Below, in pieces: positions 1 through 64,000 of a stretch of 64,000 nt of DNA. The notes under the pieces are model-generated. The model was not told the origin of the DNA. It did not search any database and saw only the letters and a list, made by a program, of their open reading frames with translations. Both the position numbers and the translations under genes were made by a program. The stretch comes from Prochlorococcus sp. AG-436-E22 (GTDB lineage: Bacteria; Cyanobacteriota; Cyanobacteriia; PCC-6307; Cyanobiaceae): NCBI GenBank assembly GCA_003212615.1, contig QCPG01000002.1, positions 1 through 64,000 of the forward strand. The letters run 5' to 3'. The number at the start of each line of letters is the position of its first letter. Positions within the stretch are counted from its first letter, which is position 1.

Positions 1-28
1 ATCTTGTCTCCAACTTGGTAAGTTGTTT

Positions 29-646
29 TCAATCATTTAATTTAGGTAGAAGAAGACCAGTTTTTGTCTTGTACTCTTCAAATGAAGTATATTTTGTGAG
101 AGATTTATCTTTTTTATACATTCTTGGCAGAAAAACTACAAAGAAAAATATTGCAAGAATTGCAATTGGGATGATGCTTAGAGAAATGATGGCGAATGAT
201 AGATAAATTAGTATTTCTCCTAGATAATTTGTATTCCTTACATTCTTGAAAAATCCTTCTTTAATTAAATCTTTTTTTAGTTTCAGAGAAAAATATTTTT
301 GAGAATCACTAGCAAAGTGTAAAAATACACCAATTATATTTATTGATATAGATGCAGCTATAACGATATTTGGAACAGACTTCTGAGATGAGATAAGAAT
401 ATACGGAGCTACCCAGTAACTTCCAAGGAAAATAAAACCAGTAACTGAAGTTAAAAAATTAACTTTTTCTTTAAAATAAGGGTCAGGAAATATTTTTTCT
501 TTTAGTAGCCAAAGTAGTCCATAAGTTCCATGCAGAGCTAAGTAAACAAAAGGAGCGATTGTAAAATTATCATAAAATATCATGAGTCCTAAAACTACAA
601 ATGCAGTGAGACCCTTATGAAGATTAATTATTTGATTAAGTTTCAT
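29..646 (-). CDS. Integral membrane methyltransferase of the ICMT/DUF1295-like group
   Basis: The 205-residue product has about five hydrophobic segments and near residue 138 the motif RNTNYLGE. This resembles the R-x-P-N-Y-x-G-E signature of isoprenylcysteine carboxyl methyltransferase-like and steroid reductase-like membrane enzymes (DUF1295). Members methylate lipophilic substrates at the membrane; the substrate here cannot be told. The C-terminus has a short charged tail (KYTSFEEYKTKTG) like the E-E-x-Y box common in this group. It reads away from tRNA-Val and stands alone. The class is fairly sure, the reaction is not. Confidence 0.6.
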   Translation of the reverse strand: MKLNQIINLHKGLTAFVVLGLMIFYDNFTIAPFVYLALHGTYGLLWLLKEKIFPDPYFKEKVNFLTSVTGFIFLGSYWVAPYILISSQKSVPNIVIAASISINIIGVFLHFASDSQKYFSLKLKKDLIKEGFFKNVRNTNYLGEILIYLSFAIISLSIIPIAILAIFFFVVFLPRMYKKDKSLTKYTSFEEYKTKTGLLLPKLND

Positions 647-712
647 CTTTTTTAATAATCTAAAAAATGAAATTATTTTCTGTGGAAATAACCAAGCTTG
701 TCAAAAATTTGA

Positions 713-784
713 TGGGCGATACTGGATTCGAACCAGTGGCCACTACCGTGTCGAGGTAGTGCTCTACCACTGAGCTAATCGCCC
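713..784 (-). tRNA. tRNA-Val (GAC)
   Basis: A complete cloverleaf folds on the minus strand: acceptor GGGCGAT/ATCGCCC, D stem GCTC/GAGC, anticodon stem CTACC/GGTAG, a five-base variable region and T arm ACTGG-TTCGAAT-CCAGT, 72 nt with discriminator A. The seven-base anticodon loop is TCGACAC, so the anticodon is GAC (valine). Position 33 is C rather than the nearly universal U. The 3' CCA is not encoded. Confidence 0.95.
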
Positions 785-833
785 TAATTGAGGATTTTTT
801 AATACCCCTTATAAGAAAATAGCAGGTTGAGTT

Positions 834-1628
834 TCATTTTCTAAGTAATTTAACTTTCCATCTTTCTCTTTTTGTGATTTCTAAATTCAGAATTTCGATA
901 AATCCTTTGTTTTCAAGTTGTATTTTGTCGCCAATTTTAAGATTAATAGTTGGCTTATTAACTTTGTTCCCATTTAATATAAGCATTCCATTTTCTATCC
1001 TTTCAATAATTTTGGTTCGTGATATCCTAAAACCTGCTGAAGCTATAGCATCTAATCTTGTTGAAGCTTCTACTGTGTTAATAAGTTTTCTTGATCTTCC
1101 AGTAGGTATTTGTAATTCATCTAAACCCAGTATATTAATTTTTACTTTTACGTCTCTTAAATAAAAAAAATTTTCATTTAGATGCTCAATATCTAAATTA
1201 TCAATTATCCCTTGGGCACCTCTATTGCCAATAGTCCATATATCTCCAACTTTGTTTTCTTCAGTTAATGTATTTTTAATTAAGAGGGTTCTGAAGTCTT
1301 CTTGTGTAGCATTATCAAATAAAAAATTACCATTAACTTGTATTCCTTGTGCTGGGAAATTTCTTATTAGAGCATCCTCTTTAGGTATATTATCTGCTCT
1401 AAAGCAAGCTATTCTAGATCTTTGAGAAGAGGAGAATCCTCCATAAACAAAAAATTTGAAATCATTTAAATTTTTAAAATCTTTTAAAATCTCTTCGCAA
1501 ACATAGGTCGAAAAAAATCGAGTCCAGTAAGTCTCCCAATGTTTGTGAGCTAATTGAGCAGTTTTTATTAATTCCTCAGTTTCTTTTTTGTAGTTTGAAT
1601 TTATTAAGATTTCTTTTAAGTCAATCAT
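834..1628 (-). CDS. Photosystem II S4 domain protein (YlmH-like RNA-binding protein)
   Basis: The 264-residue protein matches the cyanobacterial and plastid PSII S4 family, related to YlmH of Gram-positive bacteria. The N-terminal part carries the family's central domain (VYGGFSSSQRSRIACF near residues 62-77). The C-terminal third is an S4 RNA-binding domain (STRLDAIASAGFRISRTKIIERIENGMLILNGN, about residues 188-220). The family is thought to bind RNA or ribosomes; a direct photosynthetic role is inferred from phylogeny. Its ATG directly follows the stop of the upstream gene at 1629, so the two are likely cotranscribed. Confidence 0.85.
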   Translation of the reverse strand: MIDLKEILINSNYKKETEELIKTAQLAHKHWETYWTRFFSTYVCEEILKDFKNLNDFKFFVYGGFSSSQRSRIACFRADNIPKEDALIRNFPAQGIQVNGNFLFDNATQEDFRTLLIKNTLTEENKVGDIWTIGNRGAQGIIDNLDIEHLNENFFYLRDVKVKINILGLDELQIPTGRSRKLINTVEASTRLDAIASAGFRISRTKIIERIENGMLILNGNKVNKPTINLKIGDKIQLENKGFIEILNLEITKRERWKVKLLRK

Positions 1629-2195
1629 TTACCTTTCTAAAAAAAATATATCTTTTGCTTCTGATTGTTTAATTAAAGCCCAAGGTAATTCAGTCCCAAT
1701 TTGATTTTCAAGCAGAACAAGCCATTTACCTTCTTTATTTAAGTTGATAATTGATCTCAACTCTTTATTTCTATTAATGTTGATACTTGCAGAAGAAACT
1801 ACGCTTCCTAAATATCCTGAACCCATTCCCAAAAGACCTCCTATTAAGGATTCACCGATGTTATTTAAACCAAGAAAGCTGAAAGTAGATAAATTTGTCA
1901 TGTTAGAAAAAGCTATTCCAGCTATAAAACCAAATGGCATTAGCCATCTACTCATATCTTTTTGTCTGATCTTTCTATCAAGTTTTGGATTTAAGATTCT
2001 TACATCTTCAAATTTTTGAGATTTAAATAAAATATTTACTTTTGCATTTAGCAATTCGGTTTCATCTGATGATATTTTTTCACTTATTGGTGGGATCAAA
2101 ATAGCTTCAGAGAGCACTACTGATTTTTCTTTTAAGACATTAAATAGCTGGATACATTTGTCAATGTCTTCAAATATCACAATACTTTTAGTCAA
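1629..2195 (-). CDS. Conserved hypothetical membrane-associated protein
   Basis: I do not recognise a named family for this 188-residue protein. A soluble N-terminal half (about residues 1-80) is followed by two hydrophobic stretches, WLMPFGFIAGIAFSN and a glycine-rich IGGLLGMGSGYLGSVV. The latter resembles a membrane-inserting glycine-zipper hairpin. The C-terminus is soluble again. It abuts the PSII S4 gene with no gap, which suggests a shared transcript. Function unknown; the coding call rests on length, a clean start and operon position. Confidence 0.7.
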   Translation of the reverse strand: MTKSIVIFEDIDKCIQLFNVLKEKSVVLSEAILIPPISEKISSDETELLNAKVNILFKSQKFEDVRILNPKLDRKIRQKDMSRWLMPFGFIAGIAFSNMTNLSTFSFLGLNNIGESLIGGLLGMGSGYLGSVVSSASININRNKELRSIINLNKEGKWLVLLENQIGTELPWALIKQSEAKDIFFLER

Positions 2196-2294
2196 ATTTC
2201 AATCCTCAAATGTTTGTGTTTTATTCAAATTAATAAAATAAGATACATACACTATAGATTAAGTTAAAGTAAAAGATTAAAGAACCACTCTTAA

Positions 2295-3881
2295 ATGACA
2301 AAAGTTCTCATTACAGATCCAATTGATCAATCAGGAATCGATATACTTTCACAAGTTGCTCAGGTTGATCAGAGGATAGGGATTTCAAACGCTGAATTGG
2401 CTTCAATTATCAATGAATATGATGCCCTAATGATTCGATCTGGCACTCAAGTTACTGAAGAAATTATTAACTCTTCAAAAAAACTGAGAATTATTGGAAG
2501 AGCAGGAGTAGGAGTTGATAATGTAGATGTTAAGGCTGCTACACAAAAGGGAGTCCTTGTTGTTAATTCTCCAGGAGGAAACACTATAGCTGCTGCAGAA
2601 CACACCATAGCTATGATGTTGGCCTTATCAAGACATATTCCCATAGCTAATAGTAGTACTTTGTTAGGTAACTGGGAGAGAAAGAAATTTGTTGGGAATG
2701 AGCTTTATAAGAAAAAATTAGGAGTCTTAGGTTTAGGGAGAATTGGTGCTCATGTAGCGAAAGTTGCTAATGCATTAGGAATGGAAGTTTACGGATATGA
2801 TCCTTTTGTTTCAAATGAAAGAGCTCAACAAATAAAAGTTAAACTCTTTGAACTAGAGGACTTATTCCAAGAATCTGATTATGTGACTTTGCATTTGCCT
2901 CGTACACCAGAGACAGAAAATTTAGTAAATATGGAAGTGCTTAAAAGTATGAAAAGTAACGCTAAATTAATTAATTGTGCTCGAGGAGGTTTAATTGATG
3001 AAGAAGCATTAGCAGAAGCTTTAAATAGATCCCTGATTGGAGGAGCAGCAATAGATGTCTTTGCTCAAGAACCTTTAGAATCTAATTCACCACTTCTGAA
3101 AGTTGAAAAGAATCTTATTCTTACCCCTCATTTAGGAGCATCTACTCGGGAAGCGCAAGAAAATGTAGCCGTTGATGTTGCGGAACAAATTAGAGACGTT
3201 TTACTTGGGCTGTCAGCTCGCACTGCTGTTAATATTCCAGGTTTGAGTCCTGATATTATGGATAGTCTAAAACCTCATTTGCAGTTGGCTGAAACAATGG
3301 GACTGCTTATAAGCCAGCTTTCACTGGGACAGATTCAAAAACTAGAGGTAAAGCTTCAAGGTGAATTTGTTCAACATCCTTCAAAACCACTAATAATAGC
3401 TAGTTTAAAAGGCCTACTAAGTAAGGCTTTGGGAGATAGGATAAATTATGTGAATGCTTCTCTAGAAGCAGAATCTAGAGGTATTTCAGTGATTGAGAGT
3501 AAAGATGAGGCAAGACCTGAATTCGCAAGTGGATCGCTTCAGCTAACTACTTATGGAGATAATGGTGACCATAGCGTAGCAGGAAGCATTTTTGCTGATG
3601 GAGAATTAAGAATTATTAGTATTGATCAATATCCAGTTAACGTATCACCAAGTAGATATATGTTGGTTACTAGGCACAGAGATATGCCTGGTATTATTGG
3701 CAAGCTGGGGTCTCTATTGGGTAGCAACAATGTAAATATTGCCTCTATGCAAGTTGGCCGCAAAATTGTTAGAGGAGAAGCTGTTATGGTTCTAAGTATT
3801 GATGATCCAATACCTAATAAGTTGCTTGACACCATTATTGAAGTAGAGGGAATTACTAGCGCTAATCCAGTTACTTTATAA
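2295..3881 (+). CDS. serA: D-3-phosphoglycerate dehydrogenase
   Basis: This 528-residue enzyme oxidises 3-phosphoglycerate with NAD+ in the first step of the phosphorylated serine pathway. Visible are the N-terminal substrate domain, the Rossmann motif GLGRIG near residue 148, the catalytic region [13 protein letters not shown] and the HLGAST histidine box near residue 279. A long intervening domain follows, then a C-terminal ACT domain ([21 protein letters not shown]), as in the long bacterial SerA form with allosteric serine control. It starts after a 99-bp divergent gap and is followed 17 bp later by prmA on the same strand. Confidence 0.96.
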
Positions 3882-3898
3882 AAACTCTTAGCTATATA

Positions 3899-4810
3899 AT
3901 GAAAATTAAAGATTGGTATAAACTAACCTTTCAGATAGAAAGTGACTCAGAAGAAATTATTATTTGGAAATTAAATGAGCTTGGAATTTTTAGTTTTTCA
4001 TTTGAATATTTGATAAACAATGAAAATAAAAAGGAAGTGAATATATGGCTTCCAATTGATGAATGGGACAAGAGGTCTAGAAGTGATTTTGAAAAAATAA
4101 TTAGTAAACTTCTAAACATTAATGACTCTAAGAATCAATTTTTTGACTGGAGTATTATTAAAGAGGAGGATTGGTTAACAAGCTGGAAGAAATATTGGGC
4201 GCCTGAATTAGTAGGAAATCATTTTCTAATTTTGCCTTGTTGGATAAATCTGAATGAAAAATTTAATGATAAACAAATCATAAAAATTGATCCTGGAGCA
4301 GCCTTTGGCACTGGCAGTCACCCCTCGACCTATCTATGTTTAGAAAAAATAGAGAATATTTTATTTTCTAATAAAAGGGTATTAGATATTGGGAGTGGTA
4401 GTGGGATTTTGAGCATTGCTGCAATGTTACTAGGTGCTAAAGAGGTTTGTGCAGTTGATAATGATTATTTAGCTATAAATTCTACAAACTCTAATTTTCA
4501 ACTAAATTTCGGTAATTTAAATAACCTAAACACATATTTGGGATCTTTTAATGAGGTAGTTGTCAAATATCAACTCAGAAAATTCGATTTTGTTTTATGC
4601 AATATTCTTGCTGAAGTAATAAAAGAAATGATTCCAAATATTTATAAGTGTTTGAGAAATAATGGGGAAGTCGTTTTAAGTGGAATTCTTAATTCACAAA
4701 AAGATGAAATTATACAAATATTAATTGAAAATAACTTGAAATTGTTGGATATATCATCTAGAAAAGATTGGGTTTGTATTTTGGCGCAAAAATCTGGGAA
4801 TCAAACCTAA
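3899..4810 (+). CDS. prmA: Ribosomal protein L11 methyltransferase
   Basis: PrmA uses S-adenosylmethionine to trimethylate residues of ribosomal protein L11. The 303-residue product has the family's small N-terminal recognition domain and then a Rossmann methyltransferase. Diagnostic motifs are [14 protein letters not shown] (about residues 132-145), the SAM loop [15 protein letters not shown] and the later motif [10 protein letters not shown]. Length fits bacterial PrmA. It follows serA closely and probably shares its transcript. Confidence 0.93.
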
Positions 4811-4881
4811 ATATAAGTTTTTCTTATTGATACTCCTGAATACATTTTATTGTGTCATTTTTTACTTCAAAATCTGACATA

Positions 4882-4928
4882 TTGACTCAATCAGTGTTAA
4901 AAATGTATTAAATAGGTATTAATATACC
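4882..4928 (+). promoter_or_regulatory. Probable petF promoter with an inverted repeat near the start site
   Basis: Upstream of the ferredoxin gene lies TTGACT (4882-4887), an 18-base spacer and TATTAA (4906-4911), a good sigma-70-type match in a 135-bp intergenic gap. Just downstream, overlapping the expected transcription start, is GGTAT-TAAT-ATACC (4915-4928) with perfect five-base arms. It could be an operator or a 5' hairpin; the regulatory role is inference. Confidence 0.55.
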
Positions 4929-4945
4929 AACAATTTTTTTTTTAA

Positions 4946-5245
4946 ATGGCTTCTTACAAAGTTACACTCATCAGCGAAAGTGAAGGTCTCAATTCAACAA
5001 TTGAAGTGCCTGATGATCAATATATTCTAGATGCTGCGGAGGAGCAGGGCATTGACCTCCCTTATTCATGCAGAGCAGGAGCTTGCTCAACATGCGCAGG
5101 TAAGGTTACTTCAGGAAGTGTTGATCAATCAGATCAGAGTTTCTTGGATGATGATCAATTAGAAGCTGGTTTTGTGCTCACATGTGTAGCTTATCCAACA
5201 TCTGATGTAACAATTTCAACTCATGCCGAGGAAGAATTGTATTAA
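4946..5245 (+). CDS. petF: Plant-type [2Fe-2S] ferredoxin
   Basis: This 99-residue soluble electron carrier accepts electrons from photosystem I and feeds FNR, nitrogen and sulfur assimilation and thioredoxin reduction. The four iron ligands are visible as C42, C47 and C50 in [11 protein letters not shown] and C80 in LTCVAYP. Length and the acidic C-terminus (HAEEELY) are typical of PetF. It is flanked by a clear promoter and a hairpin-plus-T terminator, so it is probably monocistronic. It could be one of several ferredoxin paralogues. Confidence 0.95.
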
Positions 5246-5290
5246 ATATAAAAAATTAACTTATTTAAGTTGAAAATTAATTGTTTCTCT

Positions 5291-5319
5291 GCCACTCTCT
5301 AGTAAGGTGGCTTTTTTTT
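5291..5319 (+). terminator. Rho-independent terminator of petF
   Basis: GCCAC, an 11-base loop, GTGGC and eight T residues follow the petF stop by about 45 bases. The stem is short but the T run is strong. The GTG that the ORF track uses to start the next gene lies inside the 3' arm, which argues against that start. Confidence 0.75.
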
Positions 5320-5324
5320 GCGAA

Positions 5325-5693
5325 ATGAATAAATTCGAATTGTTTAAAACAGGAAGAATTCAATCAAGTTATGGAGGTCAGTACAGTTATAAGGTTATTG
5401 GAGCATGTTGCAGACTTTATGATAGGGAAGAGTTACCTTGGCCCTGTTCAAGGCTTGCTTGGAGAAGTAAGGAGCCTAGTTGGAGAAGAATAGGATCTAG
5501 ATTTGTAGCAGATATGGCTTCAAGAAAATGTCCATCTTACTCTGTTCAGATTCTAGAGCCTGGATCAAAACCTGTTGAAACAGTAATTACTCTTTTTTCA
5601 AAGAAATTGTCTGCAGATATACAAGAATGGTGGTACAGCAAAAAACCAGGCTCAAAAGAGCCTGGCAATATCTTCCCATCTGAAGCTAGTTAG
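5325..5693 (+). CDS. Conserved small basic hypothetical protein
   Basis: I chose the ATG at 5325 (MNKFELFKTG) instead of the track's GTG at 5307, because the GTG sits in the petF terminator hairpin. The 122-residue product has no obvious membrane segment. It is rich in Trp, Arg and Cys (LPWPCSRLAWRSKEPSW; GACCRL) and has the look of a compact cyanobacterial protein of unknown function. No catalytic motif is recognised. It is convergent with the pentapeptide-repeat gene, 12 bp away. Confidence 0.65.
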   Translation: MNKFELFKTGRIQSSYGGQYSYKVIGACCRLYDREELPWPCSRLAWRSKEPSWRRIGSRFVADMASRKCPSYSVQILEPGSKPVETVITLFSKKLSADIQEWWYSKKPGSKEPGNIFPSEAS

Positions 5694-5705
5694 TATTTTT
5701 AAAGC

Positions 5706-6269
5706 TTAAGCTTTAGGTGTCGCAGGGATATAACCTGCTAAACCTGTGCATTCAAGACTTTCAAAAGTATCTACACCAGTTTTGGAGTTAGTCCCGCTAG
5801 CTCTTTCACATAATGCTTTTCTTTGAGAAAGATCAAGATTGGCCTCGCTAAAGTCTGCTCCATCAATGTTTGCACCATCAAAAATACTTTTCATTAACTC
5901 ACCATTTGTGAGATTCGCATCTGAAAGATCAGCATTATCAAAGCGAACAGCATATGCTATGACATTGCTCATGTTGGCCCCTTTGAAGCTAGCATTTTTT
6001 GCAGTTGTTACGCTCATATATGCACCTTTAAGGTTAGATTCACCTAAATCTTGACCTGATAAATCATATTTCACATATTCAGTATTTTGAAGATCCTTAC
6101 CATGGAGGTCACCTTTCAATACGTCTACCGATGAGGGATCACTAGGATAGAGCGCGTTAGCAGAAATTGGATTGAGTAACAAACCAAAAAACAATGGAAG
6201 AAAAATTAAAAGTCTTTTAAGAGACTTGTTTAGGAACGAAAAAAAAGTAACCATTTCGATCGACATCAA
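5706..6269 (-). CDS. Exported pentapeptide-repeat protein, probably thylakoid-lumenal or periplasmic
   Basis: The 187-residue product begins with a hydrophobic signal segment (LLIFLPLFFGLLLNPISANA). About residues 53-145 are then organised as A(D/N)LxX pentapeptide repeats (SNLKGAYMS, ASFKGANMS, ADLSDANLT, ANIDGADFSEANL). These repeats form a right-handed quadrilateral beta-helix used as a scaffold. Two cysteines near the C-terminus (ALCERASG, LECTG) could form a disulfide, as in lumenal pentapeptide proteins. Internal methionines (MSIEM, MVTFF) are possible alternative starts. Biological role unknown. Confidence 0.8.
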   Translation of the reverse strand: MMSIEMVTFFSFLNKSLKRLLIFLPLFFGLLLNPISANALYPSDPSSVDVLKGDLHGKDLQNTEYVKYDLSGQDLGESNLKGAYMSVTTAKNASFKGANMSNVIAYAVRFDNADLSDANLTNGELMKSIFDGANIDGADFSEANLDLSQRKALCERASGTNSKTGVDTFESLECTGLAGYIPATPKA

Positions 6270-6340
6270 ATAGATAAACCTATGACTATTATTTCATGGG
6301 TTGGTCATTTAAAACCCTCCTGCTCACGAACTGTTGCAGT

Positions 6341-7279
6341 TTATTTAATTTCTGCAGTTAGAAAATCTTTTGCAAGGTGAGTGTTGGGAAAAACTTTTTG
6401 CGCTTCTTTCAGCAAATCGCCCGTGGTGATTGAATTTTTACTATGGTACCTTGGACTAAAATGAGTAATAATTAATTTTTTTGCATTTGATAATAATGCT
6501 GTTTTCGCAGCCATGATAGTTGTGGAATGTAATTTTTCATAGGCCATGTTCTCATCCTCTTGGGAAAATGTAGATTCATGTACGAGTAAATTGGCATTTT
6601 TTGATAATGATACAGCTGATTCGCTAAAGACAGTATCTGTGCAATAAACAAAACTTTCACCCTCACGGGGAGGTCCGCAGAATTCTTTCCCATCAAATGT
6701 CCTCCCATCAGCTAATACGACTTTTTTACCTTGTTGTAATTCTGAATAGATTGGTCCGGGTGCTATTTTCAAAGACTCTGCTTTTTTGATATCAAATATG
6801 CCTGGCTTGTCTTTTTCGCTAACTCTATAACCATAAGCGGGTATTTTATGTTTAAGGCAGGCGCAATTTACTTTTATTTTGTTGTTTTCAAATAAAATTT
6901 TATTTTCTGATGCAAAATTTTCAACTTCCACAAAATGCAATGGAAACGACAATTTGCAAAAACTACTACTAAGCGCAGAGTTTATAAAACATTGAAGTTC
7001 TGAAGGACCATAAATTTCAATACCCTTACTATTACCTGATAAACCTAAGGTAGCCAAGAGGCCAGGCAAACCATAAATATGGTCTCCATGCATATGTGTA
7101 ATAAATATTTTTTTGATTTGCGAAGATTTGATATTGCTTTTCATTATTTGATGCTGTGTTCCCTCTCCACAGTCAAAAAGCCAAACTTCTGAAGATTGGG
7201 ATAATTTAAGAGCTAAGGAAGAAACATTTCTTTTTAAGGAAGGTACTCCCGAACTGGTTCCTAAGAAGGTTATATTCAC
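6341..7279 (-). CDS. rnz: Ribonuclease Z
   Basis: RNase Z is the metallo-beta-lactamase-fold endonuclease that cuts tRNA precursors after the discriminator base. The 312-residue sequence opens with FLGTSSGVPS and carries the zinc motif THMHGDHIYGL near residue 61. Further on are VYCTDT, LVHEST and LIITHFSPRY, the remaining metal-ligand boxes. Its presence fits the genome's CCA-less tRNA genes, whose precursors need 3' cleavage before CCA addition. It is divergent from the spoIID-like gene. Confidence 0.94.
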   Translation of the reverse strand: MNITFLGTSSGVPSLKRNVSSLALKLSQSSEVWLFDCGEGTQHQIMKSNIKSSQIKKIFITHMHGDHIYGLPGLLATLGLSGNSKGIEIYGPSELQCFINSALSSSFCKLSFPLHFVEVENFASENKILFENNKIKVNCACLKHKIPAYGYRVSEKDKPGIFDIKKAESLKIAPGPIYSELQQGKKVVLADGRTFDGKEFCGPPREGESFVYCTDTVFSESAVSLSKNANLLVHESTFSQEDENMAYEKLHSTTIMAAKTALLSNAKKLIITHFSPRYHSKNSITTGDLLKEAQKVFPNTHLAKDFLTAEIK

Positions 7280-7324
7280 TTATTAAGATATTTTTATTTT
7301 GATATCTGGATTAAATCTAGACTT

Positions 7325-7337
7325 TTAGTCAGACTAA
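7325..7337. repeat. Inverted repeat in the rnz/spoIID-like divergent promoter region
   Basis: TTAGTC-A-GACTAA is a perfect six-base inverted repeat around one central base. It is the only such symmetric element I see in this 88-bp divergent gap. It could be a dimeric regulator's operator, or chance. Confidence 0.35.
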
Positions 7338-7367
7338 GGCAAATTAACAATTTGTTTTTTAAACAAA

Positions 7368-8543
7368 GTGATACTTAAATTAAAAAAAAAATATAGAAAT
7401 TGTTGTCTGATTAGTATTTTGTTTTTTTGTTTTTTTCAGAGTGAAACTGTTTTTGCGTCTAGAGAACCAATAATTAGAGTTTTGATATCAAAAAAGAATA
7501 ACATAAGGATTAGATCAGATAAATCAATTCCTTTAACAATAGAAGGAAAGATTTTCTCAAATAAAAAAATAAAAGGTTTAACTTTGAAAAATGAGAAAAA
7601 TAGAAAAGTTTTATATTTTGATAAGAATAAACAAAAAATATATGATTTAAAAAGTAATCAACAATTTCAAGTTAGATCTACTGATGGAAGAGGTATCTGG
7701 GTAGGTCAGAAAAGATTTTCTGGTAAATTGAATCTTTTTGTACTTGATTCTGAAATATTGGTAGTTAATGTTTTGGGAATTGAAAAATACCTAACTAGTG
7801 TGGTGGGTTCAGAGATGCCAACAAAATGGCCTATCGAAGCATTGAAAGCACAAGCAATTGCGTCTAGAACTTATGCTTTAAAGCAAAAGGGAAATAATCT
7901 ATTTGATATCGATTCTACCCAGAGAAATCAAGTCTATAATGGCCTAGAGTCAAGAACTTATAAAACTATCAGAGCCGTTAAAAGTACAAGATCTTTGGTT
8001 TTGACATATAAAAATAAGTTAATTAATGCTTTGTTTCATAGTAGCTCAGGTGGAATGACAGAAAATAGTCAAGATGTATGGAAGAATAAATATCCATATT
8101 TATCAAGTGTGAAAGATTTTGATAAAGAAAATCCAAAATTTAGATGGCAAAAAAAATTTTCAAATAAAGACTTAACAAATTTATTTCCCAAGATTGGGGG
8201 ATTAAAAAATATAGAGATTCTGAATTTTACTAGTACAGGGAGGGTAAAAAATGTAAAAGTTTTTGGAGCGTATGGTTCTGATAAAATGTCTGGGGTAGAT
8301 TTAAGAAAAAGATTAGGTCTCAATAGTAATTTCGTGAGATTTAAATTGTTTGAAGAAGAACTAAATAATAAATTGCCTATAAAAAAAGGTTTAATAGTTT
8401 TTGGAAAGGGATCTGGACATGGAGTAGGACTGAGTCAGTGGGGTGCAAAATATATGGCGTCTAAAGGCCAAAAAGCCGAAAAAATATTAAAGCATTTTTA
8501 TAGGGGTGTCCAAATTAAACCTTTTAGAAAAGATTACCTATAA
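7368..8543 (+). CDS. SpoIID/LytB-domain exported protein
   Basis: The 391-residue product starts at GTG and has a signal segment (CLISILFFCFFQSETVFA). A SpoIID/LytB domain follows, with EKYLTSVVGSEMPTKWPIEALKAQAIASRTYAL near residues 140-171, the ALFHSSSGG box, and GKGSGHGVGLSQWGAKYMA near the end. In Bacillus, SpoIID is a lytic transglycosylase acting on glycan strands lacking stem peptides, and LytB enhances an amidase. Cyanobacterial homologues are presumed to act on peptidoglycan. Family is sure, exact activity is not. Confidence 0.88.
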   Translation: MILKLKKKYRNCCLISILFFCFFQSETVFASREPIIRVLISKKNNIRIRSDKSIPLTIEGKIFSNKKIKGLTLKNEKNRKVLYFDKNKQKIYDLKSNQQFQVRSTDGRGIWVGQKRFSGKLNLFVLDSEILVVNVLGIEKYLTSVVGSEMPTKWPIEALKAQAIASRTYALKQKGNNLFDIDSTQRNQVYNGLESRTYKTIRAVKSTRSLVLTYKNKLINALFHSSSGGMTENSQDVWKNKYPYLSSVKDFDKENPKFRWQKKFSNKDLTNLFPKIGGLKNIEILNFTSTGRVKNVKVFGAYGSDKMSGVDLRKRLGLNSNFVRFKLFEEELNNKLPIKKGLIVFGKGSGHGVGLSQWGAKYMASKGQKAEKILKHFYRGVQIKPFRKDYL

Positions 8544-8546
8544 AAA

Positions 8547-9470
8547 TCATTTAGCATAAAGGACTAATTTTGGATTTATATTAGTTTGATCTTTATTTAA
8601 GAAGCCTATCCCAAGTAGTAATTTTCTTTTATCTATTACTTTTATAGGCTTTTTATAATCAAAAGCTTTGTTTTCATTAAAGTAATTAATATCAAATTTA
8701 ATTGCTCTTCCAGTTTTCCAAAAATTTATATCTTCTTCTTTATTTAAGATAAATGTTGAAATGTGATTAAGAGCAGAAATTGTTGGAATAATAAAATTTA
8801 CCGCGTTTGTTTTATTGTTTTCTTTTTCTATATCAGATATTTTTATAGAGTTTTGTTCATTAAATCCACAAGCTGAAATTCTTTTTAGTTTTAGAAGGCA
8901 ACCCTCGGAATTGAGAATCTTACCCAAATCTCTTGCAATTGCTCTTATATATGTGCCCGCAGAACATTTGATTTTTATTTCTATGATTCCGTTTATTTGG
9001 TCCCATTTTATTAAAATAAGTTCGTCTATTTTGACTTCTCTTGGTGCTAATTCAAAATTTTCATTATTAAAGGATTTTTTATAAGCTCTCTCACCATTGA
9101 CATGCACGCTAGATACTTTTGGCGGAATTTGTTTGATTATTCCTCTAAATGTATTTAAATATTGATCTAATTTCTCATCACTGATTTTAGGCCAACCTTT
9201 TTGTTTAATTATTTCTCCGTGAATATCATCAGTGTTAGTTCTTATACCTAATTTAATTTGACCTATATAAGTTTTCCCCTGAGGAAGATATTGAATAAAT
9301 CTTGTTGCGCTGCCTATTGCAATTGGTAATGTTCCTGTAACCTCTGGATCAAGAGTTCCAGTGTGCCCTACTTTTTTTGTATTTAGTAATTTCCTTATTT
9401 GTCTAACACAATCATGAGAGGTACATCCTTGATCTTTATTGATTACTAAGAATCCATCTTTAGTTTCCAT
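8547..9470 (-). CDS. truB: tRNA pseudouridine-55 synthase
   Basis: TruB isomerises uridine 55 in the T loop of tRNAs. The 307-residue protein has the family hallmark [21 protein letters not shown] (about residues 34-54) containing the catalytic Asp in the TLDP box. It also has the later motifs ERAYKK and [15 protein letters not shown]. Length matches bacterial TruB with a C-terminal extension. It is convergent with the spoIID-like gene only 3 bp away. Confidence 0.94.
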
Positions 9471-9546
9471 TTTTTATATTAAGAATACTTTGTGAAAGAT
9501 TTATTACTATCCTATGATTTTTCTGTTGGAAATTTAACGTAAGAAA

Positions 9547-10287
9547 TTGAAAAACAATATTTTTATATTAAAAGAGTTTTTAGATAATGCTTTTAATTTG
9601 AAATCACATTTAATGGAATACTTATCTATTAAAGAATGTGATTTAGATGGATTCCTTGCAAATGCTCAGATGACTTTGGCAAATTTACATCCTGGAGATG
9701 CTTTAAGCGATGTTTCAGATTTTTATACTCAGATTGTTGGAGATCGACATGTAGCTGATTTAGCTGCTTGGCATATTACAAGTAAGGATTACATCGCTGA
9801 TACTTTAAAACTTCAGCAGAGATTTTCTAGAGATTTAGTTTTAGATTTTGGAGGAGGGATTGGAACGCATGCCTTGGCTAATGCGATGTCTTCAAAAGTT
9901 GAGCATGTTTTTTTTGTAGATATTAATGAAACAAATAGAAACTTTGTTGAATACAGGGCTAAGGAATTAGGAGTCGAAAAAAAACTTACTTTTTGTAAGA
10001 CAATTCAAGATACACAAATATCGAAGTTTGATACGATAGTTTGTCTTGATGTTTTGGAACATCTTGCCGATCCAGCTTCTCAACTTGAGATTTTTAATGA
10101 GTTTATGGATTCTAATTCTATTGCTTTATTTAATTGGTATTTCTTTAAAGGAGAAAAAAACGAATATCCATTCCATATCGACGATATTCAAGTTGTTGAG
10201 AAGTTTTTTAAGAAGCTTCAATCAATGTTTTTAGAAGTTTTTCATCCTATTCTTATAACTACAAGAGCTTATAAGAAAATTAAATAA
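9547..10287 (+). CDS. SAM-dependent methyltransferase of unknown substrate
   Basis: The 246-residue protein has a class I methyltransferase core: [17 protein letters not shown] (SAM-binding motif I, about residues 97-113), HVFFVDINE (acidic motif II) and [15 protein letters not shown] (motif IV region). The N-terminal 95 residues are unassigned and include [17 protein letters not shown]. The start is a TTG; an in-frame ATG at 9613 would shorten it by 22 residues. It overlaps the 3' end of rpmA by 8 bp on the opposite strand. The substrate cannot be inferred. Confidence 0.75.
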
Positions 10288-10540
10288 CTATATTAACTCT
10301 TTTTCTATTTCTTAAATTCCTTTTAATGCTTTCGAAACTGACGGTTCCTTCTTTGAGTGCAAAAAGAGTGTCATCTTTCCCTTTGCCAACATTGATTCCT
10401 GGCAAAAAGGATGTACCCCTTTGGCGAATTAAAATTGATCCAGCGGTTACTTTTTCTCCACCATAAGCTTTTACTCCCAATCTTTTGGAATTTGAATCTC
10501 TTCCGTTTCTTGTAGAACCTGTTCCTTTTTTATGTGCCAT
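10280..10540 (-). CDS. rpmA: 50S ribosomal protein L27
   Basis: The 86-residue product begins [24 protein letters not shown], the conserved L27 N-terminal tail that reaches the peptidyl transferase centre, followed by the core [15 protein letters not shown]. There is no N-terminal extension requiring cleavage as in Firmicutes. It lies 9 bp downstream of rplU, the usual order. Confidence 0.98.
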
Positions 10541-10549
10541 TAGAAATGT

Positions 10550-10990
10550 TTAATTTGTAGATTTTTCAGTTTTTGGTTTGGTCTCCTTTTTAACAGTTTC
10601 CTTTTTTGAAGAAGACTTAGAAGCAATTTTACCTATTGATATAGATTTTACCATAACTCTAGTAAGTTCTTGTCTGTGCCCCATCTTTCTTCTTGTCTTT
10701 TTTTTCGGACGCATCTTATAGACAATAATTTTTTTATCTCGTTTGTGTGAAACTACTTCTAATTCAATTTTTGCATCTTTCACATAAGGTTTACCAATAG
10801 TGATCGAGTTTTTATCCTTTAAAAGTAAAACTTTTTCTAGTGTTATCTTATCTTTCTCTTTAGCATTTAACCTGTCTATGTCATAGTATCTATCAACTTC
10901 GAACCAAAATTGTTGGCCTGAAGTTTCTGCTATTGCATATAATTCAGTACTTTTAGAAGAATTGTTTGAAGAGTTTTTAGAATTAGTCAT
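10550..10990 (-). CDS. rplU: 50S ribosomal protein L21 with low-complexity N- and C-terminal tails
   Basis: The core (about residues 16-120) is L21: YAIAETSGQQFWFEVDRYYDID, then VSHKRDKKIIVYKMRPKKKTRRKMGHRQ. Bacterial L21 is usually near 100 residues; this one is 146. It carries a Ser/Asn-rich N-terminal lead (NSKNSSNNSSKS) and a Lys/Ser/Glu C-terminal tail (SSSKKETVKKETKPKTEK). It is divergent from kaiB across 145 bp, the interval where other cyanobacteria carry kaiA. Confidence 0.95.
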   Translation of the reverse strand: MTNSKNSSNNSSKSTELYAIAETSGQQFWFEVDRYYDIDRLNAKEKDKITLEKVLLLKDKNSITIGKPYVKDAKIELEVVSHKRDKKIIVYKMRPKKKTRRKMGHRQELTRVMVKSISIGKIASKSSSKKETVKKETKPKTEKSTN

Positions 10991-11135
10991 ATCTTAAAGA
11001 TGCTATTAGGCTCAAATTTATAATTTGATTAAGCCAAATAAGCAATCATAATAGTTTGTTTATTTTCTTATTTTGTAGTGTAATAAGTCAAGGGTTTTTT
11101 TTAAATCTTTTATATCAATTAGAGGGAGAATAACA

Positions 11136-11453
11136 ATGGCAGCAAGAAAAACATATATTTTAAAACTCTATGTTGCGGGGAATACTCCTAATTCAATGAG
11201 AGCTTTAAATACTTTAAGAGAAATTTTAGAAAATGAATTTAAAGGAGTATATGCCTTGAAAGTTATCGACGTACTTAAGCAACCTCAACTTGCAGAGGAA
11301 GATAAGATTTTGGCTACCCCAACCTTATCTAAAATTTTACCTCCACCAGTAAGAAGAATAATTGGTGATCTTTCTGATAGAGAGAAAGTTTTAATCGGTT
11401 TAGATCTCCTTTTTGATGAATTATCTGAAACTGAATATAGTGGATATAAATAA
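11136..11453 (+). CDS. kaiB: Circadian clock protein KaiB
   Basis: The 105-residue thioredoxin-like, fold-switching protein binds the KaiC CI ring during the phosphorylated phase. Recognised by [67 protein letters not shown], with length near the S. elongatus protein. A strong Shine-Dalgarno (AGAGGGAG) precedes the ATG. kaiC follows after 73 bp. No kaiA lies upstream; the neighbour is rplU. Confidence 0.97.
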
Positions 11454-11526
11454 TATATAGAAAACTTTTATAATTAAAGATAAATTTGAGATTTATTTTT
11501 TATTTAATTTTCTTTTTGAACAAACT

Positions 11527-13056
11527 ATGAAAGATAAGAAATTTACCAAATCAAATAAAATGCAAGTGCAAAAATTACCTACTGGTATAGAAGGATTTGA
11601 TGATGTTTGTAGAGGTGGGTTGCCTGTCTCTCGCAGTACTCTGGTGAGTGGGACATCAGGAACTGGTAAAACTGTTTTTTCATTACAATACTTATACCAT
11701 GGAATTTGTAATTTTGATGAGCCCGGGATTTTTATTACATTTGAAGAATCACCTTTAGACATAATAAGAAACGCTGCAAGCTTTGGATGGGATTTACAAG
11801 AATTAATTGACCAAAATAAACTTTTTATTTTGGATGCTTCTCCTGACCCAGATGGTCAGGATGTTGCGGGTAACTTTGACTTGTCTGGTCTTATTGAGAG
11901 AATTAGTTATGCAATAAGAAAATATAAAGCTAAAAGAGTTGCAATAGATTCAATAACTGCGGTCTTTCAACAGTATGACGCCATATACGTTGTTAGAAGA
12001 GAAATTTTCAGACTAATAGCAAGATTAAAGGAAATAGGTGTGACAACAGTTATGACTACAGAAAGGGTTGATGATTACGGTCCAATTGCTAGATATGGAG
12101 TAGAGGAATTTGTATCTGATAATGTTGTCTTATTAAGAAATGTTCTTGAGTCAGAGAAAAGAAGAAGAACTCTAGAAGTTTTGAAGTTAAGAGGTACTGT
12201 GCATATGAAAGGTGAATATCCATTTACTATGGGAATGGATGGTATAAGTGTGTTTGCTCTTGGAGCCATGAGATTAACGCAGAGATCCTCAAATATTAGG
12301 ATTAGCTCTGGAGTTAAAGATCTTGATGAAATGTGTGGTGGAGGATATTTCCAAGATTCCATCATCCTTGCCACAGGAGCTACTGGTACAGGTAAGACAA
12401 TGCTTGTATCAAAATTTGTTGAAGATGCTTATGACAACAACGAAAGAGCAATACTTTTTGCATATGAAGAATCTAGGGCTCAACTGCTTAGAAATGCAAC
12501 TAGTTGGGGAATAGATTTTGAAAAGATGGAAAGTGATGGACTATTAAAAATTATTTGTGCATATCCCGAATCAACAGGTTTAGAAGACCACTTGCAAATC
12601 ATCAAAACTCAAATTAATCAATTTAAACCAAAAAGAATGGCAATTGATTCTCTCTCTGCATTAGCTAGAGGTGTAAGTTTGAATGCATTTCGACAGTTTG
12701 TTATAGCAGTTACAGGTTATACAAAACAAGAGGAGATAGCAGGCTTTTTTACTAATACTGCTGAAGAATTTATGGGAAGCCACTCTATAACTGATTCTCA
12801 CATTTCAACAATTACTGATACAATTTTATTGCTCCAATATGTAGAAATAAAAGGTGAGATGGCTAGAGCTTTAAATGTTTTTAAAATGCGGGGATCATGG
12901 CATGATAAACGTATAAGAGAATTTATCATTACGAATAAAGGGCCAGAAATAAAAGATTCTTTTTCTAATTTTGAGCAAATATTTAGTGGTGCCCCTCATA
13001 GAGTTGTACCTGATCAAAATGTTCCAAATGTTTTTAAAGGGTTAGATAATAATTAA
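11527..13056 (+). CDS. kaiC: Circadian clock ATPase/autokinase KaiC
   Basis: This 509-residue tandem RecA-fold protein has a CI domain with Walker A GTSGTGKT (residues 42-49) and catalytic EE in FITFEES. The CII domain has Walker A GATGTGKT and EE in FAYEES. The autophosphorylation site is intact: TDSHIST places the Ser/Thr pair at residues 427/428, equivalent to S431/T432 of S. elongatus. By my recollection of the S. elongatus protein, the C-terminal tail after the phosphosite is 81 residues here against 87 there. It diverges beyond FSGAP, the KaiA-contacting segment. Its stop overlaps the nblS stop by 4 bp. Confidence 0.97.
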   Translation: MKDKKFTKSNKMQVQKLPTGIEGFDDVCRGGLPVSRSTLVSGTSGTGKTVFSLQYLYHGICNFDEPGIFITFEESPLDIIRNAASFGWDLQELIDQNKLFILDASPDPDGQDVAGNFDLSGLIERISYAIRKYKAKRVAIDSITAVFQQYDAIYVVRREIFRLIARLKEIGVTTVMTTERVDDYGPIARYGVEEFVSDNVVLLRNVLESEKRRRTLEVLKLRGTVHMKGEYPFTMGMDGISVFALGAMRLTQRSSNIRISSGVKDLDEMCGGGYFQDSIILATGATGTGKTMLVSKFVEDAYDNNERAILFAYEESRAQLLRNATSWGIDFEKMESDGLLKIICAYPESTGLEDHLQIIKTQINQFKPKRMAIDSLSALARGVSLNAFRQFVIAVTGYTKQEEIAGFFTNTAEEFMGSHSITDSHISTITDTILLLQYVEIKGEMARALNVFKMRGSWHDKRIREFIITNKGPEIKDSFSNFEQIFSGAPHRVVPDQNVPNVFKGLDNN

Positions 13057-15116
13057 ATAATTTCGCTTATTTCAGAGACTTTAAAAGGATCTTTATTATT
13101 AATAGCTTTTGTTAATAATTCATCTTTATCAGATTGTGCTAAGGCTAAATCAAACCAGAAGGTTGTTCCTACTCCTAATTCACTAGCCATACGAATTTCT
13201 CCACCATGTTTTTCAATTATTCCACGTACTATAGATAAACCTAAACCAGTTCCTTGCTCAGTATGCACTGCATTCTCTACTCTATAAAAACGATCAAATA
13301 TCTTCTCTTGATCAGACTCAGATATTCCTGAACCTGTATCAGCAATTTCAATTCTTACTTTTGGTAATGGTGAAACTAACTCACACTGAGGCCCCTCAAC
13401 AGTATTGTTTGGAGGGAAGGCAGGACAAGAATCTGGCCAGGTATAAGCTCTTATAATAAGGGTGCTATTTTTTGGACTAAATTTCAATCCATTACCCAGC
13501 AAATTATCAAAAACTTGTAAAAGTAAATCAAAATTTCCAAGAATAAAAGGAATATTCTCTTCTATATCATGCGCTAATGAAACATTTTTTTCTGTAGCAT
13601 TAAGCCTGTAATTTCTTAGAGTCTGTTCTATTGCTGGTTTGATATTCATTTGTTCCAGTTGGATTATTTTTCCAGACTCCAATCTTGATAAATCTAATAC
13701 ATCATTTACTAGCCTTGTTAACCTATCAGTCTCTGAATTGGCAATACCCAAAAATTCGATTTGTTCTTCATCAGAAAGCTGATCTTTTAAATCATGAAGA
13801 GTCTCTACATAACTTTTGATATTAAACAGTGGTGTTCGTAATTCGTGCGAAACATTGCTAATAAATCTGTTTTGTGCCGCGTTAAGTTCTACTTCTCTTG
13901 TTAAATCTTGAATTGTTACAGCAATCCCTTTTAATTCAACTTTGTTTGTGTCTAAAACAGATTGTAAGACAATTCTTAGAGTTCTAGCTGGTTCTCCTAA
14001 GCTAAATCTTAAATCATCCTTCTCTTTCTCTCTATTTAAAATTGATTCTATATTTGTATGTAAATCGTTAGATAAGATTTCTGGGATTTCATTTAAAAAA
14101 TTTTTCCCTTCTAAGAATCTTCCTTCCCAACGAAATAATCTTTTGGCTGTTGGATTAGTAAGTACAATCTTGCCTTGTGAGTCCAATAATATTGCTCCAT
14201 CCGCCATAGTCGCTATTAGTGATTGTTGCTTTATTTGTGCGGCTTTAAGTTCTTCAATATTTGCCTCGTCATAATTTTCTAACTGAGTAGCCATTCGGTT
14301 AAATCCATTTAAAAGTTCTCCTAAATCTCCTGTCATAGGTAAAGAAATTCTGGATTTAAAGTTTCCTTTTGAAATTTCTCTGACACCTTTGACTAACTCC
14401 CTTACAGGTCTAGTAATTGTTAATGCATTGAATACAGCTCCGAGTATTACCAAAACCCAAATAGAAATGAATACTGCTATCGTTACTTCTTTCGTAAGTG
14501 CAGCACTGGCCAAGGCTTTTTTATTAGGTGTAACTCCTAAAGCTAAAGTTCCAAGATATTTGCCTTTCCATAGCATTGGGACAAATACATCTGTTACTTG
14601 CCCCTGAGGTGTAGCATGCTGCCTTACTAAGGGGAATTGTGGCCTTTTCTTTAATTCTGATGGTAGTTTTAATCTTCTAGTGAGCTGAAACTGACTATCT
14701 GAACTTGTTGGAGTGGCACTAATCGGTATTCCAAGTTGCACTATGTCTTCAGCATCAGTAAAAAATATATAACGTAGGTTGCGACTTGATCTCCAAAATT
14801 TCTCAGCTACATTTGAAATTTCTTTTTTTTGGTTATTAGCAACTAATTCTGTGACATTCCCAGATAACAATAAGCCAAGATCTCGAGCATATCTAGTGTC
14901 ATTCATTCCTGCATCTCTTTGAATACTATTTAGTGCAAAAAATGTGATTCCTGTCATTAGGAGACTTACAACTAGAGTTGCTATCGCTAACAATTTTGTT
15001 CTTAAACTAAATCCACTCCACCAAGCAAGTATTATATTAATCCAATAGTTATTATTTATATCTTGTTTATCGGCGGTATTATATTCTTTATTTTCCCGAT
15101 TATTGGCATCTACCAT
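13053..15116 (-). CDS. nblS: NblS/Hik33 (DspA, Ycf26)-type sensor histidine kinase
   Basis: The 687-residue kinase has a first membrane helix near residues 41-63, an extracytoplasmic sensor, and a second helix near 208-230. A HAMP linker (ITRPVRELVKGVREISKGNF), a PAS domain (about 295-405) and HisKA with NVSHELRTPLFNIKSYVETL follow. The HATPase has LLGNGLKFSP, DTGSGIS and GTGLGLSIV boxes. This architecture and the H-box match NblS/Hik33, the conserved cyanobacterial kinase for high light, cold and nutrient stress. It begins 4 bp after purD, so it probably shares that transcript, and it is convergent with kaiC. Confidence 0.88.
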   Translation of the reverse strand: MVDANNRENKEYNTADKQDINNNYWINIILAWWSGFSLRTKLLAIATLVVSLLMTGITFFALNSIQRDAGMNDTRYARDLGLLLSGNVTELVANNQKKEISNVAEKFWRSSRNLRYIFFTDAEDIVQLGIPISATPTSSDSQFQLTRRLKLPSELKKRPQFPLVRQHATPQGQVTDVFVPMLWKGKYLGTLALGVTPNKKALASAALTKEVTIAVFISIWVLVILGAVFNALTITRPVRELVKGVREISKGNFKSRISLPMTGDLGELLNGFNRMATQLENYDEANIEELKAAQIKQQSLIATMADGAILLDSQGKIVLTNPTAKRLFRWEGRFLEGKNFLNEIPEILSNDLHTNIESILNREKEKDDLRFSLGEPARTLRIVLQSVLDTNKVELKGIAVTIQDLTREVELNAAQNRFISNVSHELRTPLFNIKSYVETLHDLKDQLSDEEQIEFLGIANSETDRLTRLVNDVLDLSRLESGKIIQLEQMNIKPAIEQTLRNYRLNATEKNVSLAHDIEENIPFILGNFDLLLQVFDNLLGNGLKFSPKNSTLIIRAYTWPDSCPAFPPNNTVEGPQCELVSPLPKVRIEIADTGSGISESDQEKIFDRFYRVENAVHTEQGTGLGLSIVRGIIEKHGGEIRMASELGVGTTFWFDLALAQSDKDELLTKAINNKDPFKVSEISEII

Positions 15117-15120
15117 AATG

Positions 15121-16452
15121 CTAATTCTCCGTAGAAAGTTTTTTCCTCACTTGATGACCAATATCATTTCTAAAGTAAATTCCATCAAACTTGATTTCTT
15201 TTAAATTTTTGTATGCTCTCTCAAAAACCATATCGAAATCTTTATCTTGACAGACAATACTTAAAACTCTTCCTCCATCGGTTAATAATTCGCCATTTTT
15301 TCCAGTAGCAGTACCTGAGTCGAAAATTTGACAATCAATTGAGTCGATCTTTCCTATAGTTATTGGGAAGCCAGTTTTATATTCGTGAGGGTAACCTTTG
15401 GAGGTGGCTATTACACATCCACTAACTTTATCAGAAGTACTAATTTGTTCATCACCAGTTAAATTTCCCATGGAGCATTTTTCTAAAAGAGAAACAAAAT
15501 CTTGATCCATCAAGGGCATTATTGTTTGGCATTCTGGATCTCCAAATCTGCAATTATATTCTATAACTTTGGCCCCAGATTCTGTGATCATTAATCCAAA
15601 ATAAATTACACCTTTATAAGTAATGTTTTTTCTATTTAGTCCATCTATTGTCGGTTCAATTATTTCCTTAGTGATTTTATCAAGGTTATCTTCTGTTAAA
15701 AGAGGAGCAGGAGAATAAGCACCCATCCCTCCTGTATTTGGTCCTTTATCTTTCTCATTGAGTCGTTTGTGGTCTTGTGCGGTTGGAAGTAATACATATC
15801 TCTTTCCATCACATAGAGCAAAAACTGAAACCTCTGGCCCTTGAATTTTTTCTTCTAGAACTATCGTATTCCCAGATTTACCAAACTTACCATTAAAGAT
15901 TAATTCGGCTGCTTTGAAGCATTCATCTTTTGACTCTGGAATAAAAACACCTTTGCCTGAGGCTAGACCATCCGCTTTCACTACCAGTGGCATTGGTGAT
16001 GCATGGATAATTTTTTTGGCTTCTTCTAGAGAATTGACTTTCCAAAAGTTTGCAGTTGGAATGTTTGCTTCACGCATAAATTCCTTTGCCCAAGATTTGC
16101 TGTATTCTAATTTTGCTCCATCTTTACCAGGGCCAAATACCTTAAAGTCTTTTTTGCGAAGAAAATCTGCCAATCCATTTGCTAGAGGTATTTCTGGTCC
16201 AATTACAATTAAATCTATTTTTAAAAAATCAAGCTTTTCTACTAATTCAATTTTGTTGTTTATATCAATTTTTATTCTTTCACACTTATTTATTCTTTCT
16301 GAACCAGAGTTACCAGGAATTAAATAAACTGTTTTAACTAATTCATTTTTTTGAATAGCCCAAGCCAAGGAATTTTCTCTTCCGCCATTTCCAATTATTA
16401 AAATATTTTCTAATCTATTGAAGATCTTAGAACTTGTTGAATTAATACTCAT
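15121..16452 (-). CDS. purD: Phosphoribosylamine-glycine ligase
   Basis: PurD joins glycine to phosphoribosylamine with ATP, the second step of purine synthesis. The 443-residue ATP-grasp protein shows ILIIGNGGRENSLAWAI at the N-terminus, PLVVKADGLASGKGVFIP and KGPNTGGMGAYSPAP. The C-terminal motif GRVLSIVCQDKDFDMVFERAY completes the family pattern. It is divergent from purC across 132 bp, so one control region may serve both purine genes. Confidence 0.96.
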   Translation of the reverse strand: MSINSTSSKIFNRLENILIIGNGGRENSLAWAIQKNELVKTVYLIPGNSGSERINKCERIKIDINNKIELVEKLDFLKIDLIVIGPEIPLANGLADFLRKKDFKVFGPGKDGAKLEYSKSWAKEFMREANIPTANFWKVNSLEEAKKIIHASPMPLVVKADGLASGKGVFIPESKDECFKAAELIFNGKFGKSGNTIVLEEKIQGPEVSVFALCDGKRYVLLPTAQDHKRLNEKDKGPNTGGMGAYSPAPLLTEDNLDKITKEIIEPTIDGLNRKNITYKGVIYFGLMITESGAKVIEYNCRFGDPECQTIMPLMDQDFVSLLEKCSMGNLTGDEQISTSDKVSGCVIATSKGYPHEYKTGFPITIGKIDSIDCQIFDSGTATGKNGELLTDGGRVLSIVCQDKDFDMVFERAYKNLKEIKFDGIYFRNDIGHQVRKKLSTEN

Positions 16453-16584
16453 AAATTAGTTGTTGAAGGTTATGAGGTTTCGATGAATAATCAGTTAAAA
16501 TGAAATAAACTATTTAAAGTTGATCTCTAATAAATATGTTAATTATAAATTGTACTTTTAGTAATCAAATCAGGTCTTAAATTA

Positions 16585-17313
16585 ATGAACAATAAACATG
16601 AATTGATTTATGAAGGTAAAGCAAAAAAAGTTTTTTCTCATGATGATATAAATAAAGTAATAATCGAATTTAAAGATGATGCTACTGCTTTTAATGCGTT
16701 GAAAAAAGCTAAATTTGAAGGAAAGGGCAAACTTAATTGCCTAATAAGCGCAAGAATTTTTGAACTTCTTATAAAGAATGATATCCCAACTCATTTTATT
16801 GAACTTAAAAATGAAAATACAATGATTGCCCATAAAATAAATGTAATTCCCTTAGAAATAGTTCTCAGAAATACTGCTTATGGTTCTTTGTGCCAACAAA
16901 CTACTATTAAATCTGGAACTACACTAGCAAAACCGCTAATTGATATTTATCTCAAAAATGATGAACTTAATGATCCTCTAATTACAAGAGATAGAATTGA
17001 ATTGATAAATATCATAAGCTCTGAAGATTTAGATTTAATAATTGATTTAACTTTAAAAATTAATGGAATCATGAAAAGGTTTTTTAAAAATATTCAGCTT
17101 CAACTTGTAGATTTTAAGTTGGAATTTGGTTACGATTGTAAAAAAAATATACTTCTTGGCGATGAAATAAGTCCTGATAATTGTAGATTGTGGGACATCA
17201 ATCAGAAAAATGATACAATTGTAAGCCTAGATAAAGACAGATTTAGAAATGATTTAGGTGGTCTAATTGAAGCTTATAGTGAAATTAATCGACGAATAAA
17301 CGATTTCATCTAA
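16585..17313 (+). CDS. purC: SAICAR synthase
   Basis: PurC condenses CAIR with aspartate in purine synthesis. The 242-residue sequence has YEGKAKKVF at residues 9-17, FKDDATAFNA, then EIVLRNTAYGSLC and the terminal LGDEISPDNCRLWD box with catalytic acidic residues. Length is normal. It heads a rightward run into the outer-membrane genes, with 45 bp before bamA. Confidence 0.96.
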   Translation: MNNKHELIYEGKAKKVFSHDDINKVIIEFKDDATAFNALKKAKFEGKGKLNCLISARIFELLIKNDIPTHFIELKNENTMIAHKINVIPLEIVLRNTAYGSLCQQTTIKSGTTLAKPLIDIYLKNDELNDPLITRDRIELINIISSEDLDLIIDLTLKINGIMKRFFKNIQLQLVDFKLEFGYDCKKNILLGDEISPDNCRLWDINQKNDTIVSLDKDRFRNDLGGLIEAYSEINRRINDFI

Positions 17314-17358
17314 CCCAACTCAATAAATAATGCTTTATTTAACTTAATCAAAAGTACT

Positions 17359-19491
17359 ATGCAAAAACATTTTTTAAAATTTAGAAAGGTTTTCACAAAT
17401 TTTGCTTGCTCTCCCTTGATTTTGATATCTAATAATTCAGAATTAGCTGCTAAGTATTTGCCAAATGACGGAGAGCGAATAATCACAACGTTAGAAATAA
17501 ACAATATTAACAATGGTTTATTTCAAGGATTTGATATTAAACCTGAGAAAAATTTCTTTGTTGCAGAAAATAAAAAAAATATTGATGAAGAAAGTGTTCT
17601 TATCTCAGAAATAATTATCCAAGGTTGGGAAAATCATCCTGAGGGAAGAAAACTTGAATTAGCTGCATATGATTCTATGAGTATAAAACCAGGTAGCATT
17701 GTTAATAATCGAATTTTAAATCAGGACCTAAATGCAATATATGCTAGTGGTTGGTTTTCAGGAGTAAAAATAGAGTCTCAAGATGGGCCCTTAGGAGTGA
17801 AACTCATTGTAAATGTAGTGCCTAATCCAATTTTGAAGAAAGTTGAACTTAAACCAATAGACTCTGTACTTTCAAGAGAATATGTAGATAATATTTTTAA
17901 TAATTTTTATGGCACTACTCTTAATTTAAAAGAATTACAAAATAAGATTGAAATAATAAAGCAGCGTTATAAAAGTGAAGGTTATTCTTTAGCAAGAATC
18001 ACTGGCCCAGAAAGAATCTCAGATGAAGGGATAGTAACATTAAATGTCTCTGAAGGTATAATATCTGATATAAAATTAAGATTTCCAGGGCCTGATGGTG
18101 AATCTATTATCGATGGAAAACCTAGAAAAGGAAAAACAAAAGACTGGGTCATAAAAAGAGAGTTAAAAACACAGCCTGGTACCGTATTCAATAGAAAAAT
18201 TTTAGAAGCTGATATCAGCCGACTCTATGGGACATCATTATTTGATGATGTCAAGGTATCTCTTGGTCCTGATAATTCAAATCCTGGCCAAGTCATTATT
18301 TTTTTAGATTTGAGCGAGCAAAGAACTGGATCATTAACTGGTGGCATTGGTTATAGCAATAGCGCAGGGATCTTTGCCTCAATTGGTTTGCAGGAAACAA
18401 ATACGCTTGGTAGAGCATGGTCTACTAATCTAAACGCAAATTTTGGAGAATATTCAGCAACCTATAATTTTTCTTTATCAGATCCATGGATTAAAGGAGA
18501 TAAACATAAAACTTCTTTTAGAACAAATATTTTTCTAAGTAGGGATTATCCACAAGAATTTAAAAGTGAAAATAATGGAAGAATATATGCTGTAGATGAT
18601 ACAAATACTTCAAACTCTGATACTTTTTCATCAGTAGTTTTAGAAAAAACAGGAGGTGGGTTTTCTTTCTCAAGGCCGCTTAACGGTGGAGATCCATTTA
18701 AGCTCGCTAAATGGAAAGTTCTTGCAGGTATGAATTTCAAGAAAGTAAAGATGATTGATGGTGATGGTAACAAGAAACCTTATGGTGATATGACGCCAAC
18801 GACAGGCAATATAAGCGATATTATCTGTATTGGATTTACTCCAAATAATGGGTCATGCCCTGCAGAAAATACATTGGTAAGTATTATTGCAAGTACATCT
18901 AGAAATAATTTAAACAATTCTGTAAACCCAACTTCAGGAAATAAATTAAGCTTTGGTACTGAACAGTTTATTTCAATGGGGGAAAGCTCCCCAACTTTCA
19001 ATAGAATGAGAGCATCATATTCATTCTTTGTACCAACAAAATTGATAAATTTAACCAAAGCATGCAAGTCTAGTAATTCTACTAGTGAAGATTGTCCTCA
19101 AGCTATTGGTTTTCAATTTAAAGTTGGAACAATTCTTGGGGAATTGCCTCCTTATGAAGCATTTTGTATGGGTGGACAGTCATCTGTTAGAGGTTGGGGA
19201 TCTTGTGATTTAGCTGTAAGTAAAAGTTTTGTTGAGAGCACAGTAGAATATAGATTCCCTGTTTGGAGAATGATATCTGGAGCTTTATTCGTTGATGCAG
19301 GCAGTGATTTAGGCTCTCAAAAGGATGTCCCAGGGAAGCCTGGGCAATTATTGCAGAAATCAGGTTCTGGTTATTCTCTTGGAGCGGGAATTGGAGTGAA
19401 AACACCAGTTGGTCCATTAAGATTAGATATGGCTAGTAAGGATATGAGTGGAGATTGGAGATATACACTTGGAGTGGGATGGAAGTTTTAA
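17359..19491 (+). CDS. bamA: BamA/Omp85-family outer membrane assembly protein
   Basis: This 710-residue protein inserts beta-barrel proteins into the outer membrane and is the cyanobacterial relative of chloroplast Toc75. After an N-terminal lead come POTRA-type repeats, roughly residues 85-165, 170-230 and 240-320 (for example GTTLNLKELQNKIEIIKQRYKSEGYSLARI). A C-terminal 16-strand barrel then carries the family motif VRGWGSCDLAVSKSF. The chain ends RYTLGVGWKF, with a terminal aromatic as in BamA barrels. lpxC starts at the very next base. Confidence 0.93.
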   Translation: MQKHFLKFRKVFTNFACSPLILISNNSELAAKYLPNDGERIITTLEINNINNGLFQGFDIKPEKNFFVAENKKNIDEESVLISEIIIQGWENHPEGRKLELAAYDSMSIKPGSIVNNRILNQDLNAIYASGWFSGVKIESQDGPLGVKLIVNVVPNPILKKVELKPIDSVLSREYVDNIFNNFYGTTLNLKELQNKIEIIKQRYKSEGYSLARITGPERISDEGIVTLNVSEGIISDIKLRFPGPDGESIIDGKPRKGKTKDWVIKRELKTQPGTVFNRKILEADISRLYGTSLFDDVKVSLGPDNSNPGQVIIFLDLSEQRTGSLTGGIGYSNSAGIFASIGLQETNTLGRAWSTNLNANFGEYSATYNFSLSDPWIKGDKHKTSFRTNIFLSRDYPQEFKSENNGRIYAVDDTNTSNSDTFSSVVLEKTGGGFSFSRPLNGGDPFKLAKWKVLAGMNFKKVKMIDGDGNKKPYGDMTPTTGNISDIICIGFTPNNGSCPAENTLVSIIASTSRNNLNNSVNPTSGNKLSFGTEQFISMGESSPTFNRMRASYSFFVPTKLINLTKACKSSNSTSEDCPQAIGFQFKVGTILGELPPYEAFCMGGQSSVRGWGSCDLAVSKSFVESTVEYRFPVWRMISGALFVDAGSDLGSQKDVPGKPGQLLQKSGSGYSLGAGIGVKTPVGPLRLDMASKDMSGDWRYTLGVGWKF

Positions 19492-20328
19492 GTGTTTTCT
19501 TGGCCTACTAATTATGATTACTGCTATACCTTAGCTGGTGTTATCTCCAAAGAAGGTGTAGGCCTTCATAGTGGAGAAAAAACAAGTGTTACAATTTCTT
19601 CTTACGAAAAAGAAGGATATTATGTTTCTTTCAAGGATAAACCAAATGAGATTTTTAAGCTAACTCAAGATTTAATTGGAAGTACAATGCTATGTACGGC
19701 GGTTAAATTAGGTGAAAGAAATTTATATACTATTGAACATTTATTATCTTCAATGGCTGGATGTGGCTTAAGTTACATACATATTGAGGTTGATGGGAAA
19801 GAGATCCCACTTTTAGATGGATCGGCAATTCAGTGGGTTAGAAATTTTGAAGAAGTAGGTATAAAAAAGGCACCTAAACCAGGTAATTTTTTTCGAGAGA
19901 TTAATAAATCAATAATTTTAAATAAAGAAGGCTCCGTTATAGCAGCAACTCCTTCTCAAAAAACTACAATTATATCTACCATAAGTTTTTCCTATCAAGC
20001 AATTGGAAATCAAACTTTTGTGATTGATTTAAATCCAAAAAGTTTCGTTGAAATGATTGCTCCAGCAAGAACATTTGGTTTTAAGGATCAATTTCAAGAG
20101 TTAAGTGAACTTGGATTAATAAAAGGAGGAAGTTTGGAAAATGCCCTTGTTTGTGATGGTGATAAATGGGTTAATCCTCCATTAAGATTTGATAATGAAC
20201 CAATAAGACATAAAATTTTAGACCTGATTGGGGACTTGGCTTTGGTAGGGTTACCTAAGGCTCAAATTTTAGTTTATAAAGGATCACATTCTTTAAATGC
20301 TTTATTTGCCTCATCGTTAAAAAATTAA
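19492..20328 (+). CDS. lpxC: UDP-3-O-acyl-N-acetylglucosamine deacetylase
   Basis: LpxC is the zinc enzyme for the committed step of lipid A synthesis. The 278-residue protein has [12 protein letters not shown] near residue 23, the zinc ligand in [11 protein letters not shown], and the second ligand pair in [17 protein letters not shown]. The start is GTG, immediately after the bamA stop, indicating translational coupling. It is followed by fabZ, lpxA and lpxB, an intact early lipid A operon. Confidence 0.95.
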
Positions 20329-20345
20329 CTGTATTTTTAATTGTT

Positions 20346-20804
20346 TTGGAAAAGAAATTATCAAGTGAAAATAATCAACTCTCATCTGAGAAAATATTAG
20401 GTTTATTACCTCACAGATATCCTTTTGCTCTTGTGGATAAAGTAATAGAGCATATTCCAGGGAAGCGGGCTGTTGCAGTAAAAAATGTAACTATAAATGA
20501 GCCTCAATTTCAAGGACACTTTCCTGAAAGACCACTAATGCCAGGAGTACTTATTGTTGAATCAATGGCTCAAGTTGGGGGAATAATAGTAACGCAAATG
20601 CCTGATCTACCTAAAGGACTTTTCGTCTTTGCGGGAATCAACAATGTTAAATTTAGAAAACCTGTTGTACCTGGAGATCAATTGATAATTAGTTGTGAAT
20701 TATTGAGTATTAAAAGACAAAGATTTGGCAAAGTTAAAGGTGAGGCACACGTTGATGGGAAGTTGGTTTGTGCTGGAGAATTAATGTTCTCATTAGTTGA
20801 CTAG
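20346..20804 (+). CDS. fabZ: (3R)-hydroxyacyl-ACP dehydratase
   Basis: FabZ dehydrates 3-hydroxyacyl-ACP in fatty acid elongation and competes with LpxA for hydroxyacyl-ACP. The 152-residue hotdog-fold protein has [14 protein letters not shown] and the catalytic pair in [20 protein letters not shown]. The start is TTG (no ATG nearby). It sits between lpxC and lpxA, the common arrangement. Confidence 0.95.
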
Positions 20805-20808
20805 GGAA

Positions 20809-21648
20809 ATGGAGAATAAAAATACTGAATTAAAATCAAGCTTTTGTGGTGTGAAAGTGCATCCAAACGCATTTGTTGATCCAAGGGCCGAATTACATGA
20901 AGGAGTTATGATCTCTCAAGGAGCTATTGTCGGTCCTAATGTGACTATCGGGAAAGGAACCGAAATAGGACCAAATGCTGTTATTACCGGAAGAACTCAA
21001 ATTGGTGAAAACAATAAAGTTTTCCCAAATGTTTTTATAGGTTTGGATCCCCAAGATCTTAAATATAAAGGTGCCTCTACTGAAGTAATTATTGGAGATA
21101 AAAATATTTTTAGAGAATGCGTGACTATTAATAAGGCAACTGATGAAGGAGAAAAAACTATTATTGGTAATAATAATTTGTTAATGGCATATACTCACAT
21201 AGGCCATAATTGTGAACTTGGGAATAGGATAGTTATATCAAATAGTGTTCAAGTTGCTGGCCATGTAAAGGTTGAAGATAAAGCTATTATTGGTGGCTGT
21301 TTAGGTGTTCATCAATTTGTACATATTGGATATTTAGCAATGATTGGAGGAATGACAAGAGTTGATAGAGACGTACCACCTTTTTGTTTAGCCGAAGGAC
21401 ATCCAGGAAGATTGAGAGGTTTGAATAGGATTGGTATTAAAAGAAGTGGTTTGCTTGAAAATCATGGTTTTGATTTAAAACTTTTGCAAAGTACCTGGAA
21501 TTTAATTTTTAAGTCCAATAATGTAATGTCTGAAGCATTAGAAATGGCAACAAAAGGCCAATTAGATTTTTCTTCAAAAAAATTATGTGACTTTTTAAAA
21601 GATTCAATCTCAAAAGAAAGACGCGGCCCAATGCCTTTAATAAATTAA
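20809..21648 (+). CDS. lpxA: UDP-N-acetylglucosamine O-acyltransferase
   Basis: LpxA acylates UDP-GlcNAc in the first step of lipid A synthesis. About residues 8-190 form left-handed beta-helix hexapeptide repeats (GAIVGPNVTIGKGTEIGPNAVI). The active-site histidine lies in AYTHIGHNCELGN. I prefer the ATG at 20809 to the track's TTG at 20797, because the TTG lies inside the fabZ coding end and the ATG gives the expected N-terminus. The stop overlaps the lpxB start (TAATG). Confidence 0.95.
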   Translation: MENKNTELKSSFCGVKVHPNAFVDPRAELHEGVMISQGAIVGPNVTIGKGTEIGPNAVITGRTQIGENNKVFPNVFIGLDPQDLKYKGASTEVIIGDKNIFRECVTINKATDEGEKTIIGNNNLLMAYTHIGHNCELGNRIVISNSVQVAGHVKVEDKAIIGGCLGVHQFVHIGYLAMIGGMTRVDRDVPPFCLAEGHPGRLRGLNRIGIKRSGLLENHGFDLKLLQSTWNLIFKSNNVMSEALEMATKGQLDFSSKKLCDFLKDSISKERRGPMPLIN

Positions 21649-22826
21649 TGAATAAAAAGATATTTATAAGTACCGGAGAAGTCTCTGGAGATTTACATGG
21701 AGGGTTATTGTCCAAAGCATTATTTGATGAAGCTAGAAAACATTCAATTAACTTAGAGATCTATGGACTAGGGGGCGAAAAGATGAAGAATGAAGGAGTC
21801 CAGCTTCTTAGAGATACTACATCTATAAGTGCGATAGGAATATGGGAGGTCTTACCGCTAATTATTCCCATGATGAAGGTTCAGAAAAAATTTTATGAAT
21901 CCATCAAGAAGTATCGGCCAAATTGCTTAATACTTATAGATTATATGGGTCCCAATATTAAAATTGGGACTAAATTAAAAAGATCGAGAAATAATATTCC
22001 AATTTATTATTATATTGCTCCTCAAGAATGGGCATGGAGGTTTGGTAATAATAGCACTACGAACTTAATTAATTTTTCAGATAAAATCTTTGCAATTTTC
22101 AAGCAGGAAGCAAACTTTTATAAGAGGAGGGGGGGAAATGTTTTTTGGATTGGACATCCAATGATTGACTTAACGAAAAAACTACCCTCGAAGAAAGATT
22201 CGAGAGCAATGCTAAAACTTCGATCAGATCAGAATATCTTACTTTTAATGCCTGCATCAAGACCCCAAGAGTTGAGATATATATTACCTACCTTCTTAAA
22301 AGCAGCAAAACAATTACAATTAAGATATCCAAGTCTTGTTGTTTATATTCCATCCTGTAGAAGGGTTTTTGATGAAAGATTTAGAAAGGGTTTAAAAAAA
22401 TATGAAATTCAAGGTAAGGTTATTTCTCAAAAATATGATTCTGAATTGATGCCTTATATTTATTCATTAACAAAACTAGCTTTATGCAAATCAGGAACAG
22501 TCAATATGGAATTAGCTTTATATGCAATACCACAGATTGTTGGATATAGAGTCAGTAGAGTTACTGCTTTTATTGCAAAAAAAATTCTCAATTTCAAGGT
22601 GCGTTTTATTTCTCCTGTTAATCTTTTAGTAAAAAAATTAATAATACCTGAGTTTGTCCAGAAAAATTTTAATGAAAAGAAAATTTTTTATAAAGCTTGC
22701 AGGCTTCTCGATCTGAAATCAGAAAAAGCAAGAATCAAAAAAGGTTATACTCTTTTAAAAAAAGAATTAGGTGAGGAAGGAGTGGTTGAGAGAGCAGCGA
22801 AAGAAATTATTAATTCTATAATTTGA
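21648..22826 (+). CDS. lpxB: Lipid-A-disaccharide synthase
   Basis: LpxB joins UDP-diacylglucosamine and lipid X to form the lipid A disaccharide. The 392-residue GT19 glycosyltransferase opens with ISTGEVSGDLHGGLLSKAL. It has YYIAPQEWAWR near residue 123, FWIGHPMID, and the nucleotide-binding LCKSGTVNMELALYAIPQIVGYR. Its ATG overlaps the lpxA stop by one base. It completes lpxC-fabZ-lpxA-lpxB. Confidence 0.95.
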   Translation: MNKKIFISTGEVSGDLHGGLLSKALFDEARKHSINLEIYGLGGEKMKNEGVQLLRDTTSISAIGIWEVLPLIIPMMKVQKKFYESIKKYRPNCLILIDYMGPNIKIGTKLKRSRNNIPIYYYIAPQEWAWRFGNNSTTNLINFSDKIFAIFKQEANFYKRRGGNVFWIGHPMIDLTKKLPSKKDSRAMLKLRSDQNILLLMPASRPQELRYILPTFLKAAKQLQLRYPSLVVYIPSCRRVFDERFRKGLKKYEIQGKVISQKYDSELMPYIYSLTKLALCKSGTVNMELALYAIPQIVGYRVSRVTAFIAKKILNFKVRFISPVNLLVKKLIIPEFVQKNFNEKKIFYKACRLLDLKSEKARIKKGYTLLKKELGEEGVVERAAKEIINSII

Positions 22827-22842
22827 TCTTTATAATAAAAAA

Positions 22843-23445
22843 ATGAAATATTTTTTACCTCTAATAATTGTTGTTTCAATATTAATTAACCCTTTAAACA
22901 CTCAAGCAGAAGAATTGATTCTTGCAGGAGGTTGTTTTTGGTGTTTAGAACATGACTTAGAGTCCTTAAGTGGGATAAATTTTGTTCAAAGTGGCTATTC
23001 AGGAGGAAATTTACAAAATCCTACCTACGAAAATCATGAAGGACATCAGGAAGTGGTTTTAGTGGACTATGATTCCCAATTGGTAACTTTACCCGAGATA
23101 CTTAGGCTCTATTTCAGAAATATTGATCCTCTGGATGCTAAGGGTCAATTCTGTGATCGTGGAGATTCTTATAGGCCAGTGATCTTTTTCGAAAATGAAA
23201 CTGAGGAAAGTGATGCAAAGAATGCAATTTTCTCGGCCTCTAATGAGTTGCGAGTGCCATTAGAAAAAATATCTGTAGAACTAAAATCAAAAGGTCAATT
23301 TTGGTTGGCTGAAGAATATCATCAGGATTTTGCTGAGAGAAATGAATTAAAATATAAGTTCTATAGATTCTCATGCGGGAGAGATCAGAGGTTAGATAAA
23401 TTATGGGGGGATAATGCTAGATCAACAAATCCTTGGACTCAATGA
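22843..23445 (+). CDS. msrA: Exported peptide methionine-S-sulfoxide reductase
   Basis: MsrA reduces methionine-S-sulfoxide in proteins. The catalytic motif AGGCFWCLEHDLESLSG follows a signal-like segment (FLPLIIVVSILINPLNTQA, about residues 4-22). The HEGHQEVVLVDYD and EYHQDF boxes are present. The signal segment suggests periplasmic or lumenal action, less usual than cytosolic MsrA. It sits 16 bp after lpxB at the end of the envelope operon. Confidence 0.92.
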   Translation: MKYFLPLIIVVSILINPLNTQAEELILAGGCFWCLEHDLESLSGINFVQSGYSGGNLQNPTYENHEGHQEVVLVDYDSQLVTLPEILRLYFRNIDPLDAKGQFCDRGDSYRPVIFFENETEESDAKNAIFSASNELRVPLEKISVELKSKGQFWLAEEYHQDFAERNELKYKFYRFSCGRDQRLDKLWGDNARSTNPWTQ

Positions 23446-23457
23446 TTATAGATATAG

Positions 23458-24930
23458 TTATTTATTTTTAATCCATTGAACAATAGTTTTAACTCCAAAA
23501 CCGGTTGCACCTGATGGATTAATCCCCTTATTCTTATCAGTCCAACAAGTACCAGCAATATCAATATGAGCCCATTTAATCTCTTTATCAAAGAATTCCT
23601 CTAAAAACAAAGCAGCAGTTATTGACCCACCTGCTCTAGGGCCTGTATTTTTCATATCAGCTATATGAGACTTTAACCCTTCTCTATAGGATTTTTGTAA
23701 AGGCATTTGCCATAATTCTTCTCCAGCCTGGGCTGATGCAGCTTTTAGATCATTTGCTAGAGCATCATTATTGCTCCAGAATCCAGCGACATCATTCCCT
23801 AATGCAACAACAATAGCTCCTGTTAAAGTGGCGAGATCAATTATTGAATCCGGTTTTAAATTGGATGCGTAAGTTAAAGCATCAGCTAATGTGAGTCTAC
23901 CCTCTGCATCAGTGTTATTTATTTCAATTGTCTTACCATTAGATGCCTTAACTACATCTCCAGGATGTACTGCAGATCCATTTATCATGTTTTCGCAAGC
24001 TGCCACAATAAAATGTATTTCTAGTCCCTTTGGTTTTATTGCCCCAAGTGCTTTTGCTGCTCCTAAAACTGCAGCGCTTCCGCCCATATCATATTTCATC
24101 ATTTCAATTTGAGAGGCTCCTACTTTCAGGTTGTATCCTCCAGAATCAAAGGTTAAACCCTTCCCAACAATCGCAATCTTTTCTTTTATAGGACCCTCTG
24201 ACTTAAAAGTAAGATGTATAAATTTAGGATCTAGATCAGAACCTTTTGCTACAGCTAAATATGCACCCATTCCTAAATCTTCACATTCTTTTGCCTCTAA
24301 AATTTTCACTTCCAAACCATGATCTTTAGCTATTTGAGAAGCTTGCATAGACATTTCATGGGGCGTAAGACTATTTGGCGGGGCTGCTACTAGTCTTCTG
24401 GCTAGTTCTACACCTTCACATATTTTTTCTGCCTCTTCAAAGATAATATTATCAAATTTTTTTAAATTCAAAAACTCTATTTCTTTAAGAACTTTCTCTT
24501 CATCTTTTTTCTTGTTGAATCTATTGTCCTTATAAGCAGATAATCTGGCTGACTCTGCTAATTGATTAATTTCTAATTGTGAATTTATTAATTCCCAAGG
24601 TAGCAAGATGCTGATTTTTTCATTTTTATCAACAGTTTTCCTAATTAGATTTCCTATGGAGTTTTCTATATCACTTTTGTTTATGTCTTTAGATTTGCCA
24701 AGACCAAGTATGATTAAAGTTTCTAATTTTTGATCTAAAAATTCAAAGCTTAGAGTTTTTCCTTTCTCTCCTTTGAATTTTTTTTGAGTAACTTTTTTTA
24801 GTAATAATTTTGGGTCAACAACAAATTTTATGTTTTCAAGTTGGCTTGCTATTTCTTCCTCTAAAACTCCAAAAATTAATGAAGCACCTTGCCAGTTATC
24901 TAGATTTTCTTGGAATGTGGAAAATTGCAT
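23458..24930 (-). CDS. pepA: Leucyl aminopeptidase (M17)
   Basis: This 490-residue two-domain hexameric enzyme removes N-terminal residues from peptides. The C-terminal catalytic domain shows [14 protein letters not shown] and the M17 signature [15 protein letters not shown] with metal-binding Asp and Glu. The end [11 protein letters not shown] is also typical. The N-terminal half is the less conserved regulatory domain. It is convergent with msrA, 12 bp away. Confidence 0.95.
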
Positions 24931-24954
24931 TTGTAAAATGGATTGAATTAACTC

Positions 24955-25566
24955 TTAATTGTTTGTGAAAGTAGTTGCCCACCTATCTCGGGTTTCTTTA
25001 TTGAAAGGTGGTAACCATAAATATATCAGTTGCTGTTCTAATTTACGTCTTAATTTCACTTCTTTAGGTACATCTAAGAAGAAACGAATATCTTGGTGAC
25101 TTGAGAGGTTGTTATGGGCTAGGGCTTCTTTATAGTTCATGAGGTAATTTTTACAGTCATGTTCACCCTTCCATCTTTTATTTGCTAAGTTTGTTTCTCC
25201 TATATAAAGGATTATTTTAGAACTCTCCATCGAGTCAATTACAAAATACATTGCTGGACCATTGTGTATATATTTATTAGTTCTCCAAAAATTTAGTGAT
25301 ACAGGTTGTAGGGAAAACGGATCAATTTTTCTTTCATTGGAAATTGTATTTATTGGAAGACTTGTTTGTTGCAAAGTTTTATTGTGAGCATCTTTTGAAA
25401 TTTTAAATTGGTGATTATGGATTCTATTTCTCCATTCTGTTAGGAGTTCGCCTGTGATTTTTAGATTATTTAAGTGTTGATAATTAATTGATGTATTTAC
25501 ATTTGAACCAAATAATTCAAATTGTCTATTTTGATTTGAAATATTATTTACGTAGAATTTTTTCAA
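24955..25566 (-). CDS. GIY-YIG-fold protein, cyanobacterial type
   Basis: The 203-residue protein has a GIY-YIG-like core in its second half: MYFVIDS, then IILYIGETNLANKRWKGEHDCKNYL, with the arginine-lysine segment and a later glutamate (RRKLEQQLI). GIY-YIG domains cleave DNA or bind nucleic acid. The first half is a variable Asn/Gln-rich region. It lies 24 bp downstream of pepA's start and reads the same way. Whether it is an active nuclease is uncertain. Confidence 0.65.
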   Translation of the reverse strand: MKKFYVNNISNQNRQFELFGSNVNTSINYQHLNNLKITGELLTEWRNRIHNHQFKISKDAHNKTLQQTSLPINTISNERKIDPFSLQPVSLNFWRTNKYIHNGPAMYFVIDSMESSKIILYIGETNLANKRWKGEHDCKNYLMNYKEALAHNNLSSHQDIRFFLDVPKEVKLRRKLEQQLIYLWLPPFNKETRDRWATTFTNN

Positions 25567-25717
25567 TATTTATTTAAGATGTGTACTAAATTTAATTCTT
25601 AAAAAATATAAATCAAAGAATTATTTATAAACTAAAATTTATTAATGTTCTAATCAATTTAAAAGATTCTTGTTATCTTGTAATTGAGCCTTAATCTTGC
25701 GAAGTAAAAAAATAGAA

Positions 25718-26041
25718 ATGGGATTCTTTGAGTCAGACATCGTTCAAGAAGAAGCTAAAAAGCTTTTTACAGATTACCAAGAACTTATGAAACTTGGCTC
25801 TGATTATGGAAAATTTGACAGAGAAGGGAAAAAAATGTTTATAAAAAAAATGGAATCTCTTATGGATCGTTATAAGGTTTTTATGAAGAGATTTGAATTG
25901 TCTGAAGATTTTCAAGCCAAAATGACAGTAGAACAATTAAAGACACAGTTAAGTCAATTTGGCATTACTCCTGATCAAATGTTCGATCAGATGAATAAAA
26001 CCTTAATAAGAATGAAGGATGAACTTGATAAAACTTCTTAA
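25718..26041 (+). CDS. DUF1825 family protein
   Basis: From the ATG at 25718 the product is 107 residues, starting MGFFESDIVQEEAKKLFTDYQELM. The track's TTG at 25697 would add seven residues unlike the family. The sequence is highly helical and charged, without membrane segments. I recognise it as the cyanobacteria-only DUF1825 family, whose function is unknown. It precedes tyrS by 19 bp. Confidence 0.82.
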   Translation: MGFFESDIVQEEAKKLFTDYQELMKLGSDYGKFDREGKKMFIKKMESLMDRYKVFMKRFELSEDFQAKMTVEQLKTQLSQFGITPDQMFDQMNKTLIRMKDELDKTS

Positions 26042-26060
26042 ATTTAACGGTTAAAGCTTC

Positions 26061-27299
26061 ATGTCAGATGATTTAATATTGCCATCATGGCTGTCAAGAG
26101 GAATAGAAGAATATTTCCCAATTAAGGGAACAGATCACACTTTTTCGGAGATAATTGATCATGCGAAAAGAAATAATAAAAAATTAAGGGTTAAACTGGG
26201 AATCGATCCAACTGGAACAGATATTCATCTTGGGCACAGCATATTGTTCAAAAAACTTAGGGCCTTCCAAGATAATGGACATGTTGCAGTTTTAATTATT
26301 GGAGATTTTACTGCTCAAATTGGAGACCCAACTGGTAAAAACAAAACAAGAGTGCAGTTATCGGAAAAACAAGTTAAGGATAATGCAAAAACATACTTAA
26401 CCCAACTAGGAATGGGTAAACCAGCTAATGAATCTATTTTAGATTTTGATTCAAAAGATAGAATAGAAGTTAGATATAACAGTGAATGGTTAAAAGGATT
26501 AGATCTTAATTCGATAATTGAATTAATGGGGAGTGCAACAGTTAGTCAAATGTTAGCTAAGGAGGAGTTTAATAAAAGGTACACTACACAAGTTCCAATT
26601 TCTTTGCATGAATTCTTATATCCACTATTACAAGGTTACGATTCAGTGGTTGTTCAATCAGATATTGAGCTTGGAGGTACAGATCAAAAATTTAATATTG
26701 CAATAGGAAGAGATCTTCAAAGGCATTTTAAACAAAAACCTCAATTTGGTGTTCTGTTGCCAATTTTGACAGGTTTAGATGGAATTAAGAAGATGAGTAA
26801 ATCTGAATTTAACACTGTGGGTTTGACTGATGATCCTCTTTCAATGTATTCAAAATTAGAAAAAGTACCCGATAATATAATACCTAACTATTTTGAATTA
26901 CTTACTGAATTAGATTTAAGTTTGCTTAAAAACTCAAATCCTCGTGAATTACAGAGAAGAATGGCTTTAGAAGTTACTACTTTATTCCACGGGGCTGAAG
27001 AAGCATTAAAAGCTCAATCAAACTGCGAGAAATTATTTCTTGGAAAGAAAGAAAAGGTTGGAGAAATTCCAGAGATTTCATTAAAAGAAATAGTTTTTCC
27101 AGTTAAGTTTTTTTACTTGCTAAGTGCTCTAAAACTTTTCAAATCAAGCAGCGAATCCAAAAGATCTATTAAAGGTGGGGGTGTAAAAATTGATAGTCAG
27201 AAAGTAATCAATCCTGATTTAGTTTTTGATTCAAAAAATGATTTGGAAGGAAAAATTTTGCAAATTGGAAAAAGAATAATTAAGAGGTTTGAAAACTAA
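26061..27299 (+). CDS. tyrS: Tyrosyl-tRNA synthetase
   Basis: The 412-residue class I synthetase charges tRNA-Tyr. It shows the HIGH-type motif [11 protein letters not shown] near residue 57, [16 protein letters not shown], and the KMSKS loop KKMSKSEFN near residue 245. The C-terminus has an S4-like RNA-binding tail ([16 protein letters not shown]). It is followed by pyrF after a few bases on the same strand. Confidence 0.96.
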
Positions 27300-27305
27300 A
27301 AGTTG

Positions 27306-28034
27306 ATGAATAACAGATTTAATTCAGAAGATAAAATAATATTGGCAATTGATGGACTAGATATAAGTCAAGCAAAATTACTTCTAGAAAAATGTCCTAA
27401 CATTAAGTGGGTGAAAGTTGGTTTAGAGCTTTTTGTTAGGGAAGGTCCAAGAGTTATTGAAATTTTAAAAAGTCTAAATAAAAAAATTTTTTTAGACTTA
27501 AAATTTCATGATATTCCAAATACCATGAGTGCAGCATGTTTCCAAGTTTCAAAATTAGGGGTTGATATTATTTCTATTCATGCTTCAGCAGGTCTAAAAG
27601 CTCTTAAGGATTCAAAAAAAGCATCTTTAGAAGGAGCTACCTCAGTCAGTGTAAAACCTCCATTAGTTGTAGGAATAACTGTTTTAACAAGCTTTTCTCT
27701 TAAAGATTTTCAAACTGATCTTGATAGAAATAATTCTATTGAAGAAAATGTATTGAGACTGGCAAAGTTGTCTTTTGATGCTGGATTAGATGGATGTGTC
27801 TGTTCCCCTTGGGAGGTAAAAATGTTGAGATCTATTTATAAAGATAATTTTGAACTAATTACACCAGGTATCAGGTTAAAGATTGAAGATAAAGATGATC
27901 AAAATAGAATTATGACTCCCGATGAAGCTATAGATAATGGCTCCTCTAAATTAGTCATTGGTAGATCAATATCAAAAGCTATTGATCCTAATAAAGCTAT
28001 AATAGAAATATTTAAATCTATTAATTCTGGTTGA
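27306..28034 (+). CDS. pyrF: Orotidine 5'-phosphate decarboxylase
   Basis: PyrF makes UMP from OMP, the last de novo pyrimidine step. The 242-residue TIM barrel has IILAIDGLD, the catalytic D-K-x-x-D signature as [13 protein letters not shown], and the phosphate loop [10 protein letters not shown] near the end. The ATG at 27306 is taken instead of the adjacent TTG at 27303. The 3' end overlaps plsY by 14 bp on the other strand. Confidence 0.95.
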
Positions 28035-28611
28035 TTTTGGATTCTTCTCCCTTGAGCAATCTTGTTATGTTTGTTCTATGTTTCCAGATAACTAATAATG
28101 CCACAATTAAACTTATAAAAAAGTATGAATGCATAAATTTACCTAGATAAAAAAACATAAAAAAAGGAAGTAAGATTGCAGCTGAAATACTGGATAAAGA
28201 TACAAATTTAGTTTTTGCTAATACTATTAAAAAAATTCCAAGAGACGCTAGCCCAACTTTCCAAGAAAGAGCTAAAAACATACCTAGTCCAGTCGCAACA
28301 GCTTTTCCTCCTTTCCCTCTAAGCCATATTGGCCATATATGTCCTGTGATAGCGAATATGCCTGCTATTACTTCTATTAATACTTGGTCTGTGTAATGCT
28401 GAGCAATTTTTACTGCAATAAGTCCTTTTCCGACGTCAATGAGAAAAACAAAAAGTGCTGGCCATTTCCCTACATTTCTTAAGACATTTGTGGCACCTGT
28501 AGATCCAGAACCTATTGTTCTGAGATCTATATTTTTAAGATATTTTCCAACTAAAAAACCTGTAGGAAGAGATCCTAAAAGATAACTTAAAAAGATTATT
28601 AAAATATTCAT
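28021..28611 (-). CDS. plsY: Glycerol-3-phosphate acyltransferase (acyl-phosphate type)
   Basis: PlsY transfers acyl groups from acyl-phosphate to glycerol-3-phosphate, starting phospholipid and galactolipid synthesis. The 196-residue membrane protein has five hydrophobic segments. The PlsY motifs [23 protein letters not shown] and [21 protein letters not shown] are present. It is the last gene of the leftward run from the MFS transporter, 5 bp after the DUF3086 gene. Confidence 0.95.
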
Positions 28612-28616
28612 ACAAA

Positions 28617-29627
28617 TTAGTTTAGTTCAAGATCATCGTAAATTTCATTATCTGAACCAGCGAATGCAAGCCACAATGGAAATTGAAGTATTGGAATTTC
28701 AACGGCTGTTTCTGCTGCATCAATAATAATAAATGGTAATTCTTCATTAGCTTCTAATCTATCAGCTCTTTCGATGACACCTTCAGGTCTTTCAAAAAGA
28801 ACAATCCCACTATTAGGTCCAAAGTCATCTCTCGTGAGACCAAGTGAATCTTGAAGAATTCTTCTCCATTCCCCTAGTCGTTCAGGCTGCGAAGCTAAGA
28901 TAAGCGTTTGAAACTGATCTCCATATAATTCGCCAAGGATAGATATTAAACCAGCTGATAATAAGGCATTTTTTTGTCGAGACCCTCTACTTTCAAGTGA
29001 ACCTCTTCCACCCATATTAAAGAACCAATCATCCATAATTGCAATATCTAATGAATCCAGACTTCGTCTTAATTTCCAAGGTTCAGCATAGAAATCAGGT
29101 TGTTCTATGAAAGTTGAAAAGCAGCTTTTTATAATCTTTTCATCTGGCTTAAATGTTTCAGAAAGAGCAGGAACATTAACCACATTATTTGTAATAGAAT
29201 TTTCCTTCTTCTCATCCAGTGGAGAAGGCTTTACGATTATTGGTTGAGAAACTAATTCAAGTTTTTCAACGTTTTGTGAAAGATTCTGCAAAGCACCAGT
29301 TAAATACTCTTGAAAGCCTTTAACTCTTTTAGCGATATTATCTGACTGACCTTTGAAATTTGAATCAATATCTTTTTCTAATTCAGTTTTTTTCGTTTCT
29401 AAATTTTTTATTTCTTTAACTAAATAGTCTTTTTTTGAAACTAGATCTCTAAAAATCTCATTAGAAATTTCATCAAAGGATTTGTTTGATTTGTCGTTTT
29501 TTGAAGTAATTTTTTTATTTTGCGTTGTATTTTTCTTACTAATTTGTTTGGATTTATCATCTGAAATTGACTTATCTTGTATTAATTCCTTTTCAGGATT
29601 ATTGTTTGAAATTTCTTTATTGGTCAT
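28617..29627 (-). CDS. DUF3086 family protein with disordered and coiled-coil N-terminus
   Basis: The first about 60 residues of this 336-residue protein are Lys/Asn/Ser-rich and probably disordered. Residues about 65-125 form a charged coiled coil ([22 protein letters not shown]). The C-terminal about 180 residues are the conserved cyanobacterial DUF3086 domain ([34 protein letters not shown]). Function unknown. It sits among mlaE, DUF3119 and plsY genes, which hints at a membrane-lipid context, but that is inference from position. Confidence 0.8.
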
Positions 29628-29662
29628 TTAAATAATTTTGATGATTAAGAAAAAACTGAATT

Positions 29663-30079
29663 TTAGGAATTTTTAATTTCCAGGGAGTCAACTTTTTTTA
29701 AAAGTTCATCTTTTAATTGCCTTGGATTAAATAATATTGGTAATAAATGAGGACTGGACTTTTCTCTAAAATAAAAAATACCTGGGATTACAGGAAAAAA
29801 GAATTTCCATGATATCCAGTTCTTAAATGGAAAAGTTCTAATCTCTTTTCCTAATTGTAAAACGATAAAATCATCAGTTGTTATTTTTATTCTTAAGGTA
29901 AATGACTGAAGCAATAAAAAAAAGCTAAAAGATGCAGAAACTATTGTTGGCAGAGAACCAATATTCAAAAATAAAAGCATAAAACTTAAAACTATGAGAA
30001 TTATTGGTAATTGAAATGACGGTGATATTATTACTTGTTCTTCTTTTTTTGAGTTAGTGTTAAACATAGAATCATCCAA
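29663..30079 (-). CDS. DUF3119 family membrane protein
   Basis: The 138-residue protein has a hydrophobic hairpin at about residues 23-58 (LPIILIVLSFMLLFLNIG; IVSASFSFFLLLQSF). A PH-like soluble part follows (IKITTDDFIVLQLGKEIRTFPFKNWISWKFFFP). I recognise the cyanobacterial and plastid DUF3119 family, of unknown function. It overlaps the mlaE stop by 8 bp, strong evidence of cotranscription with that lipid-transport permease. Confidence 0.78.
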   Translation of the reverse strand: MDDSMFNTNSKKEEQVIISPSFQLPIILIVLSFMLLFLNIGSLPTIVSASFSFFLLLQSFTLRIKITTDDFIVLQLGKEIRTFPFKNWISWKFFFPVIPGIFYFREKSSPHLLPILFNPRQLKDELLKKVDSLEIKNS

Positions 30080-30827
30080 ATAAAATTTGCGTTAATAATA
30101 CATCCATTAAAGATACAGTAACGAGAGTCATTACAACAGCTCCTGTTGTACTTGTTCCAACTTCTTTTGGACCACCTTTAGTTGTGAGTCCATATCCACA
30201 AGCAATAATTGAAATAAGTAATCCGAACACGACAGATTTTATTAACATTGAAGTTAAGTCTGTACTGGTTAAACTCACATTACCTGATCTTACAGATGTC
30301 CAGAAAACTATTGGAGGAACTTTATAAAAAATTGTGCTCCAAATTTGTCCACTCCATAAAGCTACAGATAAAAACAAAAGACACTGTATCGGAGACATTA
30401 TGACCATCGATAATAATCTTGGAACCACCAGATATTGGACTGGTTCGGTCCTTAACATTGTTATAGCTTCAATTTGTTCCGTAACTTTCATAGTGCCCAG
30501 TTGAGCAGCATAAGCAGTGGCAACCTTCCCAGTCATTAAAGTAGCAGTTAGAAGAGGAGCCATTTCTCTCGCCATTCCTACCGCTAATAAACCTCCTATT
30601 TCACTTGATACCCCCATGCTTGTCAGTTGTGATGCTACCTGAATATTGAAGACTGTGCCTGCTGCTATTCCCGTGATTAATACAATTAACAAACTTCCGG
30701 GACCTGAATCCATAAGTTGGTCAAAGAGATCATTTTTGGAAATTTTACCTCTGAAGATAAAATTAATTGCTTGCCCGCCAATGATTAAGCTGCTTAGAAG
30801 TCTTTTGAAAAACTTAGGGTAATACAT
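30072..30827 (-). CDS. mlaE: MlaE/TGD1-type lipid ABC transporter permease (Ycf63)
   Basis: The 251-residue integral membrane protein belongs to the MlaE permease family that moves lipids between membranes, called TGD1 in plants and Ycf63 in some plastids. Signature segments are GIAAGTVFNIQVASQL, GLLAVGMAREMAPLLTATLMTGKVATAYAAQLGTMKVTEQIEA and the terminal GVVMTLVTVSLMDVLL. The ATPase and MCE substrate-binding partners are not adjacent. It overlaps the DUF3119 gene and follows an MFS transporter by 9 bp. Confidence 0.9.
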   Translation of the reverse strand: MYYPKFFKRLLSSLIIGGQAINFIFRGKISKNDLFDQLMDSGPGSLLIVLITGIAAGTVFNIQVASQLTSMGVSSEIGGLLAVGMAREMAPLLTATLMTGKVATAYAAQLGTMKVTEQIEAITMLRTEPVQYLVVPRLLSMVIMSPIQCLLFLSVALWSGQIWSTIFYKVPPIVFWTSVRSGNVSLTSTDLTSMLIKSVVFGLLISIIACGYGLTTKGGPKEVGTSTTGAVVMTLVTVSLMDVLLTQILFG

Positions 30828-30836
30828 ATCTTTATA

Positions 30837-32210
30837 TTAGTTTGTAATTAATTCTTGATCCCATTTTCTCATAATTGATAGACCCCAGTAGACAAGTATA
30901 GAAGGTATTAAACCCATGCAAATCCTTACTGTTATTAATGCAGAATCTGGTTGAGTCATATCAATAATCCCCTGACAGGCAGCTTGCTTGAACCCAGTAA
31001 GAGTGAGAAGATAACCAAATAATCCAACGCTTAAAGCAATACCTAATTTTTGACATAAAACCATCCAAGCAGTATAAATTCCTGCTGCCTTCTCTGGGTC
31101 ATGATCAATAGCGTCTGGCAATAAAGACCAAGGTATTAAATATGCTGTTGATGCACCAAAACCAACAAATAAAATTGTTAGAAATAAAGTTAACATTTTT
31201 ATAGAATCAATATTGAAATTAGTAATTTCAAAATTATTTGACAATGGAGGTAATATCATTGCAACTAAGCAACCAATAATCCATATAAGTCCACCTATCT
31301 TTAAGGCTTCAACTCTTCCATATTTATTAGAATAAAAACTCCAGATTTGTAATCCTAACAGAGCACTTATTTGAAAAGGAATGATAATCCAAAAGGATAT
31401 CCCTCTTGGCACATTCATGACTTGTTGCAAATATATTAATGAAACTGTTTGCATTAACTGAAGTCCACACCAGAGAAGTAAATAGAGATATATCACTTTT
31501 ATAAAGATTTTATTCTTTAAAATACGCTTAAATTGATTTTTTATAGGCTGTATTTTATTTATAGGTTTTCTTGCGATCTTTGCATATGGAGCTAGGCCCC
31601 AAGTAGAAAGTAAAGTAATTATTGTAACGATCGTCCCAGATATTCTTCCCATAGTTAGATACCCAGTATCCCCTTTGGTTAGAAATATTGCACCTACTGT
31701 TAATCCTGTTAAAGAAGCTAATATTGAGCCAGTAAATCTGGCGGCGTTAAGCCTAGTTCTTATATTTTCATCTTCACTAATTTCTGTGGATAATGCTCCA
31801 TAAGGAAGATTTACAGATGTATACGCTGTCATATACAAAATTGATGTGCATATGTAATAAAAAGTTTTCTCTTTGATGCTGTAATCATTGGGTATCCACC
31901 ACATTGCAGCTAAAAAAATTCCCAAAGGAACTGATGCCCCAATCATCCAAGGTAGTCTTGGTCCCCATCTTGATTGGGTATGGTCGCTCATCCAGCCAAT
32001 CAAAGGATCATTAATTGCATCCCAGAGCTTGATTGTCATCAAGATAGAGCTTGCTATCCAAGGAGGTAATCCAGCCACACAAGTAAAGAATGGGAAGAGG
32101 TAAAAACCAAATTGAGCATTAGCAAGGCCTGTCCCAGCATCACCAAGCCCATAGGAAAGCATTAATCTTGTTCTAGACCCCGATATATTTTTTGAGTGTG
32201 AATTTTCCAA
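30837..32210 (-). CDS. MFS transporter of the GPH (MelB-like) sugar:cation symporter type
   Basis: The 457-residue protein has about twelve hydrophobic segments. Motifs resemble the glycoside-pentoside-hexuronide family: YGLGDAGTGLANAQFGFYLFPFF at the N-terminus, LWDAINDPLIGWMSDHTQSRWGPRLPW and YTSVNLPYGAL. Members couple sugar or organic-anion uptake to H+ or Na+. The substrate is unknown; in picocyanobacteria no sugar is obvious. It heads the leftward mlaE-DUF3119-DUF3086-plsY run. Confidence 0.8.
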   Translation of the reverse strand: MENSHSKNISGSRTRLMLSYGLGDAGTGLANAQFGFYLFPFFTCVAGLPPWIASSILMTIKLWDAINDPLIGWMSDHTQSRWGPRLPWMIGASVPLGIFLAAMWWIPNDYSIKEKTFYYICTSILYMTAYTSVNLPYGALSTEISEDENIRTRLNAARFTGSILASLTGLTVGAIFLTKGDTGYLTMGRISGTIVTIITLLSTWGLAPYAKIARKPINKIQPIKNQFKRILKNKIFIKVIYLYLLLWCGLQLMQTVSLIYLQQVMNVPRGISFWIIIPFQISALLGLQIWSFYSNKYGRVEALKIGGLIWIIGCLVAMILPPLSNNFEITNFNIDSIKMLTLFLTILFVGFGASTAYLIPWSLLPDAIDHDPEKAAGIYTAWMVLCQKLGIALSVGLFGYLLTLTGFKQAACQGIIDMTQPDSALITVRICMGLIPSILVYWGLSIMRKWDQELITN

Positions 32211-32271
32211 TCTTTTTAAGTTGTTGACTGTTTGATAATGTATTATTGCAATGGTAATTCTATTACTTATT

Positions 32272-32342
32272 GCGGGCGTGGTTTAGTGGTAAAACCTCAG
32301 CCTTCCAAGCTGAAGATGCGGGTTCGATTCCCGCCGCCCGCT
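32272..32342 (+). tRNA. tRNA-Gly (TCC)
   Basis: Acceptor arms GCGGGCG/CGCCCGC, anticodon stem TCAGC/GCTGA with loop CTTCCAA, giving anticodon TCC for glycine GGA/GGG codons, and T arm GCGGG-TTCGATT-CCCGC. Length is 71 with discriminator T. CCA is not encoded. Only 2 bp separate its end from the stop of the convergent glycogen debranching gene. Confidence 0.96.
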
Positions 32343-32344
32343 TA

Positions 32345-34378
32345 TTAGAACATATTATTTTTTGCTCCAAATACTTCTTCTGAAATGATTAATAAGGAGC
32401 TTCTACTCTTTATTGAAACAGATTTTTCATTAACAGTTAAAGGTACAAAAATCTCAGACATGCTTGTATCGAGAACTTTTAACCAATTATATTCACATTT
32501 TGGCAAGGGGAAATCGATACTTTTTGAATATGCATTTAAACCTATCCAGACCAGAGGATTATTTATCCCTTTGTTTATGCTAAAGGCAACTGTATGAGAC
32601 CAACTACTCCAATCTGGGCTATCTAACTTTGTTCCATGCCAATGATAGCTTGGAAAATTTTCAGGCTCTAGCTTATTCGGAAAAAATGATGGATTAAAAA
32701 TGTTTATAAGTTTTTTTCGAATTTTTATAGCGTATTTAAAGTATTCTAATAACTCTAAATCTTGTTGAGCAGGATCCCAATTCATCCAACCCAATAAATT
32801 ATTTTGGCACCAAGAATTATTGTTGCCTCCTTGGGACCTCCCTATCTCATCACCCATAAGTATCATTGGAACACCTTTAGAGATCAGTAAACTAAGAAGA
32901 AGATTTTTTTGTTGTCTTTTTCTTAAATCATTGATTAAAAAGTCTGTAGTTGGTCCCTCTTTACCATGATTCCAAGAATTGTTATGGGAATCACCATCTC
33001 TATTTTGTTCTCTATTGGCAAAATTATGCTTTCTATTGAATGTTACTAAATCTTTTAGAGTGAAGCCATCATGCGAAGTAATAAAATTTATTGATTTTGG
33101 GAAAATATTATCTTCTTTATAAATAGATGGACTACCTTGTATTTTATCACTCATATTCCAAGCTGTATCTTTATCTCCCTTCCAAAATCTCCGCAAGTCA
33201 TCTCTAAAATGACCATTCCAAGTGAAAATATTCTTGGATGGGAAATCACCTAATTTATATAAACCACCACAATCCCATGGTTCACTTATCAATTTGATAT
33301 CAACAAGTTCTGGTTCACATTCTATATCTTCAAAAATTGGAGGATTATCGAGCGGCGAAAGATTTTCTCCTCTTGATAGAGCAATTCCTAAATCAAATCT
33401 AAAACCATCAACTCCTAATTCACTCGCCCAACATTTTAATGATTCAATTATTAGTTTTCTAACTAATCCTCTGTTTGCTGCAATAGTATTACCACAGCCA
33501 GAGACGTCCTGATAATTTTTATCTTTTCCAATAAAGTAATAAAGATTTTCATCTATACCTTTCCAAGATATTGCCGGTCCTTGAGAATCTCCTTCAGACG
33601 TGTGATTGTATACAACATCTAATATGACTTCAATGTCGGCTTTATGACATTCCTCTACTAATCTTCTGAATTCCTCTCTATTCTTTTCGGCGGATTCATT
33701 CGAAAGATATTCAAAATGTGGGGTAAACCAATTGATTGGACTATAACCCCAAAAATTTTTTAGACCATTTGGTGCATCATTTGGATCAAAACAAAAAATT
33801 GGAAGTAATTCAATTGTGGTAATACCCAGTTCTTTAAGATACGGAATTTTTTTTAAAAATTTCTTAAAACAACTTTCATCTTTATCAGTTGATTCAGTGA
33901 AAGCTTTGATATGGAGTTCATAAATAATTGTTTCTTCCCAAGAATGTTTAGGTCTTGGATAATCCTTAAAATTAAATAATTTTCTATCGCAAACAACGCT
34001 TTTAAGACAAGAATTAGTATTTTCTTGCGTCTTTAATGCATTTTCTCTTTTATAACTTCCCCATCCAGTAATACCCCTTGAACATGGATCAAGTAATACT
34101 TTTTTTTCATAGTTATTATTAATTTCATTATTTTTTTGTTTTACTCTAAAACCATAAATACAACCTTCATTTAGATTTTTGATCTCCGCATGCCAGTAAG
34201 GACCTGTATTATGATTCTGATCTAGTTTAAATATACTTTGTGGCGACATAGAGTCCTCTTTCTCAAACAATAAGATTTCTACATATTCTGCATTTGTGGA
34301 TATTAGGGAAAAATTAACCCCTTCTGAAGTTAGAGAACTTCCTAAAGGAAATGGGTTACCTTTATTGATATAAGTCAC
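32345..34378 (-). CDS. glgX: Glycogen debranching enzyme (isoamylase/GlgX type)
   Basis: This 677-residue GH13 enzyme hydrolyses alpha-1,6 branches of glycogen. An N-terminal CBM48-like domain (GNPFPLGSSLTSEGVNFSLIS, residues about 6-26) precedes the barrel. The catalytic regions are VILDVVYNHTSEGD, VDGFRFDLG (nucleophile Asp), LISEPWDCGGLYKLGDFP (acid Glu) and NFITSHDGFTLKDLV. Length and motifs favour GlgX/TreX-type debranching over plant-like isoamylase, though the two names overlap in cyanobacteria. It should mobilise night-time glycogen. Confidence 0.9.
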   Translation of the reverse strand: MTYINKGNPFPLGSSLTSEGVNFSLISTNAEYVEILLFEKEDSMSPQSIFKLDQNHNTGPYWHAEIKNLNEGCIYGFRVKQKNNEINNNYEKKVLLDPCSRGITGWGSYKRENALKTQENTNSCLKSVVCDRKLFNFKDYPRPKHSWEETIIYELHIKAFTESTDKDESCFKKFLKKIPYLKELGITTIELLPIFCFDPNDAPNGLKNFWGYSPINWFTPHFEYLSNESAEKNREEFRRLVEECHKADIEVILDVVYNHTSEGDSQGPAISWKGIDENLYYFIGKDKNYQDVSGCGNTIAANRGLVRKLIIESLKCWASELGVDGFRFDLGIALSRGENLSPLDNPPIFEDIECEPELVDIKLISEPWDCGGLYKLGDFPSKNIFTWNGHFRDDLRRFWKGDKDTAWNMSDKIQGSPSIYKEDNIFPKSINFITSHDGFTLKDLVTFNRKHNFANREQNRDGDSHNNSWNHGKEGPTTDFLINDLRKRQQKNLLLSLLISKGVPMILMGDEIGRSQGGNNNSWCQNNLLGWMNWDPAQQDLELLEYFKYAIKIRKKLINIFNPSFFPNKLEPENFPSYHWHGTKLDSPDWSSWSHTVAFSINKGINNPLVWIGLNAYSKSIDFPLPKCEYNWLKVLDTSMSEIFVPLTVNEKSVSIKSRSSLLIISEEVFGAKNNMF

Positions 34379-35004
34379 TGTCTCTTTATCATTGAGTAGT
34401 TAAATAGTGAGATAATTTATTCAAAGTTACTGATATTTGAATAATAGATGCAAAATTGAAAAAAAAACAAATTCAAGGTTTAATTAATCAACATCATTCA
34501 ATCTTGGAGAATCTTTATTATCTAAATTTATTGTAATTTATCCATCCATCTGCTCTGTTAATAAAACGTTTTTGAAAGAAAGTTTAAGCATGAGAAAACC
34601 AGATTTTCTTGATTTCAAAATACAAATTATGCTGTTTCATGTGATGAGAAGGAAATATATCTGAAAATTAATAAAATATAATAAATAGTTCGAATTCTTA
34701 ACTTTGTTACCTTTAGATACTTTTCCCTTTGATAAATGAAGTTAGATTGTTTAAGGATAAACCCAGTATTTTCAATAGTTTTAGCTGTTTACTAGATACA
34801 GAGATTTTTTTATATATAAGAACAATTTGCGACTATAAAATTAAATAATAAAGCTAAAAATGTCCCCTAGATTTTTATAAAGCTTTGCGCCGCCGGCATT
34901 TTCGGTTGCCGTATTCGTATTTGCTCCATATGATATGCAAGTTCGAGGTTTTTAGGCTTGATTAAAACTCTTGTCTTTTGACTCTGTGCTTTACAAACAA
35001 TTCA
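34379..35004. other. Largest non-coding stretch, between glgX and HU
   Basis: This roughly 0.6-kb gap separates the divergent glgX and HU genes. Most of it is very A+T-rich with no ORF I can support; the longest reading frames starting with ATG are about 20-24 codons (for example 34590-34664) and lack a convincing ribosome site. The last 120 bases before HU are unusual in holding a short G+C-rich, hairpin-forming segment. The region probably contains both promoters and may hold a small RNA. Confidence 0.5.
34894..34911 (+). promoter_or_regulatory. G+C-rich hairpin in the presumed HU leader
   Basis: CGGCA, loop TTTTCGGT, TGCCG forms a perfect five-base stem inside the sequence GCGCCGCCGGCATTTTCGG, strikingly G+C-rich for this genome. 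It lies about 95 bases upstream of the HU ATG and lacks a following T run in the plus direction, so it is not an obvious terminator. A structured 5' leader or small RNA end is possible. Confidence 0.35.
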
Positions 35005-35280
35005 ATGAACAAAGCTGATTTAGTAAATCTTGTTGCTGCTCGTACTGAGCTCACAAAAACGGATGTTTCTTTAGTTGTTGATGCAGCTATTGAAACTATT
35101 GTTGATTCAGTAGTGGAAGGCAAAAAAGTCTCCATACTAGGATTTGGTTCTTTCGAGCCTAGAGATCGTTCTGCAAGACAGGGATTAAACCCTAAGACAG
35201 GCGAAAAAATAGCAATACCTGCTAAAAGAGTTCCTACATTTTCAGCAGGTAAACTTTTTAAGGATAGAGTTCAAGGATAA
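35005..35280 (+). CDS. hup: DNA-binding protein HU
   Basis: From the ATG at 35005 the product is the standard 91-residue HU: MNKADLVNLVAARTELTKTDVS, then VSILGFGSFEPRDRSARQGLNPKTGEKIAIPAKRVPTFSAGK. This includes the DNA-contacting beta-arm with its conserved proline. The track's TTG at 34978 would add nine residues unlike the family. A hairpin terminator follows, so HU appears monocistronic. Confidence 0.96.
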   Translation: MNKADLVNLVAARTELTKTDVSLVVDAAIETIVDSVVEGKKVSILGFGSFEPRDRSARQGLNPKTGEKIAIPAKRVPTFSAGKLFKDRVQG

Positions 35281-35312
35281 TTTATTTTAATCTCACTCTT
35301 TTCTTAATATGA

Positions 35313-35338
35313 AGGTGCTCTTATGGAGCATCTTTTTT
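35313..35338 (+). terminator. Rho-independent terminator downstream of HU
   Basis: GGTGCTC-TTATG-GAGCATC followed by a run of T residues forms a seven-pair stem with one G-U pair about 35 bases after the HU stop. It ends the HU transcript before the small-protein genes. Confidence 0.75.
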
Positions 35339-35417
35339 TATGAATTGCAATTAAATATTATTATGTTTATTCCTGAAATTTTTAAAACTCATCCCAAATT
35401 CAATGTCTTAAGAAGTA

Positions 35418-35729
35418 ATGAAATCTTTAGCTATTTTACTCCTGAAATTTTTATTTTTATCTAATTGCCTTATGGCAGAACCAATGCCAACAAAGTCCAA
35501 GATTCTAAAACAATCTAGTGAATGTATTAAAGATTCTCAACACCAAGTATGTAGAGAATTAGTTACTCAAATAGAAAGATATCAATTGGTAGTATTTGAT
35601 CAGAATAAATTTAAATGTCAATCTAGTTTATTGGGATTGCAGTCGGGGCTTATTGAAGCTTATTTTTTAAAAAATTTGTCCAAGAAAAGAATTTCATTTA
35701 TGATTCCATATGTGAATAAAAATTGTTAA
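35418..35729 (+). CDS. Small exported cysteine-containing protein of unknown function
   Basis: The 103-residue product has a clear signal peptide (LAILLLKFLFLSNCLMA, cleavage likely before EPMPTK). The mature part of about 83 residues has four cysteines (SECIKD, HQVCREL, FKCQSS, NKNC), suggesting two disulfides. Charged helices lie between them. I do not recognise the family. It stands alone, 137 bp after HU with a terminator between, and starts a group of four tiny membrane or secreted proteins. Confidence 0.6.
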   Translation: MKSLAILLLKFLFLSNCLMAEPMPTKSKILKQSSECIKDSQHQVCRELVTQIERYQLVVFDQNKFKCQSSLLGLQSGLIEAYFLKNLSKKRISFMIPYVNKNC

Positions 35730-35783
35730 TTATTAAAATAATTTCTTTTTTTGGAATATTATAAATTTGTTATTTAAGTTTGT

Positions 35784-36029
35784 ATGGTAAAAGGTTTCTC
35801 TGATAAAGAAGTTAAGAATGAAGATCAAAAACAAGATTCAAAAAATGAAAAAAAAGGATTAGCTTCTATTCTTAAAGACAAGAAAATTACTTATACTTTG
35901 CCAAGTAAAAAACAACAAAATATTCTTGCATCAATAGTACTTGGATTGAATGGCATTTTATTACTCTTAGTTATCTTGTATCTAAATAATCAAAAATTCC
36001 ATGACTTTTTTGTAAATATTGGACGTTAA
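35784..36029 (+). CDS. Small single-span membrane protein, unknown
   Basis: The 81-residue product has a charged Lys/Asp/Glu N-terminal half (about residues 1-45) and one hydrophobic helix near residues 48-68 (ILASIVLGLNGILLLLVILYL), then a short tail. This is a tail-anchored layout with the bulk of the protein probably cytoplasmic. No family recognised. It follows the exported Cys protein by 54 bp on the same strand. Confidence 0.6.
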   Translation: MVKGFSDKEVKNEDQKQDSKNEKKGLASILKDKKITYTLPSKKQQNILASIVLGLNGILLLLVILYLNNQKFHDFFVNIGR

Positions 36030-36087
36030 CTATATTTTTAGATCGAAATATTTTTTGAGATGATATATTTAAGTTTTAGAAAATTTT

Positions 36088-36345
36088 ATGAAGGTCGTTA
36101 ATTTAGTTTTTCAGATATTTTGTTTGTTAGCACTTTTTTTATTATTCATATACTATTTAACAGCTATTGACTCTGCTTTTGAGGCAGATCAGTATTGTCA
36201 TTCAGATCTATCAAGTTACGATAACTTATCTGGTCATTATAGTTGTGATCATGATACTGAAACGCATCAGTGGATACTTTACGAGTCAAATGAAAACAAA
36301 GAACCAGCTAAAATTATTAAGAAATATAGGTACAAATTTTTATAA
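36088..36345 (+). CDS. Small membrane-anchored protein with a Cys/His/Asp-rich segment, unknown
   Basis: The 85-residue product starts with a hydrophobic helix (VFQIFCLLALFLLFIYYL, about residues 7-24). A short polar domain rich in Cys, His and Asp follows (QYCHSDLSS, SGHYSCDHDTETH). That pattern could bind a metal or form one disulfide, but no known motif fits. The 3' end overlaps the convergent 36340 gene by 6 bp. Function unknown. Confidence 0.55.
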   Translation: MKVVNLVFQIFCLLALFLLFIYYLTAIDSAFEADQYCHSDLSSYDNLSGHYSCDHDTETHQWILYESNENKEPAKIIKKYRYKFL

Positions 36346-36552
36346 TTCAAATTTTTTATAAAAAAACTTTGCACATATTATGGAAATTATCCCTGTAATT
36401 GTGAAGGTAAGATACTGATATATGCTTCCTTCTAAGTAAATTTTATTTTTATAAAGAGGATAATCTATGAAAGAACCTAATGTTCCCCATATTATTACCC
36501 ATACAGATATGTATAAGAATACTTTTATTGGATTAGATTTTTTTTCTTCCAT
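36340..36552 (-). CDS. Small two-span membrane protein, unknown
   Basis: The 70-residue product has two hydrophobic helices, VFLYISVWVIIWGTLGSFI and YLTFTITGIISIICAKFFY, separated by a short polar loop (DYPLYKNKIYLEG). A small charged N-terminus suggests an N-in hairpin. It follows the Hli gene by 2 bp on the same strand, so the two are likely cotranscribed, which might tie it to thylakoid light stress. Family not recognised. Confidence 0.65.
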   Translation of the reverse strand: MEEKKSNPIKVFLYISVWVIIWGTLGSFIDYPLYKNKIYLEGSIYQYLTFTITGIISIICAKFFYKKFEL

Positions 36553-36554
36553 TT

Positions 36555-36800
36555 TTAATTGATGCCAAAAATTGAAGAAGTCACAGGTCTGCCGCTAAAA
36601 ACCAACTCGGTTAATATTAGCATTAAGAATCCGATCATAGCTGCTCTACCATTCACAAGCTCAGTGCTGCTATTAAATCCAAAAACATTCTTTACTTCAT
36701 CCCCCTGATTATCTACCCACTTTGAGTATTCATTATCAGTTGATGACTTATTAGTAAAATCATCATTTTGATTTTCCATTGGAGAGTCTTTTTCTTGCAT
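36555..36800 (-). CDS. hli: High-light-inducible protein (single-helix Cab-like)
   Basis: The 81-residue protein has an acidic N-terminal half and a single transmembrane helix carrying the chlorophyll-binding signature ELVNGRAAMIGFLMLILTELVFSG. The Glu and Arg/Asn ligands of the Lhc family first helix are present. Hli proteins bind chlorophyll and carotenoid and protect photosystems during stress and assembly. It lies 45 bp after cobD. Prochlorococcus genomes carry many hli copies, so which paralogue this is remains open. Confidence 0.92.
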   Translation of the reverse strand: MQEKDSPMENQNDDFTNKSSTDNEYSKWVDNQGDEVKNVFGFNSSTELVNGRAAMIGFLMLILTELVFSGRPVTSSIFGIN

Positions 36801-36845
36801 TGAGTCTTTTTTGTTTATTTTAATAATTTTTAAACTAATTTATTA

Positions 36846-37871
36846 TTAAATTAAACTCGAAATCATAAAAAAAATTAAGATAAAAATTATTATCCATAAA
36901 AATTGTAATCTCAATATTAATTGACAAATTAATTTAATTTTCTCTCCATTGCAATTATCTCCAGTCTCATTGATTATTGGCTTTTCAATAATTTCATTTT
37001 TATATTTACTTTTTCCTCCCAATTTAATACCGGAAATATAAGCAAATATAGCTTCTGAAATCCCAGCATTAGGTGAATCATATTTTTTACCATCAAGATA
37101 ACTTTTTTTTATGATTAATATATACTCATTAATTTTGGAACTAACTAAAGGTAATGTTATTAAAACTAATCTTGAAGGAATAAAAGTAAAAATATCTTCG
37201 ATTTTTGCACTGAAAAAACCTAAATATCTAAAGTAATCATATTTGTAACCTATCATTGAATCTAAAGTACTTATGGCTTTATAAGACAAACCAAGTGACA
37301 AAGGCCCTGGTAGAAAAATTGAAAATTTCATTAAAATAATTCCAATAAATATCCAAAATAGTGGCCCAAATATTCCATCAACAGAGTTTTCGGTAAGACT
37401 TTCGGTACTTGATCTCAAAAGATGTTCTAAAGATGATGACCTTACATCCCTACTTACTATTCTTTGCACTTTATCTTTGATTATTCTTTCATTTTGGCCA
37501 TTAATTTCTTTGTTTTCTATTAGCTCTGCAATCTCTTTCACACTTGAAATAAGTCCTTTAGTCGCGATACAACTTGAAAGGCCAATAAAAATTAACAATC
37601 CACCAAGAAAATTATTTCTTAATTGCATATAACTTAGTTCTATCAATTTCCCTATACTAAAGCTAATTCCAATAGTCGATATAGCGACAATGAAACCGCC
37701 CCAAAATAATATCTTTTTATTTTCTCCAAAATTATTTATGAGGTAATCCGATATTTTCTTTATGTAAAAGCCAATTATTTGAACAGGGTGTATAAAAAAT
37801 CTTGGATCTCCGATCAATAAATCAAAAACAATCGCTCCAAGAAATATTAAAAATAAATTTATTTCAGCCAA
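36846..37871 (-). CDS. cobD: Adenosylcobinamide-phosphate synthase
   Basis: CobD (CbiB) attaches the aminopropanol linker to adenosylcobyric acid in cobamide synthesis. The 341-residue membrane protein opens with [23 protein letters not shown] and has [28 protein letters not shown] and [28 protein letters not shown]. These segments are diagnostic. It overlaps the 3' end of ilvC by 13 bp and is probably translationally coupled to it. It implies de novo (pseudo)cobalamin synthesis. Confidence 0.93.
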
Positions 37872-38848
37872 CTGAACATCGAACGCAGACCTTTTCCTAC
37901 TTTTTCAATTTCATGTTTTGAATTTTCTTCTCTTAATTGTGTCATTAAGGGCTTATTGTTATCACATTCTTCTACAAAATTCTTAGCGAAAGTTCCATCT
38001 TGAATATCTTTTAGAATTTTCTGCATTTCTTTCTTTGTATCACTATTGATAAGTCTTTTGCCACTTACATAATCTCCATATTCTGCGGTATTTGAAATGG
38101 AATCTCTCATTTGAGATAAGCCCCCCTTCACCATTAGATCAACAATTAGTTTAACTTCGTGTAAGCATTCAAAGTAAGCAAGTTCTGGTTGATATCCTGC
38201 CTCTACTAGAGTTTCGAAGCCTGATTTGACGAGTTCTGATAAGCCTCCGCACAAAACTGCTTGTTCGCCAAATAAATCAGTTTCTGTTTCTTCTTTGAAA
38301 TTTGTTTCAAGTATCCCAGCTCTCGTTCCGCCAATCCCTTTAGCGTAAGCCATCGCCAACGATCTTGCACTGCCAGAAGAATCCTGCTCTACTGCGAATA
38401 ATGCAGGAACTCCTTGACCATTCTGATATTCCCAACGAACAGTGTGTCCAGGTCCTTTTGGGGCAATCATTACAACATCTACAAAACTAGGAGGTTTGAT
38501 AAGTCCGAATCTTATATTAAATCCATGAGCAAAACTTAATATCTTTCCTTCTTTTAGGCTTGGCTCTATTTCGTTAAGATATACATCTTTCTGAAACTCA
38601 TCTGGGAGAAGAATCATTATCCAGTCTGCTTTTTCGCAAGCTTCAGAAACACTAAATACTTGTAGACCATCGCTAATAGCTTTGCTTTCAGACTTGCTTC
38701 CTTTGTATAATCCTACAATTACATCCATACCGCTATCTTTAAGGTTTAGGGCATGTGCGTGACCTTGTGAACCATATCCTATTATCGCTATTGTTTTATT
38801 ATTTAAAAGACTTAGATCTGCATCTGTGTCGTAAAAGAGTTGGGTCAT
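37859..38848 (-). CDS. ilvC: Ketol-acid reductoisomerase
   Basis: IlvC converts acetolactate or acetohydroxybutyrate to dihydroxy acids in branched-chain amino acid synthesis using NADPH and Mg2+. The 329-residue class I enzyme shows [19 protein letters not shown] (Rossmann motif near residue 24), [15 protein letters not shown], and the metal/substrate segment [29 protein letters not shown]. Length is typical of the short form. Its coding end runs into cobD. Confidence 0.96.
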
Positions 38849-38958
38849 TAGTTGTAGCTTCTTTGCATTTAATAATTAATATTTTAGACATTAAACGTGT
38901 AAATAAACCAATAAATTATTAATTTAAAAATGAAAGTTTAAATATTAATTTAGGAAAA

Positions 38959-39570
38959 TTAAGATTGATTTGCTTCGCTTGGATGTGTGATCACTCTATC
39001 AATTAGGCCATAGTTTTTTGCCTCTTCTGCACTTAGAAAATAATCTCTATCAGTATCCTTTTCAATTTTCTCAAATGATTGACCTGTCATATCAGCCATA
39101 GACATGTTTAACATATCTTTAATTCTTAAAATTTCCTTAGCCTCTATTTCAATATCACTTGCTTGGCGTTGAGATGTGCCTCCTAGGGGTTGATGAATCA
39201 TGATTCTGCTATGAGGTAAAGCTACTCTTTTACCTTTAGTACCGGCGGCCAATAGGAAGGCACCCATGGAGGCTGCTAGGCCTACGCAAATTGTTACCAC
39301 ATCGCTTTTTACGTATTTGATAGTGTCATATATAGCCAAGCCAGCAGTAACTGATCCTCCTGGGCTATTTATATATAGATAGATAGGTTTGGAATTGTCA
39401 TCAGAATCAAGATACAGCATTTGTGCAACAAGGCTATTAGCAATACCATCATTAACTTCTTGTCCAAGAAAAAGAATTCTTTCAACTCCTAGTCTTGTAT
39501 ATATGTCAACCCATCTTTCGTATTGACTTCCGGGAAGTCTGTAAGGCACGCTTGGAGTTCCTATTGGCAT
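38959..39570 (-). CDS. clpP3: ATP-dependent Clp protease proteolytic subunit, ClpP3 type
   Basis: The 203-residue serine protease subunit keeps the full triad: Ser in [20 protein letters not shown], His in [11 protein letters not shown] and a downstream Asp. In S. elongatus the clpR and clpP3 genes form an operon and their products form one mixed ClpP3/ClpR core that works with ClpC. The same order here, with clpR 26 bp upstream, supports the ClpP3 name. The paralogue number is inferred from this context. Confidence 0.88.
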
Positions 39571-39596
39571 GATTTTAAAGTAATTGTTTGTGAGAG

Positions 39597-40268
39597 TTAA
39601 ATTTTATTTGGTAAATCTTTTTGACTTGTGAGTATTCTATCGATCACTCCATAATCTAGGGCTTCTTGAGGGTTGAGATAACTCATCCTGTCGGAGTCTT
39701 TAGAGAGTTCTTCTATAGTCTTCCCAGTATTACGAGATAGAATCTCCAGCATTGATTTTTTATTTTTCAAAACTTCCTCAGCTCTTATTTGAATATCGGT
39801 TGCTTGACCTCTTGCTCCGCTTATAGGTTGATGTAAAACAATAGAGGCGTGCGGAAGAGCTGCTCTTTGACCCTTCGTTCCAGATGAAAGGATCACTGCA
39901 GCAGTCCCCATTGCTTGTCCGATACAGATTGTATGTACTGGAGGCTTAATGTAGCTTATGGTATCGCAGATAGCGAAAGCTTCTGTTTCGAAACCAACAG
40001 CGTCACCAGTGTACCAACTTGTGCCGGTTGAATTGATATAGAAATAGATCGGTTTTTCTGGATCCTCAAACTCAAGGTAAAGAAGTTGAGCAATTATTAG
40101 CTCAGTAACATCCATTCCTAATTGTCTCTTCGCATCATCATCTGAAAATAATGGTAAACCGAGGTAGACAATTCTCTCTTTCAGTAAAAGAGAGGGCAGA
40201 TCTGGGGGCGGAGTCCTCATGACGGTGTTCTCGCCGTAATAAGGAGCAGATACAGTCATTTGTATCAC
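39597..40268 (-). CDS. clpR: ClpR, catalytically inactive ClpP paralogue
   Basis: The 223-residue ClpP-fold subunit lacks the nucleophile. Where ClpP3 reads [18 protein letters not shown] this protein reads [18 protein letters not shown], so Ser is replaced by Gly. The His region ([10 protein letters not shown]) remains. It also carries the ClpR-type insertion around [21 protein letters not shown]. ClpR pairs with ClpP3 in the mixed, essential cyanobacterial Clp core. It is the first gene of the pair. Confidence 0.92.
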
Positions 40269-40299
40269 AAAAATAAGATTTATTTGATTCTAGCTAGAT

Positions 40300-41409
40300 T
40301 TAGCCTTGTGTCGCTGGTGATTTAAAAGATTTGTTTGACTCAGGATTATTTATCAGTTTTCCAAAGACCATTCTTCCTGTGGGGGTTTGTAGTGCACCTG
40401 TTATGACAATATCTAATCTGCTTCCGACAAAATCCTTTGCTTCATCAATAACAACCATTGTTCCATCATCTAAATATCCTATACCTTGCATTTTTTCTTT
40501 ACCCTCCCTAACAATTTTTATATTAAGTGATTCTCCTGGTTGTACCTCTGGCCTTAAAGCAATAACTAGATCACTCAAATTCATAACTTTTAATTCTTTA
40601 ACTTCAGCAATCTGAGAAAGATTATAATCAGCGGTAATTAAAGTTCCTGTCATATCCTCAGTAATTTTCAGGAGTTTTTCATCTACCCCCTTACCTTCAT
40701 ACTTTGTTGGGTTGATCACAAGTCTTCTTCCGTATAACTCTCTTAATTCTTTTAGCAATTTTAGACCTCTTCTGCCTTTAGACCTTTTTTCATTGCTGCT
40801 TGAGTCAGCTAAGGTTTGTAGTTCATCCATTACACTTTGAGCAACAATTAATTGTCCTTCCAGCAAACCGCAACTTAATAGGCCATTTATTCTGCCATCA
40901 ATAATTACACTAGTATCTAGAATTTTTGGACTTGCAGCAGGGAGTATTCCTTCATTAACTAGATATGCATCCGTATTATTTGGATTGAATAATCTTAATA
41001 ATGTCCTTCCATGGGTATCCGCTAACTTATAACCAAGCACACCAAAGAAAATATTGCTTAATATAGCTGCCAAAGGTTTTGCAAAAAAGACTTCTCTCGG
41101 GAATGGGATTAATAGTATTGGGGCAAGAAGGAGATTCGCAACAAGTAATCCTAAAATTAATCCAACTGACCTACTAATTAATAAATCCGTAGGCATCGTC
41201 CTTATTTGATCAAGAAACGTTTTTCTAAGTTGAAGGAATACAAAACCAGCTGCTAATCCTATTAAAAAACCTATTATTCCTAAAACAATTCTAAATCCTT
41301 CAATATTAGACACCTCTTTAAGTATATCTACTGGCAACAAATCAACTCCAAGCCATCCTGAAGCAGCCCCAGACAATACAAATAAAATTAATACTAAGAT
41401 ATCTGTCAT
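40300..41409 (-). CDS. PIN/TRAM domain membrane protein (YacL-like)
   Basis: The 369-residue protein has four hydrophobic segments in residues 1-135. A PIN-domain nuclease fold follows, with KILDTSVIIDGRINGLL, MDELQTLADSSSNEKRSKGRRGLKLL and TADYNLSQIAEV, which supply the acidic metal ligands. A C-terminal TRAM RNA-binding domain (GESLNIKIVREGKEKMQGIGYLDDGTMVVID) completes it. This matches YacL-type proteins, presumed RNases anchored at the membrane. Physiological target unknown. Confidence 0.85.
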   Translation of the reverse strand: MTDILVLILFVLSGAASGWLGVDLLPVDILKEVSNIEGFRIVLGIIGFLIGLAAGFVFLQLRKTFLDQIRTMPTDLLISRSVGLILGLLVANLLLAPILLIPFPREVFFAKPLAAILSNIFFGVLGYKLADTHGRTLLRLFNPNNTDAYLVNEGILPAASPKILDTSVIIDGRINGLLSCGLLEGQLIVAQSVMDELQTLADSSSNEKRSKGRRGLKLLKELRELYGRRLVINPTKYEGKGVDEKLLKITEDMTGTLITADYNLSQIAEVKELKVMNLSDLVIALRPEVQPGESLNIKIVREGKEKMQGIGYLDDGTMVVIDEAKDFVGSRLDIVITGALQTPTGRMVFGKLINNPESNKSFKSPATQG

Positions 41410-41505
41410 ATCTATAATCTACTAGGATTTATTAATTGAGTAAATAAGGATTTGATTTTTTTCGATCCTTAATTTCTTTTTGGAGCTTAAAAATGTATTT
41501 AAATT

Positions 41506-42729
41506 ATGAATAAGTATCCAAGAAGCGCTTATATACACATCCCTTTTTGCCATAGAAGGTGCTTTTATTGTGATTTTGCTGTTATTCCAATAGGAAACAA
41601 AGTTGAAACTTTACAAGGTTATGGAAGCAAAACTGTTAAAGAATATTTGCACTTTTTATACAAAGAAATATTGTCAATTAAGCATAAATCACCTCTTTCG
41701 ACAATTTATGTAGGAGGTGGCACACCATCAATTTTGGATCCTAAACAAATAAAAGAATTAATTGATATTTTTAAAGAACATTATGGAATTGACTATGGTG
41801 CTGAAATTACTATGGAGGTTGATCCAGCTAGCTTTAGTCAAGATGATCTTTATGGATTCATAAATGCTGGGATAAATAGATTTAGTCTTGGAGTACAAAG
41901 TTTTAATAACCAGATACTTCAAAAGTCGGGAAGGCGACATTTGAGAGAAGATGCTGAAAAATCTTGTTTATGGTTGAAAAGAGAATATGATTCTGGGTCA
42001 ATAAAAAGCTGGAGCTTAGATTTAATTCAAAACTTGCCACTTAGTGGATATAAAGAATGGCAAGATGACTTAAAAAAAGCCATGACATTTTCACCTCCAC
42101 ATATATCTATTTATGATTTAAATATTGAAAATGGCACTGTTTTTAAAAAATTAGTTAATTTAGGAAAATTAAAACTTCCAAGTGATGAAGAAGCTTTTAG
42201 AAATAGTGAATTAACTCATTTAATTTTAAAAAACTCAGGTTATTCAAGATATGAAATCTCAAACTATTGCCTCCCGCGGCATCAATCGAGACATAACAGA
42301 GTTTATTGGAGTGGTTCAGGCTGGTGGAGTTTTGGTCAAGGTTCTACTAGTTCGCCTTGGGGAGAAAAGTTAACTAGGCCAAGAGTTAGTAAAGAATATA
42401 AAGATTGGGTAATTAGACAATACGAACTTAATTTGGATACATCCCTAATTAATAAGGATTTTGTCTATAAAGAACTTGATGAGAAAATAATGTTGGGATT
42501 GAGACTTAGAGAGGGTATAGATATCTATGAGGTGTTTAAAGAACAAAACTGGGAAAAGAAAAAATTTCAAAGTAACTTTAGTAAATTGCTTCAAGAATGG
42601 GAAAGATTTTTTGAACTTGGATTATTAGTTAGAAAGGGTAATAGATTCTTTTTATCTGAGCCTAAAGGAATGGAGCTAAGCAATCAAATTCTTATTTCCA
42701 TGTTTAAGTGGTGGGATGAGATTAATTAA
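41506..42729 (+). CDS. hemW: HemW-like radical SAM protein
   Basis: The 407-residue protein opens with YIHIPFCHRRCFYCDF, the C-x3-C-x2-C cluster motif with the phenylalanine typical of HemN/HemW. IYVGGGTPSIL and RFSLGVQSFNNQIL follow. HemW is thought to be a heme chaperone rather than a coproporphyrinogen oxidase; length near 400 and the single extended C-terminal domain favour HemW over HemN. Older annotation calls it coproporphyrinogen III oxidase. It overlaps panB by 8 bp, convergent. Confidence 0.85.
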   Translation: MNKYPRSAYIHIPFCHRRCFYCDFAVIPIGNKVETLQGYGSKTVKEYLHFLYKEILSIKHKSPLSTIYVGGGTPSILDPKQIKELIDIFKEHYGIDYGAEITMEVDPASFSQDDLYGFINAGINRFSLGVQSFNNQILQKSGRRHLREDAEKSCLWLKREYDSGSIKSWSLDLIQNLPLSGYKEWQDDLKKAMTFSPPHISIYDLNIENGTVFKKLVNLGKLKLPSDEEAFRNSELTHLILKNSGYSRYEISNYCLPRHQSRHNRVYWSGSGWWSFGQGSTSSPWGEKLTRPRVSKEYKDWVIRQYELNLDTSLINKDFVYKELDEKIMLGLRLREGIDIYEVFKEQNWEKKKFQSNFSKLLQEWERFFELGLLVRKGNRFFLSEPKGMELSNQILISMFKWWDEIN

Positions 42730-43495
42730 GTCTTTCAGAGTCTACCCATTCTTTTAATTTATCCTCAAATAATTTCTTTCCTTGAATAATCGGTTGGCAA
42801 AATGGTGGTTGATCATCATTAAGGCCTAACAAATCTGCAGTAACTCTTACTTGTCCATCACAATAATTACCTGCACCGATGCCTATTATGGGAATGTTTA
42901 AGTTATTTTGTATTTCTTTAGCTAGCAACTCAGGAATATGTTCAAGGACTATTGAAAAACATCCTAATTTTTCAAGAATTGAAGCTTCTTTCTTGATTTT
43001 TTCTTGGCTTTCTAAGCTTTCTCCTTGTTTCTTTAAACCTAGATTTAAATAGCTTTGTGGAGTAAGACCTATATGACCCATAACAGGGATTCCCATTCTT
43101 ATTAATCTAGAAATAACTGTTTGTATTTCTGGTTCAGCCCCTTCTACCTTTACAGCTTTTGCATAAGTGCTTTGAATAATTTTCCCTGCATACTCCACAG
43201 CCTTATCCTCTCCACATTGGTAAGTCAGAAAAGGCATGTCGGAGACGACCAAAGGTTGATCTGCAATTTTCTTCTTAAACCCTCTCGAAACAGCATTAGT
43301 GTGATAAATTATGTTTTCTAAAGTTAATGGCAATGTAGATTTGTATCCTAAACAGACCATTGCTAAGGAATCTCCTACTAGCACGAGATCAGGATTAGCT
43401 TGTTCTGCAATGGATCCTGATATTGAGTCCCATGCAGTTAGTGCAATAATTTTTTGAGATTTTTCTTTATACTTAACGAGGTCTGAAGGTAACAT
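42722..43495 (-). CDS. panB: 3-methyl-2-oxobutanoate hydroxymethyltransferase
   Basis: PanB makes ketopantoate for coenzyme A synthesis using methylene-tetrahydrofolate. The 257-residue TIM barrel contains ALTAWDSISGSIAEQANPDLVLVGDSLAMV, with the Mg2+-binding Asp, then VKVEGAE and PVMGHIGLTPQS. The catalytic Glu lies in IVLEHIPELLAKEI, and GIGAGNYCDGQVRV closes the family pattern. Confidence 0.95.
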   Translation of the reverse strand: MLPSDLVKYKEKSQKIIALTAWDSISGSIAEQANPDLVLVGDSLAMVCLGYKSTLPLTLENIIYHTNAVSRGFKKKIADQPLVVSDMPFLTYQCGEDKAVEYAGKIIQSTYAKAVKVEGAEPEIQTVISRLIRMGIPVMGHIGLTPQSYLNLGLKKQGESLESQEKIKKEASILEKLGCFSIVLEHIPELLAKEIQNNLNIPIIGIGAGNYCDGQVRVTADLLGLNDDQPPFCQPIIQGKKLFEDKLKEWVDSERLN

Positions 43496-43540
43496 AAGAA
43501 ATTTATGTATCTTTTTTAATCAAGAATTGCTAGTATTGTT

Positions 43541-43638
43541 ATGACTCGGCCTTTCGCGGTTTTAACGCCTAAACCTGGTCAGGACCGGAAGGTAGCAGCC
43601 ACAAGGGATGCTTGAGGCAGGCGAGATAACCGAGTCAC
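43541..43638 (+). ncRNA. ffs: Signal recognition particle 4.5S RNA
   Basis: The apical domain GGTCAGGACCGGAAGGTAGCAGCC is the conserved SRP domain IV with its GGAA tetraloop and symmetric internal loop. The ends pair as TGACTCGG (43542) with CCGAGTCA (43630-43637), giving a short bacterial SRP RNA of about 97 nt that binds Ffh. TAGTAT about five bases upstream is a plausible -10. It is convergent with ftsZ. Confidence 0.95.
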
Positions 43639-43655
43639 TCTATTTTACCTAATAG

Positions 43656-44771
43656 TTAGTCTATATCTTTCTTATTCTGTCTTAACTTCAAAAACTCTGG
43701 AATATTTGCTCCTAACTCTTTATTATTGGAATCATTATAAAAAGATTGATTAGATAATCTGTTTCTAATTCTTTGTTGCTTCAATGGTTGGTTTGTATCA
43801 AAACCAGTTGCAATGACAGTAACTTGTATCTCTCCTTCCATATCTTCGTTTACTGCTTGACCAACTATTATATTCGCATCCTGATCTACGACATCACTAA
43901 TAACTTCTCCAACTGAGTTGACATCATCAAGAGTCAAATCTCTCCCTCCAGTAATATTTACAAGGCAACCTTTTGCTCCATCAATTCTTCCTGCTTCTAG
44001 TAATGGACTATTGATGGCCGCTTGAGCAGCTTCTATCGCTCTAGATCTGCCAGATCCAATACCCACACCAAGAAGCGCTGTACCAGCTTCAGTCATGACT
44101 GATCGCACATCCGCAAAGTCAAGATTTACCTCGCCTGGGCGGGTAATTACTTCACTTATACCTTGAACCCCCATTCTTAAAACATCATCAGCATTCCTAA
44201 ACGCTTCTTGAATAGAGGCACCAGATGAAACTTCTTTTAACCGATCATTTGGTATGACAATAAGAGTATCAACATTTTCTGCCAACCTTGCAATTCCTTC
44301 TTCTGCTTGACGCATTCTCCTTTTCCCTTCGAAAGAAAAAGGTTTAGTTACTATTCCAATTGTTAATGCTCCGCTTTGCTTTGCTACTTCAGCAACAACT
44401 GGAGCTGCTCCTGTGCCAGTACCCCCACCCATTCCTGCTGCTATGAAAACTAAGTCGGATCCTTCTAGTGATTGTTGAAGCTCATCTCTAGATTCTTCTG
44501 CAGCCTTTTGACCGATACTTGGATTTCCTCCCGCTCCAAGCCCTCTTGTTAAATTCTGACCTAACTGGACCCTGCGTTCAGCAGAGGACTGCAGTAAGGC
44601 TTGCGCATCAGTATTAAGAACTCTGAATGACACGCCTTCAAGATCACTATCAATCATTCTGTTTACAGCGTTACTTCCACCACCTCCTACACCAATAACT
44701 TCTATTTTGGCGTTTTGGCTTGGAAGAATTTCTCTCGATTGATCAAAGTTTGGATTGTTACCGAAGCTCAT
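43656..44771 (-). CDS. ftsZ: Cell division GTPase FtsZ
   Basis: FtsZ polymerises into the division ring. The 371-residue tubulin homologue shows [14 protein letters not shown] near residue 28, the tubulin signature [24 protein letters not shown] and the T7 loop [11 protein letters not shown]. The C-terminal tail is short and Lys/Asp-rich. It follows ftsQ after a 180-bp gap that holds a long A+T palindrome, so it probably has its own promoter. Confidence 0.97.
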
Positions 44772-44856
44772 CTCTTAAATAGGGATCTAATACTAGTATT
44801 GGGTGCATTATGAACTTACTAAGCTCATCTGTAGGAGTTTGTTGAGGAAAATCCTT

Positions 44857-44881
44857 AAAATATTTAATTATTAAATATTTT
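44857..44881. repeat. 25-bp A+T-only palindrome in the ftsQ-ftsZ gap
   Basis: AAAATATTTAAT-T-ATTAAATATTTT has perfect 12-base arms around one base. It sits about 85 bp upstream of the ftsZ ATG. Because it lies between two division genes transcribed the same way, it could be an operator for ftsZ, a weak hairpin that trims ftsQ mRNA, or a chance A+T structure. Confidence 0.45.
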
Positions 44882-44951
44882 GTTTTAAATGCTAAACCCA
44901 CATCAACACTACAATAATTAAAAAAAATTATTTAATATCAATTTTCAAATA

Positions 44952-45677
44952 TTAGGGTTTGAACACTTTTATTTTTGGTTTATTTGGATCAGTAAGATCA
45001 ATATTATCTATTTTTGTATGAAAATTATTTTTCTTAAATTCATTTTTTAGGTTATTTATTATTTGCAATTGATAGTTGATTAAATTTGGGTTAAATCCTA
45101 AGAATATTGTTTTTAAATCCTTTTCCTCAACTGTTAGAAACCCATTGGTTGAAAAATTTATTTTAACTATATCAAATTCATAATTCTCTTGGGCAATTAA
45201 AATTTCAGATAATATTTTTTTGAATTGTTCTTTCCAACCAAAAACTTGTATAGTTAATTGACTCAAATTTATATCTTCTGCATTTTGTTTATTGATAAAA
45301 ATTCCATCTTTATCAATAAAGCCTAAGATTTTTTCGTCATTAAATATTCTTTCACCATATGCTATAGGAGTTCTTGTTTTAACATGAACTTTCAAACCAA
45401 AAGGCAATATTTCTCTACTCACTGAAACATTCTTAAGCGATAAATTTTGTTTTAACTCTTTTTCTAAAAAATTAGTTTTAATAAAAATTAATCGGATTGG
45501 AAATTTTAAAGATGAATTTTTTACCAGGTCATTCTTCGAGAATAATTCACTCCCAGAAATTTTAATGTCCTGAATATTAACCTTTTTTAGGGTTTTTAAG
45601 CTTATTAAGCTTGTAGAAAATAGAAATAAAATTAGAAATACAAAGCGTCTAGGGTGAATTTCTTGTTGGTTTTTCAC
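44952..45677 (-). CDS. ftsQ: FtsQ-type division protein
   Basis: The 241-residue product has a short N-terminal cytoplasmic lead, a membrane helix (FVFLILFLFSTSLISL, about residues 12-27) and an FtsQ POTRA domain (VNIQDIKISGSELFSKNDLVKNSSL). A beta domain with VSVSREILPFGLKVHVKTRTPIAYG follows. Sequence drift is high, as usual for FtsQ, but position between ddl and ftsZ supports it. It starts at GTG overlapping the upstream stop (GTGA), so translation is coupled. Confidence 0.85.
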   Translation of the reverse strand: MKNQQEIHPRRFVFLILFLFSTSLISLKTLKKVNIQDIKISGSELFSKNDLVKNSSLKFPIRLIFIKTNFLEKELKQNLSLKNVSVSREILPFGLKVHVKTRTPIAYGERIFNDEKILGFIDKDGIFINKQNAEDINLSQLTIQVFGWKEQFKKILSEILIAQENYEFDIVKINFSTNGFLTVEEKDLKTIFLGFNPNLINYQLQIINNLKNEFKKNNFHTKIDNIDLTDPNKPKIKVFKP

Positions 45678-46084
45678 AAATCACATCGAGCCTTTTCCAT
45701 TAATTGGTCCATCCATTTTCTCGCCTGTTCTGCATCTGAAAATGGTACATCCATCTCTTTCCCATCACCTACTAATCTCAACCTGCACTTTCCTTGAGAT
45801 TCATTTGTTAGAGGAGCTTCTCCTGAAGTTAGAGCCATTAATTCAACTAATTCTAGTTTCTTGATTGTGAAACTATCTTTTTCTTCAAATATACCAGCTT
45901 CAAATGCGCTCCATCTTAATTCCCCATCTTTTAAGGACGCTGCACCTGAACTATCTAACTTACAAAGTTCAGAACCATTCGCCCAGCTCCTAAAAAGATT
46001 TTGCCTTCTTCTTTCTAACCATCCCAGAGCAGTTAATAAAACGAAGATAAATAGTAATGGTAACCAAAGAAGTCCATGCAACAT
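45674..46084 (-). CDS. Conserved single-span protein in the ddl-ftsQ interval, unknown
   Basis: The 136-residue protein has an N-terminal helix (LLWLPLLFIFVLLTALGWL, about residues 5-23). A soluble domain of about 110 residues ends EQARKWMDQLMEKARCDL. Its composition is less Asn/Lys-rich than its neighbours. I know no named family. It sits exactly between ddl (10 bp) and ftsQ (4-bp overlap), where it may contribute to wall or division assembly; that is inference from position. Confidence 0.75.
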   Translation of the reverse strand: MLHGLLWLPLLFIFVLLTALGWLERRRQNLFRSWANGSELCKLDSSGAASLKDGELRWSAFEAGIFEEKDSFTIKKLELVELMALTSGEAPLTNESQGKCRLRLVGDGKEMDVPFSDAEQARKWMDQLMEKARCDL

Positions 46085-46094
46085 TTGATTTGAA

Positions 46095-47162
46095 TTATAA
46101 ATCTAGAGATATATCTACTAGTTTAGCCACAAGTTCTTCAATATTTAAACCTGAAGCTTTCCAAAGCATTGGAAACATACTTTTTTTTGTAAAACCAGGA
46201 ATTGTATTTATTTCATTTAACAAGATTTTATTAGAAGATTTTTCTAAAAAGAAATCTATTCTTGCAAAACCAAAAATATTTAGTGCTCTACAACTTCGAA
46301 CAGCAATTTTTTTGATTTCTTCGGTAATTTTAGAATCTATTTCAGCTGGGATAGTTATCTGATTATTTAACTTGTATTTTGAATCATAATCATACCAATC
46401 ACTTTCGTACTTTACTTCGCCTATCTCAGAGGTTAAGAGTTTTGAATTTCCAATTATTCCGCATTCAATCTCTCTTACCTCTAAACCTTCCTCTATTAAA
46501 ATTCTTTGATCAATTATCCCAGCCTTTTCTAATGCTTGAAATATTTCTGATTCATTTGTGACTTTAGAAATACCAAGAGATGATCCAGAGTTAGATGGTT
46601 TAACAAAAACAGGAAAATTAAATTTTTTTAAAATCTCATCAATCAACTTATTTTTTACTTCTTTATCATTGAGATCTTTATTTTGAAAAACTAGATAATT
46701 AACTTGTGGAAGTTTAAAATTTGAGAAAATTGTTTTCATCATTATTTTATCCATTCCTAGAGCAGAGCCTATAATTCCACATCCGACTAAAGGTTTCTTA
46801 GTGAATTTCAGTAAGCCATGAATTGATCCGTCTTCACCATTAAATCCATGCAGAAGAGGAAACCAAACATCAACATTTTGAAAGTCTATTCCTTCTAGGA
46901 AGTTAATTTTTTCTTGATTAAAAATTCCTTGTTTTTTTGTTGTATTGTTTTCAATTTCACCAATTAGGATCTGCTCTGAGAGATCACTATCAAGCCAAAC
47001 TCCATATTTATTTATATAAAAGGCTCTAACAGTAAAGCGTTGTTTGTTTATTTTTGAATTAAAGGCTTGAAAAACTGTTTTTGCAGAGGATATCGATACT
47101 TCATGTTCATTAGAATCCCCACCAAATATTAACCCTACACATTTTTTATGTTTCCCAATCAT
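46095..47162 (-). CDS. ddl: D-alanine-D-alanine ligase
   Basis: Ddl makes the D-Ala-D-Ala dipeptide for peptidoglycan. The 355-residue ATP-grasp protein has VGLIFGGDSNEHEVSISSA near residue 9, PLLHGFNGEDGSIHGLLKF, FPVFVKPSNSGSSLGISKV and LLNEINTIPGFTKKSMFPMLW. These cover the Ddl nucleotide and metal sites. Length is normal for the longer Ddl type. It follows miaB by 10 bp and leads into the ftsQ-ftsZ group. Confidence 0.95.
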   Translation of the reverse strand: MIGKHKKCVGLIFGGDSNEHEVSISSAKTVFQAFNSKINKQRFTVRAFYINKYGVWLDSDLSEQILIGEIENNTTKKQGIFNQEKINFLEGIDFQNVDVWFPLLHGFNGEDGSIHGLLKFTKKPLVGCGIIGSALGMDKIMMKTIFSNFKLPQVNYLVFQNKDLNDKEVKNKLIDEILKKFNFPVFVKPSNSGSSLGISKVTNESEIFQALEKAGIIDQRILIEEGLEVREIECGIIGNSKLLTSEIGEVKYESDWYDYDSKYKLNNQITIPAEIDSKITEEIKKIAVRSCRALNIFGFARIDFFLEKSSNKILLNEINTIPGFTKKSMFPMLWKASGLNIEELVAKLVDISLDL

Positions 47163-47172
47163 TTAGTAAAAG

Positions 47173-48567
47173 TTATAAGCAAAGTTCGCCTGTTAAAGAA
47201 AAAGGTCTTGCTTCATTTATTCTGACATCTATCTCATCTCCCAATGAAAAATTAAATTTAATGTTTTTGGGAATCTCTACGAAAGTTAATCTATTAGTCC
47301 TAGTTCTACCCATGATTTGTGACGAATTTTTTGGATTTAAACCCTCAATTAAAACACTTTCAATATTATTCATGTATCTTTGATTTCTACTCCTAGCAGT
47401 TTTCTCGACCAAAGCATTAATTTCCTGCAATCTAGCTTTTTTTACTTCTTCAGGAAGTTGATTAGTCCAAACTGCTGCAGGCGTATTTGGCCTTGGAGAG
47501 TATGCTGCTGTATTTACTTGATCAAAGCCAATATCTGATATTAGCTTTAATGTATCTTGATATTGTTGTTCGGTTTCTCCTGGGAAAGCAACTATTGCGT
47601 CAGCTGTGATTGATGCATCTGGCATTAATGATCTTATATTCTCTATAATATTTTTATACTTTTTGATAGTATATCCTCTTGACATTTGTTTTAAGATTTC
47701 ATTATTTCCACTTTGGAAGGGAATATGGAAATGTTCACAGACTTTATCAAGTTCATAACAAGCTTGAATTAACCTTTTTGAAAAATATCTTGGATGACTC
47801 GTAGCAAATCTTATTCTATTAATCCCATTAACATCATGAATGTAATATAAAAGATCGGTTAGAGTATTTTCTTTTCTCCCCTCTTTTGAAGTTCCTGGCA
47901 GATCTCTACCATAAGCATCAATATTCTGACCCAAAAGAGTAATTTCTTTAAAATTATCATCAGCTAATTTTTGTATCTCACTTTTTATCGCATTTGGATA
48001 TCTTGATTGCTCTTTTCCTCTGACAGAGGGAACTACACAATATGAACATCTTTCATTACATCCATAAATGATATTAACCCAGCCACAAATAGAGCTTTCT
48101 CTTCTAGCACTTGTTATGTCTTCAGAAATGAAGATTTCTTCTGTGGCAGCAACTTGATTTCCTAAATCAACTTTCTCCAGAAGATTCTCAAGGTTGTTCA
48201 CGTGTTGAGGCCCCATTACTAGATCGAGTTCTGGGACTCTTCTTAGTAAGGACTCCCCCTCCTGCTGAGCAAGGCAACCTGCAACAACAAGTTTTAGGCT
48301 AGGTGTTTTGTGCTTTCTTTTTGCTTGTCTTCCTAGAAAACTATAAACTTTTTGCTCCGCATTATCTCTGATAGTGCATGTATTGTACAAGACCAAATCG
48401 GCATTTAATTCATTATCTGCTCTGGTATATCCCATTTTCTCTAATGTCCCTGCCATTCTCTCAGAATCAGCCTTGTTCATTTGGCATCCAAATGTAGTTA
48501 TCCAATAACTGCCAGTAGTTGAATTTTTTTGAAATTTTTTTGCGTCTGGTTTTGTTTTTGTTAGCAC
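47173..48567 (-). CDS. miaB: tRNA-2-methylthio-N6-dimethylallyladenosine synthase
   Basis: MiaB adds the 2-methylthio group to i6A37 in tRNAs that read UNN codons. The 464-residue radical SAM methylthiotransferase has the N-terminal cluster region [15 protein letters not shown] with [13 protein letters not shown] and [10 protein letters not shown]. The radical SAM motif is [15 protein letters not shown], and a C-terminal TRAM domain ends the chain. It heads the leftward run to ddl and ftsZ. Confidence 0.95.
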
Positions 48568-48638
48568 TTTGCTAGGAATTTTTTATGATTCTTAATTCAA
48601 AATTACAAGTTAAATAATTTTGCTGCAATTTTTTTGAG

Positions 48639-48712
48639 GGCGAGCGAGGGGATTCGAACCCCCGAATAGCGGCGCCACAAGCCGCTGCCTTAACCACTTG
48701 GCGACGCCCGCC
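48639..48712 (-). tRNA. tRNA-His (GTG)
   Basis: Acceptor GCGGGCG/CGCTCGC (one G-U pair), with the extra G at -1 opposite C73 that is specific to histidine tRNA. The anticodon stem is GCGGC/GCCGC with loop TTGTGGC, giving anticodon GTG. Length is 74 including G-1. CCA is not encoded. Confidence 0.96.
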
Positions 48713-48842
48713 TCACATTTATAAATTTAACAACTCACGGGTAATTTTTCATAGTTATTTTTATCATTTATCGAAATTTGAATTATTTTTTTTTATTCAG
48801 TAAAGTTTTCTTATGATTTAAAATAGAAGAAAATGAAAAAAT

Positions 48843-50078
48843 TTGAGTAATTCCGGCACCGCTGAGGTTCTTATTCCCAGAAGCCTTTGTTTAATCGAAG
48901 ATTTTGATAACCTCAATATTGATGTGGAGGAATTTTGTTCAGTTTCTATCATTTGGGAGAATGGTTTTGTTTCAGAATTAAAGCCTTTAAAAAATAAAGA
49001 TAACAAACCCAAAAATATTCTATTCCCAAGATTTGTTGAGACGCATTCACATTTTGATAAATCTTTTACATGGGCAGATTTCCCTAATCTGGAATCAAAC
49101 TATGGAGGAGCATTATCAGTAAATCTCGAAGAACATAAAGCTAGAACTACAGATAAGATTCTAGAGAGAGTTGAGAAATCATTAAAACTTGCTATAAAAA
49201 ATGGATACAGAGCTATTAGAAGTCATATTGATACATACAAAAGTCAATCAATTAATATTTGGACTGAACTTTTCAAATTACAAAAAAAATTTTCATCTGA
49301 GTTAACTTTACAATTCGTTGCTCTAGCTCCATTGGAATTTTGGGATACTTCTAATGGAGAAGAGTTGGCAAAAATATTTTCCTCTTATGGAGGCATTTTA
49401 GGAGGTGTTATTGTTCCCCCTTTTAATAAAAAAGATACAAGCAGATTTCTCGCAAAGATGCTTCTTCTCGCGAGTAAATATAAATTAGAAATAGATTTGC
49501 ATATAGATGAATCGATCATTGAGCCTGGAGCGGGAATAAAAGTTTTATTGGAGACAATCGAAAATTTAAAGATTAATAGTATTCCAATTACTTGTAGTCA
49601 TTTGAGTAGTCTTATTTCTCTAAGTCATAGAGAGATTTTAAATTTAGGACAAAAAATGGCTGAGAAAAATATTAAAGTTATTGCTTTACCTCTAACAAAT
49701 TTTTGGCTGCTCAATCGAAGTAATAAAACTACCTCATTAAAAAGACCAGTTGCGCCAATAAAGCAATTACAAATAGCACATGTGGATGTATCTCTAGGTA
49801 GTGATAACGTTCAAGATCCCTGGTACCCATTTGGTAATTTTGATCCTTTTTATATGTTGTCTTGCTCGATACCTATGCTTCAACTAAATCCGTGGGAGAG
49901 AATGACTCTATCTTCTATTTTTTTAGCTCCAAGCAGATTATTAAACTTAAAATGGGATGGTTTAATTAAAAAGGGTTGCCCTGCTGACTTTGTAATTTTA
50001 GATGCACAAAGATGGGCAGATGTTTTTTCGAGTACCTTAAAGAGAAAAGTGTTTATAAAAGGCGATTTATATTGCTAA
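48843..50078 (+). CDS. Amidohydrolase of the cytosine deaminase-like group
   Basis: The 411-residue protein has amidohydrolase metal motifs: THSHFDKSFTW near residue 67, RSHIDTYKSQ, LHIDESIIEPGAG, TCSHLSSL and LGSDNVQDPWYPFG. The HSHFDKSFT and SDN-x-DPWxP boxes resemble bacterial cytosine/isoguanine deaminases (CodA). The actual substrate may be another N-heterocycle or a cyclic amide. Start is TTG; the only other option is blocked by an in-frame TGA just upstream. It is followed by an FAD oxidase 39 bp away on the same strand. Confidence 0.75.
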   Translation: MSNSGTAEVLIPRSLCLIEDFDNLNIDVEEFCSVSIIWENGFVSELKPLKNKDNKPKNILFPRFVETHSHFDKSFTWADFPNLESNYGGALSVNLEEHKARTTDKILERVEKSLKLAIKNGYRAIRSHIDTYKSQSINIWTELFKLQKKFSSELTLQFVALAPLEFWDTSNGEELAKIFSSYGGILGGVIVPPFNKKDTSRFLAKMLLLASKYKLEIDLHIDESIIEPGAGIKVLLETIENLKINSIPITCSHLSSLISLSHREILNLGQKMAEKNIKVIALPLTNFWLLNRSNKTTSLKRPVAPIKQLQIAHVDVSLGSDNVQDPWYPFGNFDPFYMLSCSIPMLQLNPWERMTLSSIFLAPSRLLNLKWDGLIKKGCPADFVILDAQRWADVFSSTLKRKVFIKGDLYC

Positions 50079-50117
50079 TCGGCTAATTTATATACAAAAC
50101 AAAAAAAATTTTATTTA

Positions 50118-51473
50118 ATGACATCAAATAGTCTTAAATTTATAGATAAATTTAGAGAAGTCAAAAACTTAGAGATTATTGAAAGCCAGTCTGAGATAAA
50201 AAGACTTTCAAAAGATTTTTATAACTACTCTCCTATCCTTACTGAAAAATTAGACGAATGTATTGCTGATTTGGTGGTAAGACCTTGTGATCACAAAGCG
50301 GTAAAGGAAGTAGCAGAAATTTGTTGGGAATTTTCTATCCCACTTACTTTAAGGGGTTCAGGTACAGGTAATTATGGACAAGCTGTCCCATTGTTTAAAG
50401 GAGTTGTAATGCAGATGAGTCACTTTAATAAGTTAGAAGAATTTGATCCAGATACAGGTTTTGTAAAAGTACAGTCTGGCTGTGTCATGGGAGATTTGAA
50501 TAAACAATTAGATAAATATGGGAGGGAATTGAGGTTACTGCCTAGTACTTGGAAAACTGCAACAATTGGGGGTTTTATTGCAGGTGGATCAGGAGGTATT
50601 GGGTCCATTAGGTGGGGATTTTTAAGAGATCCAGGAAATCTTATTGGTTTAGAGGCAGTGACGATGAATGAAAAACCTGCATTATTAAAATTTGATGCTG
50701 AAGAATCGGAACCTCTAAATCATGCTTATGGAACTAATGGAATAATTACTTCTTTATTAATTTCTACTGATATCAAACGTAAGTGGTATTCAATAGTTAT
50801 CGACTGTATTGAATTTGAAAAAACAATAGAAATCTTAAAAACTCTTACGAGCGCAGCAATTGATCTGAAACTAGGAGCAATTCTTGAAGACGAAATTGTA
50901 GACCAAATGCCAAAATGGTTTAAAAGTAATTCTAGAAGTCACAAGATATTAATTCAATCTACTCTTGGAGGAACAAAAACCATCGAGCTAATTTGTAAAA
51001 AATTCAAAGTTGAATCTACCCTTCTTGGGGAAGAAGAAAAACTCGTCAATGGAATTTCTGAAGTCGTATGGAATCATACAACTCTTCATATGAGGTCTAG
51101 GGATAAAAATTGGACGTATTTACAGATGCTTTTGCCACTTAATAATGAATTAGAATTGATTAATTTTTTGAGAAAAAAATGGGGTAAAAAAGTTCTTTGG
51201 CATTTAGAGGCAGTTTCTCAACAAGGATCACCGCGATTAGCAGCTTTGCCTGTATTAAAGTGGAATGGGATAGATGAATTAAATGAAATAATGGAAGATT
51301 GTAAGAAACTTGGGGCGTTTATTTTTAATCCCCATGTTTTAAGTGTCGAAGGCGGAGGCCTAGGAGTGGTGGATGCAGATCAAGTAAAAGCGAAATTAAA
51401 ATTTGATCCTAAAGGGCTATTAAATCCAGGAAAATTGGAAGGTTGGGAAGTAAAGGAACAATTTAATATTTAA
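50118..51473 (+). CDS. FAD-binding oxidoreductase, GlcD/FAD_binding_4 type
   Basis: The 451-residue protein has an N-terminal VAO-type FAD domain: VVRPCDHKAVKEVAEICWEFSIPLTLRGSGTGNYGQAVPLFKGVVMQMSHFNKL and TATIGGFIAGGSGGIGSIRWG. A C-terminal segment reads KLKFDPKGLLNPGKL, typical of glycolate/D-lactate oxidase-like enzymes. It oxidises an unknown hydroxyacid-type substrate. It pairs with the upstream amidohydrolase, and its 3' end overlaps folC by 4 bp. Confidence 0.78.
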   Translation: MTSNSLKFIDKFREVKNLEIIESQSEIKRLSKDFYNYSPILTEKLDECIADLVVRPCDHKAVKEVAEICWEFSIPLTLRGSGTGNYGQAVPLFKGVVMQMSHFNKLEEFDPDTGFVKVQSGCVMGDLNKQLDKYGRELRLLPSTWKTATIGGFIAGGSGGIGSIRWGFLRDPGNLIGLEAVTMNEKPALLKFDAEESEPLNHAYGTNGIITSLLISTDIKRKWYSIVIDCIEFEKTIEILKTLTSAAIDLKLGAILEDEIVDQMPKWFKSNSRSHKILIQSTLGGTKTIELICKKFKVESTLLGEEEKLVNGISEVVWNHTTLHMRSRDKNWTYLQMLLPLNNELELINFLRKKWGKKVLWHLEAVSQQGSPRLAALPVLKWNGIDELNEIMEDCKKLGAFIFNPHVLSVEGGGLGVVDADQVKAKLKFDPKGLLNPGKLEGWEVKEQFNI

Positions 51474-52702
51474 CATTTCTGTTTATTTGCAAATTTAATA
51501 AATTCAGCAACTAAAAAAATAGAACCTGTTAGAACAGGATGATTAGGTGGCCACTCTTCTAGGGAAAATAAATACTCAATTGCAAGTTCAAATGTTTTAA
51601 ATTCAATTATTTTTTGAAAGTTAATTTCTTTAACCTGAGAGAGCTCGTTTAATTGCCAACTAGGTTGGTTTGGAACTGGCACAAGCAATAAGTGATCATT
51701 TTTCTTTAGAAGTGTTTTTAATATTGCGTAAATATCTTTTTGTCTTTGGACACCTAAAATCCAATAAATTCCTTTATCTTCATTCTCCCAATTGCTTCGC
51801 TCATTAGAGAGTGCTTTTGCAGCAGGATAATTATGCGCACAATCTACAAGAATTTCTTTGTTGAAATAATTTATTATTTCTAGCCTTCCTTTCCAAGCTG
51901 TCTTTTTAAGACCTTCAGATATGTGTTTTTCTTTAATATTAAATCCCAAATTATTAAGCGCTTCAATTGCTCCAACAGCTACTGAAGCATTTTGCTTTTG
52001 GAAAATTCCTCTTAATCCAAGCTCATAGCTGTTTGCAATTGAATCTTTCCAGATAATTTCTGCTCCAACCTCTTTAACTTTTTTGGTTATTAAATTTTTA
52101 ACTTGACTATTTTGGTTGGATGAGATGACAATTGAGTTTTGTTCAATAACTGCTAATTTTTCTTTGGCAATTTTTTCAATCGTATCTCCAAGAAATTCTT
52201 TATGGTCTAAGCCAATATTCCCAATAGCAATTATTGGTCTAGATTTATGAGCTGTTGTCGCGTCTAATCGTCCCCCTAAGCCAGCTTCAAGAATGAGCAA
52301 TTCAACTTTTTTATGGTCAAAAAAATTTAGTGCGCAGCAAATGATTTTTTCAAAAGGAGTTAACTCAAATGTTGAAAAATTTTTTTCTATTAATCTATAT
52401 ATTTTTTCAAAATCAGTCTTGTTAATATTTTTTTTATTAACTCTAATCCTCTCGCATACGTCAAAAAGATGAGGAGATGTCGTTATACCAAAATTCTTTT
52501 TAGCTTCAAAAAGTATACTTTCTAAATATGCCGCGATTGATCCTTTCCCATTGGTTCCAATAATTTGTATCGCAGGGATATTCTTGCAAGGATTACCAAG
52601 TTCTTTAAGTGCTTTTTTAATCCTTGATAAACCTAGCTTGATATTATCCCTTTCATATTTAGGTGATAATAATTCAAGAATCTTTAAATTTGCATTTTTC
52701 AA
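51470..52702 (-). CDS. folC: Folylpolyglutamate synthase/dihydrofolate synthase
   Basis: FolC adds glutamate to dihydropteroate and folates. The 410-residue Mur-ligase-like protein shows the P-loop IQIIGTNGKGSIAAYLESIL near residue 50, TSPHLFDVCERIRVN, LILEAGLGGRLDATTA and VDCAHNYPAAKAL. These are classic FolC motifs. It is 11 bp downstream of argD on the same strand. Confidence 0.94.
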   Translation of the reverse strand: MKNANLKILELLSPKYERDNIKLGLSRIKKALKELGNPCKNIPAIQIIGTNGKGSIAAYLESILFEAKKNFGITTSPHLFDVCERIRVNKKNINKTDFEKIYRLIEKNFSTFELTPFEKIICCALNFFDHKKVELLILEAGLGGRLDATTAHKSRPIIAIGNIGLDHKEFLGDTIEKIAKEKLAVIEQNSIVISSNQNSQVKNLITKKVKEVGAEIIWKDSIANSYELGLRGIFQKQNASVAVGAIEALNNLGFNIKEKHISEGLKKTAWKGRLEIINYFNKEILVDCAHNYPAAKALSNERSNWENEDKGIYWILGVQRQKDIYAILKTLLKKNDHLLLVPVPNQPSWQLNELSQVKEINFQKIIEFKTFELAIEYLFSLEEWPPNHPVLTGSIFLVAEFIKFANKQKC

Positions 52703-52713
52703 AATTTAAATTG

Positions 52714-53889
52714 CTATAAATCTTCAAAAATTGAATTTAGCTTATCCAAAAGAATATTAATTTCTCTTCGAGATATAACTAATGGTGGGACAATCCTTAC
52801 AACGTTTCCTCCTGCAGGAACTACCAGTAATCCTTTCTCAAAAGCTTTTAATGTAATTTTTTTTGCATCAGCATAATCATCATTGATCACCAGACCTTGT
52901 ATTAAACCTAGACCTCTTTTCCCGCTAATAATATTTGGAAATTTTTTTGACAATTCTTCAAAACCAGCACTTAATTGTTTCCCTCTTAGATAAACATTAT
53001 TGATAAGATTTCTCCTATTTATTTCTTCTAATACAGTTAGCGCAGCTTTACAGGCGAAAGGGTTCCCTCCAAAAGTGCTTGCATGATCTCCTGGAGAAAA
53101 AATGTTGGCTTTTTCTTTTACCAATAATGCTCCAATTGCATGACCTCCGCCTAACCCTTTTGCAAGGGTGAATCCATCAGGTTCAATTTCTAAATTCTCA
53201 TAACCCCACATTTTTCCAGTTCGACCTACTCCACTTTGGACCTCATCTAAAATGAGAAGAGAATGATATTTATCACATATATCTCGCAGGTTTTTAAAAA
53301 ATATTTTACTTCCAGGAATTACGCCACCTTCTCCTTGTATTGGTTCAACTAAAATGCCGGAAATTTTTTGATCATTATTTTCACACTCTTCAAATAATTT
53401 TTTTACCGAATCAAAATTGTTAAATTTAAAAAATTTGAACCCTTGAATCATTGGTTCGAAACCTTTTTGATATTTGGGCTGTCCAGTAGCACTCAAGGCT
53501 GCCAGCGTCCTTCCATGAAAGCTGGATTCTGCTGCGAGAATAATTGATTCTTTACCTTTATTTGTTGTATTCCCATATTTTTTAATTAATTTAATTGCTG
53601 ATTCATTTGCTTCCGCACCACTGTTGCAGAAGAAGACGCTTTCGGCACAACTCATATTTGTTAAAGTTCTGCTTAATTGTTCTTGTTCTTCAATGTTGTA
53701 GAGATTGGAAATGTGCTGAATCTTTTTTAGTTGAGTTGATAGCCTTCTTCTTAAAACTCTATCGCTATGTCCAAGACTACAAGTTGCTATACCAGCGACT
53801 GCATCAAGATACTTTTTGCCTGTTTTGTCCCATAGCCAACAACCTTTCCCTTTTTTGAAAGATATATCGAATCGACTATAGGTATTCAT
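52714..53889 (-). CDS. argD: Acetylornithine aminotransferase
   Basis: ArgD transaminates N-acetylglutamate semialdehyde in arginine synthesis using PLP. The correct start is the ATG at 53889 (MNTYSRFDISFKKGKGCWLWD). The extra 27 residues in the ORF track (MVELVDAPHSKCGTFG...) are antisense-free read-through of the tRNA-Leu gene. Motifs include FFCNSGAEANESAIKL, LLILDEVQSGVGRTGKMW and the PLP lysine in FTLAKGLGGGHAIGA. Length becomes 391, the normal size. It is 5 bp after the tRNA on the same strand. Confidence 0.95.
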   Translation of the reverse strand: MNTYSRFDISFKKGKGCWLWDKTGKKYLDAVAGIATCSLGHSDRVLRRRLSTQLKKIQHISNLYNIEEQEQLSRTLTNMSCAESVFFCNSGAEANESAIKLIKKYGNTTNKGKESIILAAESSFHGRTLAALSATGQPKYQKGFEPMIQGFKFFKFNNFDSVKKLFEECENNDQKISGILVEPIQGEGGVIPGSKIFFKNLRDICDKYHSLLILDEVQSGVGRTGKMWGYENLEIEPDGFTLAKGLGGGHAIGALLVKEKANIFSPGDHASTFGGNPFACKAALTVLEEINRRNLINNVYLRGKQLSAGFEELSKKFPNIISGKRGLGLIQGLVINDDYADAKKITLKAFEKGLLVVPAGGNVVRIVPPLVISRREINILLDKLNSIFEDL

Positions 53890-53894
53890 CAAAG

Positions 53895-53976
53895 TGGGAG
53901 CGGTCGGACTTGAACCGACATACCCGAAGGTGCCGCATTTTGAGTGCGGTGCGTCTACCAATTCCACCACGCTCCC
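53895..53976 (-). tRNA. tRNA-Leu (CAA)
   Basis: Class II tRNA with a long variable arm. Acceptor GGGAGCG/CGCTCCC, anticodon stem CCGCA/TGCGG with loop CTCAAAA (anticodon CAA, codon UUG), T arm GTCGG-TTCAAGT-CCGAC and discriminator A, 82 nt in total. CCA is not encoded. It lies immediately upstream of argD and may share its transcript. Confidence 0.96.
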
Positions 53977-54236
53977 AAGGCTTTTGAAAAAATTAACCTT
54001 TTTATTATAACAAAAATCATTTTATTGACTATTGTTTTGGTCAAGGAACAGTGATGAAGATAACGTTTGTTAATACTTAATCTTTTCGATAAAAACATAG
54101 AATTATATTTATTGAATTTGCTGGCAATAAATAAGATAAAAATGCATTATTTAACATTTATGATGCAATTATGTAGCAATAATCTCAAAAAGAACCTATT
54201 TTCGAGAAAGTGGCTTCATAATCAGTAATATTGTGT

Positions 54237-54242
54237 TATATT
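54237..54242 (+). promoter_or_regulatory. Possible -10 element before the tiny membrane peptide pair
   Basis: TATATT (54237-54242) lies 16 bases upstream of the first peptide's ATG, within TGTGTTATATTAAAAG. No strong -35 is visible at the right spacing (GCTTCA is weak). It would give a very short leader. Confidence 0.35.
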
Positions 54243-54257
54243 AAAAGAAAAAATTAA

Positions 54258-54365
54258 ATGACTAAAATTAAAGTAAAAAATTTATCTTTACAATTTGTTC
54301 CCTACCTTTTCTTTGCAGTGACTATATTGACAGCATTTGGATCTAATAATGGAACATGGGCATGA
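54258..54365 (+). CDS. Tiny single-span membrane peptide, first of a coupled pair
   Basis: A 35-codon ORF, too short for the ORF track, starts ATGACTAAAATTAAAG. It encodes a basic N-terminus (MTKIKVKNLSL), one hydrophobic helix (QFVPYLFFAVTILTAFG) and a short polar end (SNNGTWA). Its stop overlaps the next ORF's start as ATGA, the hallmark of translational coupling. It sits in an otherwise empty gap between argD/tRNA-Leu and murA. I do not recognise it as any known photosystem or cytochrome small subunit. Size and layout resemble such subunits, but the function is unknown. Confidence 0.5.
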   Translation: MTKIKVKNLSLQFVPYLFFAVTILTAFGSNNGTWA

Positions 54366-54472
54366 ATGATTTCAAGCTTAGTGGTATAAATAAAATTTGG
54401 TCTAGTCGCTTCTTAGTATTATTTCTTATATTTTTAGGTTGTATTTCAATTATCAATATTGCTTACGTTTAA
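54362..54472 (+). CDS. Tiny single-span membrane peptide, second of a coupled pair
   Basis: A 36-codon ORF begins inside the stop of the previous one (ATGA overlap). It encodes a polar, basic N-terminal half (MNDFKLSGINKIWSSR) and a strongly hydrophobic C-terminal half (FLVLFLIFLGCISIINIAYV). This is a classic N-in single-span design with no tail. It ends 34 bp before the convergent murA stop. No family recognised. The two peptides together look like subunits or assembly factors of a membrane complex; that is inference. Confidence 0.5.
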   Translation: MNDFKLSGINKIWSSRFLVLFLIFLGCISIINIAYV

Positions 54473-54506
54473 TTAATTGATTAATTCCCCAAACTTTTTT
54501 TGCAAT

Positions 54507-55877
54507 TTAGGCGGCTCTATATTTAGGAATATCTGCAGGATCTGACTTCATTTTAAACTCCTTATTCTTCAAAGTTTGTTTGTTAAACTCTCTATTTATT
54601 TTTATACCCAATATTTTTAGTTTTGATTCAAAATTTTCATAACCTCTATCCAAGTGCTCTAAACCATAGATTATACTAGTGCCTTCAGCTATAATCCCAG
54701 CAATTATTAATGCGGCTGAAGTCCTCAAATCTGATCCAACTAGATCCATCCCCTTAATTTTTTTAACACCTTTGATATGGGCTATATTTTTATTTAATTT
54801 TATATTTGCTCCCATTTTATTGAGTAAATGAACATGGTTCATTCTGTTTTCGAAAATTGTTTCAGTTATCTTTGATTCACCATTCGCGATTGCCATTAAA
54901 GTTGTAAATGGTGCTTGCAAATCAGTTGGAAATCCTGGGAAAGGAGCTGTTTCAATATCTACCCCTTTAATCTCTTTACTCTTGATTGTAATTGAATTAC
55001 CTTTAATCGTAATTTTACTTCCACTCTCTTGAAGCTTATTCGTGACAGCTTCAAGATGATTAGGAATTACAGGAGAAACTGTTATCGAAGAGGAAGTCGC
55101 TGCAGCAGCTATTAAAAAAGTGCCAGCTTCTATTCGATCTGGAATTACTTTATGAGTGCAACCACAAAGCTTATTAACACCATCAATGATTATTTTTTCT
55201 TTGCCCGAGTCGTAAATTTTTGCACCCATTTTATTTAGCATTTGGCATAAATCCTGAATTTCAGGTTCTCTTGCAGCATTCTCAATCGTAGTTCTTCCTT
55301 CCGCTAATGATGCCGCCATTATTAAAGTTTCAGTTGCTCCTACGCTTGGGCACTTTAATTTGATATGTGAACCATGCAGTTTATTAGTCTCGTACTTTAT
55401 TCTTGCTTTGACAATTCCTTCTTCAATAATAATTTCTGCTCCTAAGGCTTGAAGCCCATTTATGTGCTCATCTATGGGCCTTGAACCAATATTGCATCCT
55501 CCAGGCAAGGGGACTTTAGCCTCTCCATATTTACTTAATAATGCACCTATACAAAAGAAACTAGCTCTTAATCCATTAACAAGTTCATATGGAAGTTCTT
55601 TGATAGAAATATTTTTAGGATCTATCTCTAATCGATTGTTTTTTTGGATTAATTTAACACCTAAACTCTTTAGGATATTCCCCATTTTTTCAATATCAGT
55701 AAGTCGAGGAACATTCTCAAGAATTATTCTTTCATTAGTTAGCAATGATGAGGCTAATAAAACTAAGGCAGAATTCTTAGCGCCACTTATTTCAACTTTT
55801 CCATGTAAGTTACCTTGGCCAAAAATCTTTAAATTTTGAGATTTAAGATATGACTTCTTTTTGCTTACGCAAATCAT
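54507..55877 (-). CDS. murA: UDP-N-acetylglucosamine 1-carboxyvinyltransferase
   Basis: MurA transfers enolpyruvate to UDP-GlcNAc, the first committed peptidoglycan step and the target of fosfomycin. The 456-residue protein has VEISGAKNSALVLLASSLL and the active-site cysteine in LPGGCNIGSRPIDEHINGL, the residue fosfomycin alkylates. TAPFPGFPTDLQAPFTTLMAIANG and the C-terminal DLRTSAALIIAGIIAEG also fit. An about 13-residue Lys/Ser-rich N-terminal lead precedes the core. Confidence 0.95.
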   Translation of the reverse strand: MICVSKKKSYLKSQNLKIFGQGNLHGKVEISGAKNSALVLLASSLLTNERIILENVPRLTDIEKMGNILKSLGVKLIQKNNRLEIDPKNISIKELPYELVNGLRASFFCIGALLSKYGEAKVPLPGGCNIGSRPIDEHINGLQALGAEIIIEEGIVKARIKYETNKLHGSHIKLKCPSVGATETLIMAASLAEGRTTIENAAREPEIQDLCQMLNKMGAKIYDSGKEKIIIDGVNKLCGCTHKVIPDRIEAGTFLIAAAATSSSITVSPVIPNHLEAVTNKLQESGSKITIKGNSITIKSKEIKGVDIETAPFPGFPTDLQAPFTTLMAIANGESKITETIFENRMNHVHLLNKMGANIKLNKNIAHIKGVKKIKGMDLVGSDLRTSAALIIAGIIAEGTSIIYGLEHLDRGYENFESKLKILGIKINREFNKQTLKNKEFKMKSDPADIPKYRAA

Positions 55878-56066
55878 TAAGGCTTAATTTATTAGATTCA
55901 TCATGACAAACGATAACTTGTAAGTCCACCCTATGTAACGTCTTAAATATTAATTAAAAGTGAAAAGGTATTTTTTCATTTCTTAGAAAATAAAAATGCA
56001 ATAAATAATTGATCAAAACATTAATACAATTAAAATATATTTGATAACAAAATTTTCAATTTCCTC

Positions 56067-56912
56067 ATAGAAAATACTTTTTTAAAAATAACTAGTAAAA
56101 ACAATAATCTAGTTAAAAGATTTAGATCATTCAAAAGAGGATCATCTCCAAAAGATCAAGACTTTTTTTGCATAGAGGGCACTCATCTCATTGAAGAATT
56201 GTTGAAGTCTGGGAAAAATCCCTCAAAAATTTTAGTTACCGAAAAATGGCTAAAAAAGAATCAAAATCTAAGCAAAAATTTTCAACAGTCATTAATAAAT
56301 ATTGTCTCAGAGGAAGTTTTGGCATCTGCGATTTCAACAATTAATCCAGATGGGATAGCAGCTTTAGTAGAGATTTCATCAATACCTAATTATCAGTTTA
56401 ATAGTAAAGATGATTTTGTTCTTGTTCTCGATAGAATTCAAGATCCTGGGAATATGGGCAATCTTTTTAGAACTGCTCTAGCTGCTGGTGTTGATGCAAT
56501 TTTTTTAGCTGGAGGTGCGCACCCATTAAGCCAAAAGGTATTAAGGGCATCGTCTGGCGCAGTTTTTCACCTCCCATTTAAAAGATTTGAGGGTACTGAG
56601 GAAGAAAAAATAAATTCTTTATTAAAGTCTTTATCTGAATTGTCAAATGTAGGATTTAAGGTTTTTTCTACTAGTAGCCATAATAAAAGTTCAAAAAAAC
56701 CTTCAAAACCCTACTGGGAAATTGATTGGTCTAAGTCTACTGTCTTGATTTTGGGTAATGAGGGGCAAGGTATTCATGACAAAATTCAAGAAGCATTTAA
56801 TGAAACAATTACAATTCCGCATAGTAAGCTTGTAGAATCATTGAATGTGGCTTGCGTTGCAGTTCCGTTATTACTAGAACGAAAAAGAGTCGCATACACC
56901 TCTAATACGTAG
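56067..56912 (+). CDS. SpoU/TrmH-family rRNA 2'-O-methyltransferase with non-canonical start
   Basis: The SPOUT domain is clear: FVLVLDRIQDPGNMGNLFRTALAAGVDAIFLAGG, VLILGNEGQGI and ESLNVACVAVPLLLERKR, the knot motifs of SAM-dependent 2'-O-ribose methyltransferases. The track starts at TTG 56199. The family's N-terminal substrate-binding region (KITSKNNNLVKRFRSFKRGSSPKDQDFFCIEGTHLIEELLKSG) is encoded in the same frame upstream. That frame is open back to 56034 without ATG, GTG or TTG. ATA at 56067 or ATT at 56052 are candidate starts; my 5' coordinate is therefore provisional. Target nucleotide unknown. Confidence 0.75.
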   Translation: MENTFLKITSKNNNLVKRFRSFKRGSSPKDQDFFCIEGTHLIEELLKSGKNPSKILVTEKWLKKNQNLSKNFQQSLINIVSEEVLASAISTINPDGIAALVEISSIPNYQFNSKDDFVLVLDRIQDPGNMGNLFRTALAAGVDAIFLAGGAHPLSQKVLRASSGAVFHLPFKRFEGTEEEKINSLLKSLSELSNVGFKVFSTSSHNKSSKKPSKPYWEIDWSKSTVLILGNEGQGIHDKIQEAFNETITIPHSKLVESLNVACVAVPLLLERKRVAYTSNT

Positions 56913-56919
56913 ATAAAAA

Positions 56920-58359
56920 GTGACTGATTCAAGTTTTGATTTTGATTTAATCGTTATAGGAGCAGGATATGGAGGTTTTGATGCCGCCAAACATGCTGCT
57001 GGTAAGGGACTGAAAGTCGCAATAGTAGAATCTTCTGATATGGGAGGCACTTGTGTTAACAAGGGTTGTGTCCCCTCTAAAGCTCTTTTGGCTGCAAGTG
57101 GAAAAGTTAGAGAAATAGCTGATTATGAACATTTAGCTAAATTTGGTATTCATGCTTCTCCAGTAAGGTTTGAGAGATCAAAAATTGCAGATCATGCAAA
57201 TAATTTAGTTTTAAATGTTAGAGAAAATTTAACAAAAACTCTTAAAAGGAGTGGGGTTGAAATTATTTTGGGTATTGGAAGACTTGAAGGAAACCAAAAA
57301 GTGGGTGTAAGAGATAAAAACGGAGTTGATAGAATCTTTACTTGTAAGAATATTGTTATAGCGACTGGTTCTTCTCCTTTTGTTCCTCGTGGAATAACTT
57401 TGGATAATAGAACTGTATTTACTAGTGATGATGCAGTTAAACTTGAATGGCTCCCAAGATGGATAGCTATTATTGGAAGCGGATATATAGGATTGGAGTT
57501 TGCGGATGTTTACACAGCCCTAGGTTGTGAAGTGACTATGATTGAGGCTCTGGAAAATATAATGCCTACATTTGATCCAGATATTACAAAAATTGCGAAG
57601 AAGAACCTTATTCAATCAAGAGATATAGATACAAAATCAAATGTCTTTGCGACAAAAATAACACCTGGATGTCCTGTGAAAATAGAACTGACAGATGCAA
57701 AATCTCAAGAAGTTTTAGAAACTTTAGAAGTTGACGCTGTACTAGTGGCAACTGGTAGAAGTCCAAATAGTAATAACCTAAATCTTGAGTCTTTAGGGAT
57801 CGAAACAGTAAAAGGTTTCATTCCTATAGATGATCAAATGCGGGTTAAAAATGGTGAGGATATAATACCTAACATTTGGGCTGTTGGAGATGTAACTGGC
57901 AAATTAATGCTTGCTCATACAGCGGCAGCGCAAGGCACTATAGCCGTTGATAATATTTGCGGCGGTAACGTCGAGATTAACTATAAAAGTATCCCTGCTG
58001 CAACATTTACTCATCCTGAGATTAGTTCAGTTGGTCTCTCTGAAGCTGAAGCTAAAGAACTATCGGCAAAAGAAAATTTTCCTTTGGGAGTTGTCAAAAG
58101 TTTCTTTAAGGCTAATTCAAAAGCATTGGCTGAATTGGAGAGTGATGGGATGCTCAAGTTGATTTTTAATAAAGATAATGGGAAAGTGTTAGGTGCTCAT
58201 ATTTTTGGGTTACATGCAGCTGATTTAATTCAAGAAATTTCAAACGCCATTTCAAGAAACCAAGATGTAATTGAATTATCTACTGAAGTACATACTCATC
58301 CTACACTTAGTGAAGTAGTTGAGGTCGCATATAAACAAGCTGCTTCTCAAATAAAATAG
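56920..58359 (+). CDS. lpd: Dihydrolipoamide dehydrogenase
   Basis: This 479-residue flavoprotein reoxidises dihydrolipoamide in pyruvate dehydrogenase and the glycine cleavage system. It shows FDLIVIGAGYGGFDAAKHAA (FAD), the redox disulfide GGTCVNKGCVPSKALLAASG near residue 44, the NAD motif IAIIGSGYIGLEFADVYTALG, and the C-terminal HTHPTLSEVVEVAY with catalytic His. Start is GTG, 7 bp after the methyltransferase. trpC follows by 12 bp. Confidence 0.95.
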   Translation: MTDSSFDFDLIVIGAGYGGFDAAKHAAGKGLKVAIVESSDMGGTCVNKGCVPSKALLAASGKVREIADYEHLAKFGIHASPVRFERSKIADHANNLVLNVRENLTKTLKRSGVEIILGIGRLEGNQKVGVRDKNGVDRIFTCKNIVIATGSSPFVPRGITLDNRTVFTSDDAVKLEWLPRWIAIIGSGYIGLEFADVYTALGCEVTMIEALENIMPTFDPDITKIAKKNLIQSRDIDTKSNVFATKITPGCPVKIELTDAKSQEVLETLEVDAVLVATGRSPNSNNLNLESLGIETVKGFIPIDDQMRVKNGEDIIPNIWAVGDVTGKLMLAHTAAAQGTIAVDNICGGNVEINYKSIPAATFTHPEISSVGLSEAEAKELSAKENFPLGVVKSFFKANSKALAELESDGMLKLIFNKDNGKVLGAHIFGLHAADLIQEISNAISRNQDVIELSTEVHTHPTLSEVVEVAYKQAASQIK

Positions 58360-58371
58360 TATTTATAATTA

Positions 58372-59259
58372 ATGGAAATAAGACGTAGGCCACCAAATCC
58401 AACCGTAAGGGTAGAAAATTTAGAATATGCTGTACCTCATAGAGAAGCACAAGCAAAAAATATTCTCGAAGAAATTGTATGGCATAAGGACATAGAAATA
58501 AAGAATTTTAAAAAAATAGTTTCTTTAGAAGATCTTGTAAAGAAGATTAGTAATCTTCCTGCTCCTAAAGATTTCTTCAAAAGTATCTTGGAGTCGAAAA
58601 TTAAACCAGGGGTGATTGCTGAGATTAAAAAAGCTAGTCCTAGTAAAGGTGTTATCAGAGAAGATTTTCATCCGGAAGAGATAGCTCCTTGTTATGAAGG
58701 ATTAGGGGCATCATGTATCTCAGTGCTAACCGATAAAAGGTTTTTTCAAGGTAGTTTTGAAATACTCGAAACTGTAAGGAAATCAACTAATCTACCTTTA
58801 CTTTGCAAGGATTTTATTATTTCTGCTTATCAGATTTATAAAGCAAGGTTATCTGGTGCTGATGCAATATTATTAATCGCGGCGATCTTAAGCGATGATG
58901 ACTTAATTTATTTAAAAAAAATTGCTGATAATTTAAGGATGAGCGTTCTTATTGAAGTTCACAACGAGAATGAATTAGAAAGGATATTAAAGTTAAAATC
59001 TTTCAATTTAATTGGAATAAACAATAGAGACTTAAAGACTTTTAAAACAGATTTAAAAACTTCAATGGATTTGATGAATATATATTCAGATATATTTTCA
59101 AAACAAAATATTATTCCTATTAGTGAATCCGGAATTAATTCTGCAGAAGATTTGGAATCCCTTAGATCTGTTGGGATTAAGGGAGTATTAATTGGTGAAA
59201 CTTTCATGAGAGAAAGTGATATTGAAAAATCTTTCAAGAAATTATTTAACTCAATTTAA
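58372..59259 (+). CDS. trpC: Indole-3-glycerol phosphate synthase
   Basis: TrpC closes the indole ring in tryptophan synthesis. The 295-residue TIM barrel has the catalytic lysine in [67 protein letters not shown] and [14 protein letters not shown]. An N-terminal lead of about 30 residues ([25 protein letters not shown]) is characteristic of the cyanobacterial form. It is the last gene of the methyltransferase-lpd-trpC run. Confidence 0.95.
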
Positions 59260-59314
59260 TTGTGGTTTCAAATCGTGCTATAAAATTGAATAAACAGAGT
59301 TGTACTAAAAATAT

Positions 59315-59986
59315 ATGCAGGCCGTAATACTAACCGGTATGGTTGCAGGATTTGTACATGTTGTTAGTGGTGCAGATCATTTAATTGCAATGGCACCAGC
59401 AGCTATTAATAATCCCAATAAAGCTCTTAACAATAGTTTTTCATGGGGCCTAGGACACTCTTCTGGCATCCTCTTGTTAGCTTTCTTAGCGATTTTTATT
59501 AAGGATATTACGCAATTAAACAAATTTTCCAATATTGCCGAATTCTTAGTGGGAATTTCTCTTCTACTTGTTGGAGTATTTGCTATAAAAAGTTCTTTTC
59601 AATTAAGAATCCACTCGCACTCTCATAAGCATGAGAATGGAATTGCCCATCGTCACTTTCACTTTCATGTTAAGGAACAAAAAAACAATAATAATCACTC
59701 CCATGCTTTAACAGGTTTAGGATTGCTCCACGGTATAGCTGGAGGTTCACATTTTCTTGCAGTTCTTCCTGCTTTAGCACTACCTTTAACAAGTGCTTGC
59801 TTATATTTGATTTCATATTTAATTGGTTCACTAATTAGTATGAATCTTTTCACTTGTTTAATATCTTTTACGACCTTTAAAGCAAGTCAACAATTTATTA
59901 AAAGATTTATAGCTACAGCAGGAGGGCTTTCCATTTCTATGGGATTATTTTGGATTCAAAGAAGTGCTGCTGTTTTTTTGAATTAA
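59315..59986 (+). CDS. Nickel permease of the NicO/UreH-like family, Ni-SOD associated
   Basis: The 223-residue membrane protein has about six hydrophobic segments. It carries the transporter motif HVVSGADHLIAMAP near residue 15 and a second conserved box GLLHGIAGGSHFLAVLPALAL. Between them is a histidine-rich loop (RIHSHSHKHENGIAHRHFHFHV) that could bind metal. It converges with sodX-sodN 8 bp away, so nickel delivery to Ni-SOD is the likely role. Cobalt cannot be excluded from sequence. Confidence 0.82.
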   Translation: MQAVILTGMVAGFVHVVSGADHLIAMAPAAINNPNKALNNSFSWGLGHSSGILLLAFLAIFIKDITQLNKFSNIAEFLVGISLLLVGVFAIKSSFQLRIHSHSHKHENGIAHRHFHFHVKEQKNNNNHSHALTGLGLLHGIAGGSHFLAVLPALALPLTSACLYLISYLIGSLISMNLFTCLISFTTFKASQQFIKRFIATAGGLSISMGLFWIQRSAAVFLN

Positions 59987-59994
59987 AGAAATTT

Positions 59995-60342
59995 TTATAA
60001 TTTAGGAATCATTAATTTAGAGGTGATAATACCAATTATGTTTTCGTTATTTACTAGTCCAAATTTATTACTATCCTCGCTAAATTCGATATTATCACCA
60101 AGTACCTCTATATTATTTTGATTCACTGAATTTATCCTTTTTATAAGTTTTTTATTTTTAAGTGGATGATTAAAAATAACTATTTGTCGATGTTTTAGCC
60201 TTGATTTATTTTTTTTATATTCTTTAAAAAATACTATATCCCCTTCTTCAAGCGAAGGTAACATAGAGTCACCACTAACAATAGCGGTTTTTCTTAAACC
60301 TAAGATAAATAAAATTAAGTCAAAAAAACTTTTGAAAATAAT
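59995..60342 (-). CDS. sodX: Ni-SOD maturation protease (S26 signal-peptidase type), non-canonical start
   Basis: SodX removes the SodN propeptide so that the N-terminal His can bind nickel. The track's ATG at 60264 starts at MLPSLEEGD and omits the serine of the S26 box. Reading upstream in frame gives IFKSFFDLILFILGLRKTAIVSGDSMLPSLEEGD, which restores the catalytic GDSM serine and a hydrophobic lead. The only starts in that extension are ATT codons (60342, 60339). A lysine-containing segment RLKHRQIVIFNHP follows, near the expected general base. It lies directly after the sodN stop. Confidence 0.78.
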   Translation of the reverse strand: MIFKSFFDLILFILGLRKTAIVSGDSMLPSLEEGDIVFFKEYKKNKSRLKHRQIVIFNHPLKNKKLIKRINSVNQNNIEVLGDNIEFSEDSNKFGLVNNENIIGIITSKLMIPKL

Positions 60343-60347
60343 TTAAA

Positions 60348-60821
60348 TTAACTAGCTTTTACAAAAGCATCTGATCTTCCTTTTGATGCCCAGAAAATAT
60401 TATGAATCTTTTCTACATAACTCATTAATTCTTCAGCTTGAGCTAAATCAATATTAACTTTGCAAGCACTGCATAATTTAGCTGCCTTCCAAATAGTTTC
60501 ATGTAGGTCTGGATAAGTTTCCAAATGGACAGGTTTAAAATAGTCTGTCCACAAAATTAGAATTTCTTTTTTTGTTTCTTTTGCTTGCTCTTCTTTAATT
60601 GCAACATATCTAGAAAATGTATTACTGTAAGCAGCCCACTCTTCAGAGTTAGTACTTGAGGGAGCATCTAGTGCAATAAGTTTTTTAGTCATTGACAAAA
60701 CTGCTTCAGCAGCAACTCTCGTAGATGCTGGATCATAAACACCACAAGGACCATCACAGTGAGCATGCACTGTCATTGGGGATTTTTTATCTAGAAAAGA
60801 ATTGATGAATTTACTTAACAT
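60348..60821 (-). CDS. sodN: Nickel superoxide dismutase precursor
   Basis: Ni-SOD disproportionates superoxide without iron or manganese, suited to iron-poor ocean water. The 157-residue precursor has a 20-residue propeptide (MLSKFINSFLDKKSPMTVHA) followed by the nickel hook HCDGPCGVYDP. In it His21, Cys22 and Cys26 are the metal ligands after cleavage. The rest is a four-helix bundle subunit. sodX is 5 bp downstream and the nickel permease is convergent, making a complete module. Confidence 0.96.
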   Translation of the reverse strand: MLSKFINSFLDKKSPMTVHAHCDGPCGVYDPASTRVAAEAVLSMTKKLIALDAPSSTNSEEWAAYSNTFSRYVAIKEEQAKETKKEILILWTDYFKPVHLETYPDLHETIWKAAKLCSACKVNIDLAQAEELMSYVEKIHNIFWASKGRSDAFVKAS

Positions 60822-60899
60822 TTCGAATATTTGGTGTTGTATATATATTACTTGTAGATTAACTAAATTGAAAAGTCTTAGATATTTTTCTTACCTAAT

Positions 60900-61472
60900 T
60901 TAATTGACTTTTAATAATTCCACTTCAAATATCAAAGTCGCATTAGCAGGTATTACATTTCCTGCTCCTCTTGATCCATAACCAAGTTCAGGAGGAATTG
61001 TTAATTTTCTTTTTCCTCCAACCTTCATACCTGGGACACCTTCGTCCCAACCTTTTATTACTCGTCCGGCTCCTAAAGGAAAGCTGAAAGGAGCTCTACC
61101 TATACTTGTATCGAATTGTGTTCCGTCTTCTAGAGTTCCTGTGTAATTTACAGTAACTGTTTGCCCAGCGATGGCTTCATCTCCTTCCCCATTTACGATA
61201 TCCACAATAATTAGACCACTTTCTGTAGTCCTTGAGTTGCTTTCTGATGGTGTTTCTTCTGCCATAGCGAAAAATATAGGATTTGGATCTGATGGGTCTA
61301 GTTCAAATAAATTATTATTTGAAACATTTGATGATTTTGCAACAGGTGTTTTTTGAACTGACTGCGTTTCTGATTCCGCAGCATTAACAACTTGTGGTGA
61401 ATTAAATTGACTGAAAAGAGTTAATGAAACACAAAAAACAAAAACTGCAAAACTAATAAAGACTTCTTTCAC
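60900..61472 (-). CDS. Exported FKBP-type peptidyl-prolyl isomerase
   Basis: The 190-residue protein has a signal peptide ([20 protein letters not shown] ... VVNA) and a low-complexity linker to about residue 80. One FKBP domain follows ([64 protein letters not shown]). Active-site residues of the FK506-binding pocket are present. It should fold proteins in the periplasm or thylakoid lumen. It is upstream of sodN on the same strand with 78 bp between, enough for a separate sodN promoter. Confidence 0.9.
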
Positions 61473-61558
61473 TTAAATTTTGAAAGTCACTAAAACTAAG
61501 TTTACAGAATGAAGGTACAATAAATGGGTGATTATAAATTTAATTTCGTAATTTTAGA

Positions 61559-63046
61559 TTGTTAATACCGACTCAAATTAAAAGTTTAAGACAATATTTT
61601 TACCCTTGTTTAGGAGGAATTCTAGGAGGCATTTCTGTTTCAACTCACTTTTGGCTAATTTTTATGCCGATATCTTTATTTATTTTATGGAAGGGAAGTG
61701 AGAGAAAAATAGCAAATTTTTGGTGGGGGTTTTTCTTTGTTTTAATAAGCCATTCATGGTTATATGATCTTCATCCATTGACATGGCTTGGGTTTTCATG
61801 GCTTGCAAGTTTAATAATCACTATTTCAATATTATTATTTTGTGCTTTTTTGGGTGGATTATTAGTTTATCTATGGGGATTATTAGTTGAAATAATTCTC
61901 TGGAAAGAGGATGTTTTTAAAATGAAAATATTAACTTTAACGGTAAAAGTATTTTTTTTATCTTTGACTTGGGGGATTGGTGAATTGATACTTTCTCAAA
62001 CACCTTTGTTTTGGATAGGATTAGGAGAGAGTCTTGTTCCAGGTGATATTTATCTTGCGGGTTTGGCAAGATGGATTGGCGCAAGTGGTTTATGTGTTTT
62101 TCAATTATTGATTGGATTTTGGATTTTTTTTAGTCACGGTAGATGGATAAGAAAACTTCACTTTAAAAAAATATTTCTATTAGGCCTTTTAGTTATTATT
62201 TTCTTACATTTATTTGGAGGTTTAATAACTCCAATAAAAAGAAATTATGAATATCCAGTTGCTATTTGGCAAACGAATATACCAACAAGAGAAAAATTAA
62301 AAATAGATGATGAATTTATTAAAGAAAAACAATCTGTCGCTCAAAAATATGCTTTATCCAACAAAGCAAAACTTCTTGTTGCTCCTGAAGGAACTCTATC
62401 TAATAATTTTTATTTATCTAAAGGAATTAAGGTTAATACTTTGGCAGGAGGGTTCAGAAATTCACAAAATGAGTTAAGAAGTTCTTTTCTAGGATTTCAA
62501 ATTGGAGATAAATCTTTTACCTCTTTTATAGATAAAAATAGACTTGTTCCTTTAGGTGAAAAAATACCTAGATTTCTAGTTAGTTTTTCAAGAGGATTAT
62601 CTGCAGTAGGAGGAATTCAACCAGGCTCTGATTCAAGATTTTTTGATCCTAAATTTACACCTCCATTAGCAGTAGCCATCTGTTATGAAATTAGTGATGG
62701 ATTGAAAATAAGAGAGGCTATTAATAGCGGTGCAAAACTAATAATAACTGCAGCAAATTTAGATCCCTATCCAGCTAAGCTTTATAATCAATTCCTATCT
62801 TTGGCTAGATTAAGAAGTATTGAAAATAAGAGAAATAATTTACTCGTATCAAACACGGGGCCTTCGGGTTTGATTCAGGATGATGGGAAAATAATTCAGC
62901 TTCTAGATTTAAATGTTGAGCAAAATGAAATAGTTTTCCCTAATTTTTCCTCCGAAAAGACTTTCTATACAAAATTTGGAGATAAACCTATTTTGTTATT
63001 ATTTATATTTTTTATGGGATTAAATTTATTTTGGCAAATTAATTAA
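61559..63046 (+). CDS. lnt: Apolipoprotein N-acyltransferase
   Basis: Lnt adds the third acyl chain to lipoproteins. The 495-residue protein has about six to seven N-terminal membrane segments and then a nitrilase-fold domain (about 230-480). Its catalytic triad is Glu in [13 protein letters not shown], Lys in the [10 protein letters not shown] region and Cys in [19 protein letters not shown]. Only a TTG start is available. It ends with a further membrane helix and overlaps mnmA by 21 bp, convergent. Confidence 0.9.
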
Positions 63047-64000
63047 TCCACCACCTAATAAAATTTCTCCTTTATAAAAAACTGCAGCTTGTCCGGGCGT
63101 TACAGAACTTTGACTTTCTTTAAAAATTAATTTAAATCTTTTAGTTGGATTATCTAAATTTTTCAAAGGAATTAAAGTTCCTTTTACTGGATGACTTCTA
63201 TATCTGATTTGTGCTTCTACTTCTATCTCTTGCTTAGGTTCTTCGATTGAAACCCAGTTAACCTTACTAATTATTGCTTCTCTATTAAATAGATCACTTT
63301 TATCTGCTACATACACTATGTTTTTTCCCTTGTCTAAACTTTTTACATATAATGGTTCCGGCCAAGCAATGCCCAAACCTTTTCTTTGACCTACCGTAAA
63401 GTGCTGAATACCATTGTGAGTTCCTAGGACTTTACCATTTACATGCATAATTTCTCCTTCTTTGGGATCAATATGTTTATCGATAAATCTTTGCATTGAT
63501 CCATAATGCTCAACTAAACATAAATCTTGACTTTCTGGTTTTTGAGCAGTTCTAAGGCCTAACCTTAGGGCTTCCTTTCTTGTTTCTTCTTTTTTCATTT
63601 CACCAAGAGGAAACTCTAATCTGCTTAGTACTTCTTGTGAGAGAGAATAAAGAAAATAACTTTGGTCTTTGTTCTCGTCAGCACCTCTGAGAAGAAGGAA
63701 GTCCTTAAATATAAAGCTCTTGCAATCAAGTTTTTCAACATAAGATGATTTTTTTATCCTTGCGTAATGTCCGGTCGCAATATGAGTAAAGTCTTTTTTG
63801 TTTATTGCATAATTAAGCATCTCTTCAAACTTCACATTCTTGTTGCACATCGAACATGGAAGTGGAGTGAATCCTTTCTCATAGCTTTCAGTTGTTTTTT
63901 TGATTACCTCTCTTTCGAATATTTCTCTTGAATCTATTATTTTATGGTTAATTCCTAAATCTTCACAAAGGCCAGCAGCATCTACTAATCCTTCAGAACA
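63026..64000 (-). CDS. mnmA: tRNA 2-thiouridylase MnmA (5' part outside the window)
   Basis: MnmA thiolates U34 of Lys, Glu and Gln tRNAs. The track starts at an internal ATG (63850), but the frame stays open to the window edge and encodes [17 protein letters not shown] and [18 protein letters not shown] upstream. The gene therefore enters from the right. The two catalytic cysteines are in PLPCSMCNK and [30 protein letters not shown] and [10 protein letters not shown] confirm the family. The N-terminal P-loop lies beyond 64000. Confidence 0.93.

Follow-up and report, generated by a model that had tools for sequence, protein, structure and literature searches.

Two overlapping genes for single-span membrane peptides are conserved between tRNA-Leu and murA in the Prochlorococcus genus that contains MED4

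We analyzed a 64,000-nucleotide stretch of DNA from Prochlorococcus sp. AG-436-E22 (contig QCPG01000002.1, positions 1 to 64,000), referred to as the window, in which the gap between tRNA-Leu(CAA)/argD and murA holds two short ORFs on the plus strand (Table 1). Two ORFs of 35 and 36 codons that overlap by ATGA had been proposed at this place, with a TATATT box close upstream; the coordinates are confirmed here, and the box is present at 54237-54242. The stop codons of ORF2 and murA are 34 bases apart, and an ORF1-ORF2 transcript would run into the murA 3' region. An in-frame ATG at 54356 could serve as an alternative start for ORF2 and would add two residues to its product. Separately, the stretch from the tRNA-Leu gene to the ORF1 promoter (53982-54160) shows per-block conservation of 0.82-0.91 in close relatives and contains no conserved ORF. 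The tRNA-Leu promoter, with a minus-strand TTATAAT at about 54003-54009, accounts for part of this conservation.

Table 1. Position and properties of the paired genes, their promoter block and their neighbors in the window
Feature	Position	Strand	Description
ORF1	54258..54365	+	ATG at 54258, stop TGA at 54363-54365; 35 aa; single-span membrane peptide MTKIKVKNLSLQFVPYLFFAVTILTAFGSNNGTWA
ORF2	54362..54472	+	ATG at 54362, stop ends at 54472; 36 aa; single-span membrane peptide MNDFKLSGINKIWSSRFLVLFLIFLGCISIINIAYV
ATGA stop/start overlap of ORF1 and ORF2	54362..54365	+	Kept in 65/67 distinct copies
Promoter block CTTCA-N5-AGTAATATT-R-TGTTATATT	54214..54242	+	Near-invariant in 66 copies
tRNA-Leu(CAA)	53894..53976	-	Divergent neighbor of the pair, followed by argD
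murA	54507..55877	-	Convergent neighbor of the pair

We extracted 67 distinct copies of the pair from the loci of relatives and aligned 66 of them for indel and conservation tests. Mean dN/dS across the 67 copies is ~0.15 for ORF1 as well as for ORF2, indicative of purifying selection, and pooled pN/pS is 0.24 and 0.23, respectively. Conservation at codon positions 1, 2 and 3 amounts to 0.91, 0.94 and 0.78 in ORF1 and to 0.91, 0.95 and 0.82 in ORF2 (66 copies), with third positions being the most variable, and it falls sharply past the ORF2 stop. Frame-breaking indels are found in none of the 66 copies of ORF1 and in two of the 66 copies of ORF2, one of them an extra T within a T-run (L022). 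As a control, we followed two chance ORFs from this gap, of which one is intact in just 1 and the other in 4 of the 66 copies (~95% broken). Seven copies in which the ORF1 start was scored as lost mostly represent shifted starts that yield N-termini of differing length, and their frames are not broken. A+T-rich DNA commonly holds ORFs of this size, and dozens are listed nearby, so that a chance origin of the pair had to be considered. Because the frames are intact where the controls are broken, because the codon positions follow a coding pattern and because dN/dS is low, chance ORFs are excluded; all conservation tests and the retention of the pair across genus members count against this reading, which we regard as refuted with near certainty. 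Both ORFs are real genes under strong purifying selection.

The overlap between the two genes is similarly retained. The junction reads CATGA or TATGA in the 65 copies that keep it, whereas the two exceptions (L005 and L016) carry ATAA at the junction and have lost the ATG there. In both exceptions, an in-frame ATG lies six bases further upstream; overall, 19 of the 67 copies have ATG there. This pattern is consistent with a start codon being needed at the ORF1/ORF2 junction, though the exceptions number just two. We rejected a frameshift that would fuse ORF1 to ORF2: in nearly all genomes, a stop closes the ORF2 frame 4-5 codons upstream, leaving an open frame of 40-41 aa, and no slippery run is conserved.

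Each peptide combines a basic N-terminal side with a single hydrophobic stretch, as had been claimed. The best 19-residue Kyte-Doolittle mean has a median over the copies of 1.73 for ORF1 and 2.59 for ORF2, and AlphaFold2 models a single helix per peptide, comprising residues 3-29 in ORF1 and 3-35 in ORF2. The basic N-terminus of the ORF1 peptide is followed by a conserved PY-L-F where the helix begins, and its C terminus carries G-T-W-A/V. In the ORF2 peptide, G8, W13, S14, R16 and F17 are invariant, and the helix contains a conserved G-C-x-S-x-x-N-x-A motif. The helical-face conservation moment gave no signal for the two peptides (p 0.52 and 0.63). According to the positive-inside rule, a basic N-terminus is expected in the cytoplasm, and we infer this topology for both peptides. 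Selection at the codon level, the integrity of the frames, the near-universal overlap and the helix predictions support the description of the pair as translationally coupled single-span peptides.

A DNA search recovered the region from most genomes within the genus, with the match contracting towards the ORFs and the promoter in those that diverge most. Among 68 genomes sampled from the window's genus, Prochlorococcus, 63 contain ORF2 at a cut-off of E below 1e-8. Two of the ORF2-negative genomes, G480 and G474 (loci L167 and L168, respectively), retain the usual arrangement of murA and tRNA-Leu and lack the pair in the gap. The other three are uninformative: a contig ends within the region in G023, and murA is likewise absent from the matches in G423 and G469. 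All named genomes matched by ORF2 are labeled Prochlorococcus or uncultured Synechococcaceae. Other genera of the family mostly keep the argD-tRNA-Leu-murA order with no pair in the gap, and profile (HMM) searches outside the genus returned just weak matches for either peptide, none of them convincing. An expected sharing with marine Synechococcus was not borne out, the gap being without the pair there and in the other sampled picocyanobacterial genera. The pair is thus restricted to the window's genus within Prochlorococcus, to which the high-light strains MED4, MIT9302 and MIT9314 belong. The MurA tree places G474 on a branch that precedes MED4, and it places G480 between MED4 and the remainder (94/94 support). 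The simplest history, provisional as MurA is a single gene, would be that the pair was gained after the G474 branch and lost in G480. Since G480 is located inside the clade and lacks the pair, the pair is not essential everywhere. In the course of this comparison, we noted that four genomes from other genera of the family (G101, G108, G137 and G191; loci L189-L192) carry two MurA-like genes, of which only one lies beside tRNA-Leu.

The TATATT box is part of an extended -10 element (TGT-TATATT) located ~15 bases before ORF1, and a very short leader is therefore expected. The promoter block is nearly invariant in MED4 as well, and CTTCA near -35 is invariant. Positions 54225-54242 read GTAATATT-GT-GTTATATT, an 8-2-8 direct repeat that resembles an HLR1 site. 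HLR1 is the binding site of RpaB with the consensus KTTACAWW-N2-KTTACAWW, and a 2026 review attributes to HLR1 the repression of high-light genes in cases where the site overlaps the start region (PMC13421787). The repeat agrees with the consensus at 13 of 16 positions, with the central C absent from both halves. 18-mers that match HLR1 this well occur at 0.06% of window positions; when only TTATATT sites in the window are counted, an equally good left half is found at 6 of 45 (~13%). MED4 shows no enrichment of HLR1-like sites, with 208 matches against 346 for a reversed control. No other locus in the searched genomes shares the promoter block as a regulon would, the block being unique to this locus. 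Judged from the sequence of the repeat, control of the pair by RpaB through an HLR1-like site is possible.

A light response has been reported at the corresponding place in MED4. The 'new ORF' PMED4_14671, opposite the 3'UTR of PMED4_14661 (PMM1300), is 14-fold up when light increases, as measured on RNA by microarray (PMC2518516, Steglich 2008), and PMM1300 is unchanged while the ORF opposite rises (PMC2518516). PMM1301 and PMM1263 are the ornithine-type transaminase and the ornithine carbamoyltransferase of MED4, respectively (PMC2242806). Our sampled genome G015 is MED4: it contains the 244-nt Yfr6 at the published coordinates (627729-627972, complement; described with a 33 aa ORF and a terminator in PMC1242208), with the 33 aa ORF starting from ~nucleotide 97 and the terminator in place. 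In this genome, argF (PMM1263) sits 35 kb before the argD/murA locus, in agreement with the gene numbering, and the gene order is murA(+), pair(-) at 1252486-1252712, tRNA-Leu(+) and argD(+). As PMM1301 is argD, the preceding gene PMM1300 is murA by position, and the pair represents the only minus-strand ORFs of at least 30 aa in the murA-to-tRNA interval. We are thus highly confident that PMED4_14671, matched by position, is the ORF at this pair's place, very probably ORF1 or ORF2. Together, the published microarray and the positional match support high-light induction of the pair in MED4. They also qualify the claim that the genes had been missed: the pair is unlisted in the ORF track of the window, but the 2008 study of MED4 probably already included one new ORF at this place.

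Our best explanation is that the locus represents a high-light-induced bicistron encoding two co-inserted single-span peptides that may serve as accessory or assembly peptides of the photosynthetic membrane, for which we see about an even chance, the partner and the function being inferred. In low light, the promoter would be held down, possibly by a regulator bound to the conserved block overlapping the -10 element, with an RpaB/HLR1-like site as the best candidate. A rise in light would release the promoter, and a near-leaderless bicistronic mRNA would be made. Ribosomes ending ORF1 would reinitiate at the ORF2 ATG that overlaps the ORF1 stop, and similar amounts of both peptides would result. 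The two peptides would insert as single helices with their basic N-termini in the cytoplasm and may act jointly, as subunits with an accessory or assembly role in a photosynthetic membrane complex in light stress. RpaB control, the pairing of the peptides, their thylakoid location and the partner complex are all putative elements of this model. The original prediction had taken the peptides for small subunits of a membrane complex, possibly a thylakoid one, or for factors in its assembly. Such a role has become more plausible, because the MED4 ORF at the same position is reported to be 14-fold light-induced, but it remains a conjecture, with no library match, solved relative or link of either peptide to a photosystem behind it.

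A role at another membrane or in another process is the main rival to this explanation, and readings of the pair as a toxin or as a regulatory RNA fit worse. The coupled peptides might act at the plasma membrane or in a different light-induced process, such as transport, protease regulation (e.g. of FtsH), redox stress or envelope repair. Small single-span bacterial proteins often regulate transporters and proteases, the sequence holds nothing specific to thylakoids, and the pair adjoins murA, though convergently. However, light induction and the restriction to the high-light lineage weakly favor the photosynthetic membrane, and we consider a role elsewhere possible but rather doubtful. It appears very unlikely that the pair forms a type I toxin-antitoxin-like module, in which toxic peptides would be checked by an antisense RNA reading through from murA. 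The two peptides are indeed short, hydrophobic and single-span, convergent murA transcription would be antisense to the pair and is a candidate control, and toxin-antitoxin behavior was proposed in 2008 for two other small-peptide loci of MED4. Yet the fixed position, the near-universal retention in the genus, the strong purifying selection on both peptides and the arrangement as two coupled cistrons behind a conserved promoter speak against a toxin, and an Rfam scan of the locus returned nothing credible, neither an antitoxin nor another RNA family. We give still less credence to a transcript that functions mainly as a regulatory RNA with incidental ORFs. Small intergenic transcripts of MED4 are often regulatory RNAs (PMC2518516), and the convergent arrangement could affect murA, but the variable third codon positions, the low dN/dS, the in-frame changes in N-terminal length and the divergence right after the ORF2 stop are at odds with this reading, as are the missing Rfam match and the steady level of PMM1300, at the murA position, in the 2008 paper.

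Extending our preferred explanation of a light-induced pair at the photosynthetic membrane, we tentatively speculate that the locus encodes a lineage-specific photoprotection module, in which two obligately co-translated helices pair and join a photosystem or repair machinery in high light only. Such a module would have arisen near the origin of high-light Prochlorococcus and would aid life at the ocean surface. High-light Prochlorococcus has a very small genome and dominates the sunlit oligotrophic ocean, yet nearly all sampled members keep the pair. It appears near the base of the high-light lineage and answers strongly to light if the MED4 match holds, and is therefore a concrete, small and testable candidate for the difference between high-light and low-light Prochlorococcus. 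More generally, a comparison across many single-cell genomes can bring to light coupled genes of this very small size in streamlined genomes. The light-responsive ORF of MED4 is apparently known already; in the largely open-access literature searched, we came across no account of the second cistron, the coupling overlap, the lineage restriction, the conserved promoter or the peptide analysis.

We compared the pair to known families and systems. Neither peptide has a match in Pfam or NCBIfam even at E 10, and sequence and profile searches of the PDB gave no relevant match for either one. Phage records and viral contigs contain no relative of the pair, and hence there is no sign of phage carriage. 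Two weak look-alikes of ORF1 that carry a VPYIF motif were rejected as relatives, as they reside in unrelated contexts and lack a coupled second ORF. One of them (L193:2028-2129(+)) is a 33 aa single-span peptide, MSKNNLYIPLKVVPYIFISITAIAITAATYVIT, with an ORF1-like helix start K-x-VPY-I/L-F; it lies upstream of an OsmC-like gene, has equally weak matches in many HL genomes and is possibly another unannotated small gene. The other (L195:1977-2057(+)) is a 26 aa peptide, MKLVPYIFMAVAIFSEVSTIATTPII, that is nearly identical across many genomes of genus g86 and lies ~1.1 kb from a plastid-terminal-oxidase-like gene, near hli-like ORFs.

The closest counterpart by position is PMED4_14671 of MED4, which occupies the same place opposite the PMM1300 3'UTR and next to PMM1301 (argD), and for which the paper gives a single ORF and the light response. 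Yfr6, a short transcript of MED4 formerly called non-coding, encodes a peptide of 33 aa, but this peptide is soluble, consists of YRG repeats and follows a glutamine-II riboswitch. We rejected a link to this '33 aa conserved peptide', as the peptides are unlike and no RF01704 is present at the pair's locus. Elsewhere, glutamine-II (RF01704) matches precede another peptide type (MNTLALIRAQILKAKRLEQAQL... and MNDLVLIREKINKARRLNQAKLL... in L218 and L223) rather than the usual YRG peptide, and in L216 such a match precedes an ORF of ~100 aa.

Low-mass subunits of PSI, PSII, cytochrome b6f and NDH-1 (PsbM, PetL, PetM, PsaI and others) are likewise single-span peptides of 30-40 aa. They are, however, widely conserved in cyanobacteria and have Pfam and PDB relatives, whereas the pair has none, and with the Pfam, NCBIfam and PDB searches empty, we rejected an assignment of the pair to a known subunit of this kind by sequence. 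The Hli/SCP proteins (chlorophyll a/b-binding-like) are light-induced, as the pair would be if the MED4 match holds; they resemble the pair in being small and single-span, and they have many copies in high-light Prochlorococcus. An assignment to this family was also rejected, as both peptides lack an E-x-x-N-x-R-type chlorophyll-binding signature and a Pfam match. HliR1 of Synechocystis 6803 is a high-light-inducible, single-span peptide of 37 aa that has been shown to be translated and that is genus-restricted, with no homologues beyond Synechocystis (PMC5126843). Compared by description, it shares with the pair a nearly identical length, the single span, a restricted distribution and, if the MED4 match holds, high-light induction. 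It differs in being one cistron upstream of sodB, whereas the pair consists of two coupled cistrons in an unrelated context. By this analogy, among the systems compared, the pair probably works most like HliR1 of Synechocystis.
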